Position numbers and translations under genes: made by a program. A stretch of 59,609 nt of DNA. It comes from an uncultured Lachnospiraceae bacterium. GTDB taxonomy: Bacteria; Bacillota; Clostridia; Lachnospirales; Lachnospiraceae. Location of the stretch: positions 1-59,609 of the forward strand of contig CAMWLV010000003.1 in the NCBI GenBank assembly GCA_947175175.1, given 5' to 3'. Shown here in pieces: positions 1 through 59,609 of the stretch (the first letter of the stretch is position 1; each line of letters opens with the position of its first letter). The notes beneath the pieces were generated by a model. The model was not told the origin of the DNA, ran no database searches, and was given only the letters and a program-made list of their open reading frames with translations.

Positions 1-241
1 CAGATGGATTATACCAAAGTGATGATGAAATATTCCTGTAACTGTAATTGCCGGCTATTATGACAATAGACAGTTTTCCGAAAGATGCAGGTTTGGAATC
101 TTTTTGACAGAGGCATATCATGATTATTTTATTCGCATTATTGCTGATTATTATTGGTATTTGAAGGAAATAAATGCTATGCATGTTCGATATGATAAGA
201 CGGTATATGATGCAATGATGCAGAAATTAGAGGGAGATTGA
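1..241 (+). pseudogene. 3' remnant of an unidentified protein gene, apparently frameshifted
   Basis: Frame 2 reads ...PVTVIAGYYDNRQFSERCRFGIFLTEAYHDYFIRIIADYYWYLKEINAMHVRYDKTVYDAMMQKLEGD* ending at TGA 239-241, but stops occur at 20-28. The preceding plausible residues (DGLYQSDDEIF) are in frame 3, implying a frameshift near nt 33-40. Left end is outside the window. Confidence 0.35.
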
Positions 242-304
242 TATAATTGACTTCAATATTCCACTTTTTGAGAGGAATATCGGACCAATCCTAACAGCAA
301 AACA

Positions 305-333
305 TTGACATCAATTTCCATGGTTGATAAAAT
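305..333 (+). promoter_or_regulatory. sigma-A type promoter for the hybrid kinase gene
   Basis: TTGACA (305-310), 17 nt spacer, TAAAAT (328-333); GGGAGG RBS just before ATG 401. Confidence 0.7.
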
Positions 334-400
334 AAAAGTTAGAAATAAAGAAACTTGAACACACGAAATCAAGATTACAGAATCCACGGGAGGATTTCAT

Positions 401-3400
401 ATGTATCATTGTCATATAAACTTCTTTTTTCTAGGCAGTCAGAGCAGGCTATTCCAACTGATTGAGAATATGCCTCCGCTTGAACACTTTACACATGAAT
501 ACTTTGAGAGCAGAATGCCTTATGAGGCAATGGTCTCAAAAGCTGATGTCATCATAGCAGATCTGTCTGACATGGATGCTGCTGCGACATTGCAGACATT
601 GCTTTCGGACAAAAGACCTGATGCAGAACTGATCGTGCTCACAGAAAAGGAACAGTTTTCTGTCCTGACCAGTCTGCCTGGCCGTCTGTCCGCAATTTGT
701 GATATCTGGACGCTTCCGCTTTCTGATGAGGAGTTACAATTTCATTTTTCCAAGTGGCAGAGGCATTATAAAATGCGCAGGGACTTCTGGCAGACGAACC
801 AGTATCTCGAAGCCACCATCAACAGTGTGCCTAACCTGATCTGGTATAAGACCAAAGACGGCATTCACGAAAAGGTCAATGACAGCTTCTGCAGCACTGT
901 CAACAAGACCAAAGCCCAGGTAGAAGGCAGGGGACACGCCTACATCTGGGATGTCGAGCATGATGATCCAGCCTGTATCGAATCAGAGCGCGAAGTCATG
1001 AACCAGAGAAAAACCTGTATCTCTGAGGAGACCATCCAGACCAAAGACGGAACAAGACTGCTCACTACATACAAATCCCCACTGTATGACCTGGATGGAA
1101 GCGTCATGGGAACAGTGGGCGTCGGCATCGACATTACACTCGAAAAAGAATACAAACAACAGCTCATCTCCAAGACAAAGATTCTGGAAACATTGTTTAC
1201 CACAATGGACTGCGGCGTCCTATGCCACACTGTCGACGGCTCAAAAATCATCAGTGTAAACGCCGCTGCTCTCAAAATTCTGGGTTATGAATCGCAGGAG
1301 GATCTTGTGAAAGCCGGATTTGACATGATCGCATCATCGGTCGTGGAAGAGGATCGGTCAACCCTCCGCAAGAGTATTCTATCCCTGCAGAATGAGGGCG
1401 ACAGTGTCAATGTCGCATACCGCGTGCGGCACGACAATGGCGATCTGCTGCACATCATGGGTAATATCAAACTGATGAAGGAAAATGGAGAATTGTTCTA
1501 CCAGCGCTTTCTTCTGGACTGCACTACACAGCGGCTTCGCGAAGAAGCAGAGCGCAAGGAAAACGAAAGGCTCCAGATGGAACTCATTCAGGCACTGAGT
1601 ATCGATTACAATCTCGTATGCTTTTTTGACCTGGATACCGGAAAGGGACGTACCCTTCGAATGAGCCAATGTAAATATCATGTGTTGGATGAACTTTTTG
1701 CAGGGGAATTGTCCCTGGAAGAAAATCTTGGACATTATATAGACAGGTGCGTCTATGCAGAGGACAAGGAGATAATGCGACAGGCCATCACTCACGAAAG
1801 CCTGATGCAGAGGCTCACCGAAAAGAAAATGTACACTGTCAATTACCGCGCCCTCTGCCATGGAGAAATACGCTATTTCCAGATGAAGGCTGTCTGCGCA
1901 GGCGACTGGAGCGATCACTGTGAAATCGTCCTTGGTTTCCATAGTATCGACGAAGAAACCCGCATTGAGATGGAGAAAAATACCATTCTGGAAGATGCAC
2001 TGACGCAGGCAAACCGCGCCAACAAGGCAAAGAGTGTATTCCTTTCCAATATGTCGCATGATATCCGCACTCCGATGAATGCCATCATCGGCTTCACGAC
2101 GCTGGCGCTCAGCCGCCTTGATCACACGGAACAGGTTGAGGGTTATCTCAAGAAGATCATGACTTCTGGAAACCATCTGTTGAACCTGATCAACAATGTC
2201 CTCGACATGAGCCATATTGAAAGTGGCAAGATGCAGCTGTCAGAGCAGCTCTGCAGTCTGCCGGAAATCCTGCATGGGCTGCGCAATATCATACAGGCAG
2301 ACATTCATTCCAAGCAGCTTGAACTGTATATGGACGCCATCGATGTACAGAACGAAAATATCTATTGTGACAGACTGCGTCTGAACCAGGTGCTGTTAAA
2401 CCTGCTGAATAACGCTGTAAAATACACGACTGCCGGAGGGATTGTCAGCATCAAGGTCACAGAGAAAGCTATAGCGCAACAAGGATATGCCGTATATGAA
2501 TTTCAGGTCAAGGATACAGGCATCGGTATGAGCGAGGAATTTGTCTCCCACATTTTTGAGCCGTTTGAGCGGGAGCGCAACTCCACCATCAGCGGTATAC
2601 AGGGAACTGGTCTCGGTATGGCAATCACCAAAAACATTGTGACAATGATGAATGGCACAATCAGCGTGACCAGCAAGCAAAATGTCGGCTCAGAATTTAT
2701 TGTCTCCTTCACCTTCCGTGTCAGTTCGGAAGTCAAGGAATCACCTCTGATTCCAGAACTGCAAGGATGCCGTGCTCTTGTGGTGGACGACGACTTTAAC
2801 ACCTGCGACAGCGTTTCCTATATGCTGCAGCAGATCGGAATGCGCGCAGAATGGACCTTGTCTGGAAAAGAAGCTGTCCTTCGCACCCATCAGGCCGTCA
2901 CACGCAAAGACTGCTACGCCGTATACATTATCGACTGGCTGCTTCCTGACATGAATGGTGTCGAAGTCGCACGCCGCATCCAAAAGGAAACTGGCGGAAA
3001 TGTACCAATCATCGTGCTGACCGCATACAACTGGGAAGATATCGAGGAAGAAGCAAAGGAAGCTGGTGTCACAGCATTTTGCAGCAAGCCGCTATTCCTG
3101 TCAGAGCTGAGAGAATGTCTGCATTCTGTCACAAGCACTGGAAAGGAACAGAAATCAGATAGTCTTATAGAATCTGCGCCATTTCATGCAGAACGCCTTT
3201 TGCTTGTGGAAGACAATGAACTGAACCAGGAAATCGCAGCAGAAATCTTGCAGGAAGCTGGTTTTTCAGTGGATCTTGCCAGCAATGGACAGCTAGCCGT
3301 TGAGAAGCTGAGAGCTTCCAAGCCAGGATATTACCAGATCATACTGATGGATGTACAGATGCCTGTCATGAATGGCTATGAGGCAACCCAGGCAATCCGC

Positions 3401-3565
3401 AAGCTTGAGGATCCACAGCTTGCATCGATCCCAATCATCGCAATGACTGCCAATGCCTTTGAGGAGGATAAACAAGAAGCCCTGCGAAGCGGTATGAATG
3501 GCCACATCGCCAAGCCGATCAATATCGATAATCTGATGACCACTTTAAAAACTATCCTAAAGTAA
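401..3565 (+). CDS. hybrid sensor histidine kinase / response regulator (degenerate N-terminal receiver-like region, PAS domains, HisKA/HATPase, two C-terminal REC domains)
   Basis: H-box FLSNMSHDIRTPMNAIIGF; N/G boxes; REC motifs ALVVDDD...IIDWLLPDMNG and LLVEDNELNQ...ILMDVQMPVMNG. Confidence 0.93.
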   Translation: MYHCHINFFFLGSQSRLFQLIENMPPLEHFTHEYFESRMPYEAMVSKADVIIADLSDMDAAATLQTLLSDKRPDAELIVLTEKEQFSVLTSLPGRLSAICDIWTLPLSDEELQFHFSKWQRHYKMRRDFWQTNQYLEATINSVPNLIWYKTKDGIHEKVNDSFCSTVNKTKAQVEGRGHAYIWDVEHDDPACIESEREVMNQRKTCISEETIQTKDGTRLLTTYKSPLYDLDGSVMGTVGVGIDITLEKEYKQQLISKTKILETLFTTMDCGVLCHTVDGSKIISVNAAALKILGYESQEDLVKAGFDMIASSVVEEDRSTLRKSILSLQNEGDSVNVAYRVRHDNGDLLHIMGNIKLMKENGELFYQRFLLDCTTQRLREEAERKENERLQMELIQALSIDYNLVCFFDLDTGKGRTLRMSQCKYHVLDELFAGELSLEENLGHYIDRCVYAEDKEIMRQAITHESLMQRLTEKKMYTVNYRALCHGEIRYFQMKAVCAGDWSDHCEIVLGFHSIDEETRIEMEKNTILEDALTQANRANKAKSVFLSNMSHDIRTPMNAIIGFTTLALSRLDHTEQVEGYLKKIMTSGNHLLNLINNVLDMSHIESGKMQLSEQLCSLPEILHGLRNIIQADIHSKQLELYMDAIDVQNENIYCDRLRLNQVLLNLLNNAVKYTTAGGIVSIKVTEKAIAQQGYAVYEFQVKDTGIGMSEEFVSHIFEPFERERNSTISGIQGTGLGMAITKNIVTMMNGTISVTSKQNVGSEFIVSFTFRVSSEVKESPLIPELQGCRALVVDDDFNTCDSVSYMLQQIGMRAEWTLSGKEAVLRTHQAVTRKDCYAVYIIDWLLPDMNGVEVARRIQKETGGNVPIIVLTAYNWEDIEEEAKEAGVTAFCSKPLFLSELRECLHSVTSTGKEQKSDSLIESAPFHAERLLLVEDNELNQEIAAEILQEAGFSVDLASNGQLAVEKLRASKPGYYQIILMDVQMPVMNGYEATQAIRKLEDPQLASIPIIAMTANAFEEDKQEALRSGMNGHIAKPINIDNLMTTLKTILK

Positions 3566-3587
3566 AAAGGCGCTTCAGCGCCTTTTT
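3564..3587. terminator. bidirectional rho-independent terminator between convergent genes
   Basis: aaaaaggcgc-ttca-gcgccttttt, perfect 10-bp stem flanked by A and T runs; overlaps the stop codons of both flanking genes. Confidence 0.9.
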
Positions 3588-6500
3588 ATTTTATTGATTC
3601 TTCTGATTTTTCCTCTACTTTCTTCTGACGTTTCTGTTTTCTACGTTCCCTGCCTTTCTTGATCATGACAATCAGCAGAATCAAGACCACTGCTGCTGCC
3701 ATTGTACAGAGAATGATCATAACCAGATTAGATGTATTCTCTACCACACAGAAAAACTGATGCGTACCAGTCATATCAACCTGCAGGTACTGACCTCTGT
3801 CCTTGCTTTCGATCTCTGTCCATGCACCGTCCTTGTATCCATAGACAACCGCATCCTCATAGGGATTCAGGATTCTCAATGAGAAAGTATCCGTCTCTTT
3901 GATACCGCCATTTTCCAATGTAACCTCGTAGACTACATTCTGCTTCTCAGCAGCCTCCTCTGGCGGAGCCATATCACTGATTCGGGCATATAATACGGTA
4001 TCCTCTGTAAAGATGTCCTCAACCAAAGCATATGGTCTCTGCCACTGACCTTCCTCTGCGCTGTCCTCTTCCTTGTTACTCTGTACTACAGTTACATTGT
4101 CCTTGTATTCCGCCTCGACCACCATGGTTCCTCTCATTGTCATATCTGACACGTCGGGCCATTCCCCATAGAATCCCTCTTTGCCAGGAATCTGCGGAAA
4201 GTTCAATTGATCAAGCTTCTTGCCATATTCCACTTCCTCAGAACCAAGGTAAGTATCTTCTATCTTATATATGACTTTGAGATGCCAGAACTGTGCGGGA
4301 AGCTGCTCCACTGCCAGTAAATCCTGGTAGGTGATTGGTTCCGCTACTCCCATATAACTGATATTGTCAATACCATGAATGTTCTCGCCCACATAATAGT
4401 TACCTCTGACCTTTGGCTCATCTGTCTCTTCAGATTCATCATCAATACCTGTACTAACCTTGTCATATTCGGAGATCTGCCCCGCGATTGCGCCCACTCT
4501 GCCGTTTTCAGAATGTACATCCGCCATGGAATAGCAGTTCTTCAAAGTATCTGCATATCCAGCTATTCCGCCCACATTTCTGTTACCTGCGACAGAACAC
4601 AGTGCATAACACTGCTCAATTATCGTATGAGACTCACCGCAGATGCCGCCTACGTAGTCTCCCTCGGTGCTTTCCACACTTCCATAACTCTCCGAACTAA
4701 CGATAATACCATGATCCATGTATCCGCAGATACCGCCCGCACCATTTTTCTTAGCAGTAATATATCCTTCATTTACGCTGTCCGTGACAAGGCATTTCAG
4801 CAGGAAACGTCTGCCCACTTCATACTCAATCGAACCGACTGCACTGTCATCCAGATCTTCGTCGTCAATTGACATGGAACCGACTATACCGCCTACATTG
4901 ATATCCCCCTTTATCACGCCCTTGTTGCTGCAGGACTCCGTCCTTCCTGTTGTTATGGAATCGATGTCTTCATCGCCGACATCATTATAAAACGCTGCAA
5001 GCTCCATCTTCTCTGCATCAGATAACCTGTCGGCAAGAAGGTTGAATATCACGTTGATCTGGTCATTTACCGCCCTCAGATCTGCATTTACCACATCGGA
5101 ATATCTTGAAGCATCCTCGCCCAACAATTTCATATTGTCGCTGATTGCCTGAAGATGATTGCGGAGATTGATTCTGTTGTAGTCATACTCTGCGCCAAGC
5201 TTGGTAAACGTGATATCAGACTGGTCGTTTATGTAATTGACAATATCTTTTGTGCGACTTGTCGCAGCCTTTATGGAATCGAGTGCACGCTTCAAATGAT
5301 CTGACATATTACCGAGATCATTGTTTACTGCCTTAAGGGCATCCGATGCCTGTTTTCCGTAGATATCTGCCAGAATCTCTATATTCTCGATTATGGTACT
5401 GGCGGCAGACAGCATTTTCTGCAGCTCTGAAGCATTGACCCCATTGTTGTCATTAATTTTATCAATTGTATCCTGGACCTCGCGGATCGCATTCTCAATC
5501 TCTGACTTTGCGCTGTCTACAACGCTCGATGTTGTCGTCATCATTTTGAACAGGATCGATACATTGTATTCCTTGTCACCAGATACTTGGAAGGAGTAGG
5601 AATTTCCGCTGTCTGGAGATTTCCTTGAACCATCTATCGTCACATAGTCCACGGTATATCCTCCTGACGGCTCCACCGTGATCGTTACCGTATTATTAGT
5701 GTTATTGTAAGAATAATTTGCATTTCCCGACAGATTGGAAGTGATCTTCACAGAAGGATTTTGTGTTTCTATCTCAGTCGCATCGTCTGTCTTTATCTCC
5801 ACATCTGTCACGACTGCATTCTCTATTGCATCAAAGCTTATTGTGCCGATATCAAGACTTGTGACCGCTATTCCATTATCTGGTTCGAAATATGCCTCAA
5901 CCCTCACATTTTCCGCCGGCATTGTAAAAGTAAATGGTGAAGCTGCTGATGTTGTTACTTTTTCCCCATTTGTAACCTTTACGACATCAATTTGCGCTAA
6001 ACGATACGCATTCGATGAACCACCGACGGTATCCGTTTCAGCCGTAATCGTAACCTGATCCCCTTCCTTAGGATTATACAAATCCGAAGTGATGTATCCG
6101 CCAACTGTATGTAGAAGTGTAATTCTCTTATTTTTTGACACATCATACGATCCGCTGCCAACATCGGTTATCTTCCCCATGTCATCCGAAATCCTTTTCA
6201 AAGATTCAACAGCATTGTTAAAGCTGTTCTCTGCCGCCTCAAAGTCATTCAGCACCCCTGGCGTCATTTCCAGCACATGGTCAAAACGGTTTGTCATGGA
6301 CTGCACTTGGTCAAGATTGTCGTCCGCAAAATCACCAATCTGATTGGCAAGCGCATCTGCCGCATCCACCGCACCGTCACTGTATGATGTAATCGCATCA
6401 AAATCCCGCTTCACACCGTTCTTTGCTGCCTGCATATCATTGAGTGTCTTGTCGATCAGCTCATGCAGCCTATCGACGGCAGCCCTGATCGATTCTGCCT

Positions 6501-7491
6501 CATTGATCTCAATAAAAGGCTCCATCTGTCCTACAATACCACCAATGTCCTTGCGTCCATACACTGTGCCATTATTAGTACTAAGTGATACGATACCCGA
6601 CTGACGTCCTGCAATACCACCGATATTATACCCTGTATGTTCATAACCGACCGTTCCCGAATTGGTACATCTTATGATCAAACCATCCGAAAATCCAGCA
6701 ATGCCACCTGTGTCAACGCCGCTGTACAGCTCACTGTCCTCATCATCTGTAAGGCTTTCGAGGATTCCCATACCGCTGCCCATCTCGTCATCCTCCTCAA
6801 CCCATGCACTGTTATCATTAATCCCAGCACGGTTTGAGCAGTAATTTAAAGTACCATGATTGATTCCGACAATTCCCCCTGTCGAGTAATAACCTGTAAC
6901 CCTTCCCTTTACGGCACATCCGGTTATAATTCCAATATCTCCGTTAATTCCCGCAATGCCGCCGACTGTGTCGCGGCCGCTCACAGTTCCCTGAAAGGTA
7001 CAGTTTTTAATCGTACCATAGTTCACACCACAGAGACTTCCGATACACTCCTTTTGGTTTTCGGACTCAATAGTTCCCTTCAAAGTCAGGTTCTGTATTA
7101 CCCCCTGACTTTCCACATGGCGGAATAATCCCACAACATATCCGTCACCCACATAGTCAAAGCCGGAAATCGTGTGCCCCACACCGTCAAATATTCCATT
7201 AAATACAGGAACTACACGCATTTCTGTGCCTGTAAGGTCGATATCTGCTTTCAGACTAACGTATTTATTTTCTGACCAGGAGTCGATATAACATTTCGAT
7301 GCAAAGTCAGCAAATTGTTCTGCCGTGCTGATGTCAATCCGCTCATATTTGATCTCGTCTTCTGCTGAAGCAGTATCTGTTTTCCCTGCCTCCTCCGCGC
7401 GGATATCCTGCACTGGAAGCATGCCAAAAACCAGTACTGTAGTCAGTGTTAATGCAAATAATTTTTTATGTAATCTATGCATCCTTCTCAC
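3586..7491 (-). CDS. large surface protein: signal peptide, GLUG-type repeats, coiled-coil segment with inserted beta domains, C-terminal TM helix and basic tail
   Basis: Repeated GGIAG/GGIVG...N.G.I motifs at both ends, long helical central segment, C-terminal VMIILCTMAAAVVLILLIVMIKKGRERRKQKRQKK. Confidence 0.8.
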   Translation of the reverse strand: MRRMHRLHKKLFALTLTTVLVFGMLPVQDIRAEEAGKTDTASAEDEIKYERIDISTAEQFADFASKCYIDSWSENKYVSLKADIDLTGTEMRVVPVFNGIFDGVGHTISGFDYVGDGYVVGLFRHVESQGVIQNLTLKGTIESENQKECIGSLCGVNYGTIKNCTFQGTVSGRDTVGGIAGINGDIGIITGCAVKGRVTGYYSTGGIVGINHGTLNYCSNRAGINDNSAWVEEDDEMGSGMGILESLTDDEDSELYSGVDTGGIAGFSDGLIIRCTNSGTVGYEHTGYNIGGIAGRQSGIVSLSTNNGTVYGRKDIGGIVGQMEPFIEINEAESIRAAVDRLHELIDKTLNDMQAAKNGVKRDFDAITSYSDGAVDAADALANQIGDFADDNLDQVQSMTNRFDHVLEMTPGVLNDFEAAENSFNNAVESLKRISDDMGKITDVGSGSYDVSKNKRITLLHTVGGYITSDLYNPKEGDQVTITAETDTVGGSSNAYRLAQIDVVKVTNGEKVTTSAASPFTFTMPAENVRVEAYFEPDNGIAVTSLDIGTISFDAIENAVVTDVEIKTDDATEIETQNPSVKITSNLSGNANYSYNNTNNTVTITVEPSGGYTVDYVTIDGSRKSPDSGNSYSFQVSGDKEYNVSILFKMMTTTSSVVDSAKSEIENAIREVQDTIDKINDNNGVNASELQKMLSAASTIIENIEILADIYGKQASDALKAVNNDLGNMSDHLKRALDSIKAATSRTKDIVNYINDQSDITFTKLGAEYDYNRINLRNHLQAISDNMKLLGEDASRYSDVVNADLRAVNDQINVIFNLLADRLSDAEKMELAAFYNDVGDEDIDSITTGRTESCSNKGVIKGDINVGGIVGSMSIDDEDLDDSAVGSIEYEVGRRFLLKCLVTDSVNEGYITAKKNGAGGICGYMDHGIIVSSESYGSVESTEGDYVGGICGESHTIIEQCYALCSVAGNRNVGGIAGYADTLKNCYSMADVHSENGRVGAIAGQISEYDKVSTGIDDESEETDEPKVRGNYYVGENIHGIDNISYMGVAEPITYQDLLAVEQLPAQFWHLKVIYKIEDTYLGSEEVEYGKKLDQLNFPQIPGKEGFYGEWPDVSDMTMRGTMVVEAEYKDNVTVVQSNKEEDSAEEGQWQRPYALVEDIFTEDTVLYARISDMAPPEEAAEKQNVVYEVTLENGGIKETDTFSLRILNPYEDAVVYGYKDGAWTEIESKDRGQYLQVDMTGTHQFFCVVENTSNLVMIILCTMAAAVVLILLIVMIKKGRERRKQKRQKKVEEKSEESIK

Positions 7492-9967
7492 CTTCTTCCT
7501 TCTGCATCAGTTCCTTCAAATCTCTTCCATCGTCCTCCTGCTGCTCAAGCCTGCCCATATTTACAAACAGGCTTGCATCACCGCGCACCAGACCGTGTAC
7601 TTCACCGACAATCGTACCATTGATCTGTCCCTGTACAAGACCGTCAACACGCATCAGTCCACTGACGCGCTCCAACTTCAGCGGAATGGATACTGCGAAC
7701 GAAGTCCTGTCAATAATTTTCTCACCCAGCAGAAGAATCTGCGGGAGTACAAACATAACCGTGAAAATCGAGAGGATCGTACCTCTTCCGAGACACTGCC
7801 CGATACCGCACACCGCACCATCCGACGACATCTGTCCGATAAAGATACCTGCAAGTGCAAGCATTGTACCAGACGTAACGATTGTCGGGAACGCGAAGTT
7901 CATCGTCTCGATAATAGCATCTCTCTTTGACATTTTATCCTTGATCTCCAGAAATCTTCCTGAAATAACGATCGCATAATCGATATTTGCACCCATCTGA
8001 ATAGATGATACAATCATGGCACTCAGGAAGAATACATTCTTCTGCTCCACGGACGGGAAGGAGAAATTCACCCAGATCACACCCTGAATGACCGCAATCA
8101 GAAGCACCGGCATACCAGCCGACATAAATGTAAACAGCAGAACAACCAGCACCGCGAGGATAGAAACCACATTAACAACCGTATTGTCCCTCTGAAAAGT
8201 CTTGTACAGATCATACTGGCTCGTTGATTCCCCAGGAACCAGCACCTCCGACCGCTCATAATATTTGCCTGCGATCTCATGCATCTCGTCAAGGAAAGCA
8301 AAGGTCTCATCCCCTTCCTCCGGCAGGGTCAGATAGATCAGCATACGGCTGTAATCCTCACCCTGCAGCTGGTCAAGTGCAATCTGCATCTTTGTATGTG
8401 CATCCTCCAATGTATCCATCAGATCGTCATCCAGTGTGACGTACCCCTCATCTACCTCATCATAGAGGAACATAAACATATCGATTAACGGTACACTGTA
8501 GTTGGAGAATCCATTGATGATCTTTGCATAATTTTCATCATTCACTGCATAAGCCGTATAGAGAAGCTCCGCAATCTCATAGTCGACCTCTAAAAGCTCA
8601 GAAAAATCCCTCGCTGTCAGCTTGTCGGTCAACATATACCCATCCATCGCCTCCGTGTTGGCAAGTCCCTGCGAGTGGTCGACCTCCGATCTGGCATCCA
8701 ACTCCTTTAAGAGTCTGCCCTCCCTCTCATAGTCCCCTGCCGGAACGACAAGCGCCACAAAGTTTTCTGCCCCAAAGCTCTCCTCGATCATCTCGTCCAC
8801 GACCATCGCATCACTCTGTACAGGTGTTTCCAGCTGTGTATAACCATATACATAAGGACAATGCGACTGAACGATATAGGCACCAACCAACACAACCACA
8901 AATAACGGCGGTATGATATATCTTGTCTTGTATGCGAATTTTCCAACAAATGGAATGTCCGGGATAAAGCTCTTGTGCTTTGTCTTATCCATCGCCTTGC
9001 CAAAGAGCATGATTAGTCCCGGCATCAGCAAAAATACAGCAAGCAGGCTCAATAAAATCGCCCTGATCAGACAGAACGCCATATCACGTCCGATACCAAA
9101 CTGCATGAACATCATCGCAACCAGACCACCTACTGTGGTGAGTGAGCTGGAAGAAATCTCAGGGATCGCCTTGCTGAGAGCCACTATATCAGCCTCCCTG
9201 ATGCCAAGCGTCTGATGCTCCTCCTTATATCGGTTACAGAAAATTACTGCATAATCCACAGACAACGCAAGCTGCAATACAATCGTAACGGAGTCTGAGA
9301 CAAAGGAAATCGTACCCATCAGGAAATTTGTTCCCTTGGTGATCAATGCCGCCGAACAGAAAGTCAGCAGCAGCACCGGCACCTCCGCCCATGTCTGCGA
9401 AGTAAACAGCAATACGGAAACGACCACAATTGCGACGAGCACACTGATCACGGACATCTCCTTTGCCAGCTGCTCTGCCGACGCATCGCCCATGGAGGTG
9501 GATACATAGATATCGTATCCGTCGAGCATTGCCCTGACTTCATCGAGTGCTTCCAGTGCCCTGTCGTCGGTCTCCTCATAGCCAAACGTGATGCTGTATA
9601 ATGCTGCAAAATTGTTATAGTGGCTCTTCGAGTTGTCAAAGTCAAGCATGATGATACTGTCAAACTCCAGAAGCTCCTCATAGATTTTGTCAGCCTCGTC
9701 ATAGGGAATATTCATCACCATGACCTTTGCTGTACCATAAGTGATAAACTGTTCCTCCATGCGGTTAAGCCCCTGACTCGTCTCCGTCGTGTCCGGAAGA
9801 TACGCTGAAAGTGCGTTTTCTACTGATACCCAGTTCATGGACACTACGGAAAAGATCAGCGCAATGCCAAACAGCAGAAAGAACAAGTTGCGTCTGTCAA
9901 CGATAAAGGTGGCAGCTTTAATCATAAATCCGCCGTCTTCACCGCTTTTCTTTGGTTGTTCGTCCAT
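7475..9967 (-). CDS. MMPL/RND superfamily transporter
   Basis: 830 aa, two-fold repeated RND architecture (ALSVDYAVIFCNRYKEE and MGANIDYAIVISGRFLE motifs); start 17 nt upstream-overlaps the GLUG gene. Confidence 0.88.
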   Translation of the reverse strand: MDEQPKKSGEDGGFMIKAATFIVDRRNLFFLLFGIALIFSVVSMNWVSVENALSAYLPDTTETSQGLNRMEEQFITYGTAKVMVMNIPYDEADKIYEELLEFDSIIMLDFDNSKSHYNNFAALYSITFGYEETDDRALEALDEVRAMLDGYDIYVSTSMGDASAEQLAKEMSVISVLVAIVVVSVLLFTSQTWAEVPVLLLTFCSAALITKGTNFLMGTISFVSDSVTIVLQLALSVDYAVIFCNRYKEEHQTLGIREADIVALSKAIPEISSSSLTTVGGLVAMMFMQFGIGRDMAFCLIRAILLSLLAVFLLMPGLIMLFGKAMDKTKHKSFIPDIPFVGKFAYKTRYIIPPLFVVVLVGAYIVQSHCPYVYGYTQLETPVQSDAMVVDEMIEESFGAENFVALVVPAGDYEREGRLLKELDARSEVDHSQGLANTEAMDGYMLTDKLTARDFSELLEVDYEIAELLYTAYAVNDENYAKIINGFSNYSVPLIDMFMFLYDEVDEGYVTLDDDLMDTLEDAHTKMQIALDQLQGEDYSRMLIYLTLPEEGDETFAFLDEMHEIAGKYYERSEVLVPGESTSQYDLYKTFQRDNTVVNVVSILAVLVVLLFTFMSAGMPVLLIAVIQGVIWVNFSFPSVEQKNVFFLSAMIVSSIQMGANIDYAIVISGRFLEIKDKMSKRDAIIETMNFAFPTIVTSGTMLALAGIFIGQMSSDGAVCGIGQCLGRGTILSIFTVMFVLPQILLLGEKIIDRTSFAVSIPLKLERVSGLMRVDGLVQGQINGTIVGEVHGLVRGDASLFVNMGRLEQQEDDGRDLKELMQKEEGEKDA

Positions 9968-10020
9968 AATTCATCCTCTCCTTTACACAGCAAGAATTTT
10001 TTCATAATCGCGTGTAGTAT

Positions 10021-10049
10021 AGTATATTACATCACTTTTGTTTTTTCAA
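10021..10049 (-). promoter_or_regulatory. promoter of the MMPL-GLUG operon
   Basis: On minus strand TTGAAA (10049-10044), 17 nt, TATACT (10026-10021). Confidence 0.7.
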
Positions 10050-10050
10050 T

Positions 10051-10067
10051 AATGACTTGTGGTCATT
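10051..10067. promoter_or_regulatory. palindromic operator-like site directly upstream of the -35
   Basis: AATGAC-TTGTG-GTCATT perfect inverted repeat. Confidence 0.5.
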
Positions 10068-10163
10068 TTCAATTTTTAATATTTTATTTATAATCTGTAT
10101 GTCATTGATATGTTACCTATGCAAAACTGTCATACATGTTTTTGCATTTGCATCGGTATGTAC

Positions 10164-10202
10164 AAAAAAAGTAACTATCCCAAAAGTGTATGAATAGTCA
10201 CT
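10164..10202 (-). terminator. rho-independent terminator at the end of the glycan cluster
   Basis: Minus strand AGTGACTAT-N15-ATAGTTACT followed by TTTTTT; 14 nt beyond the stop of the last gene (10216). Confidence 0.75.
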
Positions 10203-10215
10203 TCTCTAACATTTT

Positions 10216-11298
10216 TTATATTTTGTTCAAGTACTCTTCCCACTCTTTGTTCACCTTGTCTGGTGCCAGTCTTTCGGTGATTTTGCAGGCATTCTCACGC
10301 AGTTTCTGTTCAAAGTCCTTGTCCTCAAGAATCCTGCGGAACGCATCGGCAAGCGCAAAGGCATCCCCTACTGGCACAAGCAGCCCGCTCACCTCATTCT
10401 CAATTAATGCCGCTGGTCCCCCGCAGGGACAATCTGTCGAAATGACAGGGATCCCAAGCGCCATCGCCTCCATGATGGAGTTGGGCATTCCCTCGGTATT
10501 GGAAGTCAACGCAAAAATTCTCGCTTTGCAGATGCAGTCCGCGACATCACTGACATTTCCCGGAAAGGCAATTCTATCACTCAGACCTTTTTCCGCCGCA
10601 AGTGTCTCAAGCGCCGCCCTAAGCACACCTTCTCCATAAATCACAAGATTTACCGTTGGATACTCATCCGCAATTTTGGCAAAAGCATGAATCAGCATGG
10701 CATGGTTTTTGTTCTCATCCAACCTGCCCGCTGTCACGATCAAATCCTCCCGTTCCGCACTGATCTTTCGGTTTAGGAACTGTGGATTCAGGGGATTCGA
10801 CAAAATTACACTCTTCTTTCTGACTGATTTAGGAAAAAACGCGCGTACCGCCTCTGTCTGGAGCACCACCCCGTCTGCAAACCGAAAGACAACCTTCGCA
10901 ATCAGCTGCATCAGCTTTCCCTCATACTCCATGGTTGGCTCTCCTCTTACAGAGACCACTACCTTTGAGGGCAGGAATGCTGCTGTCGCCACAGCCATGA
11001 GATTATTTTTCCCGAGAAATGCCAGGATCAAATCCGGCTTGTACGCCTTCCAGATGTCCCGCAGTGCACCAAACCGGGCCAAAAAATTCTTAATCCGCCC
11101 TCCTTGTAACAGGGATTCATCAGGCTCAGAATAGACACGCCGTATCTCTGGCGAAATGCTGTATTCAATTTTCATTTTATACTGGGTTATGAGAATCACA
11201 TCATATTTCCTCGCATGAAAATATTCCGCAAGATTCACCATTACCCGCTCAGACCCGCCTTTTTGAAGAGAGCTGATAAACAATGCTATCCTTTTCAT
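10216..11298 (-). CDS. glycosyltransferase family 4
   Basis: KGGSERVMVNLAEY N-terminus; NTEGMPNSIMEAMALGIPVISTDCPCGGP motif. Confidence 0.9.
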   Translation of the reverse strand: MKRIALFISSLQKGGSERVMVNLAEYFHARKYDVILITQYKMKIEYSISPEIRRVYSEPDESLLQGGRIKNFLARFGALRDIWKAYKPDLILAFLGKNNLMAVATAAFLPSKVVVSVRGEPTMEYEGKLMQLIAKVVFRFADGVVLQTEAVRAFFPKSVRKKSVILSNPLNPQFLNRKISAEREDLIVTAGRLDENKNHAMLIHAFAKIADEYPTVNLVIYGEGVLRAALETLAAEKGLSDRIAFPGNVSDVADCICKARIFALTSNTEGMPNSIMEAMALGIPVISTDCPCGGPAALIENEVSGLLVPVGDAFALADAFRRILEDKDFEQKLRENACKITERLAPDKVNKEWEEYLNKI

Positions 11299-11320
11299 AA
11301 TAAAAACCCCAAGTAAAGTC

Positions 11321-13201
11321 TTATCTCATATATGTCCTAAACCACTGCTGGAACACAAAAAATGACCACGCAACCTTTGAGTAATTTGCCCCGGAAGCCG
11401 GCCCCTTATCACCGGTTTTCAGATACGTACTGACAAACTCATGCACATACTGTACATCAAATATTCCCTGTTCTCTCAAAAACTCCCTGCTGCACATCTC
11501 CTGTAATGCCTCTCTTAAAGGACCGCGCATCCACTGATCAAGAGGAACGCCGAACCCGACCTTGGGTCTGTCAAGCAGCTCTCTTGGAATATAATCATAA
11601 GCAATGTCCTTCAAAATCCTTTTTTTGACACCGCCTGCATACTTGTATGCATGCGGCAGCCGGTATGAGTATTCCATCACATTGACATCAAGGATCGGGC
11701 ATCTTGCCTCGAGTGAATATTTCATGGATGCCCTGTCCACCTTGCACAGAATATCCCCGGGCAGATATGTCTCCTCATCCAGCAGCATCCTGCGCTCCTG
11801 CCAGTTGCTTTCGTGATACTTGGACTCCACAGGAAACTTAAACGGCACCCCGCTGTCTGGAAGCATTTTGTCGATCACATTGATATAGGATCTTCCTCCG
11901 AGCTGTGTCTTTGTCTCTATGTCATGATTTCCTGCCACTACCTGAACCCGGAAAGGGAGTTTCTCAAACAGTCCAAGCTTTTTAAAGGGAGGAAACTGGC
12001 ACACACCATAAGTCATGCGCCCGAGTACATCCAGCTTCTGAGCCTGCGCCACATTGTCGTAAATATTATAGCCGCAGAAAAACTCATCTCCCCCATCACC
12101 AGAGAGAACAACTGTCACATCCTTTGCCGCCAGCCCTGCTACCAGCATTGATGGTATCTGCGAACTGTCCGCAAAGGGCTCATCATAATATTTCGGGATA
12201 CTGTCAACCATGTCAAACATAGCCTTCTCGTCAATATAAAGCTCCGTATGCTGTGTGCCAAGATGTCGTGCTACCTCTTTTGCGTATTTTGCCTCATTGT
12301 ATCGCTCCTCATTGAAACCGATGGAGTATGTCTTTACAGGTTCACTGCTTACCTCCTGGGCAATCGCAGTGACAAGCGAGGAATCATAACCGCCGCTCAA
12401 AAAGGCTCCTACTGGTACATCCGCGACCATTCTCTTCTGAACTGCATCCTTTAATACCTCTTTCAGCTCCTCCTTTGCCTCCTCATAGGAACCAACCTTT
12501 TCCTGCTTTTTGGCATGATATACTTTTGCGATATCCCAATATTTATGTTTTGATACCCTGCCATTTTTAAACCGAATCACCTGCCCCGGCTCTACTTTGT
12601 ATACACTCTCAAAGATTGAATCCGGTTCATTGACACACTGCTGGTACAGATATCGCTTGATCACATCTTTTCTGATTTTTTTTGGAAACCCTGGGCATTC
12701 CATAATCGGCTTTAACTCTGATGCAAACACAAGATTATCCCCATCCAGCCAATAATACAGCGGCTTTTTCCCAATCCTGTCCCTTATGAGATAAAGTTCC
12801 CCTTTTTCCCTGTCATACAAGGATATCGCGAACATTCCCTGAAACCGGTCCACACATGAGATCCCCCATTTCAAGTATGCGGCCAAAATCACCTCCGTGT
12901 CACACCGTGACTGAAATGGATAATCCTTTAATTCCCCACGCAGTTCCAGAAAATTGTAAATCTCCCCATTATAGGAAATCACAAGCCTGTTGTCGCAGGA
13001 TTGCATCGGCTGATGTCCAAGCATGGATAAGTCCAGGATTGACAGACGCCGCTGTGCCATACCGATCTGATATCCATCCCTGCCAGCAAAGATTTCCTCC
13101 CCACTGTCGTTTGGTCCTCTGTGATACATCGTATCATTCATGTTTTTCAGCTGCTCCCGTGTGATGTTTTTCCTTGATACAAAACCACATATCCCGCACA
13201 T
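11321..13201 (-). CDS. asnB: glutamine-dependent asparagine synthase-like amidotransferase
   Basis: MCGICGF with Cys2 nucleophile, MYHRGPNDSG, LSGGYDSS PP-loop. Confidence 0.92.
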   Translation of the reverse strand: MCGICGFVSRKNITREQLKNMNDTMYHRGPNDSGEEIFAGRDGYQIGMAQRRLSILDLSMLGHQPMQSCDNRLVISYNGEIYNFLELRGELKDYPFQSRCDTEVILAAYLKWGISCVDRFQGMFAISLYDREKGELYLIRDRIGKKPLYYWLDGDNLVFASELKPIMECPGFPKKIRKDVIKRYLYQQCVNEPDSIFESVYKVEPGQVIRFKNGRVSKHKYWDIAKVYHAKKQEKVGSYEEAKEELKEVLKDAVQKRMVADVPVGAFLSGGYDSSLVTAIAQEVSSEPVKTYSIGFNEERYNEAKYAKEVARHLGTQHTELYIDEKAMFDMVDSIPKYYDEPFADSSQIPSMLVAGLAAKDVTVVLSGDGGDEFFCGYNIYDNVAQAQKLDVLGRMTYGVCQFPPFKKLGLFEKLPFRVQVVAGNHDIETKTQLGGRSYINVIDKMLPDSGVPFKFPVESKYHESNWQERRMLLDEETYLPGDILCKVDRASMKYSLEARCPILDVNVMEYSYRLPHAYKYAGGVKKRILKDIAYDYIPRELLDRPKVGFGVPLDQWMRGPLREALQEMCSREFLREQGIFDVQYVHEFVSTYLKTGDKGPASGANYSKVAWSFFVFQQWFRTYMR

Positions 13202-13235
13202 AAGCTCTATCCCTCCTGTACTTTCACAACATAGC

Positions 13236-13991
13236 CTATCCTAATGGTTCTACAAAATAATCCCGGTACTCCCCAAAATCCTTACATTCATTATCAATGC
13301 TGTCAATCAGTTCAATATATTTTTCCTTCACCAACGCTTTATAATTATCAAAATTATCATAGCCCTTTTTCGTCCATGCAAATGGATGCGTCAGTATCTG
13401 CACCTTGTCATGTCCCAGTATATTTTCTTCATCAGGATAACCATACCGCCATATATGATTGGCATCAGACATATATTTTACCGCCAGCACAGAATCCTTT
13501 CCTGCATTTTCCGAAAACGTAAAAAACTCATCCTGATATGCATTGATGATGCCCGGCAGCTTAATATTCTCCGCAAGTACGGTCGGTGAGGGACGGTGCA
13601 CGGAAAACTCCGATATCTCAAATCCCAGCATCTCGCTCAGCATATGCATTTCCCTGACAATCTGCCGCCGCACCTCCTGCATATCTGTCATTCCGTTCAG
13701 CGCAAAGTGCAGACCGATTTTCTGCCCACGCTCATGCATATCACAGATCAAATCCCTGTTTTTCCTGGATAACAGATTATATGAGTTATTTGTCCACTGG
13801 AAAAAGAAAGTCGATGTAAAATCCATGCTGGTTTCCACCTTTGCAAGTGCATATGCGCGCTCCACACTGTATTCCACATCATGCCGCATGATAATAAACT
13901 TATCCTTGTGTAAGGCGCCTGCATAGTCACTCTGCAATCCTGTAGACTTGATAATTCTTATGATTTCCCTGTACTCACTATATGAAAACAT
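13236..13991 (-). CDS. polysaccharide deacetylase-like protein
   Basis: FIIMRHDVEYSVERA and KIGLHFA motifs, 251 aa. Confidence 0.65.
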   Translation of the reverse strand: MFSYSEYREIIRIIKSTGLQSDYAGALHKDKFIIMRHDVEYSVERAYALAKVETSMDFTSTFFFQWTNNSYNLLSRKNRDLICDMHERGQKIGLHFALNGMTDMQEVRRQIVREMHMLSEMLGFEISEFSVHRPSPTVLAENIKLPGIINAYQDEFFTFSENAGKDSVLAVKYMSDANHIWRYGYPDEENILGHDKVQILTHPFAWTKKGYDNFDNYKALVKEKYIELIDSIDNECKDFGEYRDYFVEPLG

Positions 13992-14009
13992 GATCCCTCT
14001 CCCTATCTC

Positions 14010-15137
14010 TCATCCTCTATGCTTTGCACTACATATTTCTTCAATATAACTCTGCCACTGTTCAAAAATTGCCCGCGCATTGGCTTGCTGTGCAATATTC
14101 TTCGCTTCTCTTCCCAGCCTCCCTGCATATTCCGGATCTTCGATCAGCTTGTTAATCCCATCCTCCAGAGCTTTCTGATTCTTGATTGGTATCAGTAAAC
14201 CATTCACACCGTCTTTCATCACCGTCCGCGGTCCCCCACAGGGACAATCTGTGGCTACGATCGGAAGTCCCAATGCCATCGCTTCCAGCAAAGCATTGGG
14301 CAGCCCTTCCCAGTCCGATGAAAACGCATACACTGCCGCATCGATCATATCCTGCTCAAGGGTATCGCTGGCTCCCATCAACCTGATATAATCCTGCGCC
14401 TTGTTTTCCGCAATGATTTCCTCCAGTATTTCCTTTGTCCCATCAAAGGAATCCCCGCCATAAATTTTTAAAATATAATCTGGGTGTTTCTCATGCACTT
14501 TGACAAAAGCGCGCAGCAGCATTGGCTGATTCTTGAAATCCACCAGCCTCCCCGACTGTACCACTTCCTTTTTCCGGTGCTGCGGCTCCGGCAGTCCGAT
14601 ATATTTGTCATTTATCGGGTTCAAAATGATACGGGAGTTCTTTTGCAGAAATGGAGCAAAAAACTCTTTCTGTCCTTCTGTCTGAAATACACACCCTGAT
14701 GCTTTGGGAAACAATACAGGGATCTGCAGCTTGTCCGACCATGCATCATAATGTCCCACTGGGTCTGTTCGAATCGATATCATTACTGGTACATTGGTTC
14801 CATAAGACGCCATCAATGCCCTGTAGTTTGCCCTCTGTGCAAAAGCGATCAGTAGATCTGGCTTTTCTGTATTCATAAATTGACGCAGATATTTTACCCT
14901 AAGGAAAAACTGCGCGATACGATTCTTCTTATCATCACTGTCTTTTAAACCTACATGAACCCTTCTCACACGACGGTCAATCTGAAATTCATTCTCCCCA
15001 TACCATTCTGTGGCGATCAGAACCTCGTATCCTTCCTTTACAAACTGGTTTGCCAGATTGGACACCACTCTCTCCGCTCCACCCTGCTCCAGGCAGTTTA
15101 AATGAAATGCTATTTTATGTTTCATATTGACACTCAT
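14010..15137 (-). CDS. glycosyltransferase family 4
   Basis: EQGGAERVVSNLANQF; WEGLPNALLEAMALGLPIVATDCPCGGP. Confidence 0.9.
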   Translation of the reverse strand: MSVNMKHKIAFHLNCLEQGGAERVVSNLANQFVKEGYEVLIATEWYGENEFQIDRRVRRVHVGLKDSDDKKNRIAQFFLRVKYLRQFMNTEKPDLLIAFAQRANYRALMASYGTNVPVMISIRTDPVGHYDAWSDKLQIPVLFPKASGCVFQTEGQKEFFAPFLQKNSRIILNPINDKYIGLPEPQHRKKEVVQSGRLVDFKNQPMLLRAFVKVHEKHPDYILKIYGGDSFDGTKEILEEIIAENKAQDYIRLMGASDTLEQDMIDAAVYAFSSDWEGLPNALLEAMALGLPIVATDCPCGGPRTVMKDGVNGLLIPIKNQKALEDGINKLIEDPEYAGRLGREAKNIAQQANARAIFEQWQSYIEEICSAKHRG

Positions 15138-16054
15138 TCCAAAATATCTCCCACTGTCAATTCCCGTTCACTCTCATAACGGTCAATCAGCAAGGAACCA
15201 TCCACGGTTCTCACAATTGGCTTTCCGTCAAAAATATCCACGATTTCCCCAGGTCTGTAATCCGAAAAATCAATCATTTCATCAAAAGGATGTGCTTCCC
15301 ATATCCGCACGGTCTGCCCTCCGCACACTGCAAAAGCTCCCGGAAAAGGCTCTGACACACCACGGATCAGATTATAAATCGTTCTTGTCCGTTCATGAAA
15401 GTCAACTTTTCCGTCCGCCGCTGTGCGTTTGTTGTACCAGGAGTCAAAATCCTTGGATTCTGTCCGCACTGTAATATTCCCTTCCTGATAGGCTTTGAGC
15501 AATTTTCGGATCAGATTTTTGGAACAGATCATATTCTTATACTGTGCCGTGCGGATATTGTCATGCGGAGTAATCGAAAACATCTCTGTGGCAAATACGT
15601 TGGGACTATCTGCTTTCTCGTCATACTGGAACAAATTCAGATTAAACCGCGTATCTCCCAGTATCATTGACCAGTTCAGCGGTGATCTCCCCCTCCCAAA
15701 TGGAAGATATCCGCTGTTTCCATGAAATCCATACACCCCATACACAAATTTGTCCAACACATATTTCGGAATCAGACGCTGCCATCCCATAGAGATTGCA
15801 AGCTCAAACTGATTCTCGTCCATAAACGTCTTTGTTTTCTCATCTGTCAGAAAGTAACTGTCCGCCTCAAATACGGGAATTCCATATCTTTCTGTCAATA
15901 CAGAAAGTCCTTTAAAACCTGATACCTGATTCTTTTTTAACACTTCGCTGTTGATTGTTATCACCAGATCTACTGGACATATCGTCTTGTGAATAAATTC
16001 CACAATATTTTCCGAAGTATCCTTTACGCCAAAAACGACTACCTTATATTTCAT
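15134..16054 (-). CDS. sugar N-formyltransferase (methionyl-tRNA formyltransferase-like)
   Basis: VYGFHGNSGYLPFGRGRSPLNW catalytic-type motif, C-terminal Formyl_trans_C-like part; ATGA overlap with next gene. Confidence 0.78.
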   Translation of the reverse strand: MKYKVVVFGVKDTSENIVEFIHKTICPVDLVITINSEVLKKNQVSGFKGLSVLTERYGIPVFEADSYFLTDEKTKTFMDENQFELAISMGWQRLIPKYVLDKFVYGVYGFHGNSGYLPFGRGRSPLNWSMILGDTRFNLNLFQYDEKADSPNVFATEMFSITPHDNIRTAQYKNMICSKNLIRKLLKAYQEGNITVRTESKDFDSWYNKRTAADGKVDFHERTRTIYNLIRGVSEPFPGAFAVCGGQTVRIWEAHPFDEMIDFSDYRPGEIVDIFDGKPIVRTVDGSLLIDRYESERELTVGDILE

Positions 16055-16093
16055 GTCACATATCTCCTTCTTGCAATTCTGCTGTCAATCTAC

Positions 16094-17491
16094 TTAAACT
16101 CTTTTCTGTTTCCATCCCTGTATACACATGACTGCCCCTGCCTGATAAAATAGTGCTGTATTATAAAGCATATACCGCATCTGTGGATAAATCGTCAAAG
16201 ACGTAAAACATACATTCACAACAATCGCCAGAACAACAACTGCCGCAAAAGGAAGACTGTCCCTTACACCTCTGCGCCTTAAATATATAAAAAGAACCAC
16301 ATATACGCCATAGATCAAAACCGCTGCCCAGTTTAAGAACTTGTGAACCTTCAATATCGTAGTTATCATACCATGAATGACATTGCAGACAAAAAGTTTC
16401 ATAAGATCAGGTATGCATGGGGCAAATAACTCTTTCATCATACTGCCTGCAATCTCATTATAATCATCATGTCTCTTGTCCTCTGGAACCCCTGTCTTTT
16501 CCTGATGCTCTCTGATCACTGCCATAACCACATCAAATTTAATCCTGTCATAAGACGTGCTGTAGTGCTCTTCTATAGCATGCCAGTTCCAAAGAAAACT
16601 TCCCCGAATCCCCTCCAGGCTCTCCTGCCGGGCATAGGCAATGTTATATTCCTGTTCGTCAGTCCGGTTCATGATTTCCCGAAACAATTCCCTGCGCTCT
16701 TCTGTCTCAATATATTTTTCCATATCCTGGTCTGCAAGGTACAGCTCTGTTCCCAGTATAAAACTTGAATCTCCTGAATGGGAAGTAAAAATACCCCTCA
16801 CTGCATAGTTATAACTGCAGTCAATCAATGTTGTCGCCGCAAGTACTCCTACTCCGCTTAATACAGCGGTTACAAATGCCTTTTTCCAATATTTTTCCTT
16901 CCATCCCATATAAAATAAACATAAAATCAAAATTACTAATGTGATAAGCATCTGCTTTCTGATCGATATCAGGACAACAGACCACAAAAACGCTGCCGCA
17001 ATACTTTTTTTGCTGTGGTCATAAACAATTCCCAGAATACCCAAAAAGAAGAAAATCCATAAGGAATAACACAGCCCCTCCGTCTCAATGCTGTTATAAT
17101 AACTATATCTTCTCTGTGCCACAAATCGGTTCAGAAGTGTCACGCCATACTGTATGAAAAGCATCAATAACATTTCTATATCGTTCAAAGAGAACCGCCT
17201 CTTCAATCCCAATGTAATTTCCACGGCAGCCACTGCTGCAACAATACACTGGATGATCACTGCAGCGTGCAAGGCCCCGCTGTCGAATAAAAAACGCAGT
17301 ACTGCAAGAAAAATACAGTATCCGGGCTCTCTATCACTGGTCATTGTTATATAAGATTGTGCATCCTCTGTAAGAATAATGCCATCCATCCAATACCAGA
17401 TCAGGTAAAAAACGACGCTTACTATAAAGATTCCCAGCCGCAAAATCCTGTCTGCACTCTTTTTGTCTTTCCTTTTCAACCATTTCACCAT
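16094..17491 (-). CDS. polytopic membrane protein, putative GT-C/polymerase type
   Basis: Multiple hydrophobic helices; shares layout with the 22470-23915 product (EDAQSYITMTSDREPGY vs GDTFQYENQMIMREPVY). Confidence 0.6.
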   Translation of the reverse strand: MVKWLKRKDKKSADRILRLGIFIVSVVFYLIWYWMDGIILTEDAQSYITMTSDREPGYCIFLAVLRFLFDSGALHAAVIIQCIVAAVAAVEITLGLKRRFSLNDIEMLLMLFIQYGVTLLNRFVAQRRYSYYNSIETEGLCYSLWIFFFLGILGIVYDHSKKSIAAAFLWSVVLISIRKQMLITLVILILCLFYMGWKEKYWKKAFVTAVLSGVGVLAATTLIDCSYNYAVRGIFTSHSGDSSFILGTELYLADQDMEKYIETEERRELFREIMNRTDEQEYNIAYARQESLEGIRGSFLWNWHAIEEHYSTSYDRIKFDVVMAVIREHQEKTGVPEDKRHDDYNEIAGSMMKELFAPCIPDLMKLFVCNVIHGMITTILKVHKFLNWAAVLIYGVYVVLFIYLRRRGVRDSLPFAAVVVLAIVVNVCFTSLTIYPQMRYMLYNTALFYQAGAVMCIQGWKQKRV

Positions 17492-18663
17492 TCTTCTTCA
17501 ATCATTTTTACTAGATTTTTGAAATATCCTTCTGTCCCAAACGCTTTGGCTCTCTTTACTGCCATCTCCCTGTAATGCAGATATAAAACATCATCTGTCA
17601 ATATTTTTTCCATCTCCTGTGCAAAAATTTCTTCCTCAACAGAAAAGCTGTCAGCTTCCAGATTCTTCTCTCCCTGAAATATTGGCATCAGTATTCCGTA
17701 ATCTGCATGATAAACCTTATGTTGGTCAGCGCATACGGTATAATTTTCCTGTAAAATTTCAGCTGGTCCTGTCTTGCAGTTTACGCTGATGCACGGAATG
17801 CCGCATGCCATAGCCTCGATCAGCGCATTGGGAAATCCTTCGCTTTGAGAGGTCAGTGCATACAGATCCGCCTTTGCAAGAAGAGAAAACGGATTTTGCA
17901 AAATTCCTGTAAACAGAACAGCATCTCCAATCCCCAATGCCCCCGCAAGCTCCTCATACGCACTGTAATCGCCATCTCCGATAATCATAAGCTTTAACTC
18001 CGAAACTTGTTTTTTCACCAGATAAAAACTTTTTATCAGATGCCAGAAGCCTTTTACATCATGCGCTCTTCCCATAGATACGATCGTTTTTCCCGGTCTC
18101 TTCAGAAATGTTTGAAACGTCTCCGACACTGTTTGGCATGCGAGTTGTTCAATTCCTTCCAGATCACAGGGATTATAGAGAGTGGCGATACCTTTTACAC
18201 GAAAACACCTGGCAATCTCCTGTTCCATTATTCGCGTACAGCTGATCACCCTGTCCGCCAGGCTGCAGATTAGTTTCATGGAACCTTTGCTGCTCAACGC
18301 GCCATACCCTCTGATTCCTGCCCATGTAATATCCTTACGCTTCGATAACACGTTAACGAGGTTCGCTGTCGGTCCAAAGCTGTAGCTAAGATGAATCCCC
18401 AGCTGCTTTTTCAGCTTTCCCACGCGCTGTACTCTTCTGAATACATTGACAGCTTTTCCTATTCTGCCTTCTACTGCTCCCATGTTTAGATCTATGACAT
18501 CTACCCCTGACACATCATATATCATGCCTGTCGTATTAAAAACGACCAGATGAACATCATATTCTTTTTTCAAAAGCTGTGCCGTCTCTGCACATACACG
18601 TTCAAGACCACCTTGGTCAAGCATGGGCACGATCAACATAATGCGTTCTTTGTTCTTTTTCAA
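17485..18663 (-). CDS. glycosyltransferase family 4
   Basis: DQGGLERVCAETAQ; QSEGFPNALIEAMACGIPCISVNCKTGPAEIL. Confidence 0.88.
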   Translation of the reverse strand: MKKNKERIMLIVPMLDQGGLERVCAETAQLLKKEYDVHLVVFNTTGMIYDVSGVDVIDLNMGAVEGRIGKAVNVFRRVQRVGKLKKQLGIHLSYSFGPTANLVNVLSKRKDITWAGIRGYGALSSKGSMKLICSLADRVISCTRIMEQEIARCFRVKGIATLYNPCDLEGIEQLACQTVSETFQTFLKRPGKTIVSMGRAHDVKGFWHLIKSFYLVKKQVSELKLMIIGDGDYSAYEELAGALGIGDAVLFTGILQNPFSLLAKADLYALTSQSEGFPNALIEAMACGIPCISVNCKTGPAEILQENYTVCADQHKVYHADYGILMPIFQGEKNLEADSFSVEEEIFAQEMEKILTDDVLYLHYREMAVKRAKAFGTEGYFKNLVKMIEEEW

Positions 18664-18664
18664 A

Positions 18665-19450
18665 TCAGTTCACTCTCTTCATGACCTTCATTGCTGTGAC
18701 AGCAAGTTTTCCCAACAGTGTATTTCCCACAAACACATTGTAGTACGTAATCTTTTCCCCGCCAAATTTCAGCTTAAATTCATCAATTCCATTCGGATTT
18801 TCAAAATCGGAGATTCCACCCCAGTCGTATCGCTGCAGTCCTTTTTTCTTAAAATACAGGATATCCTCCCAATGGAGACGTTTGTTCGCACGGCCGATCA
18901 TGGACTGATCCGCACTCTCCTCCCGGAAGCAGGAGGCAGAATGCAGCAATCTGGCATCTGTGTCATCGCAGATATAGGAGTGGAATACCAGCATTTCATC
19001 CTCATGCCATACTGCAGAAAATACAATCCCATCCGCATCAAGATACTTTTTAACAGCAGATATGTTCAGCTTTGTATCGGATCCCTTTGACTGATACATC
19101 CGCTCATAAATATCAGCAAAAGCCGCGATCAGTTCTGGTGCATTCTCTATGTCTGTTTTGGTATAGAAACGTATTTCGATATTATCTTTTTCACTTCTGC
19201 GAAACTGATATCTGACAGCCTTATTGATCGCCGCGAGCATCTCTTCTTCTGTAATGGTAATATCATTCATACAGGTATGATACTCCTGCCATCCCCGAAA
19301 GCGCCCTTTTGTCTCCCCAATGGGAACACCATGCACAAACAGAATGTCTGCCTTTCTCTTCTGCTTTAAAAGTTCTGATATAGCAATATCTCTGGGATAC
19401 CATATCTGATTCACCTTTAAAAATTTCTTCTGATACGAGATATCAATCAT
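18665..19450 (-). CDS. GNAT/FemAB-like N-acyl or aminoacyl transferase
   Basis: 261 aa; LLHSASCFREESADQSMIGRANKRLHWEDILYFKKKGLQRYDWGGIS fits FemAB/GNAT-like fold. Confidence 0.55.
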   Translation of the reverse strand: MIDISYQKKFLKVNQIWYPRDIAISELLKQKRKADILFVHGVPIGETKGRFRGWQEYHTCMNDITITEEEMLAAINKAVRYQFRRSEKDNIEIRFYTKTDIENAPELIAAFADIYERMYQSKGSDTKLNISAVKKYLDADGIVFSAVWHEDEMLVFHSYICDDTDARLLHSASCFREESADQSMIGRANKRLHWEDILYFKKKGLQRYDWGGISDFENPNGIDEFKLKFGGEKITYYNVFVGNTLLGKLAVTAMKVMKRVN

Positions 19451-19482
19451 AGTTTATACCCCTTGCGTGCTCCGGCACGCAT
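19447..19482 (-). CDS. putative 11-codon leader mini-ORF MRAGARKGYKL* overlapping the downstream start (ATGA)
   Basis: ATG CGT GCC GGA GCA CGC AAG GGG TAT AAA CTA TGA; second copy at 47644-47679 has identical length and overlap. Confidence 0.35.
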   Translation of the reverse strand: MRAGARKGYKL

Positions 19483-19521
19483 ACCAATCAATAGTTTGAA
19501 AGTGACCTTCTTTCAAACTTC
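19463..19521 (-). repeat. two-hairpin leader repeat, copy 1
   Basis: Stems gcgtgc(19465-19470)/gcacgc(19475-19480) and gtttgaaag(19494-19502)/ctttcaaac(19510-19518); near-identical copy at 47660-47718. Confidence 0.8.
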
Positions 19522-19587
19522 CTGCCTTCCCACAAAACTGTACAAAAACCATATCCACTTTACTTGTTCCATGGCAATTCCAAAATA

Positions 19588-20733
19588 TTATTGTGTCACG
19601 ACTCCCGGCGGATTCTTCCCGCTCATATAAAATGCTTCCATTTTTACTGCCAGCGCACGAACGTCAAAATCTCTATCAGCAATCGCCGCCCGCATATCTT
19701 TCCGCTCTAACGCCGCTTTGGCGTTTCGCATAATCTCACCTGCCCAGTTTGCAGCCGGTTCCTCGATACTCTTGTAAGTCACAAGTTCTGTCAGTGCTGC
19801 TTCTCTCGTAACTTTATCCGAGACAAGACAGTAAAGTCCTGATGCCTGCGCCTCCGCCACACTGCCCGGAAGTCCTTCAAAGGTCGATGGGAAGACGAAA
19901 TAGTCAAATACTTGATAATACCGCTCCACATCAAAGCGATTACCTAGAAAAAGTACCTTATCTGTAAGATTCAATGTTTTTACTTTTTTTTTCATCTCCT
20001 CTTCCAGCTCACCCTTTCCGATCAATACCAGCACTGCATCGTCCCGCATCCTGCAAAGTTCTGCAAAGACATCTATTAAATAACCATGATTTTTCATAAA
20101 GCTAAATCTGCCCACGTGACCGATCACAAACTTTCCAGTAAGTCCAAGCTCTGCGCGTATCTGCTCCCGTACTGTGGGATTGTATGCAAACCGCTGCACA
20201 TCAATCGCATTGGGAATGGTTCTTACCTTTCCCATGTCTATCCACTTTCTTCCATAGACCGCCTCCGCCGCCTCCGCGGAACAGGTAAAGCAATAATCTG
20301 CCCTGTATTTCAGCGGATAGCGGATCACCTTGGTCGCAAATCCCTTGATGCCTGGATCTACCCCTGCACTTCTAGCATGGGCAATTGTCACGGGAATACC
20401 TGCCTTCTTCGCAATCGGAAGATAGATGGACGCTGTGCTGGTCATATGCCCCTGTACTGCTGCAAATTCATTATGCTCGCAAAAAAACCTTCGCAGCGCC
20501 TTTTGATACGGCAGGATATTGTACACCCGAAACCGTGGAACATTGTATATCCTGCCTCCAAGACGCCGTATTTCCTCACCGTACTGACCTTCCTTCTCTG
20601 TGTGCACGAGAAAATCAAACTGCACCTTGTCCCTGTCGAGTGCCCGGTAGAGCTCCATCACTCTGCTCTCCGCACCGCCGAGATCTATCGTTCCAAGCAC
20701 ATTCAATACTCTCACCGGATTTGTCTGCATCAT
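19588..20733 (-). CDS. glycosyltransferase family 4 (CapM/EpsF-like)
   Basis: DLGGAESRVMELYRAL; STFEGLPGSVAEAQASGLYCLVSDKVTREA. Confidence 0.9.
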   Translation of the reverse strand: MMQTNPVRVLNVLGTIDLGGAESRVMELYRALDRDKVQFDFLVHTEKEGQYGEEIRRLGGRIYNVPRFRVYNILPYQKALRRFFCEHNEFAAVQGHMTSTASIYLPIAKKAGIPVTIAHARSAGVDPGIKGFATKVIRYPLKYRADYCFTCSAEAAEAVYGRKWIDMGKVRTIPNAIDVQRFAYNPTVREQIRAELGLTGKFVIGHVGRFSFMKNHGYLIDVFAELCRMRDDAVLVLIGKGELEEEMKKKVKTLNLTDKVLFLGNRFDVERYYQVFDYFVFPSTFEGLPGSVAEAQASGLYCLVSDKVTREAALTELVTYKSIEEPAANWAGEIMRNAKAALERKDMRAAIADRDFDVRALAVKMEAFYMSGKNPPGVVTQ

Positions 20734-21494
20734 ACCTTTAAACCTCTAATATTAACCAGCACAAATTTTGTGAATGCCATCAAGTATTCCCTCACATTTC
20801 CAAACACACCTCGTTTTCTCGGTGTCAGCTCCAACAGCCCTGCATACGAAACAAGCCTGTCCCTGTGTATGGCAAAAATCTGCTCATACCGCTCAAAGTC
20901 CTTGTCATTCATTGTGTTCGCGTGAACGACAAATGTCGTATAGCCCTTTTTTGCCCTGTTTTTCAGGACACTGCTCTGTTTGTACGATATCGGATAAAAT
21001 ACCATTCCGAAACGGATATATGGATAGTCTCCAAAGCCGTCTGTCAGTCTGCGAAATCCCAGTTTCTTTAACGCCTTTATGGTATTGCGGTCAAAAGAGT
21101 GTGCTGGCGCCATAAAAATATCAGTTCTGATTCCGTGATCTGTTAGGATTTTTCTGCCCCGCTTTAATACCTCATACTGCTGCTCATACCCTATCCCTGC
21201 AAATTCTGACAGCTGGTTCAGCGGAAAGCAGCCCATCTTTTTGGTGGTGTAAATATGGGTCGCGCCATGCTGCGCGATGCACCAGCCATCTTTTTGCAGT
21301 TCTCTCAGATATTGCCAGAAATCACTTATGGGCGCAGTTTCGGGTGCATTAATTTGAAGGTTTTCATCCATATTGTCAGGTACTACCCCAATCAGCGGCT
21401 TGATGTTATACTGGTCACAGAGTGCCTTAAAACGCATAAATTTTGCCCAGTCCATATCCGGCGTGATATCGTCCATTCTTATACTGATCTTCAT
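20730..21494 (-). CDS. DUF2334/polysaccharide deacetylase family protein
   Basis: MKISIRMDDITPDMDW, GWCIAQHGATH, MAPAHSFD motifs. Confidence 0.75.
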   Translation of the reverse strand: MKISIRMDDITPDMDWAKFMRFKALCDQYNIKPLIGVVPDNMDENLQINAPETAPISDFWQYLRELQKDGWCIAQHGATHIYTTKKMGCFPLNQLSEFAGIGYEQQYEVLKRGRKILTDHGIRTDIFMAPAHSFDRNTIKALKKLGFRRLTDGFGDYPYIRFGMVFYPISYKQSSVLKNRAKKGYTTFVVHANTMNDKDFERYEQIFAIHRDRLVSYAGLLELTPRKRGVFGNVREYLMAFTKFVLVNIRGLKV

Positions 21495-22477
21495 AAATTC
21501 TCTTTGTACCAGTCGATTGCCAGTGCGATACCGCTCTCAAAGTCATACTCCGGGGCATAGCCCAGCATTTCCTTTGCCTTCGAGATATCCGCGTTGGAAT
21601 GCTTGATATCCCCTGCGCGGTCTGGTCCAAAATGGGGCTCCACTTCCTTGCCGAGCGCTTTGCACAGGTCATAATAGATATCAATCAGATATTCCCTGCC
21701 ACCGTATGCAATGTTAAATGCCTGTCCCGCCACATCGCTTGACGCCTGGCATGCTTTTAAGTTTGCCTCGATTACGTTGTCGATGTAAGTGAAATCTCTT
21801 GACTGCTTCCCGTCGCCATTGATCGTCGGAACATCCCCGTTAAGCAGCTGCTTGATAAACTTGGGAATCACTGCCGCATAAGCTCCGTTGGGGTCCTGCC
21901 TGCGCCCAAATACATTGAAATAACGCAGACCATAGGTGTCAAGGCCATAGAGTTTCTTATAGAGCTTGCCATACTCTTCGTTTGTACGCTTTGTCAGTGC
22001 ATAGGGCGATAACAGATTGCCCTCCTCTCCCTCCTTCTTGGGAAGAACAGGGTGATCACCGTAGACAGAAGAACTCGACGCATATACAAATTTCTTTACA
22101 CCGTTCTGCCTTGCCGCTTCCATCATGTTCAGTGTCCCCATAATATTGTTCTGCTCATAAAATAACGGCATCTCAATACTTCTGGGAACAGAGCCCCACG
22201 CCGCCTGATTTAAAACGCAGTCAACCCCCTCACATGCTTTCATACAGGTGTCGAAGTCTTTGATATCGCCTTTGATAAAGGTATAGTTTGACCTGTCCAT
22301 AAACATCTTCACATTGTCTTCCTTACCGGTGGAGAGATCGTCAAGGCATCTCACCTGATACCCCATATCCGTTAACGCCTCACACAGATTTGAACCGATA
22401 AAACCGGCGCCGCCTGTCACAAGAAACACACTGTCCTTGTCAAACTTTAAATCTCTATATCCCATGTTATCAACCAT
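21491..22477 (-). CDS. UDP-GlcNAc C4-epimerase (WbpP/TviC-like extended SDR)
   Basis: VTGGAGFIGSNLCEAL, ASSSSVYGDHP, LRYFNVFGRRQDPNGAYAAVIPKF. Confidence 0.85.
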   Translation of the reverse strand: MVDNMGYRDLKFDKDSVFLVTGGAGFIGSNLCEALTDMGYQVRCLDDLSTGKEDNVKMFMDRSNYTFIKGDIKDFDTCMKACEGVDCVLNQAAWGSVPRSIEMPLFYEQNNIMGTLNMMEAARQNGVKKFVYASSSSVYGDHPVLPKKEGEEGNLLSPYALTKRTNEEYGKLYKKLYGLDTYGLRYFNVFGRRQDPNGAYAAVIPKFIKQLLNGDVPTINGDGKQSRDFTYIDNVIEANLKACQASSDVAGQAFNIAYGGREYLIDIYYDLCKALGKEVEPHFGPDRAGDIKHSNADISKAKEMLGYAPEYDFESGIALAIDWYKENL

Positions 22478-23915
22478 GCCTTTCCTGAATCAATTCTCTA
22501 AGTTCCAAAAATCCTGCCATATAAAACAATGGGAGGTTATATATCATATATCTGGATATACACTGTATCATCAGTGCCGTCGCACAGACATTTCCCGCGA
22601 TCGTGAGCAGCACAACAGCCATAAAAGATGCTGCCATGCTCTTTGGATCACGCTTCCACAATAGGATCGTCAATACTACTGCTGCTATATAAACAAATAT
22701 TGCATACCATGCCAGAAATATATTTTCATACGCAACTGTCCTAATAAACCCAAGTGCGATTATATAGATATAATTGAATGCATATCTGCCGAATAACTGC
22801 GGCATCAGCTCTGCGGAAAGTTCTGCGGCAACCTCATCGACCGCAATCATCAGCTCCTGAAAGCGATCCGCATAGATTCCCTGCTTCTCACCCACATACT
22901 GTCTTGCCGATTCCGCAAAATAGGTGAAATTCAACTCGTCATGACATTTTTCGTGGTATGCCGCCCTGCCAAGAATCCCAGACGGTGCATATTTATAATT
23001 CATCTGATCTGCATCTGCCTTGTCATATATCTCATAAAACAACGCCCGCAGCCCATCATCGGCAACTGCATCGCCGTCCTCCCTGTCTGCCGCATACAGA
23101 ACATTTGCAAACGACATTGCTTTCCCTGACGCAGTATCCACAAATAATCCCTGTTCACAGTAGTTATACACATGAATCACAATGCTTCTCGCCGCAAAAG
23201 CGATAATAACTGCTGCCAAAACTGCAGTCAATCCCTGTTTTGCTATATTTTCTGCCAACACAAATGTATTTTTTTTATCCTGCGTCCTGTTCGTCACCGC
23301 AATGCCATTTTTCACTAACAAAACATATGCTACCAGAAACCACACAACAAACAGTACCATCATCTGACCGCGAATCAATGAGAGCAGCAGAAAGAAAGCA
23401 AGTGTGCCAAAACTCTTTTTTCCAACAGGATTTCCCGACCACATCATATCCAACAGACTCATAAAAGCCAGCGGATACAGGGAAAACAGAACTCCCTCCG
23501 TCATCAGAGCATTTGTCAGCACTAAATGCGTGCTCGCAAACACTGGCGTCATAATGTGCGGTACCAGTAAAATTCCTGTGAATAACAATGACACCCCTAC
23601 ATTCAAGACAAATCGTTTTCTCATAAACACAATCAATATTGTGTTTGCCGCCACGGCCAGAATATTTTGGAACAATATGATCAGCCAATATTGATTTTCA
23701 GGCGATACGAAGCGGCAAAACTGCATCAGCAGTGCATAGACCGGCTCCCGCATGATCATTTGGTTTTCATATTGAAAGGTATCTCCTACATACATCGGCT
23801 CGCCTGCCATGAGCAAATATCCAAAGAAAGCTGTGAATATCCCCAAGAAAACGAAATTCATTCTATCCTTATGCATTCTCTCCAATACTATAGTCTCCAA
23901 TACTATAGTCTCCAA
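22470..23915 (-). CDS. polytopic membrane protein, paralogue of 16094-17491; start probably internal ATG (MHKDRMNF)
   Basis: Multiple TM helices; ORF call begins at TTG within a tandem repeat. Confidence 0.6.
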   Translation of the reverse strand: METIVLETIVLERMHKDRMNFVFLGIFTAFFGYLLMAGEPMYVGDTFQYENQMIMREPVYALLMQFCRFVSPENQYWLIILFQNILAVAANTILIVFMRKRFVLNVGVSLLFTGILLVPHIMTPVFASTHLVLTNALMTEGVLFSLYPLAFMSLLDMMWSGNPVGKKSFGTLAFFLLLSLIRGQMMVLFVVWFLVAYVLLVKNGIAVTNRTQDKKNTFVLAENIAKQGLTAVLAAVIIAFAARSIVIHVYNYCEQGLFVDTASGKAMSFANVLYAADREDGDAVADDGLRALFYEIYDKADADQMNYKYAPSGILGRAAYHEKCHDELNFTYFAESARQYVGEKQGIYADRFQELMIAVDEVAAELSAELMPQLFGRYAFNYIYIIALGFIRTVAYENIFLAWYAIFVYIAAVVLTILLWKRDPKSMAASFMAVVLLTIAGNVCATALMIQCISRYMIYNLPLFYMAGFLELRELIQERHG

Positions 23916-23916
23916 T
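23880..23916. repeat. 15-bp tandem repeat (2 full + partial copy) at a gene junction
   Basis: ctccaatactatagt ctccaatactatagt ctccaat. Confidence 0.9.
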
Positions 23917-25219
23917 AAAGATACCCTGCATCCACATACGTTTTTTTATCCAGAATACCCTTTAAGTCAGTCAACACCTTTGCCCTGCCGCTGTCTGCAT
24001 AGAGTGCATCCAAGTCCGCCTTGCCAAATGACTTGTAGGACTCATGTGCCACTGCGAGAATCACCGCATCGCAATCCTTAATATCTGTCAACGGCGTAAA
24101 CTCAATTCCGTACAGACGTTTTGCCTCATCAGCGTCAGCATTGTCATCCGCCACCTGTGCTGTAATGCCATACTCTTTCAATTCGTTATAGATATCAATG
24201 ATCTTGGTATTTCTGGTATCCGGGCAGTTCTCCTTGAATGTAAAGCCGAGGATTGCTACCTTGGCACTCTTTACTGGAATATCTGCCTTGATCAGATTCT
24301 TGACAAGGTTCTCTGCCACATATTTGCCCATGTCATCGTTAATACGGCGTCCGGAAAGAATGATCTGAGAGTGATATCCCAGCTGCTCCGCCTTGTAAGT
24401 CAGATAATACGGGTCAACACCGATGCAGTGTCCACCGACAAGTCCCGGCTGGAAATTCAGGAAATTCCACTTTGTTCCTGCCGCTTCCAGAACGGACTTT
24501 GTGTCAATCCCCATCTTGTTAAATATAATGGAAAGTTCATTCATAAATGCTATGTTGATATCTCTCTGACTGTTCTCGATCACCTTTGCTGCCTCTGCGA
24601 CCTTGATGGACTCCGCTCTGTATACGCCAGCCTCAACCACAAGTTCATACACATGTGCAACTTCGTCAAGTGTCTTTGCATCCATACCAGACACAATCTT
24701 TGTGATCGTCTCCAGACGGTGTATCTTATCCCCTGGATTGATACGCTCTGGTGAATAGCCAATCTTAAAGTCCACACCGCATTTTAAACCGGATTCCTTC
24801 TCGAGAATCGGCACACAGATATCCTCCGTGACACCGGGATACACTGTCGACTCAAACACTACAATAGAACCTTTGGTAAGATTCTGTCCAAGAATACGGC
24901 TTGCGCCCTCAACAGGTGTCAGATCCGGTGTGTGGTCATCATTGACCGGTGTCGGAACTGCCACGATATGGAACTTTGCCTCTCTTAACCGGGAAGCGTC
25001 AGCAGTAAACTCCACCTTTGTGTTCCTGATCACCTCGTCTCCCACTTCATTCGTGGGGTCTATACCCGACTTATAGAGATCGATCTTTGCCGCATTCAGG
25101 TCAAACCCCACGACTTTAATCTTCCTCGCAAAAGCGACTGCAATCGGCATTCCCACATAGCCAAGCCCGACCAGTGACAATTTCTCTTTTCCGCTCAAAA
25201 TATCTTCGTATAAACTCAT
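23903..25219 (-). CDS. UDP-N-acetyl-hexosamine 6-dehydrogenase (WbpO/TviB-like nucleotide sugar dehydrogenase)
   Basis: LSLVGLGYVGMPIAVAFA, ESTVYPGVTED, YSPERINPGD, GLVGGHCIGVDPYYL. Confidence 0.9.
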   Translation of the reverse strand: MSLYEDILSGKEKLSLVGLGYVGMPIAVAFARKIKVVGFDLNAAKIDLYKSGIDPTNEVGDEVIRNTKVEFTADASRLREAKFHIVAVPTPVNDDHTPDLTPVEGASRILGQNLTKGSIVVFESTVYPGVTEDICVPILEKESGLKCGVDFKIGYSPERINPGDKIHRLETITKIVSGMDAKTLDEVAHVYELVVEAGVYRAESIKVAEAAKVIENSQRDINIAFMNELSIIFNKMGIDTKSVLEAAGTKWNFLNFQPGLVGGHCIGVDPYYLTYKAEQLGYHSQIILSGRRINDDMGKYVAENLVKNLIKADIPVKSAKVAILGFTFKENCPDTRNTKIIDIYNELKEYGITAQVADDNADADEAKRLYGIEFTPLTDIKDCDAVILAVAHESYKSFGKADLDALYADSGRAKVLTDLKGILDKKTYVDAGYLYWRL

Positions 25220-26346
25220 CTTAAATTTTCTCCTTTCATGATCGCATGAATTTCTTCCATATATATTTGTACCACTTTCCTACGGTCAAATTCCTTTTCC
25301 ATTTTAACCCTTGCATTTTTTCCCATCTGAGCACGTTTCTCATAAGGAAGGCTTATAAATTTTCTGAGCGTTTCCAGGAGCGCCTCCCTATCCCTCGGCA
25401 CAAACCCGAATCCTGTTATACCGTCCTCGAAACCTTCCTGACAGCCTGGTATCTGCGAAGCCAGCACCGGGCGCCCACTTGCAGCCGCCTCCAAAATGAC
25501 ATTGGACATTCCCTCGTGATAACTTGGCATTAATATAGCAGATGCTTCCTGATAATATGGTGTAATATCTTTTTGATAACCAATGTGCTCTACGATTTCC
25601 TTTTTTTCGAATTGCTCTATTTTATACTTATAGTCATCCTCATAATTTCCCACGAGTCTGAATATGACTTCCGGATACTCTTCGCGGATCTTAGCTGCCG
25701 CATAGAGCAGCTCGTCAATCCCCTTTTCCTTCATAACCCTGCCCACATAGAGAAAAATCATCCCCCCCTCCTTAGAAGGATATTCCTTAAAACAATGTCT
25801 GTCAAGATTTACTCCAGAACCAGGTAAAAGTCTCGCCTTTTTTCCCTGAATATGAAACTGCTCAAATATGTCCTGATTCGCCCTGTTCTGAAAAAAAACG
25901 CATTTGGCATTTTTCAATGCTATTTTATATAAAAAAACTACTATTTTCCGAACCAGACCATCGTTTTCAAAAGCTGAGCCCAAGCCCGTGATGTTAGCGA
26001 GATATGGTATCTTTTGAATCCTGCAGCACAGATTCCCATAAATATTTGGCTTGACCGTATAGGTCAAAACAATATCAGGCTTTATTTTGTGCACCATTTT
26101 AAAATATTCACAAAATAATTTGATATCCCGCACAGGATTGATTCCCCGCCTGTCAATCGGCGTATGGATAACCCTGCTCCCCTCCTTGGCAAGCTCTGGC
26201 ACCTTTTGCTCGTCTGGAAGGCTTATAAATACCTCATATTCCTTTAAAAGCTCCCTGATCAGCTCATTTCGAAAATCATATAACCCGCTTGCAGAATTGG
26301 CAAGAATCAATACTTTCCCCATATCATACATTCCCTTTTGCATCAA
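25216..26346 (-). CDS. glycosyltransferase family 4; likely true start at MGKVLIL (26322)
   Basis: YVGRVMKEKGIDELLYA; YHEGMSNVILEAAASGRPVLAS. Confidence 0.9.
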   Translation of the reverse strand: MMQKGMYDMGKVLILANSASGLYDFRNELIRELLKEYEVFISLPDEQKVPELAKEGSRVIHTPIDRRGINPVRDIKLFCEYFKMVHKIKPDIVLTYTVKPNIYGNLCCRIQKIPYLANITGLGSAFENDGLVRKIVVFLYKIALKNAKCVFFQNRANQDIFEQFHIQGKKARLLPGSGVNLDRHCFKEYPSKEGGMIFLYVGRVMKEKGIDELLYAAAKIREEYPEVIFRLVGNYEDDYKYKIEQFEKKEIVEHIGYQKDITPYYQEASAILMPSYHEGMSNVILEAAASGRPVLASQIPGCQEGFEDGITGFGFVPRDREALLETLRKFISLPYEKRAQMGKNARVKMEKEFDRRKVVQIYMEEIHAIMKGENLR

Positions 26347-27307
26347 CTGTATCTATGAGCATGATCTCATTGTATTTCATCATCACCTTTTGTGTCTGAT
26401 ATCCACCGACGGCGACAGGGTTTGCCACTCCCAAAAGATTATTTTTGATAAGCGTCATGTGATCTGCTCCACAGGCATATGCATGGGGATATCCGCCGCC
26501 AAACCGCGGATTTACCTCTGAAAAATAATATACGCCATCCTGCTCAAAAATATCAATGTCAATCTGTCCTGTAAATCCGTTTTCTGTCACAAACTTTTTG
26601 ATCTGTTCAAATAATCGCTCATCAATAAAAGATATTGCCTTATCGGTCTCCCCTGCCCGCATCACAAGTTTCTTCTTGGTGAAAATGGACACAACCTCCC
26701 TGCTGATCAGATCAATATAGACATCTGCACCAATCTCCTGCCCTGTCATATACTCCTGTATAATCATCTGTTCACCATGCATGAACAAAAACTCCGCTGT
26801 ACCCATATCATCGGCTTTGGCAATCTGAATGCTCGCACTGCCTTTCATCGGTTTTACAAAAACCGGGAAACTGATCTTTTCAAGCTCCAGATCCCTTTTG
26901 AATTCTTCTATATCGATATATGTTTTTGCACAAGGATATTCATGTGCTTTCATCCAACAGTACAATTCCCACTTATTTAATGTGCGTTCGCACAGTTCAT
27001 AGGAAGAGCCAATGACTGTAACACCAAGGGCTTTAAAATCCTCCTCATGCAATGCGATCAACGAAAGTTCCGGATCAATAAGTGACAGCACACCTGTGAC
27101 AGATTCTTTTTTGCAGATATCATATATCACATCGAGATACCCTGGCTCTGTAATCCTTGGCACAATATAATGGGCATCTGCCTCATACAGCGCCGGCGCA
27201 TAAGGACTGCAGTCCGTGCAGATTACCCTGCCATCCCTGCCAAAAGATTCTTTAAAATATTGAACCACCTTATCTCTTGTACCACAGCTTAATATCAAAA
27301 GATTCAT
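26324..27307 (-). CDS. ATP-grasp ligase (CarB-like)
   Basis: FPVFVKPMKGSASIQI, QEYMTGQEIGADVYID, YYFSEVNPRFGGGYPHAY. Confidence 0.87.
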   Translation of the reverse strand: MNLLILSCGTRDKVVQYFKESFGRDGRVICTDCSPYAPALYEADAHYIVPRITEPGYLDVIYDICKKESVTGVLSLIDPELSLIALHEEDFKALGVTVIGSSYELCERTLNKWELYCWMKAHEYPCAKTYIDIEEFKRDLELEKISFPVFVKPMKGSASIQIAKADDMGTAEFLFMHGEQMIIQEYMTGQEIGADVYIDLISREVVSIFTKKKLVMRAGETDKAISFIDERLFEQIKKFVTENGFTGQIDIDIFEQDGVYYFSEVNPRFGGGYPHAYACGADHMTLIKNNLLGVANPVAVGGYQTQKVMMKYNEIMLIDTVDAKGNV

Positions 27308-27312
27308 TGCAA

Positions 27313-27939
27313 CTACTCCTTTTTCTGCTTTGCCTTTCTGATCTCAGCAAAATTACCTTCTACCTGATTTGTGTTCACTTCTATGTCTTCGTGTGTCAAA
27401 ACCTTGCAGATTGTCATGCAAAAAATTTTCACATCCATGACAAATGAAAGATTTCTGACATACTCTACATCTGTCGCAATACGCCTGTCCCAGTCAAGCA
27501 GGTTTCTCCCCCGCACCTGTGCAAGCCCTGTAAGTCCTGGTCTTACACTGTGTCTGAGTCGCTCCTCGTTTGTGTAATATGGAAGATAGCTTACCAAAAG
27601 GGGGCGCGGGCCAATCAGGCTCATATCACCCTTTAGGATATTCCATAACTCGGGAAGTTCATCGAGGCTTGTCGCCCGCAGCATCTTCCCAAATTTCGTC
27701 AACCGAACTTCATCCGGCAGCAGTTCGCCGTCAGCACCACGCTCATTTGTCATGGAACGAAATTTGCAGAGTTTAAATACCTTTTCATGATATCCTGGTC
27801 TCTCCTGATGAAAGATCACTGGCGAGCCAAGCTTTATGCGCACCAGCACTGCAACGATCAACAGAACCGGACTCAGTATGATAAGTGCCATGAGCGATAT
27901 GACAATATCCAACAACCGTTTTATATATTTCTGATACAT
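27313..27939 (-). CDS. polyprenyl-phosphate phosphoglycosyl transferase (PglC-like)
   Basis: YIKRLLDIVISLMALIILSP, ERPGYHEKVFKLCKFRSM, SLDELPELWNILKGDMSLIGPRPLL. Confidence 0.92.
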   Translation of the reverse strand: MYQKYIKRLLDIVISLMALIILSPVLLIVAVLVRIKLGSPVIFHQERPGYHEKVFKLCKFRSMTNERGADGELLPDEVRLTKFGKMLRATSLDELPELWNILKGDMSLIGPRPLLVSYLPYYTNEERLRHSVRPGLTGLAQVRGRNLLDWDRRIATDVEYVRNLSFVMDVKIFCMTICKVLTHEDIEVNTNQVEGNFAEIRKAKQKKE

Positions 27940-27954
27940 TTTTCCTGGCTCCCA

Positions 27955-29097
27955 CTATTTCTGAAAAAGTCCCCTCACAATGCCGATCACCTTATCCATA
28001 TCTGCATCTGTATTCTTAATATCACTCGGCAGACATACACCTCGGTTAAAAATATCCTCACCAACGCTGATTCCGCTCTCATTATGACTCATAAAATCAT
28101 ACGCTGCAAAGACTGGCTGCAGGTTCATGGGTTTCCAGATCGGACGTGACTCGATGTTCTCAGCTTCCAGTGCATCCATCACCATGTCGGGTGTCACCTT
28201 ACTCCCCTGTTCTATTGTCATACAGGAGAGCCAGTTATTTGCATCCCCTTTTGGATTCAGGGGATTCATGGTAATTGCTGCAATGTCAGCAAATGCCTCC
28301 TGATATCTTTTGTAAATTGCCTTCTTTAACCTCAGATGCCCATCAAGATGCATCAGCTGTCCCCTTCCGATACCTGCATCAATGTTGCTCATCCGATAAT
28401 TATATCCTATCTTAGAGTGCTGATAATGTCTTGCCGCATCTCTCGCCTGTGTCGAAAGTACCCTTGCCTCCTTCACAAGTGCTTCCTCGCCGGACACCAT
28501 CATCCCGCCGCCAGAGGTTGTGATGATCTTGTTGCCATTAAACGAATAGATCCCGATGCGTCCAAATGTTCCCGTATGCTTTCCATCATATGTAGAGCCA
28601 AGGGACTCCGCCGCATCCTCCAATATCGGTACCTTGTGCCTCTCACATATATGCATGATCTCATCCATCTTTGCCGGGGTACCATACAGATGAACGACAA
28701 CGACTGCCCGTGGATTCGGATATTTTTCAAATGCTCTCTCAAGCGCCTGCGGCGACATATTCCAAGTATCTGGCTCTGCATCGATAAACACTGGTGTCGC
28801 TTTCTCATACACGATCGGATTGCAGCTGGCAGAAAATGTGAGTGATGATACGAACACCACATCCCCTTCCCCCACTCCCAATAGCTTTAGCCCCAGATGA
28901 ATTGCTGCGGTCCCGGAACTTAACGCCGCGGCATATCCACATCCTGTATACGCTGCAAGCTCTGTCTCGAAATTGTTGACATTTGGTCCCAGCGGCGCCA
29001 CCCAGTTTGTGTCAAACGCCTCCGCCACAAAGTGCTGCTCGTCTCCATGCATTGTAGGACTTGATAGATAAATTCTTTTTTTTGCACTGCTTTCCAT
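27955..29097 (-). CDS. DegT/DnrJ/EryC1 aminotransferase (PglE-like)
   Basis: ALSSGTAAIHLGLKLLGVG, EDAAESLGSTYDGKHTG, FNGNKIITTSGGGM. Confidence 0.9.
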   Translation of the reverse strand: MESSAKKRIYLSSPTMHGDEQHFVAEAFDTNWVAPLGPNVNNFETELAAYTGCGYAAALSSGTAAIHLGLKLLGVGEGDVVFVSSLTFSASCNPIVYEKATPVFIDAEPDTWNMSPQALERAFEKYPNPRAVVVVHLYGTPAKMDEIMHICERHKVPILEDAAESLGSTYDGKHTGTFGRIGIYSFNGNKIITTSGGGMMVSGEEALVKEARVLSTQARDAARHYQHSKIGYNYRMSNIDAGIGRGQLMHLDGHLRLKKAIYKRYQEAFADIAAITMNPLNPKGDANNWLSCMTIEQGSKVTPDMVMDALEAENIESRPIWKPMNLQPVFAAYDFMSHNESGISVGEDIFNRGVCLPSDIKNTDADMDKVIGIVRGLFQK

Positions 29098-29135
29098 AAT
29101 ATTCCTCCTCCATCTCTACAGAAACTGCTATCATG

Positions 29136-31034
29136 TTATACATCCGTTTTTGACTGCTCTGTATCCTGCGATGTATCTGAACTTTTGGGCGAATATGTGG
29201 GCACGATCTCCTGTATCAATGCACGCACATCATCACACTCACTCTCGACTGCCTGTTTTAGTTGATTGAGCTGCACATAAAATAACGTCTCGTCAAACTC
29301 GATCGGCTTACCGACATGAATCAGCTTATTTTCTGTGTCCGTAAGCCCCTCCTCGCTCATCAGAAGCTCCTCATAGAGCTTTTCGCCTGGTCTTAATCCA
29401 GTGAACGCTATCTTGATATCCTCGTCAACCTTATAGCCAGACAATCGGATCAGGTTCTTTGCCAGATCCAATATCTTGACTGGCTCCCCCATATCAAGGA
29501 CAAAGATTTCACCGCCCCTGGCATAGACACCAGCCTGAAGTACCAGCGATACCGCCTCGGGAATTGTCATAAAATAGCGGATGATATCCGGGTGTGTGAC
29601 TGTCACAGGACCTCCTGCGGCAATCTGTTTCTTGAACAGGGGAATCACGCTTCCATTGCTTCCCAGTACATTTCCAAAACGAACGGCCACAAACTCTGTG
29701 TCATAATGACGATTGTATGTCTGTATGATCATTTCACAGATCCGTTTGCTCGCCCCCATGATATTCGTGGGATTCACCGCTTTATCGGTCGAAATCAGCA
29801 CAAATTTCTTCACTCCATTCTGAACTGCTGCCTGTGCTGTCTTCCAAGTGCCAAACACATTGTTCTTGATCGCCTCATTTGGGCTTACTTCCATCAAGGG
29901 TACATGCTTGTGCGCCGCCGCGTGATAGATAATATCGGGATGATAATTCTTCATAATGCTGTTGATGCGGTTTGTATTTCTCACAGAAGCAATCAGTACC
30001 ACCAAGTCTAAATTGGGATACTTGTGTTTCAGCTCCTGTTGTATCTCATAGGCATTATTCTCATAAATATCGACAATAATCAGTCTGGCTGGCTTGTGTC
30101 CTGCGATCTGCCGGCAGAGCTCACTGCCGATCGAACCGCCGCCGCCAGTCACCATGATCGTCTGACCTTTGACATAATTTAAAATAGACTCCAGATCGAC
30201 TTTGATCGGATCGCGCCCCAGCAGATCCTCGACATCCACATCCCGCAGCTTGCTGACATTGACCTCACCATTGACAAGCTGATAAATGCCCGGCAGGGTT
30301 CTTAGCTTGCAGCTCGTCTCCTTACAGATCTCGACAAGCGCTTTCATCGTCGCGCGGTTTGCCGACGGTATCGCTATAAAAATCTCGTCAATACCATACA
30401 GCGCAGCATATTCTACAATCCTGTCGCGCCCGCCGGCAATCTTGATCCCCTGTATAAATCTGCCCCATTTGTTCTCGTCATCATCGATAATGCACTTGAT
30501 CGTCATGGTGCTGTAGCTGCTGTTTGTAATCTCCTTGATCACTGTATTTCCAGCATCTCCGGCACCAATGATCATCACGCGTGTGCCATTTTTCCTGTTC
30601 TGCGCCTTATGGCGCATACTGCGCATAATACGGTAGGAAAACCTGGTACAGGTTGTGATCCCCGTAAGCACCAATGCGTACGTAAAATAATAACTTCTCG
30701 GAATCGGGTACTGCATAAACTTCATTCCAAGAAAGTCAAAAATAGCACTTAAGATACAGGCAGCAATGATATTCTGCACCTCCGCTGTCCCTGCAAACGC
30801 CCATAAACTGTGATACAGCTTAAAGACATAGAACACAGCGAGTGTTATGACCACATTGAAGATTATAAAATTCCATGCGGAGTTTAAGTAGACATCTGGA
30901 ATATCTCTGTAATTTAATTCAAAGCGAATCCACAATGGCGCGATACTTGCAATACACACTGTCATAATATCAAGTATCACCAACACAATTCTTCTTTGCA
31001 GCAGCTGTGGATTGATATGATTTCCTATTTTCAT
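29136..31034 (-). CDS. membrane UDP-GlcNAc 4,6-dehydratase (PglF/CapD-like)
   Basis: N-terminal TM helices, VMIIGAGDAGNTVIKEI, VTGGGGSIGSELCRQI, VLISTDKAVNPTNIMGASKRICEM. Confidence 0.93.
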   Translation of the reverse strand: MKIGNHINPQLLQRRIVLVILDIMTVCIASIAPLWIRFELNYRDIPDVYLNSAWNFIIFNVVITLAVFYVFKLYHSLWAFAGTAEVQNIIAACILSAIFDFLGMKFMQYPIPRSYYFTYALVLTGITTCTRFSYRIMRSMRHKAQNRKNGTRVMIIGAGDAGNTVIKEITNSSYSTMTIKCIIDDDENKWGRFIQGIKIAGGRDRIVEYAALYGIDEIFIAIPSANRATMKALVEICKETSCKLRTLPGIYQLVNGEVNVSKLRDVDVEDLLGRDPIKVDLESILNYVKGQTIMVTGGGGSIGSELCRQIAGHKPARLIIVDIYENNAYEIQQELKHKYPNLDLVVLIASVRNTNRINSIMKNYHPDIIYHAAAHKHVPLMEVSPNEAIKNNVFGTWKTAQAAVQNGVKKFVLISTDKAVNPTNIMGASKRICEMIIQTYNRHYDTEFVAVRFGNVLGSNGSVIPLFKKQIAAGGPVTVTHPDIIRYFMTIPEAVSLVLQAGVYARGGEIFVLDMGEPVKILDLAKNLIRLSGYKVDEDIKIAFTGLRPGEKLYEELLMSEEGLTDTENKLIHVGKPIEFDETLFYVQLNQLKQAVESECDDVRALIQEIVPTYSPKSSDTSQDTEQSKTDV

Positions 31035-31060
31035 AATTTTATTTCTGCCTCCCGGCCCTT

Positions 31061-33775
31061 CTATCTTCCCTGTGTACTTGTGCGCATTAGAACCATCTGC
31101 ATCAGTATAAAACTAAAACCCACCGGAATACACGGATGGTACGCCCACTCTGTCAAGCTGACAAACCCAAACACAACAACCAACACAAATGGAGTCAACA
31201 CAATATTGAATTTTTTCCCGTGCTCCAAAGCAAATTGGACAGAGCGCCACAATGTCAATGCATACAAAATGATAAACACAATCCCTGCAATCACCCCGAA
31301 ATTATATGCAACTTGGATAAAAGAATTGTGCGCATGAGCATATTCATTGCCATTTTTATCCTCTGGTCCCATCCATGGATGTCCCTGAAATCCAATTTCT
31401 TTTATATAATCGCCAAAGATCGCAAACCTTCCATTCGATATGTCATTTTTCTCTCCATCTTCGAGGCTGCCTTCTCCATCGCCCTCCATGGAAAACTGTG
31501 ATCGATTGATTCCTGCCAGACCGTCTCCTGTATAGACCAGTTCTCCTGTCTCTTCCAACCAGATTCCCTCGATCTGCCCTGCCTCTGCTTCTTCCTCTCC
31601 TTCTGACTGAAACCTGCCGAATAATGTACTAAAAAAGCGGCTTACTGTCATGTATTTATCCGAGTCAATCGGATCTCCCTCATAAACCATGAAAGACCGA
31701 TCCTGAAATTCCAAGTCATATCGCACTGGTTCATTCACAACAGCCGGAACCATCCGCACTGCTGTAAAAACCATCGGAAAACTGACCAGACACACCATTG
31801 CCAGGACGCCAAGCTCTGATACAATCCTTCTAAAGCTTTTGTGATATATGACCGCTGTCAGAACCACAAGCACTGTCACTGTCACTGCTGAAGTCAAAAA
31901 TGCCGTTCTTGACATCGTAAGCACGATAAATCCAACCACACATGCTGTCACAAAATACTCTGGCAGACAAAAAACGAGTATATTCTTTCTGGTCTTTAAC
32001 TTGCCATAGAGTTTTGCAAGCACTGCCCCAAGCACCACTGCAAGATACATACCAGTACATGCCACCGTATGAAACATTCCGCCATACCGATAAAGCATCC
32101 AGTAATGATGCGGCCTGTGTTCGAGGCAGAACATTGTCACCAGAGCAAAGCTTAAAAGGATTCCATTGTTAAAATTCCTTAAAAACCTGCATCGAACCAA
32201 CAGTGTGTTCGGAACAAAAAGAAACGCCAGAAATGGAAGTGTTGCGGTAAATACCCACACCTTCTCATATCGGTTTGCGTACATCAGCAGGCTAAACACA
32301 ACCCATAAGACCAGATACACCGTCTGCTGCTTATGCGTAATCACCTGTCTGGAAATCTTTTTTCCAATATTGTGTAAATGCTTTTGATCATAAACTGCGC
32401 TGGTCCGCACCAGAACAAAAAGAATATTCAGAGCCAACAGCCCCCACGCCGCCACCACACCACAGGTAAGTCGTGCAAGGAGCAGTTTGTTTTCATCTGT
32501 CCCAGCTGCCCTGCAGTAAAACACAGAGCCGACAAGACCAAGCGCAAGCCATATGGCACTAAACTTATTGACAAACTGCTTTTCGCTATAGTTCATCAAC
32601 AGGCCAGCCGCCAGGAAGATCAGCATCCACCTGGTGTTCGTGTAATGATAAAAATCCCTGTCCGCATTGACATACTGACATAATGCACAAAACAACAACC
32701 CAAAGCATACCGTCTGAATATAGTTTCTCCACACCAGACAGATTTTACTACTGACTGGAAGTTTTGCCTGCTGTGCCGGCCGGATTATTCTTGTCCCTTG
32801 CCACAACATGCCAGCCAGCCAGCCCCATGCAGCTATCATTCCGATTGAAAAAAAGAGTTTGTCCCACACTTCCCCGCCAAAACGCCCCAATACTACAGCA
32901 TAAACGAACAGTACGATCACTGCAAGGCCGCCAGCTGCACTCATACCAAACCGAAAATATCTGATAATCTGTCGAGAATAGCATGCCATCCGGTCATCAT
33001 ACCAATAGACCACAATCAGCAAAAAGAAATATAGGAGCACTGCTCCAGCAAGAATCAATGCATAGAGCAAGACAATCTGCACTGCGGAAAGTGGTCTTGT
33101 ATAGTCAAAATCAGCGACCAGGCTCAGCTCCTCATTGATAATACCATCAATATATAAGGTGCTGTTCTCCTCCTGTGCAAGCAATTTCCTGTCTGCGACG
33201 GGCAATGTATATCCTGCCCGGCTCTCGTCACTGATCACAATTTCATAATAATACGCTTTCCCTGTCTCCACATCCATATCAGGCTCTGCGTTCAGATACC
33301 CATTTTTCTCAATCGTCCGACTGTTCTCCTCCTCCTCGTAAATACAGGAAAAGTTCTCATCATACAGCCGAAACAGAACACTTTCCTGCCCGGATTGTTC
33401 TGATGAGATCACACATTGCATATAGAGCTTTATTTGTTCAATATGCGTTTCTGAAAAAAACAACATCTGAAGTTTTTTATCTTCTGCAGTAAATGAATCT
33501 CCTGAAAATGCAGTCTCTGTGGTCTTCTTATACGCCTGCTGCTTTGACAATGTATGATTTTTTACTACCCCCATCGGAAATACCCGCATCAGCAGAATAA
33601 AGGCAGCTGTTGCTACAACGATCTGAACTGCTGCATTTCTTTTTGCCTGGATTCTGGCATGTTCACTGTCGGAAAAAGTATAGAAGATCACGTCATTTAT
33701 ATAATGAAAAAAACTATCCAAATCCATAAACCTCCCAGCAGCATTTCCTATATCTTCCAAGTATAACACAACCAA
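31061..33775 (-). CDS. O-antigen ligase/polymerase (Wzy/WaaL)-like membrane protein with N-terminal TM-flanked beta domain
   Basis: 904 aa, many TMs, HAHNSFIQVAYNFGVIAGIVF C-terminal motif typical of the family. Confidence 0.75.
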   Translation of the reverse strand: MVVLYLEDIGNAAGRFMDLDSFFHYINDVIFYTFSDSEHARIQAKRNAAVQIVVATAAFILLMRVFPMGVVKNHTLSKQQAYKKTTETAFSGDSFTAEDKKLQMLFFSETHIEQIKLYMQCVISSEQSGQESVLFRLYDENFSCIYEEEENSRTIEKNGYLNAEPDMDVETGKAYYYEIVISDESRAGYTLPVADRKLLAQEENSTLYIDGIINEELSLVADFDYTRPLSAVQIVLLYALILAGAVLLYFFLLIVVYWYDDRMACYSRQIIRYFRFGMSAAGGLAVIVLFVYAVVLGRFGGEVWDKLFFSIGMIAAWGWLAGMLWQGTRIIRPAQQAKLPVSSKICLVWRNYIQTVCFGLLFCALCQYVNADRDFYHYTNTRWMLIFLAAGLLMNYSEKQFVNKFSAIWLALGLVGSVFYCRAAGTDENKLLLARLTCGVVAAWGLLALNILFVLVRTSAVYDQKHLHNIGKKISRQVITHKQQTVYLVLWVVFSLLMYANRYEKVWVFTATLPFLAFLFVPNTLLVRCRFLRNFNNGILLSFALVTMFCLEHRPHHYWMLYRYGGMFHTVACTGMYLAVVLGAVLAKLYGKLKTRKNILVFCLPEYFVTACVVGFIVLTMSRTAFLTSAVTVTVLVVLTAVIYHKSFRRIVSELGVLAMVCLVSFPMVFTAVRMVPAVVNEPVRYDLEFQDRSFMVYEGDPIDSDKYMTVSRFFSTLFGRFQSEGEEEAEAGQIEGIWLEETGELVYTGDGLAGINRSQFSMEGDGEGSLEDGEKNDISNGRFAIFGDYIKEIGFQGHPWMGPEDKNGNEYAHAHNSFIQVAYNFGVIAGIVFIILYALTLWRSVQFALEHGKKFNIVLTPFVLVVVFGFVSLTEWAYHPCIPVGFSFILMQMVLMRTSTQGR

Positions 33776-33803
33776 AACAGCAATACAACCACATCACTTT
33801 ATC

Positions 33804-34436
33804 TCATAATACCACTAAAACGATCAAAATCAATCCAAATACATAATATACAAGATACTCATATATTGCAATGGGAACCGCATAAACAAATGCAGCCTGC
33901 AGCGCCGAATGCTCCACATCCATCCCTGCATAGACCAGATGAAAACCCTTCTGCTCCGCCGATGCCGCAAGCCTGGAATCCAAAAAAGAAATCTTGGGGC
34001 CATAATCCACGCAATCAATACTCTCCAAAACAAGTGTATTGACCTCTCCAGGTGTCAGCTGCACATGAACCGGAACCTCCACCCAGCCATACTGCGGCAG
34101 TTCGGAAACGGGAATCATTATATGGAATACATGTTCTTTATATTGGTTCAAAATACTGACCTGCAGCACCCCTACCTCCCTGGCACACTCGGATGCGTCA
34201 ATATGAACCTTTACAATCTCCAATGATTCATACTGCGGTATAAAATCCTGTTCCAGCTGATAACCAAATGCCACGGAATCGACCTTCTGCTCATATGCAG
34301 CTCCGCTCTCCGACACCACTGCCCTTGTGATCCGCCCAGTGATACAAAGCGCTGTCAATACCATTGCCAGTATGATACCACTGACGATCACTCCTATCCT
34401 TCTCCACTTCTCCAATGTGTTCCTCCCTCTACTCAT
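33804..34436 (-). CDS. TM-beta-sandwich-TM protein of unknown function
   Basis: 210 aa, helices at both ends with a beta-rich middle; 4-nt overlap with upstream gene. Confidence 0.55.
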   Translation of the reverse strand: MSRGRNTLEKWRRIGVIVSGIILAMVLTALCITGRITRAVVSESGAAYEQKVDSVAFGYQLEQDFIPQYESLEIVKVHIDASECAREVGVLQVSILNQYKEHVFHIMIPVSELPQYGWVEVPVHVQLTPGEVNTLVLESIDCVDYGPKISFLDSRLAASAEQKGFHLVYAGMDVEHSALQAAFVYAVPIAIYEYLVYYVFGLILIVLVVL

Positions 34437-35866
34437 TCCTTATGCCTGATTTGATAGAGTTGAAATTCATTCTGTTCGATCCCTGTTGTCATAACAAATT
34501 CCTTTTCCAAACCATTTTGTTCCAAAACCTGTGCATCAAGCCAAGGTGTCACACAGCTGTCAAAATACCAGATCGAGCTAAAATCGCCCGCAAAGTCCAC
34601 ATCATTTAAAAATGTTACCCTGTCCTCAAAATAAATATTGTAGATAAATCCATAAATCTCAAAATTGTAGGCAATCAGGTCCTCCGGCTCCAGGTGTTCC
34701 TCCATATACGCAAGCAATTCTTCTGTATGTGTACTGTGATATTCCATCTCAATATTTTTCTGATAGGACTCCAGAACCATAAAAAGCCCAAAGATACCGA
34801 TCAGAATCTGGACATACTCGCGCTTTCCCTGAAATGCAAGTGCCAGAAACAATGCAAACAGCCCCATACAGGGCAGGAGATACCTGGCAATAAAAAAGGG
34901 AGTCACCAGAACGGATACCACGATGCCAATCAGCGCTGTCAGTAAGGGAACCGCGAGCATCATCAGCGCTGTCAAACCTTCCCAGTCTCCATCGCTCTTT
35001 TTCCTGCACCGATTGATGCAGACCAGCACTGCGGCACCACACAAAACCAGATACAGCACAGCAGAACCCGGCAGCCGCGATGCAAACAGGAAATCAGGAT
35101 ATTTGCGTATAACCTCCCATGTGACAGGTTCAATCCAGTAGTTCTCAATCCGGCTCATTGTCTGCCTAAGCAGAATAACAAGCCATGGCAGGTAACACAC
35201 CGCCACTGTACTACCGGATATCAGACTAACTTTCAGCAATATCCAGTTTTTTCTTTTTCTGCACTGCAATAATACACAGACACATAGCAGCATATAAATG
35301 CATACACAGCTCAGCATTGCATAGGTATGCGTATAACATCCCAGTAGACTAGCAGCCGTCAACTGTATGCAGCAGCACTTCCCAATCCGCTTGTCCTCCT
35401 TCATGCACATTCCATATGCACTCAGTCCTGCCCATGTGACAAAAAACAACGCCCAGCTGTACATACGCATCTGCACCACATACTCAAGCACACAGGGAAT
35501 AGCATTAACCATGATCAGGAACAGCACTGCTGCACGCTCTCCCCACCACGGTCTTATATGGGAAACTGCCAGCAGCATTGTCAGCACCATCGGAATAATG
35601 GAAACCGCCTTGTATACCAGAAAAGTATCGCCAAAAAGAAGCACAAAACATTTCACGATCAGATAATACAACGGGGGATGCACATCATTTGCCGTATTTT
35701 GAATAATCCCCCAGAAATGATTTTCGCGAACTAATTCCATTGTATAAGCTTCATCTGTCCATATATTCCTATTAAAGATCAGACTGATATATAATCCAGC
35801 AAAAAGCAGAATCAAAACGATCAAAACAATCAGACCAATCTTTCTCTCAGTCATTTTTCCCTTCAT
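34433..35866 (-). CDS. GT-C/GT39-like membrane glycosyltransferase
   Basis: NRNIWTDEAYTMELVRENHFWGIIQNTANDVHPPLYYLIVK, GT39-type first-loop acidic motif. Confidence 0.75.
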   Translation of the reverse strand: MKGKMTERKIGLIVLIVLILLFAGLYISLIFNRNIWTDEAYTMELVRENHFWGIIQNTANDVHPPLYYLIVKCFVLLFGDTFLVYKAVSIIPMVLTMLLAVSHIRPWWGERAAVLFLIMVNAIPCVLEYVVQMRMYSWALFFVTWAGLSAYGMCMKEDKRIGKCCCIQLTAASLLGCYTHTYAMLSCVCIYMLLCVCVLLQCRKRKNWILLKVSLISGSTVAVCYLPWLVILLRQTMSRIENYWIEPVTWEVIRKYPDFLFASRLPGSAVLYLVLCGAAVLVCINRCRKKSDGDWEGLTALMMLAVPLLTALIGIVVSVLVTPFFIARYLLPCMGLFALFLALAFQGKREYVQILIGIFGLFMVLESYQKNIEMEYHSTHTEELLAYMEEHLEPEDLIAYNFEIYGFIYNIYFEDRVTFLNDVDFAGDFSSIWYFDSCVTPWLDAQVLEQNGLEKEFVMTTGIEQNEFQLYQIRHKE

Positions 35867-38189
35867 TTACGAGTCTCCTGTCTTTCGGTAAGCATAAGAT
35901 TCCTGCAATCCCTATTGCTGTCAAAACGGTAATCACATATGCAATCTTCCACAATATCGGGATAACATACCTCACACCAATAATTCCATCATAGTTTCCT
36001 GGAACCTCAATGGCAATTCGGTTGTTCTGTCCTGCTGCTGTGGAAAACTGCTCTCCACTCTGCAGGTCATACGCCTGATAATGGTCATAGCAGAATAGCG
36101 GAATTTCTACATGCTTTGGCGCATTGCTGTCATTCCTGCACGCAAAAGATACCCTTCCACCCTGACTGACATAATCAGCCGCCTGCACTGTATCATCTTC
36201 CAGGATCATATCCCTGCGCAAACACAACGCTGTCTCTGTTCCTTCCAGCAAATACTCCCCACCATAAATATTGGTAATCGAATCCACCCCACTCATAGAT
36301 GCATACATTTTTGTGGTGATAGAGACATCTGCGTACTGCATATAAAAGAGTCCCACATTCAACAGCAGCAGGAAACAGATGCTCCCGCCAGCAAACAGGC
36401 CATACCGCATTTTCCCGCTCTCACTGCAGAGCGTGATTCCTATAACGGTGACAAACACACACAACACCGTTGCCATGGAAAGATATCTCCACGGAAACTG
36501 TATGACAGTTGCTATTTTTACTATAGTTTCGCTCACCGCCCCAAGGCTGTCCCACGGAAATGCTTGCAGTGAAAAACAAATGGCGAGACCTGCAAGCAGG
36601 GAAAATACAGCGCCGGAACGCATCAGTGCACTTTCCTCCATACCCCAGTCAAATCTTTTGATATAACACCATAAAAAAACACCGATCCCAACTGCAAGAC
36701 CGAATCCTAAATTGATGGGCAGATCACCCTGCAGCTCTTCCAATGATTTTCCACCAGGCGTCATAAACATGCCAAAAAGCTGGATCAAATAAGCTCCGGA
36801 TTCCTGAATGTGCCCAGAATTGTTAGACCTCACCAAAATATCCATCTGCATGGAATCCAGCATCGGCACCAAAAACCCAAGATTCAACAGCACTGTCAAG
36901 AGCGCCGCCTTCACCAATGCGATAAAACGATAAGGCTGAAAAGTCTTTTTAATTAAAATAACGCATGTTATAGCAATAAAAAGTGCTGTGATCTCTGTCG
37001 AGATCAAATGGCTTTGAAGCATCCCTGTCAGTCCCAGAACAACAAAGATATAATCCCTGATGCTGATCTGCCTCTGTTTTGTTGTATATATTTTATAAAA
37101 TCCATATACCACCATTGGCATAAACACCATTGCCGTATATTCCCCGACTGCAGCCCTGACATAAACATTCGTTATCCTGTAAGCGGAAAAAAGATACATC
37201 CAGGTTCCCAGAAATGCAATGCTGCGATTCTTACAAATCCCTTTGAAACAACAATAACATACTACACTGGTCGCTGCATTTGCACAAAATACATATACCT
37301 GATAACAAATATGAATCGGAACTGCCATATTATATAAAACTGCAGGAAAATATAAGAAAAGCTGTCCGTAAAATAAGGGCGATGCATACCCATAACCATT
37401 CATCATATCTGCCTGAATCGGCGCAATCCATCTGCCCTCTTCGATTGACCGCCCCAGAGATAAAATTCTTGCCAAATGAAACGGTGCATCATGTCCTCCA
37501 ATGATAAATCCCTGAAAAACCGGAAGACTGGACAAAAAGACCATGACAAGAAAACCAAGGACAATGTGCTTATTCCTATAAGTATTCTTCCTGATGAAAT
37601 AAAAATAGCAGAAATCAATAAACAAAAATCCCAGAACCCATGTCAAAATACGGGTAACACGCCAACGCAGCAATTCCCTGACAGTGATCTTTTCTATCTT
37701 TAAAATGCCGCTTCCCCCATAATAAACTTTAAAATCCAGATCATCAATATCTGTCACAGATGTGATCCACATCCTGTCCTTTTGGCTTGTCTGCCCCCCT
37801 GTCAGTTCGATTGTATTATATTTTACACTTGTTGGATTCTTGTATGACCTGATCCGCAGCCATCCTGCCTGATCTGCACAGCTTCCCACTGTGTCCTCCA
37901 CATTCATGATACTAGAATACTGTATCTCCACGTCATACGCCCCCGGCGCAATCCGCATCTTTGCATTTCCCAGAGCAGGATACTCCCCAGCCGCCTCCAT
38001 GTCTGGTCCGATATAATACGCGTCCTCCTGCTCATTATAAATCACATTCTCGCGATAAATTTCTGTGTTCTCTGCATTAAAATCATAAATTTTCCGTCTG
38101 CCTGCCACGCTTATCATCAGGAAACACATCACGATTGCCTCAAAGAGAAAAAGCCTTCTTGCTGTTTGATCAAAAGCTGTTATCTTCAT
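35847..38189 (-). CDS. YfhO/6-pyruvoyl-tetrahydropterin synthase-related type large membrane protein (putative GT-C)
   Basis: 780 aa; FIIGGHDAPFHLARILSLGRSIEEGRWIAPIQADMMNGYGYASPLFY. Confidence 0.7.
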   Translation of the reverse strand: MKITAFDQTARRLFLFEAIVMCFLMISVAGRRKIYDFNAENTEIYRENVIYNEQEDAYYIGPDMEAAGEYPALGNAKMRIAPGAYDVEIQYSSIMNVEDTVGSCADQAGWLRIRSYKNPTSVKYNTIELTGGQTSQKDRMWITSVTDIDDLDFKVYYGGSGILKIEKITVRELLRWRVTRILTWVLGFLFIDFCYFYFIRKNTYRNKHIVLGFLVMVFLSSLPVFQGFIIGGHDAPFHLARILSLGRSIEEGRWIAPIQADMMNGYGYASPLFYGQLFLYFPAVLYNMAVPIHICYQVYVFCANAATSVVCYCCFKGICKNRSIAFLGTWMYLFSAYRITNVYVRAAVGEYTAMVFMPMVVYGFYKIYTTKQRQISIRDYIFVVLGLTGMLQSHLISTEITALFIAITCVILIKKTFQPYRFIALVKAALLTVLLNLGFLVPMLDSMQMDILVRSNNSGHIQESGAYLIQLFGMFMTPGGKSLEELQGDLPINLGFGLAVGIGVFLWCYIKRFDWGMEESALMRSGAVFSLLAGLAICFSLQAFPWDSLGAVSETIVKIATVIQFPWRYLSMATVLCVFVTVIGITLCSESGKMRYGLFAGGSICFLLLLNVGLFYMQYADVSITTKMYASMSGVDSITNIYGGEYLLEGTETALCLRRDMILEDDTVQAADYVSQGGRVSFACRNDSNAPKHVEIPLFCYDHYQAYDLQSGEQFSTAAGQNNRIAIEVPGNYDGIIGVRYVIPILWKIAYVITVLTAIGIAGILCLPKDRRLVNEGKND

Positions 38190-39150
38190 ATTCTTTCCCT
38201 CTGCTCCCCACTTCTTCCTTGACTACATACTGCGGCGAATTATTAATACTGATGTAAATACGTCCAATATATTCCCCAATGAGTCCCAACATGATCATCA
38301 GCATACCGCCGATAAACACAACTGCCGCCATCAGTGAACTGAACCCCAGCGGCACTTCTGGATTGACAAATTTTTTCACGATCGTATAAATTCCATAGAT
38401 AAAACCTGCGCCCGCAAAAGTAACACCCGTTATTGTAGCAATCCGAAGCGGCAGGATCGAAAATGCCGTAAACCCATTAAACCACAAACCCAGCAGTTTT
38501 TTCATTGTATATCCCGATGTTCCGACCTCACGACTTCGGTGTTTTACCGGAACATTGGAGATATTTCTGGTGGCGCGCAGCACAAGACCAATAATATAAG
38601 GATAACTGTTCTCATACTGGAGCATGCTGTCCACCACAAAGCGCTTCGCTGCAAAATAGCTTGTCAGATGCAGCTCTTTTGGCTTTCCCAGCATCATCCT
38701 CGTCATAATATCATTCATCCACGTCCCAAAGTTTCGAAAGGCGCTGTGCTGTTTATTTTCGTAGCTCGCATAGACCACATCGCTTCCATTCTCAATACCC
38801 TCAAGCAGCTTGCCCACCTCATTTGCCGGTGTCTGCCCATCATCGTCAAGACAGACAACAATATCGCCGTCTGACCTGCGAAGTCCTGCCATCAGTGCCG
38901 CATGCTGTCCAAAATTCCGTGCCAGACTGATTCCTGTAATATTGTTGTATTTTGCACACAACGCCTTAATGACCTCATACGTGTCATCCGGTGAACAGTC
39001 ATTTACCAGAAAAATGTCATATACATATTTGGGTATAGATGCCATTGTATCCTGTATCTCTGCCACAACTTTCTCGATTGTCCTTGCGCTTTGATAACAG
39101 GGAATGACAAAGCTAATTTTACTCATAATTAACTGATATCTCCTTATCAC
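38170..39150 (-). CDS. GT2 polyprenyl-phosphate glycosyltransferase (ArnC/GtrB-like)
   Basis: SFVIPCYQSARTIEKVV, LARNFGQHAALMAGLRRSDGDIVVCLDDDGQTP, two C-terminal TM helices. Confidence 0.88.
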   Translation of the reverse strand: MIRRYQLIMSKISFVIPCYQSARTIEKVVAEIQDTMASIPKYVYDIFLVNDCSPDDTYEVIKALCAKYNNITGISLARNFGQHAALMAGLRRSDGDIVVCLDDDGQTPANEVGKLLEGIENGSDVVYASYENKQHSAFRNFGTWMNDIMTRMMLGKPKELHLTSYFAAKRFVVDSMLQYENSYPYIIGLVLRATRNISNVPVKHRSREVGTSGYTMKKLLGLWFNGFTAFSILPLRIATITGVTFAGAGFIYGIYTIVKKFVNPEVPLGFSSLMAAVVFIGGMLMIMLGLIGEYIGRIYISINNSPQYVVKEEVGSRGKEYEDNSF

Positions 39151-39159
39151 TGTTTGGAA

Positions 39160-39705
39160 TCAATGATCCCTTGGATTAACGGCCCCAAACAATATCAAGT
39201 CCTCATATTTTCCCTCCAGAAAAAGCTCATCCTTCAGATGCGCTTCCTGCACATAACCAGCCTTCTCATGCAGGCGCCTGCTCGCCGTATTATACGCAAG
39301 CACACGCGCTGATAATTTATGCAGCCCAAGTGTCCCAAAAGCATAGTCTGCTATCAGCTTTACTGCTTCCGTTCCGATTCCTTTTCCGTACGCCTGCTCT
39401 TCCCCCAGATAAATGCCAGACTCCGCCCTTTTGTGCTCATCCTCAAAATTCTGCAGATAGACAGAGCCCAGCGGCATGGCATCCTCGCTCCTGCATATGA
39501 TAAACTGATGTACCAATCCCTTAAAAACCTTATTGGTAAGCCACTTCTCATGATCTTTTCGGCTGACTGGCTTCCGATAGATAAAATTTTTTACCACTGC
39601 CGGCTTATTGCGCCAGCGCACTGCCAGCTCCGTATCATCCGCCGTAATCGGTCTCAGATAGATCTGCTGTCCTCTTATCACCAAATCTTTTTTTATAGGT
39701 TCCAT
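39160..39705 (-). CDS. GNAT family N-acetyltransferase (RimJ/RimL type)
   Basis: IYLRPITADDTELAVRWRN; GIGTEAVKLIADYAFGTLGLHKLSARVLAYNTASRRLHEKAGY. Confidence 0.85.
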   Translation of the reverse strand: MEPIKKDLVIRGQQIYLRPITADDTELAVRWRNKPAVVKNFIYRKPVSRKDHEKWLTNKVFKGLVHQFIICRSEDAMPLGSVYLQNFEDEHKRAESGIYLGEEQAYGKGIGTEAVKLIADYAFGTLGLHKLSARVLAYNTASRRLHEKAGYVQEAHLKDELFLEGKYEDLILFGAVNPRDH

Positions 39706-39717
39706 ATTTAACTCTCC

Positions 39718-41535
39718 TTATTTCTTCGCTAGCTCATACACATCAAATGCCGGTTCCTCTGCACCTGTCTGTATCTGATCCATTTGCCGCAGTTCGACCA
39801 TTATCCCTCTTTTTTCATAGTATTGTACCAGCCAGTCAAGATTTTTGTCTGCATTCACCACGAAATACGCTTTTGCCTGTCCCCTTGTCCTGTCACTGCA
39901 TAGAGCACTCTGAATATCCCTGAAATGATGCTTCTCCAATTTCTGCCTCGCAAGCGGGCTTTTTGCCGCCCACCCTCCACAGAGGTCAAAATTTTTATAC
40001 GAATTATTCACATCCGCAAACATTTTTTCTGAGTAGGGCGCATTTTGGTAAGAGGTTGAGGAATACACATCTATTACATAATAATTATTTCCATTTTTTC
40101 GGCAATAATCCATCATCGCATTCCAGCGCGCATCTGCTGCTGCACGCTTGTCATACTCGTCCTGCACTTCCCACAGGTTTACCGCAAACACAGCAAGAAC
40201 ACCAACAATGCACAAAATGCCAACCACTGATTTTACGATACGGAAAGCACCAGAATTCTCTCTCCTAGAACAGTCACAGAGGAAAAAGCTTACCAGCATG
40301 ATAAGTTCCACCATCAGAAGTGGTATTGTTACCCTGTCAAGCACCCTGTCCACCATGCACAGATACAGCCACAAAACACTCCGCACCGCAAGAACACACA
40401 AAATTTTCAGAACTGCTCCCGCTTGCTGCTTTCCTTTCGCAGGTAATACACACAGGATAAGATACAACAAATACAAGACAATCACTGCAGCGCTGGCAAG
40501 AGATATATTGCTTTGGAGCTGAGTTCTATACTTCCACAGCGCATCTTTGACACTATTCCTGCTGACAAGTCCAAATGTATAATGAAGTCCCTTTCCCTCC
40601 TTTGCCAGCTGCTCCTGATATGCCACGATTGCTTCAAGCCTCCATGTGTCAATCGACTCGTCGAGGGCAAAATTATAATTTTCCAAGAGCGCGTAAGACT
40701 CCCTCGACAAGCCAATTGACTCATAAAAATCCCTGTTGTCTTCATAACCAGGAATATCATAAAAATCATACAGCTTTGTGCGCGCGTCAAAAAAACTCCG
40801 AAAACTACTCCATTCACTTCCCCTGTACGCCACCAGATCAAGGGAGCACATGGCTGCCATACACAAAAGCGCAGACACGATCAACATGATATATTTTCTG
40901 AAATTAACCGCCGTAAAAACTCTATCCTCACTGCACCATTTTACAAGCCCTGCAAGCAGCAGAAACGGCATCAGCATAATGCACACTTCTGTTCGAATCG
41001 AAAAAGACACTACCACAAGAATCAGCGGAATCAGATTTCTTCTGAAAAATACGGACGGCTTGTCTGTTTTCGGTGCCGTAAGAAACAAAAACACCGCTCC
41101 TGCCATGCAGACTCCCGAAGTCACACTGTACTGCACCACCACAAATTCCCGCAGAAACAGCCCAAGCACCAGAGCCGCCTCTGCCGCAAGCGCCGCAAAT
41201 CTTGTTCCTGCCCTTTGCATGACCAACAAAAGCCGCGCCGCAATCAGAAAAACGACGCCAAACTGACACAGACACAAAAACAAGCCATACCATGGAATTG
41301 CCGGAATGACTTTGTAAAAAAGCGCAATACACCACGCTAAAGGATACAGCATCTGTATACAATATCCACTTGGCTGCCCTGTATAGGCTCCTGATACGAT
41401 ATCCTTTATCATGGTGTCGTCATTCAAATCATAATAAAAATCAAATAAGACAGATAAAAGCAGCGCAAGCAAAAAGGTATAAACAAAAGCACCACACACT
41501 TTTGCTGCCTTTACTCCTGTGTGGTCATCCATCAT
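39718..41535 (-). CDS. polytopic membrane protein, unknown (possible GT-C)
   Basis: 605 aa, multiple TM helices, acidic early loop (YYDLNDDTMIKDIVSGAYTGQPSGYCIQ). Confidence 0.55.
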   Translation of the reverse strand: MMDDHTGVKAAKVCGAFVYTFLLALLLSVLFDFYYDLNDDTMIKDIVSGAYTGQPSGYCIQMLYPLAWCIALFYKVIPAIPWYGLFLCLCQFGVVFLIAARLLLVMQRAGTRFAALAAEAALVLGLFLREFVVVQYSVTSGVCMAGAVFLFLTAPKTDKPSVFFRRNLIPLILVVVSFSIRTEVCIMLMPFLLLAGLVKWCSEDRVFTAVNFRKYIMLIVSALLCMAAMCSLDLVAYRGSEWSSFRSFFDARTKLYDFYDIPGYEDNRDFYESIGLSRESYALLENYNFALDESIDTWRLEAIVAYQEQLAKEGKGLHYTFGLVSRNSVKDALWKYRTQLQSNISLASAAVIVLYLLYLILCVLPAKGKQQAGAVLKILCVLAVRSVLWLYLCMVDRVLDRVTIPLLMVELIMLVSFFLCDCSRRENSGAFRIVKSVVGILCIVGVLAVFAVNLWEVQDEYDKRAAADARWNAMMDYCRKNGNNYYVIDVYSSTSYQNAPYSEKMFADVNNSYKNFDLCGGWAAKSPLARQKLEKHHFRDIQSALCSDRTRGQAKAYFVVNADKNLDWLVQYYEKRGIMVELRQMDQIQTGAEEPAFDVYELAKK

Positions 41536-42683
41536 ACGTGATAGAACTCCTTCACTTTACTTACGATATAGTCAGCTTCAGCAGACGTCAGCGCATAAAA
41601 CATCGGCAGACGCAGCAGCCTGTCACTTTCCTTAGTCGTGTACACATCCTCACCGAAAAATCTGCCAAACTTTAATCCCGCCGGCGCAGAATGCAGCGGT
41701 ACGTAGTGAAATACTGCCCAGATACCATTTTCTTTCAGAAAATCGATGAGTCGTGTGCGCTCCTCCAGATCCTTTGTCTTGACATAGTACATATGGCCAT
41801 TGTGAACACAGCCCTCCGGCACATGGGGAAGTTCCAAGATTCCCTGCTCCTGCAGCGGCTGCAGCAGTTCGTTATACTGATTCCACAACGCCACACGCTT
41901 TGCAGTGATCTCGTCAATCAATTCAATCTGAGCCCACAGATAAGCAGCGTTCATGTCACTTGGAAGATAGGAGGAACCGTAGTTCACCCAGCGGTACTTG
42001 TCGATCTGTCCCCGATAAAACTGTGATCGATTCGTCCCCTTTTCCCGAATAATCTCTGCATCATTGACAAACTGCTCATCCTGTATCAACAGTGCACCGC
42101 CCTCGCCCATGCTCAGATTCTTGGTCTCATGAAATGAATAACACCCGAAATCACCGATCGCGCCGAGCTGCCTGCCCTTGTATGTTGCCGCAATTCCCTG
42201 TGCTGCATCTTCCACCACAAAAAGCTTGTGACGCTTTGCGATGTCCATAATGGTATCCATCTCACATGCAACACCCGCATAGTGGACAGGAACGATCGCC
42301 CTTGTCCTGTCTGTGATCGCCTGTTCGATCAACTTTTCATCAATATTCATGGTATCCGGCCGAATATCGACAAACACTGCCTTTGCGCCGCGAAGCACAA
42401 AAGCGTCCGCAGTGGATACAAAAGTGTAGGAAGGCATGATCACCTCGTCTCCCTCCTTGATATCAATCAGGAGCGCCGCAAGTTCTGTTGCCTGTGTGCA
42501 GGAGGGGGTCATCAGACACTTCGCCATGCCTGTATACTGTTCAATCCACTCACTGCACTTCCTGGTAAATGGTCCATCCCCGCATATTTTCTGATTCTCA
42601 ACTGCCTGCCTGATATAGTCCATCTCCCTGCCAGTAAATGGCGGTACATTAAAATTGATCATGCTATAACCATGCCTTTCCAC
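41532..42683 (-). CDS. wecE: dTDP-4-amino-4,6-dideoxygalactose transaminase (WecE/RffA-like); likely true start ATG at 42662
   Basis: MINFNVPPFTGREMDYI, TPSCTQATELAALLIDI, EDAAQGIAATYKGRQLGAIGDFGCYSFHETKNLSMGEGGAL. Confidence 0.9.
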   Translation of the reverse strand: MERHGYSMINFNVPPFTGREMDYIRQAVENQKICGDGPFTRKCSEWIEQYTGMAKCLMTPSCTQATELAALLIDIKEGDEVIMPSYTFVSTADAFVLRGAKAVFVDIRPDTMNIDEKLIEQAITDRTRAIVPVHYAGVACEMDTIMDIAKRHKLFVVEDAAQGIAATYKGRQLGAIGDFGCYSFHETKNLSMGEGGALLIQDEQFVNDAEIIREKGTNRSQFYRGQIDKYRWVNYGSSYLPSDMNAAYLWAQIELIDEITAKRVALWNQYNELLQPLQEQGILELPHVPEGCVHNGHMYYVKTKDLEERTRLIDFLKENGIWAVFHYVPLHSAPAGLKFGRFFGEDVYTTKESDRLLRLPMFYALTSAEADYIVSKVKEFYHV

Positions 42684-42717
42684 TATTTCCTAATCCTGGA
42701 AAACTATTTCTCGCTTT

Positions 42718-42746
42718 ATTGTACTCTTTTCATAAGATTTTGGCAA
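42718..42746 (-). promoter_or_regulatory. internal promoter candidate upstream of wecE-like gene
   Basis: Minus strand TTGCCA (42746-42741), 17 nt, TACAAT (42723-42718). Confidence 0.5.
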
Positions 42747-42756
42747 GGTTTTGGGA

Positions 42757-45675
42757 TTAATATACCAGAAACACAATATATTCTTCATTGCTAAAGCACT
42801 GCTGATATCCTTTTTCCTCCGCAAAATCCATGATGAGCCTCAGTTTCTGACGAGAAAGTCCATCCGCCTCTGTCAAGCCTTCTACATAAGGGCGTCCAAA
42901 TATAATGACTGGAAGTGCATCTGGTGCCGTTTCGGCCGACAGTTGATTCAAGTCTTCTTCCAGTGTATCAATACTGTTTGAATCGAGATCCGCCCATGTC
43001 GTGAATATTGCCGGCTCCATATCCATCATATATGCTATTGCAGGAATCTCACCATATAATATCACCTGTTTTTTATTCAGATTGTTCTGATATAAATACG
43101 TGTCAAGCTCCTCAAGATTCTTTTTCTTGTCCGCTGTCGTCGCAAGTCCTGCACCTGTATTGCTGCACTGTAGTTCTATATTGATACAATTGTTACTTTC
43201 CTGCACTCCTCTGTCGTGAAACACAAACCCAATTCCAAACAGGATACTCTGTATTGTTGTGCACACGAGTATAAAACCAAGCGTTATCCGAAATGCATAG
43301 CTTTTTGAGCCTGCTTTACAGCTTTTCCCGAACAAATCCTCAACCATCAAAATTGAGACTGGAATCACCAGAAACAGATTGTTGATAATTGGATGCAATC
43401 TATTATTGCTTCCAAGCGGTGTCACAAATATGATAACAAGCAAAAATACTGCCCATAATTTCAAGTCCCTGCTTGCTGTTTTGTAAAATAACATACCAAT
43501 ACACAAAGCAATCACAATCAACAGATAGACTGTAACCCACTTATACATGCTAAAATATCTACTATAATCAAAGTCAAACATCCCTCTGCCATAGCACAAA
43601 CGAAGTACCACAAGCAATCCCAATGCATATAACGTTTCAAAAATATATGTTATTTTTTTCTTCGCTGTCGTCTGCACGACTTTATCCAGTATATAGAAAA
43701 ATAGCAGCCCTGCTGCCATATATCCCACAAACAAAAACAGCCATACACTGTAATGAATATAATCCTCAAACATTGCCATAACCATTGATGCCGGCTTATA
43801 ATCCGCCGCATGGTCTGTCATTCCAAACAGGGAAGAAATCATGTTCGGGTATGCTGTCAATCCATAGCGCACACAGATCACTGCCAACGGCACAAGCAGT
43901 CCCGCCAGATAGCCGCCAATACAGTACAGGGTGCGTGCTGCCAGCCCGCCAAACCACGCATTTTTCTTTGGAGCCATCTCTCCCCTGCTGCGATTCCAAA
44001 AACAGTCACACCATACCGGCAAAATCAGTGCCATATAAGTAATGTTGGGCATTCTCACAGTCACACAGAGTCCTAAAATAACACCCGCCATAACAAAGTA
44101 TTTCTTTTTTTCTTTTGTAATTGCCTCAAATAGTATTATAACAGCAATTGTCATCAAAAGATATCCTAAATACTGATATAAAATAACATTCGGAGCCCAG
44201 CATAGTGAGAGTGCTGTCAGCTCAGACACAAACAACAAGACACTAAATAATTTCCGTTTCTGTCCATAGTGTTTCCACAAATACAAATATACACCTGCCG
44301 CTGCTGCTCCAATCAGCAGGCCACAGTATCTATCCATGCCGATCCAACAGTCCCCAAAAGGCAGTTTCGAAATAGCAGCGCCTGCTATATTTGCCAGATA
44401 AGTTGCCAGCTTCCACATTTGATTCAGCGAATCAAAAAAGCGGTAATTTCCCAACGCATAGCCCGCATCCATCAGATCAATTCCAACACCTGCATGCCGC
44501 AGCGGATACAATAGCAGAATCAGTGCCGGAAGAATTGTCATGCTGCCCTTCTGCCGAATCAGTTCCATCACTGTACAAATCAGATATACACACACAACAC
44601 TGAGAAGCATATGACACAAAAAACCTGCAGCAGAACTCCCAATCTGTTCCTCACAGTGAAACCACTTTGGCCATGCATAGCGTATATTGATATGCTCATG
44701 GATCAGGTAGACGCCAAACGATGCCCCGGAAAGCAGTTCAATCGGCTTGCGGAAACGCTCTAACGTCTGTCCTGCTCTATTTTCAACTCTGTCTCCATTT
44801 AATGCGTTCACTTTATACTCTTTAAACAAAAGAAACAGTCCAACTGCACCTGTATAACAAAACAGGAAATTGTAAGTGTACCCATAGTGAATCATCGCTT
44901 CCAATTTTCCTGTTCTCAGATAAATCATCCGAATCAGAAAAAAGGAGGCAAACACCGCCATCGTACTACCCAAATACAGTGCTGCTGCCCTTCCTCTCGT
45001 CTTTATGAGCGCTATTTCATATCTTCTAAGATACGCTCCTGTCAGATACAGAACAATAAACCACAGACTGTCATACCCGTAGTTATCCCATGGAAGCTGC
45101 ATTGGAATAATGGTCTTGGAGATACTAAAGAACAACACAAACCCCATCAGCAGACAGCCTGTCTCCCTCTGCTCCAGATAAGAAATACCTGCGTTCAAAA
45201 ATGGCATCATGAGACATAAAACAACATAGTACGTTGCAAACCAATAGTGCTCTGTCACCAGGGGAAAACAATAGGAAAAAAACTGATAGAGGTCAAATTC
45301 CTGCGCTCCGATAATGAGCGCACCGCAGCCAAAGAGCATCGAATAAAAGAACACCTGCTTCCATATATTGATCGGTCTTCTCAATACTCCCCGCAATGTA
45401 ATCTTAGTGCTGCCTGACAGACTCCCCCGCGCATCCACACCAAAGTATCCACTGATGAGCACATATACATTGACCGCCACCAGACAAAATGCCTCGACCA
45501 GCCACGCCGCATATCCTGCTGCTGTCATATCCGCCCTTGCCGGATCGCCGAGCAGCCCACCTTTGCTAAGATAGTGCAGACACACGATCATCAGCATCGC
45601 TAAGATGCGCAGCAGCTCATAATTCAATTGTCTCTTTTTTCCTGCAGCCATGCTTTTACCTCGTTTCCGCTGCAA
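42757..45675 (-). CDS. fusion: acyltransferase-3 (OafA-like) N-terminus plus GT-C-like membrane C-terminus
   Basis: N-term RQLNYELLRILAMLMIVCLHYLSKGG...VNVYVLISGYFGV; C-term ~500 aa new TM set with soluble tail, single ORF of 972 aa. Confidence 0.7.
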   Translation of the reverse strand: MQRKRGKSMAAGKKRQLNYELLRILAMLMIVCLHYLSKGGLLGDPARADMTAAGYAAWLVEAFCLVAVNVYVLISGYFGVDARGSLSGSTKITLRGVLRRPINIWKQVFFYSMLFGCGALIIGAQEFDLYQFFSYCFPLVTEHYWFATYYVVLCLMMPFLNAGISYLEQRETGCLLMGFVLFFSISKTIIPMQLPWDNYGYDSLWFIVLYLTGAYLRRYEIALIKTRGRAAALYLGSTMAVFASFFLIRMIYLRTGKLEAMIHYGYTYNFLFCYTGAVGLFLLFKEYKVNALNGDRVENRAGQTLERFRKPIELLSGASFGVYLIHEHINIRYAWPKWFHCEEQIGSSAAGFLCHMLLSVVCVYLICTVMELIRQKGSMTILPALILLLYPLRHAGVGIDLMDAGYALGNYRFFDSLNQMWKLATYLANIAGAAISKLPFGDCWIGMDRYCGLLIGAAAAGVYLYLWKHYGQKRKLFSVLLFVSELTALSLCWAPNVILYQYLGYLLMTIAVIILFEAITKEKKKYFVMAGVILGLCVTVRMPNITYMALILPVWCDCFWNRSRGEMAPKKNAWFGGLAARTLYCIGGYLAGLLVPLAVICVRYGLTAYPNMISSLFGMTDHAADYKPASMVMAMFEDYIHYSVWLFLFVGYMAAGLLFFYILDKVVQTTAKKKITYIFETLYALGLLVVLRLCYGRGMFDFDYSRYFSMYKWVTVYLLIVIALCIGMLFYKTASRDLKLWAVFLLVIIFVTPLGSNNRLHPIINNLFLVIPVSILMVEDLFGKSCKAGSKSYAFRITLGFILVCTTIQSILFGIGFVFHDRGVQESNNCINIELQCSNTGAGLATTADKKKNLEELDTYLYQNNLNKKQVILYGEIPAIAYMMDMEPAIFTTWADLDSNSIDTLEEDLNQLSAETAPDALPVIIFGRPYVEGLTEADGLSRQKLRLIMDFAEEKGYQQCFSNEEYIVFLVY

Positions 45676-46777
45676 GCCTCATCAACTGCTCTGCGATGCG
45701 GCGTGCTCCTTTTCCATCGATCAGTTCTCTTTCCTGCCTGTGCAGAAGCTCCCTGTATGACTTATCTCTGATACAGCGTTTCAATGTCTCTCTCACGTTG
45801 TCTGCTACCAACTCAGGATTCTTGGCAAAGCAACCCGCATTGACAATATCCGTGAGTTTCTCCAGCGCCTCCGCTCCCTGCCGCTGATTTTCGGCAAAAT
45901 AGAACACAATCATCGGCACCCCCAGGGAACTGACTTCATAAATCGTGCTCCCTGTCGCCGTGATGACCACATCGCTTTCCAAAAGCAGACTGCGCATATC
46001 CTTTACATTTTCATGGATTGTTATTGTTACTCCGCGCATGCGGGACTGTTCTTTTTTGCAGTCACGCCATTCTTTAACTTCGTCGTGCTGGCATTTGCGC
46101 TTCAGCTCACCTGCAAAGCGGTTAAAAGGTCCACTGATCAAATGCAGGTGTAGCCCCTGTTCTGCCAGTGTTCTATCGCTGCTCAAAACGTCTGCAAAAG
46201 CCCCCATTGCAAAATAGGGATCACTTCCGCCCGTTGTTGCAATAACATTTGTTACTTTATCATTGACCATATATCCCGCTGGTTCCTGAAATGCCTTTCG
46301 TAGCGGCATATACTCTGCGCCTAACAATACTTTCCGGGGAAATCTGCCGTTTGCCCCACTTTCTGAGTCCTGTTCCTTATAACATTTCTCCAAATCTGGC
46401 GCATAGATATTGTAATTGATCAGCAAATCAACGGGATACGCCTGCCCCATATCCTCAAAACATGCCACTTTCACAAGCTTCCGCAGCGCAAGATAATATT
46501 CACTGTCCGCCTGATAACTGTCCACAAGCAGCACATCCTGTTTTTGAAACAGCGGGTCCAACTGCCAAAGCTCACTCATCATATCCCTGTAATCTGTCCC
46601 CAGCACAATGACGCGAAACCCCCGCTCCTCAATCAGCGTCCGGCATCCCTCATCTGCTGTAATAAAAACAGGCGGATATACATGGTCGATATCCGCCGCC
46701 GCTTCCGCAACGGAGAGACAGCGCATCACATGCCCCATGCCAATCTCTGTATTGCCGTCTGCACGTATATATAACAT
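45656..46777 (-). CDS. pseG: UDP-2,4-diacetamido-2,4,6-trideoxy-beta-L-altropyranose hydrolase
   Basis: MLYIRADGNTEIGMGHVMRCLSVA; TTGGSDPYFAMGAF; lies in pse gene block. Confidence 0.88.
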   Translation of the reverse strand: MLYIRADGNTEIGMGHVMRCLSVAEAAADIDHVYPPVFITADEGCRTLIEERGFRVIVLGTDYRDMMSELWQLDPLFQKQDVLLVDSYQADSEYYLALRKLVKVACFEDMGQAYPVDLLINYNIYAPDLEKCYKEQDSESGANGRFPRKVLLGAEYMPLRKAFQEPAGYMVNDKVTNVIATTGGSDPYFAMGAFADVLSSDRTLAEQGLHLHLISGPFNRFAGELKRKCQHDEVKEWRDCKKEQSRMRGVTITIHENVKDMRSLLLESDVVITATGSTIYEVSSLGVPMIVFYFAENQRQGAEALEKLTDIVNAGCFAKNPELVADNVRETLKRCIRDKSYRELLHRQERELIDGKGARRIAEQLMRLAAETR

Positions 46778-46804
46778 CTCAATCCTCTACTTCCTAACTG
46801 CTCC

Positions 46805-46965
46805 TTAGGAACTGTCGCGAAATAACCTTTCATTTTGACTTGTCTAAATCCACACATGCGTCGTTGTCGTCAATCGGCGTACGTCCAGTACGCCTCACTC
46901 CTCCGCCTAGCCTGTATGAATTTATTCTGCGTCAAAATTGAAAGTTATTTCATGACAGCTCCTTA
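46805..46965. repeat. palindromic element A (~161 bp)
   Basis: Terminal inverted arms TTAGGAACTGTCGCGAAATAACCTTTCATTTTGAC vs (minus) TAAGGAGCTGTCATGAAATAACTTTCAATTTTGAC; central ggcgta-N7-tacgcc. Confidence 0.8.
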
Positions 46966-47647
46966 TGGTTTTACGGATCAACATAAATGCTTCCGCCCGC
47001 TCCATGCCTGCTGCCATGCCGCGCGTTTTTGACAGCACATCCATCCCTGTCAGACTTCTCGGGTGTGGAAAGCTGCAAAGCTCTGACACATAACAGTTCA
47101 TCGCCTGCTCCTTCTTGTCATAATAATCGGAGATATCCACAAATACATTCGGACAAAAAGCAGACTGTACACTGTAATCAAAATTCCACTCTGTGGAAGA
47201 AAGCGTCTCAAAGGCATAAATCTCCTCCACACTATAGTCACCGATCGGTCTTGTCGCCGTGAGTACCGCGCGCGCTGTATACTGGTGGTCTACATTCAGA
47301 TCACCGCTGTAATGTGTATAGATAATCTGTGGCTGTAGTTCCTGTATTTTCTGCTCCACTGCTTTTACAATGTCCAGCAGGTCCACATCATCAAAACGAT
47401 TGTCTGGAAAATCCGCAAAAAATACGTTCTGGAATCCTACTGCCTCGGCACTCTCCAAAGTGTTTTGATGAAGTTCTTCCACAACCTCCCTGTCTGTATC
47501 CTCCCGATGGGTACCGCGCGAGGTCTGCCCCTCCCCCAAAATATAGGCATAGACAACATCGCCCTCCGCCACATGCCTTGCCACCGTTCCGCCAACTCCG
47601 AGAATCTCATCGTCTGGATGTGCCGCCACAACCAAAACTGTTTTCAT
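46922..47647 (-). CDS. PIG-L family N-acetylglucosaminyl-type deacetylase
   Basis: VLVVAAHPDDEILGVGGTVARH; HYSGDLNVDHQ; C-terminal ~12 aa encoded within palindromic element A. Confidence 0.9.
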   Translation of the reverse strand: MKTVLVVAAHPDDEILGVGGTVARHVAEGDVVYAYILGEGQTSRGTHREDTDREVVEELHQNTLESAEAVGFQNVFFADFPDNRFDDVDLLDIVKAVEQKIQELQPQIIYTHYSGDLNVDHQYTARAVLTATRPIGDYSVEEIYAFETLSSTEWNFDYSVQSAFCPNVFVDISDYYDKKEQAMNCYVSELCSFPHPRSLTGMDVLSKTRGMAAGMERAEAFMLIRKTIRSCHEITFNFDAE

Positions 47648-47679
47648 CTTTTATCCCCCCTGCGTGCTCTGGCACGCAT
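47644..47679 (-). CDS. putative 11-codon leader mini-ORF MRARARRGDKR* overlapping the downstream start (ATGA)
   Basis: ATG CGT GCC AGA GCA CGC AGG GGG GAT AAA AGA TGA; same geometry as 19447-19482. Confidence 0.35.
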   Translation of the reverse strand: MRARARRGDKR

Positions 47680-47718
47680 ACCAATCAATCGTTTGAAAGT
47701 GAACTTCTTTCAAACTTC
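47660..47718 (-). repeat. two-hairpin leader repeat, copy 2
   Basis: Stems gcgtgc(47662-47667)/gcacgc(47672-47677) and gtttgaaag(47691-47699)/ctttcaaac(47707-47715). Confidence 0.8.
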
Positions 47719-47734
47719 AATCTCCTATCTCCCG

Positions 47735-48457
47735 CTATGATTCTGACTGATCTGACATATGCCGAAAAGTGACCTTTGCTGAGAGTTCTTTTTCATTGTT
47801 TTCATTGATTAAAAATGCTGCCTGTTCCAGTTCCAATCGATAATCCCCAAACTCTATAAATGCCCTGGGATAACCTTCCGCGTCCAGCATTCTGATATAA
47901 TCATAGATTTGGTCTGTTTTCATATCAGACGTTATATTCCCATCTTCTGGCTTTCTGCGTTTAAACAACACTGGTTCCCCTTCCTGTGGAATGGGTGCTA
48001 TTTTCTCACTACCCTCATCCAGAAACTGTGGAATCATTTCCCGAAAAATAATATCCGAACAACGCACAAAAATCTCCTGTGCACTTCCTTCCAACGATAA
48101 CGCATGCTTCATATATATTGGACCGCCATCGAGTTTCTCTGTCATTCTGACCGCAGATATCTTTGTCTCTTTATGTCCGCGCACGATCAGATTCTGAAGC
48201 GGACTTCCTCCCCTTCCATATGGCAGATCTGTCATATGAAACACCACACACTCCCAATCGTCCGTTATTTCTTTGGGCATAATATAGGACCAGTGTGGCA
48301 GGAAAATGTAATCAGGTCCAAAATCGCATATGTTCTTCAGCATAAATTCTTCCTTGCTCGTATAAATTATAATCTCATGTACGCCTTCATATTTCTTCTG
48401 CAGCTCTCTCGCCCGCTCAATATTCCATGATTTGATTGTCGCAATGATAATCTTCAT
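47735..48457 (-). CDS. formyltransferase-like protein of the pse block
   Basis: VVFHMTDLPYGRGGSPLQNLIVRGHKETKISAVRMTEKLDGGPIYMK. Confidence 0.82.
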   Translation of the reverse strand: MKIIIATIKSWNIERARELQKKYEGVHEIIIYTSKEEFMLKNICDFGPDYIFLPHWSYIMPKEITDDWECVVFHMTDLPYGRGGSPLQNLIVRGHKETKISAVRMTEKLDGGPIYMKHALSLEGSAQEIFVRCSDIIFREMIPQFLDEGSEKIAPIPQEGEPVLFKRRKPEDGNITSDMKTDQIYDYIRMLDAEGYPRAFIEFGDYRLELEQAAFLINENNEKELSAKVTFRHMSDQSES

Positions 48458-48511
48458 TTCATAACATCCTTTACATTATTTTCATGCAGCTGCTCGATAT
48501 TCATATCGTTA

Positions 48512-48675
48512 TAAGGAACTGTTCAGAAATAATATGTGCAACTTGCGCAGAATATTTCTTCGAGGGTGCAGGTCAAAAAACGCAGGCGTAGCGGGCTACG
48601 GCGAGGCTTTTTGACCTGTGCAATCGGAGAAATAGACAAGTCAAGGTGTACAGATTATTTTTGAACAGATCCTAA
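48512..48675. repeat. palindromic element B (164 bp)
   Basis: taaggaactgttcagaaataa...ttatttttgaacagatcctaa; internal caggtcaaaaa/tttttgacctg and cgtagc-gg-gctacg stems; near-identical to element C. Confidence 0.9.
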
Positions 48676-48681
48676 ATACCT

Positions 48682-49137
48682 TTACTCGATTTCTTTTTCA
48701 TACTGTGCATAATCTGGCAACTCTTTTTTCAAAAAACCATTTTTCTCAAAAGCCCTGGCAGAAGCACGATTTTCATACTTTACCTGCCCAACTATCTTTG
48801 TGACATGCATGCTTTTCGCTGTGTTCAGCTGCGCCTGCATCATTTGAAGCATTTCGCTGCCATATCCTTTTCCGCGCTGGTCGCATGCTATGCTATAATC
48901 AATAACGGCTTCACCACCTTCGACATTGAGCCGAATCTGCCCGACTGGCTTCTCGCCCTCGCACAGAATATATAGATATACATCCGCATCAGCCATCACT
49001 TTTTCAAACCATTGCACATGATTTTCATAAGAAATCTTTTCTGTGTGAAAGGCATTTGCCCTGACAGTATCGTCATTTGCCCATTCAAAAAGCAAATCTA
49101 TATCATCATAATCCGCCTTCCTCAACCGCAGATTCAT
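48682..49137 (-). CDS. pseH: UDP-4-amino-4,6-dideoxy-AltNAc N-acetyltransferase (GNAT)
   Basis: LRLRKADYDDIDLLFEWANDDTVRANAF; position between fmt-like and pseI. Confidence 0.82.
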   Translation of the reverse strand: MNLRLRKADYDDIDLLFEWANDDTVRANAFHTEKISYENHVQWFEKVMADADVYLYILCEGEKPVGQIRLNVEGGEAVIDYSIACDQRGKGYGSEMLQMMQAQLNTAKSMHVTKIVGQVKYENRASARAFEKNGFLKKELPDYAQYEKEIE

Positions 49138-50204
49138 GACTGATACTCCTCCATGCCCTCAATATCCCCAAATGCCAGCGGCGTCCCACGCTTCAATTCG
49201 CGCTTTGCAGTTTTACCGAGCACGTCCTTGTAGTACTTCGGTTTCAATCCATATGCTGGCCGGATACTTCTGATATTCTCCGGTGTAAACGCCTCGCCGG
49301 CAGCAATATCCTTCACGACAAAGAGGGAACGGCGAAAACAGGTATTGCTTTCTTCCTGTTCCGAAACACCATAATAAACCTTTCCCATTGCTTTCTCCAC
49401 CTCGCGCACCTGACAGACCATCTCACGGAACTCCTCTGGTTCCATAGAAAAACTCGAATCTGGATTTTTGATCGCACGGCTGATGCAGAAGTGCTTTTCA
49501 ATGATATTGGCTCCCATTGCAACCGCAGTCATGGCGCCAAAATACCCCATCGAATGATCAGAAAGCCCTACCGGAATATCAAAACGCGCTTTTAAATCCC
49601 GAATCGTACTGAGATTCATCTCCTCACTTTTCGCCGGATAAGCGCTCGAGCACTTCATCAATGCCAGCTGCTTGTTTCCAGTGCGGTAAACTGCCTCAAC
49701 TGCCTCATTGATTTCCTCTAAGGTTCCCATCGCTGTTGACATGATGATCGGTTTCTTTTTGGAGGCAATATATTCCAACAGCGGAATGTCCACCAGTTCA
49801 AACGAAGCTATTTTGTAAAAGCCTACGCCAAGATTCTCCAGGAAATCGACTGAGGTCTGGTCAAAAGGTGTTGACAGAAAGTCAATGCCCACCTTTGCCG
49901 CCTCGTCGCGAAGCTGCTCCTGCCACTCCCATGGTGTATACGCTTTCTGGTACAGGGAATACAGGTTATCACCCTCCCATGTACCCTTTTCAATCTGAAA
50001 ATACTCATTGCGGCAGTCAATTGTCATTGTATCCGGCGTATAAGTCTGTATCTTAACACAGTCTGCCCCCGCCTCTTTTGCCACATGAATCAATTCCAGC
50101 GCACGCTCAATGCTCCCCGCATGATTGGCTGACATCTCTGCTATGATATAAGCAGGATTGCCATCTCCCACTGTCCTGCCATTAATGTTAAAAGTATCGC
50201 TCAT
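49134..50204 (-). CDS. pseI: pseudaminic acid synthase (start corrected from the 441-aa ORF)
   Basis: MSDTFNINGRTVGDGNPAYIIAEMSANHAGSIERALELIHVAKEAGADCVKIQTYTPDT; GGAGAGG RBS before ATG 50204; C-terminal SAF domain. Confidence 0.93.
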   Translation of the reverse strand: MSDTFNINGRTVGDGNPAYIIAEMSANHAGSIERALELIHVAKEAGADCVKIQTYTPDTMTIDCRNEYFQIEKGTWEGDNLYSLYQKAYTPWEWQEQLRDEAAKVGIDFLSTPFDQTSVDFLENLGVGFYKIASFELVDIPLLEYIASKKKPIIMSTAMGTLEEINEAVEAVYRTGNKQLALMKCSSAYPAKSEEMNLSTIRDLKARFDIPVGLSDHSMGYFGAMTAVAMGANIIEKHFCISRAIKNPDSSFSMEPEEFREMVCQVREVEKAMGKVYYGVSEQEESNTCFRRSLFVVKDIAAGEAFTPENIRSIRPAYGLKPKYYKDVLGKTAKRELKRGTPLAFGDIEGMEEYQS

Positions 50205-50215
50205 CTTTCCCTCTC

Positions 50216-50944
50216 CTATTGATTTCCATTCTGCAGATTTGTGCCCATCAAAAGCTGGTATTTCATCTCTGCGATCTCCCAATCTTCCAGTGTATCGATA
50301 TCCTGCACATATTTTTCGTCCTGTACAAATGGGACTGCATTCTCCATCCAGATCGCCTTCTGCCGTCGAAAACTCTCCACATTCAGACAGTAAAACTGTC
50401 CACAATCGTGATAGAGCGGTTCCAAATCCTGTGAGCGCTTTGCCATATTTTCCGGCCACATTGGTGAGAGTATACCATCATGAACCACAACACCTCTCTG
50501 CGGCGGGAAAGAAAATTTCACCACTGGTATCACACAATCCGCCCGACCCTGAGACAGGGGCATTTCCTGCTCTAATAGCATCATGGCTGTCCTGATGGTG
50601 TCTGCCGTCACAAAAGGCGCTGTGGGATAGATACAGCATACCGTATGAAAATTTTTTCCAATCTGCTCATAAGCTTCAATAACCTCTGCAATTACATCCG
50701 CTGTCGTGGCAAAATCATTGGACGTCTTCTCGCTTCTAAAAAAAGGAACCTTCGCCCCTGCCCTTTCTGCCACCTGCGCGATCTCCTCGTCATCTGTCGA
50801 CACCATAACCTCATCAAACAGATCCGCCCGCAGTGCTGCCTCAATACTGTACTCAATAATTGGTCTTCCCAGAAATGGCTTGATGTTCTTGCGCGGTATG
50901 CGTTTGCTGCCTCCCCTCGCCGTTATGATCGCTGCACTTTTCAT
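50216..50944 (-). CDS. pseF: pseudaminate cytidylyltransferase
   Basis: AAIITARGGSKRIPRKNIKPFLGRPIIEYSIEAA. Confidence 0.92.
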   Translation of the reverse strand: MKSAAIITARGGSKRIPRKNIKPFLGRPIIEYSIEAALRADLFDEVMVSTDDEEIAQVAERAGAKVPFFRSEKTSNDFATTADVIAEVIEAYEQIGKNFHTVCCIYPTAPFVTADTIRTAMMLLEQEMPLSQGRADCVIPVVKFSFPPQRGVVVHDGILSPMWPENMAKRSQDLEPLYHDCGQFYCLNVESFRRQKAIWMENAVPFVQDEKYVQDIDTLEDWEIAEMKYQLLMGTNLQNGNQ

Positions 50945-50989
50945 CTTGATCTCCTTACTTCTTCAATCGGTAAAAGCCTGGCATATTAC

Positions 50990-51152
50990 TAGTACTCCAT
51001 CCAGACAGAAATTGGAGTTGTGGGCTGCATGGTTCGTGCCAGTGCTAGGCAAAATTTCGACGGCGATGCGGTGGCATCGTCTAGAAATTTTAACGACGCA
51101 ATGGTGCGAAACAGGCGGTCACAATTCTAATTTCTGACCGGATGGAGTACTA
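50990..51152. repeat. palindromic element D (163 bp, different family from A/B/C)
   Basis: Arms tagtactccatccagacagaaattggagttgtg / cacaattctaatttctgaccggatggagtacta; central cgatgc-ggtg-gcatcg. Confidence 0.85.
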
Positions 51153-51163
51153 AGCTCACATTT

Positions 51164-52357
51164 TTATTTTTTATAATAGTCCACAAGCTTCCTGACCGCC
51201 ATGATCACATCATCGACATCGCGGTCTGTCAGGGAATAATAAATCGGCAGACTCATCATCTCCTCATATAACTTCTCCGCATTAGGACAGAGCCCTTTTT
51301 TGTATCCAAGCTTCTCGTAATATGGGTGCCAGTACACTGGGATATAGTGCACATTACAGCAGATATTCTCTGCCGCCATCGCGTCAAAAAAGCCCCTGCG
51401 GTCGATTGTCAACATCTCTGGTCTAAGCCGCAGTATGTAGAGATGTCTCGTCGTATCGGACTCCGGTATCTCCTGCTGTACAAAGAGCTGTGGAATCTGC
51501 AAAAACGCCTCATTATAGCGTTCCACGATCTTCCTGCGTCTTTCTGCAAACTGTGAGAGCTTGTCAATCTGACTTAAGATCAGCGCGCACTGAATATCTG
51601 TAATTCTGTAATTATATCCTAGGTCAATCTGTTCATGATACCATGAACCATGACTCTCATTCACATAAAAAGTCTCATCTTTTGTAATTCCATGGGAACG
51701 GTACAGCAAGAGTTTTTCGTATAAATCCCCGCGGTTTGTGAGCACCGCACCTCCCTCCCCGCCTGTCACCGTCTTGACAGGGTGAAAACTAAACGTTGTC
51801 ATATCTGCGATACTTCCAACCGGCTTTCCCTTGTATTTTGTACCAATAGAATGCGCCCCATCCTCTATCAATACAATGCCTTTCCTGCGGCATATCTCAA
51901 GCAGCTCATCCAGCGGCGCGGCTTGTCCTGTAAAATCCACTGCCACTACTGCCTTGGTGTGATCGGTGATCTTCTCCTGCACACTCACCGGATCAATATT
52001 GTAAGTATTCGGATTAATATCTGCAAAAACTGGTCTTCCGCCACAGTAAAGTGCACAGTTTGCAGATGCAGCAAATGTAATTGGTGTTGTGATCAGCTCA
52101 TCCCCTGCTCCTACACCTGCCGCCATTGCCGCGATATGAAGCGCCGCAGTGCCATTGCTGACAGCAACTGCATACTTTGCCCCCGTGAGTGCACAGAGCT
52201 TTTTTTCAAGCTCCACAACTTTTGGACCGCATGTGAGGTAATCGCTGGTGAGCACTTCCTCCACCGCCTTCACGTCCGCCTGATCGACAAACTGATGTCC
52301 ATAATAAAGTTTTGTGTTCCTGACCGGAGAACCTCCGGCAATCGCTGGTTTTACCAT
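51164..52357 (-). CDS. pseC: UDP-4-amino-4,6-dideoxy-N-acetyl-beta-L-altrosamine transaminase
   Basis: VSNGTAALHIAAMAAGVGAGDELITTPITFAASANCALYCGG; EDGAHSIGTKYKGKPVGS; FSFHPVKTVTGGEGGAVLTN. Confidence 0.92.
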   Translation of the reverse strand: MVKPAIAGGSPVRNTKLYYGHQFVDQADVKAVEEVLTSDYLTCGPKVVELEKKLCALTGAKYAVAVSNGTAALHIAAMAAGVGAGDELITTPITFAASANCALYCGGRPVFADINPNTYNIDPVSVQEKITDHTKAVVAVDFTGQAAPLDELLEICRRKGIVLIEDGAHSIGTKYKGKPVGSIADMTTFSFHPVKTVTGGEGGAVLTNRGDLYEKLLLYRSHGITKDETFYVNESHGSWYHEQIDLGYNYRITDIQCALILSQIDKLSQFAERRRKIVERYNEAFLQIPQLFVQQEIPESDTTRHLYILRLRPEMLTIDRRGFFDAMAAENICCNVHYIPVYWHPYYEKLGYKKGLCPNAEKLYEEMMSLPIYYSLTDRDVDDVIMAVRKLVDYYKK

Positions 52358-52366
52358 AAAAACCCC

Positions 52367-53362
52367 CTACTCGTGCAAATCTGTCTTCAAGAGCTTTCGA
52401 ATCTGTTCTACAGACAGCCACTCCGTATTGTTTCCCGACGAATAATAGAAGCCCTCCTCCACCTTTCTGCCACTTGGATTCGGACGTTTTGACTCCTGCC
52501 AGAACATCTGCGGATAGATGATAAAATTCTTTTCATACTCATACGTCGTCATAGAATCTTCCGCTGTGATCATCACCTCATGAAGCTTCTCACCTGGACG
52601 GATACCAACTTCCACCGTCTTCATCCCTGGTGCCATCGCCTCCGCAAGATCTGTGATCTTAAACGAAGGAATCCTGCTGATAAAAGTCTCACCGCCTTTC
52701 GCCTCCTCGAGTGCCTTGATCACAAGCTCAACTCCCTGCGTCAGACTGATCCAGAAGCGTGTCATGCGATAATCCGTAATCGGAAGCTCACTTGCGCCCT
52801 CGTCAATCAGCTTTTGAAAAAGCGGAATGATCGATCCCCTGCTTCCCGCTACATTTCCATATCGCACGATAGAGAAATTCAAGTCCTTCATGCCACAGTA
52901 CGCGTTGGCAGCAATAAATAACTTATCTGACACCAATTTCGTACCACCATATAAATTCACCGGATTGACTGCCTTGTCTGTAGATAAAGCTACAACCTTT
53001 TTAATACCTGTATTTAACGCTGCATCAATGACATTCTGCGCACCATTGACATTCGTCTTGATCGCCTCGTTCGGATTGTACTCACACGCGGGCACCTGTT
53101 TTAACGCCGCCGCATGAATCACATAATCAACGCCCTCAAACGCACGTTTCATGCGCTCATAATCACGCACATCGCCGATAAAAAAACGAAGCTTTTCTTT
53201 GTACTGTGCAAAATCGTTCGCCATCACCCACTGTTTATATTCATCCCTTGAATAAATAATAATCTTTTTGGGGTTATAATGTGTCAGTACATATTCGGTA
53301 AAGCACCTTCCAAAAGAGCCTGTACCACCTGTAATTAGTATCGTTTTATCATCTAATATCAT
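52367..53362 (-). CDS. pseB: UDP-GlcNAc 4,6-dehydratase (inverting)
   Basis: ILITGGTGSFGRCFTEYVL; ALSTDKAVNPVNLYGGTKLVSDKLF; SRGSIIPLF. Confidence 0.93.
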   Translation of the reverse strand: MILDDKTILITGGTGSFGRCFTEYVLTHYNPKKIIIYSRDEYKQWVMANDFAQYKEKLRFFIGDVRDYERMKRAFEGVDYVIHAAALKQVPACEYNPNEAIKTNVNGAQNVIDAALNTGIKKVVALSTDKAVNPVNLYGGTKLVSDKLFIAANAYCGMKDLNFSIVRYGNVAGSRGSIIPLFQKLIDEGASELPITDYRMTRFWISLTQGVELVIKALEEAKGGETFISRIPSFKITDLAEAMAPGMKTVEVGIRPGEKLHEVMITAEDSMTTYEYEKNFIIYPQMFWQESKRPNPSGRKVEEGFYYSSGNNTEWLSVEQIRKLLKTDLHE

Positions 53363-53405
53363 AATAATCCTCCAAATATTTATTCAATATGCCCAATCTT
53401 TTCCA

Positions 53406-53434
53406 ATTCTATCACATTTTTCCCTGTCCGTCAA
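53406..53434 (-). promoter_or_regulatory. promoter driving pseB and the pse block
   Basis: Minus strand TTGACG (53434-53429), 17 nt, TAGAAT (53411-53406); GGAGG RBS before pseB. Confidence 0.65.
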
Positions 53435-53455
53435 AACAATCAGCCATTTATTTCG

Positions 53456-53602
53456 TAACAGTTCAACCTTCAGGTTACTGTTCACTCCGTTCCAGTAACA
53501 GGTAAAAATCCATGCAAAATTTGCTTCGCAAATGGATTTTTACTCACATGCGATACGTTTTCTCACGGACTTAGCAGTAAATGCTAAGTCCTGTCTGAAC
53601 AG
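53456..53602. repeat. palindromic element E
   Basis: taacagttcaacc...tctgaacagt ends; internal hairpins aaaaatccat/atggattttt and ggacttagca/tgctaagtcc. Confidence 0.65.
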
Positions 53603-53766
53603 TAAGGAACTGTGCAGAAATAACATGTGCAACTTGCGCAGGATATTTCTTCGAGGGTGCAGGTCAAAAAACGTAGGCGTAGCGGGCTACGGCGAGGCTT
53701 TTTGACCTGTGCAATCGGAGAAATAGACAAGTCAAGGTGTACATGTTATTTTTGAGCAGTTCCTAA
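53603..53766. repeat. palindromic element C (164 bp)
   Basis: Same as element B with about 8 mismatches by eye. Confidence 0.9.
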
Positions 53767-53893
53767 CACCTTCGGCTTCCTGTTACAAGCATCAAGCCAT
53801 GCAAAACCACTTCGTGGCGGCTTGATGCATCTCAACCACTACGCTTTCTTACGGACTTTGCAGTGTGGTGCAAAGTCCCAGGCTGAACTGTAA
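53767..53893. repeat. palindromic element F, diverged relative of E
   Basis: Hairpins gcatcaagcc/ggcttgatgc and ggactttgca/tgcaaagtcc; ends ggctgaactgt. Confidence 0.65.
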
Positions 53894-53903
53894 TGCTATT
53901 TCC

Positions 53904-55280
53904 CTATTCATCAAACACCAGATTTGCCACAACACCTTCTGTCACCTTATCATATACGATAATGTTCCATCTGCTTCCAGCCTGGAAGTGATTCACATTG
54001 TCGATTAAAACCTGATAGAAACCGCCCGTCTTTGCCAGCACAAGCTCACTTTCCCCAATCCGGATATGCCTGATGCCATCGTCCTGCCACTGTACCTCCA
54101 GCGCAATCTCACAATCCTGGTACACCCACTGCTGTACCTCTTTGCCGTTTCCAGCTTTCCTATCCGTCACGATCAGAACATAATCCGCGTCATTCTGTGT
54201 CATCTCCAGACATTCCCTCGCTGTCCGGGCTGCCATAAACTCCTGCCATCCGCTCCTTTGTCTGTAACTGCTTGCCGCATCCCATGAATTTGGTTTTTCA
54301 TCCAGTCTCCGGTCCGGCAGGTCATAATTTGCCTTGACATATCCGCCCAGATGGATCGTGACCTTTTTTGCCCCAAAATCATTGAGATGATCGTCATCCC
54401 GGAAATCCGCTGCCGTATCAAGCTCCAGCTCCCCATTCTGGTAAAGTTCATTGTAGTCTACAAATTTCAGACCACGCGCATCCGCAAGCGCCCTGACTGC
54501 CTCCGTCTCATACCGGTGCCAGTTTGCCTTGGGCGATTTGAACAGCAGCAGCTCCACATTCTTTTTGCGGCACAGCTGTACGATCTCATCCAGATAGGCA
54601 ATATTGGCTTCCTCGATCCACGCCTCTCCCTCAAAATCATATTCATTGAGATTCACAGTGTTCTCTGCCACTTCCTGCGTTTCCAGATAGCCCTTAGTAT
54701 AGTTTGTCTTGTCCTGGCTGAAATATGTATAATCCAGCTTACTCAGCTCTTTCCAGCGATCGTGATAGCGAAATACCGGATACACATAAGAGAAATATTC
54801 CGCATCCACCCTGCCTAGTGACTGATAGATACATTTCAGCTTATCAAATGAAAGCGGAATGTCCGTATACCCCCACCGCAGCCCCGCTTCATTGATACTG
54901 TGAATACTGCCCCCTGCCATCATATTCACCTCCAACGCTACAACCTTAGGCTTCTGTGTCTTCAATGCCTCCTTTATATAGAGCACCGAAATGTTCATGG
55001 GCTGCGACGAACTGCCAAAATCATATGCTGCTATGCCGTACTCCTCATATAACGTGACCGGATCAACTGTGCAGAAGCTGTTGCTGCTGCCAATCACGAT
55101 CATATCAATGTCATTCTCCTTTTCCGCATAGAAACCATTCACGATCGTTGTGGAATCCCCTATGAATTTTGCGCGGACGATCCTGTCTGTAACCGTGAGT
55201 ACCAGACTGACAAACAGGATAAAAACCGCCACCGCCGCGATCCTCGAAACCACTGCCTTTTTCGCCATTCCAACCTCCAT
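53904..55280 (-). CDS. SGNH-hydrolase-like membrane-anchored protein (DltD/AlgJ-type O-acylation partner)
   Basis: N-terminal TM; MIVIGSSNSFCTVDP; DDDHLNDFGA; adjacent to MBOAT. Confidence 0.7.
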   Translation of the reverse strand: MEVGMAKKAVVSRIAAVAVFILFVSLVLTVTDRIVRAKFIGDSTTIVNGFYAEKENDIDMIVIGSSNSFCTVDPVTLYEEYGIAAYDFGSSSQPMNISVLYIKEALKTQKPKVVALEVNMMAGGSIHSINEAGLRWGYTDIPLSFDKLKCIYQSLGRVDAEYFSYVYPVFRYHDRWKELSKLDYTYFSQDKTNYTKGYLETQEVAENTVNLNEYDFEGEAWIEEANIAYLDEIVQLCRKKNVELLLFKSPKANWHRYETEAVRALADARGLKFVDYNELYQNGELELDTAADFRDDDHLNDFGAKKVTIHLGGYVKANYDLPDRRLDEKPNSWDAASSYRQRSGWQEFMAARTARECLEMTQNDADYVLIVTDRKAGNGKEVQQWVYQDCEIALEVQWQDDGIRHIRIGESELVLAKTGGFYQVLIDNVNHFQAGSRWNIIVYDKVTEGVVANLVFDE

Positions 55281-55321
55281 ACATGCCCCAGTCCTGATTG
55301 TCCAATCACAAAAACGTCTGT

Positions 55322-56812
55322 TTAAAATTGGAAGTAAATGAACTGGGACGCATCATAACCTTCACCGTATACACCAAACACAAGTATCATTACCAGCAGC
55401 ACGGCCACAAACACATACTGCACTGCAAGGCACTGCTCCTTTACAAGTGTATCAAACAAAGCCTTCTTTCTGACATAATACAGATCCACTACCAGCAGAA
55501 TCAGTATTCCAATCCACATGACACCCATTTCCTTTCTGTCAAGTCCCAGATAGTACATGGATTCATCAAACAGAGACCACACATCAAAGGTCATAAATAG
55601 CCGCTGTATATAATAGACTGCATCCTTTACAGTCTCAGCCCGGAAAAATACCATCGACAACGCAAACAGGAAAAAAGTGCATACTCCCTGAAATAGCTGA
55701 TAAACAAAAGTTTTCACACGCACATGAAAAAAGGTCTGAAACCTCGCCTTTACTGGCTTGAGCATATCACCCACAATAATATACAACCCTTGTATTGCGC
55801 CCCACGCCACAAAATGCCAGCTCGCACCGTGCCAGAATCCGCTCAATATAAATGTCACCATATTGTTAAAATACATGCGCGGCTTAGAACATCTGCTGCC
55901 GCCCATGGGTATGTAGACATAATCCCGAAACCATGAGCTCAATGACACATGCCAATGTCTCCAAAGTTCCTTGATACTTTTTGAGAAAAATGGCGCCTCG
56001 AAATTTGCCATCAATTCGATTCCCAAGAGCTTTGCCGCCCCCATTGCGATCACGGAATAGCTTGCAAAATCACAGTAGAGCTGCACAGAAAACAGCACAC
56101 AGGCAAACAAAAGCGGCAGTCCGCTATACATATAATACATTTCGAACACATGATCAACAAGCATTGCTACCCGGTCCGCGATGACCATCTTCATAAAAAA
56201 GCCCCACAGCATCAGGAGCAGCCCACGTGTTATTTTATCAAAACTCCATGTTTTTTCATGCAGGACTTTCTCAAGCTGTCCCATCAGATGACCGCTTCTT
56301 TCGATGGGACCCGCCACAAGCTGCGGAAAAAACGAGACGAACAAGGCATATTGAATAAAATTCTTCTCCGCCTTCACTGTCCCCCGGTAAACGTCAATCG
56401 TATATCCCAGCGCCTGAAATGTATAAAATGAGATTCCGACAGGAAGGATAATATCAAGCCTCGATGCCTCTATCCTGATACCAAACACGGCAAAAAACGC
56501 TTCCGCTGTATCATGCAGAAAGTAAAAATATTTATAAAATACAAGAATCGCAAGATTCGTCACAATCCCCGCTGTCAGTAACAAAAGGCGTTTCCTTCGC
56601 TCCCGCCTCCCTATGCGGCCGATGAATATACCACACAGATATGTAATCACTGTTGATATCAAAATCAAGAGCGCGTATTTTGCATTCCATCCCATATAAA
56701 AATAGTAGCTTGCCAGCAATAACCAAAGCTGGCGGAGCTTCCTGGGTATCACATAAAACAACAATACCACAACCGGTAAAAATATTAAAAATTCAAAAGA
56801 AGTAAACTGCAT
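55322..56812 (-). CDS. MBOAT O-acyltransferase (AlgI-like)
   Basis: QFTSFEFLIFLPVVVLLFYVIP; FWHGASWHFVAWGAIQGLY; RHWHVSLSSWFRDYVYIPMGGSR. Confidence 0.93.
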   Translation of the reverse strand: MQFTSFEFLIFLPVVVLLFYVIPRKLRQLWLLLASYYFYMGWNAKYALLILISTVITYLCGIFIGRIGRRERRKRLLLLTAGIVTNLAILVFYKYFYFLHDTAEAFFAVFGIRIEASRLDIILPVGISFYTFQALGYTIDVYRGTVKAEKNFIQYALFVSFFPQLVAGPIERSGHLMGQLEKVLHEKTWSFDKITRGLLLMLWGFFMKMVIADRVAMLVDHVFEMYYMYSGLPLLFACVLFSVQLYCDFASYSVIAMGAAKLLGIELMANFEAPFFSKSIKELWRHWHVSLSSWFRDYVYIPMGGSRCSKPRMYFNNMVTFILSGFWHGASWHFVAWGAIQGLYIIVGDMLKPVKARFQTFFHVRVKTFVYQLFQGVCTFFLFALSMVFFRAETVKDAVYYIQRLFMTFDVWSLFDESMYYLGLDRKEMGVMWIGILILLVVDLYYVRKKALFDTLVKEQCLAVQYVFVAVLLVMILVFGVYGEGYDASQFIYFQF

Positions 56813-56830
56813 ATCTGCCCCCCATATCCT

Positions 56831-57871
56831 TTACGTCCCGCTGTTTCCAGTACTGCGGCGTATTTTATTGCGGTAAAAATAAAGCAGCTGAAAATAAAGC
56901 TTGAATTTAAGGGGGGACTGCATGTGCATCGCTGCAAGCTTCTTCTGTTCCTCGTCAAATGCATTCTGGTAATAAATATTGTCCTGAAAATCCGGGAACT
57001 CCTGTTTCATTCCATCTGCAATCTCTTTGAGGAACTTTAATCTGGTTTTCCTCACTCCAAGCATATAAGTAAAAAGTGTGTTCATATAATATATTTTTGA
57101 AAAAGCGAACTCAAACTCCTGCCTGTAAGGCTTGTAAATACCATATCTGCGCGCCTCCTCGATCAGGCGCTTTCCCATTGCAAGTCTCGCCTCACATTTC
57201 TCCAAACTGATTTCATGTACTGTGGAAGTCCCATGCTGATAATAATAGTAAAGAGGCTCATCCACTTTCTCGAAGTGCGTAAAGTGCAGCATCCAGATCG
57301 GTGAAGCACAATTATCCTCATAAAAAGACCTCTCCGGAAACCTCAGACCATACGCATCGATCACAGCTTTCAGATATACCTTGATCACCATGCTTCCCGG
57401 ATTCATGACAAGCTTTTTATAACGCTCGTGGTCAAGCACTCCGGTCTGGTCCGTCGTATTGTTGGGCATCAGCTTACCGATATTCATCGTATGCGTATCA
57501 ACCATGCAGTAATCGCATCCGACAACATCCGCGCCCGTTTTCTCCGCTTTTTTTATCAGCTTTTCGTACATGTCAGGTGCAACCCAGTCATCGGAATCGA
57601 CAAAACCAATCCATCTGCCGCGCGCGATGTCAAGCCCCTTATTGCGCGCGCCGCCCTGCTTGACATTCTCGTAGGACTGTACCGCCTTAAATTTCCATGG
57701 ATACTTGGACTCATATTCTTTGAGAATCATAAGCGATTCGTCCGTCGAGGCATCGTCTACTGCTATGATCTCATAGTCCGCAATCGTCTGATTGATCAGC
57801 GAGTCCAGGCAAAATCTGAGCTTATTGTCCGCCGCCATATTGTAAACAGGTACTATTATACTTAGCCTCAT
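56831..57871 (-). CDS. glycosyltransferase family 2
   Basis: LSIIVPVYNMAADNKLRFCLDSLINQTIADYEIIAVDDASTDESL; WIGFVDSDDWV. Confidence 0.93.
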   Translation of the reverse strand: MRLSIIVPVYNMAADNKLRFCLDSLINQTIADYEIIAVDDASTDESLMILKEYESKYPWKFKAVQSYENVKQGGARNKGLDIARGRWIGFVDSDDWVAPDMYEKLIKKAEKTGADVVGCDYCMVDTHTMNIGKLMPNNTTDQTGVLDHERYKKLVMNPGSMVIKVYLKAVIDAYGLRFPERSFYEDNCASPIWMLHFTHFEKVDEPLYYYYQHGTSTVHEISLEKCEARLAMGKRLIEEARRYGIYKPYRQEFEFAFSKIYYMNTLFTYMLGVRKTRLKFLKEIADGMKQEFPDFQDNIYYQNAFDEEQKKLAAMHMQSPLKFKLYFQLLYFYRNKIRRSTGNSGT

Positions 57872-57892
57872 AACCTACCACCACTTTCCCTA

Positions 57893-57938
57893 CGCCACGT
57901 AACAGTTTCATATTCGTTTTCCTGTTGCCTTCGTGGCG
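57893..57938. other. intergenic hairpin inside the operon
   Basis: cgccacg(57893-57899)...cgtggcg(57932-57938) with inner taacag/ctgttg pairing. Confidence 0.45.
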
Positions 57939-57966
57939 ATCCGATACCTAACACAATCTGCGTTTC

Positions 57967-59609
57967 CTAGCGTTCTCTTACAATACCGCCGTCCTCCACT
58001 CTAAATACCATATCACATTTCTCAATTGTCTGTAACCTGTGCGCAATAATAACAAGTGTTTTTTTACCATGCAGCCGGTTGATGGACTCCATGATCGCCG
58101 CCTCCGTGTCATTGTCCAGCGCCGAGGTCGCCTCATCCAGAATCATCACCTCTGGGTCATTGTAAAGTGCCCTCGCAATACCAATTCTCTGACGCTGCCC
58201 GCCAGAAAGCCTGATTCCACGCTCACCAATACCAGTATTCACACCCTCTGGCAGCGTCTTTACAAATTCGTCAAGCTGTGCTTCCTTCAAAGCATACCAA
58301 AGCTTTTCCTCATCAATCTCCTCCTCCGGGACGCCAAAAGCAACATTTTTCCTGATATCCGCATCCAGCAAAAAGATCATCTGCGGTATGTAGCCCACAT
58401 TGGCAAGCCACTCCCTGTAATGATCCTGTATATTCACATCATCTGCAAGCACACTGCCGCCCTGCAGCTTTAAGAGCCCTAACAAAATGTCAATAATTGT
58501 CGTCTTTCCGGCGCCGCTCGTCCCCACGATACCGATTGATCTGCCAATTGGAAAAGAAACCGTCGCATGGTCAAAGATCAGCTTGTCCGAATTGGGATAG
58601 TGGTACGTAATATCGGACAGTTTTACCTCCCTCGTGACAGGCAGCTTTTCTTTCGCGGCAACTGCATAGGAAATGTCTGTGTGTACCTCGTCCGTCTCCT
58701 CGACAAGATTATCGCTCACATTAAAGAAAAACGGTTCATTAAATGCCATGCTTGTCATCTGGTTATTAATACGGCTCGCTGCGGGCAAAAGCCTCATCGC
58801 CGCAATACCAAACGCTGCAAATAAGGAAACCATACCCGATACATCTGTTCCTATCACGATCAGCGCCATAATATAGCCCAGCAGCCCTGCCATACACACA
58901 GTCTCAATTAAAAGTTTCGGGGTGTTATTAAACAGGCTGAACCGCTCCATTGCCTTCACATAACCTTCTCCGACCTTGCAGTACTCGCCTATAAAATACT
59001 GCTCGCGCCCTGCGACCTTAATTTCCTTTATACCCTGTACAGTCTGTGAAATCCACGCAAACATGGACGCGCCATAGTCTTGATTTTCTTTGCCCGTGCG
59101 GTTCATGATCGGCTTGATGATATTCTTGATGACAACAAGTGTTACTACCAATAGCACTGCAATCACCACTGTCATGACTGGATCTTTTACAGCGAGCGCC
59201 ACAACCAGAAATACAGCAACAATCACCTCCGATGCGATCTGCAATACAGACATGATCAACGCGTACATATTGCTGACATCTGCAGTAATACTCCTCTGTA
59301 TCACAGATGTTTCTGCATCAAGATAATACTCATATTCGCGCCTGACAAAATTTTTCATCAGGCTCGATGCCGTCTTGAACTGGTTGCTGTACACAAACCG
59401 GTACAGATTCCTCTGCAGAAAAAACTGGAACACATTCTTTGCGATATATAATACGATCAAAAACAGAATCGCAAGAACGGAAAACTGCACTGTGTTCTGC
59501 AGGTGAAAGACATCACATATCACCTGATATTTTTCCCCCTGTTCCAGCGCAACCGGATCCAGGATCAGCTGTACCACATACATTACCATCATCACGGCTC
59601 CAGTTTCCA
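57967..59609 (-). CDS. ABC exporter, TM + ATPase, PglK-like flippase (5' end outside window)
   Basis: Walker A GTSGAGKTT, signature LSGGQRQRIGIARAL, Walker B VMILDEATSALD; WISQTVQGIKEIKVAGREQYFIGEY; frame stays open to the window edge. Confidence 0.85.
   Translation of the reverse strand, partial: ETGAVMMVMYVVQLILDPVALEQGEKYQVICDVFHLQNTVQFSVLAILFLIVLYIAKNVFQFFLQRNLYRFVYSNQFKTASSLMKNFVRREYEYYLDAETSVIQRSITADVSNMYALIMSVLQIASEVIVAVFLVVALAVKDPVMTVVIAVLLVVTLVVIKNIIKPIMNRTGKENQDYGASMFAWISQTVQGIKEIKVAGREQYFIGEYCKVGEGYVKAMERFSLFNNTPKLLIETVCMAGLLGYIMALIVIGTDVSGMVSLFAAFGIAAMRLLPAASRINNQMTSMAFNEPFFFNVSDNLVEETDEVHTDISYAVAAKEKLPVTREVKLSDITYHYPNSDKLIFDHATVSFPIGRSIGIVGTSGAGKTTIIDILLGLLKLQGGSVLADDVNIQDHYREWLANVGYIPQMIFLLDADIRKNVAFGVPEEEIDEEKLWYALKEAQLDEFVKTLPEGVNTGIGERGIRLSGGQRQRIGIARALYNDPEVMILDEATSALDNDTEAAIMESINRLHGKKTLVIIAHRLQTIEKCDMVFRVEDGGIVRER

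Follow-up and report, generated by a model that had tools for sequence, protein, structure and literature searches.

Two leaders in a gut Lachnospiraceae genome are very probably copies of a small mobile element that replaces ribosome-binding sites

Two near-identical leaders in the window, the whole 59,609-nucleotide stretch of DNA that we analysed, are very probably copies of a non-autonomous mobile element of Lachnospiraceae, about 66 bp long, that replaces ribosome-binding sites. As far as comparison of sequences reaches, the mobility of the element, its position and orientation, its new Shine-Dalgarno (SD) sequence, its two-hairpin fold and the unrelatedness of its host genes were all established. 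Safe places for mobile DNA are few in a compact bacterial genome, and the element appears to have made one, namely the gap between the ribosome-binding site and the start codon, where the gene is kept by the element's own ribosome-binding site. Apparently, it has done so in two genera, and in front of essential genes too.

Copy 1, on the minus strand from 19521 to 19447, reads GTTTGAAAG-N7-CTTTCAAAC, TATTGATTGGT, ATGCGTGCCGGAGCACGCAAGGGGTATAAACTATGA, and its linker region was also read as ATTGATTGGT on this strand. The letters of the two hairpins, the linker, the 36-nt mini-ORF and the AAGGGG were exactly as the initial annotation had described them, and the near-identical leader that it had noticed elsewhere is copy 2 at 47718-47644, which shares 91% identity with copy 1 over 75 nt. 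The hairpin-2 pattern occurred 2 times in the window, whereas 0.06 occurrences were expected by chance. Both hairpin folds were predicted, with fold z-scores of -3.2 for copy 1 and -1.6 for copy 2. The end of copy 1 is uncertain by 1-2 nt because A's flank it. The features of the two copies are as follows.

19455-19520, minus strand: copy 1, the 66-nt element, AAGTTTG...GGGGTATA; boundaries from the empty/filled comparison of other copies
19494-19518, minus strand: copy 1, hairpin 1, 9-bp stem and 7-nt loop (fold, covariation)
19481-19493, minus strand: copy 1, conserved linker TATTGATTGGTAT (alignment)
19465-19480, minus strand: copy 1, hairpin 2, GCGTGC-CGGA-GCACGC (fold, covariation)
19459-19464, minus strand: copy 1, element-borne SD AAGGGG, 8 nt 5' of the ATG
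19521-19531, minus strand: displaced SD-like sequence GGGAAGGCAGG, upstream of copy 1
19447-19482, minus strand: copy 1, mini-ORF MRAGARKGYKL*, 11 codons, 36 nt; frame and coupling not conserved among copies
18665-19450, minus strand: gene behind copy 1, FemAB-family (weak PF02388 match)
47650-47717, minus strand: copy 2, element (covariance-model match)
47691-47715, minus strand: copy 2, hairpin 1
47662-47677, minus strand: copy 2, hairpin 2
47655-47661, minus strand: copy 2, element-borne SD AGGGGGG, 7 nt 5' of the ATG
46922-47647, minus strand: gene behind copy 2, PIG-L deacetylase (PF02585)

The window belongs to the genome of a gut Lachnospiraceae (G000; 4.1 Mb), whose assembly is fragmented and 86.5% complete. 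When it was compared with the relative G017 (97-98% identity at the eno locus), clean empty sites were found in G017 for the G000 copies at C4:24533, C155:6345, C53:9936, C50:18883, C81:12556 and C2:4902; at each of them 64-66 nt were absent, and the native SD, the spacer and the start codon were contiguous. The reverse was seen at C367 and C300, where G017 carries copies and G000 is empty. Such clean empty sites in both directions indicate that the element copies are insertions, which bears out the mobile or duplicated element proposed in the initial annotation. Two further loci gave less clean alignments: C172 also differs between the two genomes, and C30 is consistent with a filled site in G017 and an empty one in G000. 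The distant relatives G013, G002 and G005 have many of the same genes without the element and with ordinary ribosome-binding sites, and at the copy-1 site G005 reads ...GAGAGGTAGAAAACGATG, without the element. For 39 genes, relatives supplied orthologues without the element for a numerical comparison.

The insertions were in the sense orientation. At the junctions 65-66 nt were inserted and at most 1-3 A's were duplicated, ambiguous within A-runs; the pre-insertion sequences from G002 and G013 put the duplication at a base or so at most, with 1-2 nt of doubt left by the A-runs. The ends of the element, AAGTTTG... and ...GGGGTATA, showed no terminal inverted repeats when the alignments were inspected. 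A target duplication that copied the native SD into the 3' end of the element was rejected, because the 3' SD variants are unlike the native SD of the gene they precede. At eno, two tandem units are present in G000 and one in G017. The two tandem elements of G000 (C21, L191) lie before the start of an enolase leader ORF of 9 codons (M/VKNSSGGQL-like) that shares bases of its TGA with the enolase ATG, and not before eno itself; in G005 (C365, L197) this leader ORF is intact without the element.

How far the element has spread was estimated with a covariance model, R1, built from 25 copies. It gave 89 matches in G000 (E<0.002), and the hairpin-2 pattern with up to 2 mismatches occurred ~90 times in this genome, compared with 3 times for a reversed-pattern control. 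In a run over the same genus the family was found in 19 of 35 genomes, with 83 copies in G000, 82 in G017 and 0-11 in all others. Named records with the core were Acetatifactor/Roseburia-like Lachnospiraceae gut MAGs, and the core pattern matched no viral contig. None of 24 other families of the same order gave a match, and among 392 genomes of the order in a broader sample the element was present in only one further genus. This second Lachnospiraceae genus, searched with a model R2, was positive in 33 of 61 genomes, with a maximum of 51 copies in one. No relevant family of Rfam 15 matched at gathering or permissive thresholds. The contigs C97, C135 (and C122) of G000 end inside or beside element copies, which means that the repeat interrupts the assembly and that the real copy number is probably higher. 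Head-to-tail tandem arrays were found at C73, C21, C9 and C36, and four units at C237 of G439; these arrays appear to have arisen by slippage of a copy already present or by a new insertion into it. Arrays of 3-4 units in the second genus lie at G439 C237 1586-1833 and L382 1069-1266.

The geometry of the element is constant. The order is native SD, hairpin 1, the TATTGATTGGTAT linker, hairpin 2, the element's own SD and start codon, and the right boundary of the element was set by the G-run as an anchor. The start codon lay 6-8 nt past the G-run in 68 of 86 anchored copies and exactly 7 nt past it in 48, so the copies keep a conserved distance to the start codon that follows, as the first reading of the window had expected. 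The geometry also held up against the arrangements that would have spoken against that reading, random distances and places between convergent genes. In the 61 full copies, the insertion point was 3-4 nt from the start codon in 51, whereas its distance from the native SD was spread over 1-14 nt; a displaced SD-like sequence was present upstream in 53 of them, compared with ~31 for shuffled flanks. The standard deviation of the SD-to-start spacing was 1.3 nt for the element and 3.3 nt for native genes of the window. Altogether 76 of the 89 copies were close to a start, for which the chance probability is ~1e-107, as 2.5% of the non-coding strand-positions in the window qualify. In the second genus the start codon was 1-2 nt beyond the model end in 36 of 50 copies, and several of the others were internal units of an array. 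The rule has exceptions: about ten copies have no recognisable gene start (e.g., C85, C1:63648, C4:24533, C14). At C4:24533 the ATG opens a mere five-codon frame behind fabF, suggesting that an ATG-like context, not a real gene, may suffice as a target.

The genes behind the element are functionally diverse. Their Pfam families include dUTPase, GreA, BirA, CoaX, HisF, HisD, DHFR, FabF, Dus, an aconitase-family protein, MATE, MFS, Thg1, PP2C, thiamine pyrophosphokinase, FemAB and others, which are unrelated to each other; gyrA and recQ were identified by reading their translations. The element-borne SD takes the forms AAGGGG, AAGGGGG, AGGGAGG and AAGGAGG, and the assignment of AAGGGG as the SD of the gene agrees with its place in copy 1, 8 nt before the ATG. 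For the 39 genes with comparable orthologues, the predicted pairing with the anti-SD was no weaker with the element, at -10.0 kcal/mol, than for the native orthologues, at -8.2 kcal/mol (p=1e-4), and the predicted accessibility of the SD-start region was equal (0.64 and 0.63, respectively). From these predictions we infer that the new SD of the element is the one used for initiation.

In the mechanism that we propose, the element inserts in the sense orientation into the spacer between the native SD and the start codon, usually 3-4 nt before the start, and displaces the native SD by about 66 nt. Its 3' end AAGGGGGTATAA, just past hairpin 2, supplies a new SD at a near-equal distance from the start, so that the gene would stay translatable. 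The economical reading is that insertion is probably near neutral, even before essential genes, because the ribosome-binding site is replaced; the element apparently stands before such genes without blocking their translation. A fresh insertion would recreate its own target, in keeping with the tandem arrays of head-to-tail units. Hairpin 1 may later disappear from a copy that retains hairpin 2 and the SD.

Covariation across species, one of the checks suggested at the outset, supported both hairpins. In the first genus 28 double-change cells were counted compared with 9.0 after shuffling (33 distinct sequences, sequence-only alignment), and in the second 77 compared with 19.9, in a model-fitted alignment that leans towards structure. 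The signal was best at zero slide and was lost in both genera when the partners were slid by 1-3 columns. Compensatory variants were seen in hairpin 2 (ATCTGC/GCAGAT, GTCTGC/GCAGAC, GCCCGC/GCGGGC) and in hairpin 1 (GGTATGGAAG/CTTCCATACC), and the linker was near-invariant across the aligned copies. By this comparative evidence, the two-hairpin fold is conserved with both helices covarying. The two halves of the element decay differently: in G000 hairpin 1 was lost with hairpin 2 and the SD kept in 18 copies, and the reverse was seen in 3. At the C40 gene, hairpin 1 is retained in G013 (L081) and gone in G000. Thus the segment that the host needs for translation persists, and hairpin 1 is dispensable after insertion; that hairpin 1 is involved in movement is a guess. 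Outside the element, hairpin 1 was found at only one place of the genome, C5:6243 (L181). This lone hairpin 1 of G000, at C5:6213-6269, has no second half and no start codon after it.

Other readings of the leaders as regulatory devices were weighed against a mobile element. The initial annotation had put forward an ATGA-coupled 11-codon mini-ORF that would control translation of the gene. In 77 of 86 copies hairpin 2 does have an ATG at its foot, and in copy 1 the frame of this ATG ends with the ATGA overlap. However, this ATG sits within the conserved linker/hairpin sequence and no SD precedes it, in agreement with the weak initiation signal already remarked for copy 1. Because the G-run varies from 4 to 7 G, the frame that it opens stops at codon 9, 11, 12 or later, with 480 as the extreme. 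Of the 64 scorable mini-ORFs, those whose copy has an unbroken ATG and is followed by a gene, only 9 overlap the gene in the ATGA manner and 4 run in frame into it. Translational coupling is therefore not a conserved feature and is incidental in copy 1. Coupling as a general feature is contradicted by these frame statistics, and we give control by the mini-ORF very little credence. A dispersed translational control element, in which a trans-acting factor would bind hairpin 2 by the SD and copies would persist for the regulation that they confer on their genes, is better placed yet still unlikely: two covarying hairpins immediately precede the SD in the 5' UTR, the linker is near-invariant and hairpin 2 outlasts hairpin 1, but the host genes (gyrA, greA, birA, DHFR, hisF, hisD, FemAB, MATE and others) have no common function, the sites are mostly not common to relatives and the SD region is predicted to be as accessible as in native orthologues. 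No coherent set of target genes was retained at orthologues. A structure conserved with compensatory change, as in a cis-regulatory RNA leader, is present, but the copies do not form a regulon, the downstream genes being functionally unrelated. The chance that the leaders are transcription antitermination leaders (LoaP or put-like) of a polysaccharide cluster is negligible. The two-hairpin RNA does lie within a long glycosylation/polysaccharide-type gene cluster, but ~87 of the 89 copies are outside it before unrelated genes, their placement follows the start codon and not the operon head, and no Rfam family matched.

As for how the mobile element moves, a trans-acting enzyme presumably acts on it. 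No autonomous relative with the same ends was found in the genome by the hairpin-1 search, and no mobilising enzyme was found among the Y1 transposases and reverse transcriptases examined. That it is an IS200/IS605-derived miniature or a REP-like unit moved by a Y1 (HUH) transposase is rather improbable, although the hairpins near the two ends, the strict orientation, the lack of a clear target duplication and a repeated GGTAT preceding hairpin 2 would suit it. The two hairpins are dissimilar, the left flank is purine-rich with no fixed 4-5-nt target and no GTAG/CGTC tag, and no Y1_Tnp was found in the 86.5%-complete assembly of G000. Over 38 genomes the numbers of Y1 genes and copies were not related (0 and 83 in G000, 0 and 11 in G013, 13 and 0 in G022). 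Movement through RNA, with a reverse transcriptase that reinserts the element at translation starts, would explain the strict sense orientation, the RNA-like covarying fold, the copies without a 5' half and the placement tied to the start codon; we nevertheless consider it improbable to a still greater degree, since, of the two genomes of the genus with the most copies, G000 has no RVT_1 protein and G017 only a fragment below threshold, and later loss can explain the copies without hairpin 1 (C40 compared with G013). The fixed distance from the start could also reflect selection on SD spacing. Fresh polymorphic insertions already lie 3-4 nt from the start, which argues that the insertion process itself, beyond selection, is directed to start sites, although the clean cases number only about eight. 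The element is a small non-autonomous mobile repeat, and there is a real chance that this targeting makes it a new class; a class whose machinery recognises translation start sites, measuring its position from the start codon and not from the SD, and whose damage is neutralised by a carried replacement ribosome-binding site is our tentative suggestion, possible but short of probable.

The nearest described system is the TAACTGA direct repeats of Beggiatoaceae, which are likewise high-copy, adjacent to start codons and in front of unrelated genes (PMC4679880). They are mostly forward, lie within a few nt 5' of the start codons of genes, some of them essential, and consist of heptamer arrays with an SD in about 10% of the repeat regions; a translational role has been suggested and horizontal spread suspected, and the mechanism of spread was not evident to the author (PMC4679880). 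These repeats lack a pair of hairpins and an SD within the repeat, whereas the element is a 66-nt two-hairpin unit with an internal SD, and its empty sites show that it was inserted. It is small, dispersed, hairpin-forming and non-autonomous like REP and REPIN with TnpA-REP (RAYT), but it has no GTAG/CGTC tag, no Y1 transposase tracks its copies, and it stands at start codons where REPs are generic extragenic palindromes. ERIC, YPAL, BOX and RUP are also short mobile repeats co-transcribed with genes (PMC2229807, PMC3049150), and empty and filled sites are known for YPAL (PMC2229807, PMC3049150). Unlike them, the element has no terminal inverted repeats, occupies only the SD-start gap and brings a replacement SD. 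It shares end-near hairpins, orientation specificity and, as far as the A-runs at its junctions allow a judgement, the lack of a clear target duplication with IS200/IS605-derived miniatures, and differs in its dissimilar hairpins, in having no conserved left-end target and in a transposase absent from the host assembly. It resembles MITEs in the broad sense, being short, high-copy and dispersed with empty and filled orthologous sites. No description of the element was found in the open-licence papers searched, among which an account in a subscription journal could be missed.

The element raises the concrete question of how an insertion event finds a start codon. Genes with and without it form natural pairs, one with the native and one with the replaced ribosome-binding site, and in common gut bacteria scores of genes may have had their translation initiation rewired by it. 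It would also be relevant to start-site annotation and, with some contigs ending inside copies, to the assembly of MAGs. The window contains other repeats as well. A separate family is represented by an intergenic direct repeat of 164 nt with 95% identity at 48512-48675 and 53603-53766, 5.1 kb apart, and at 50990-51152, between two genes, MITE-like inverted repeat arms of 33 nt (88%) flank 97 nt.
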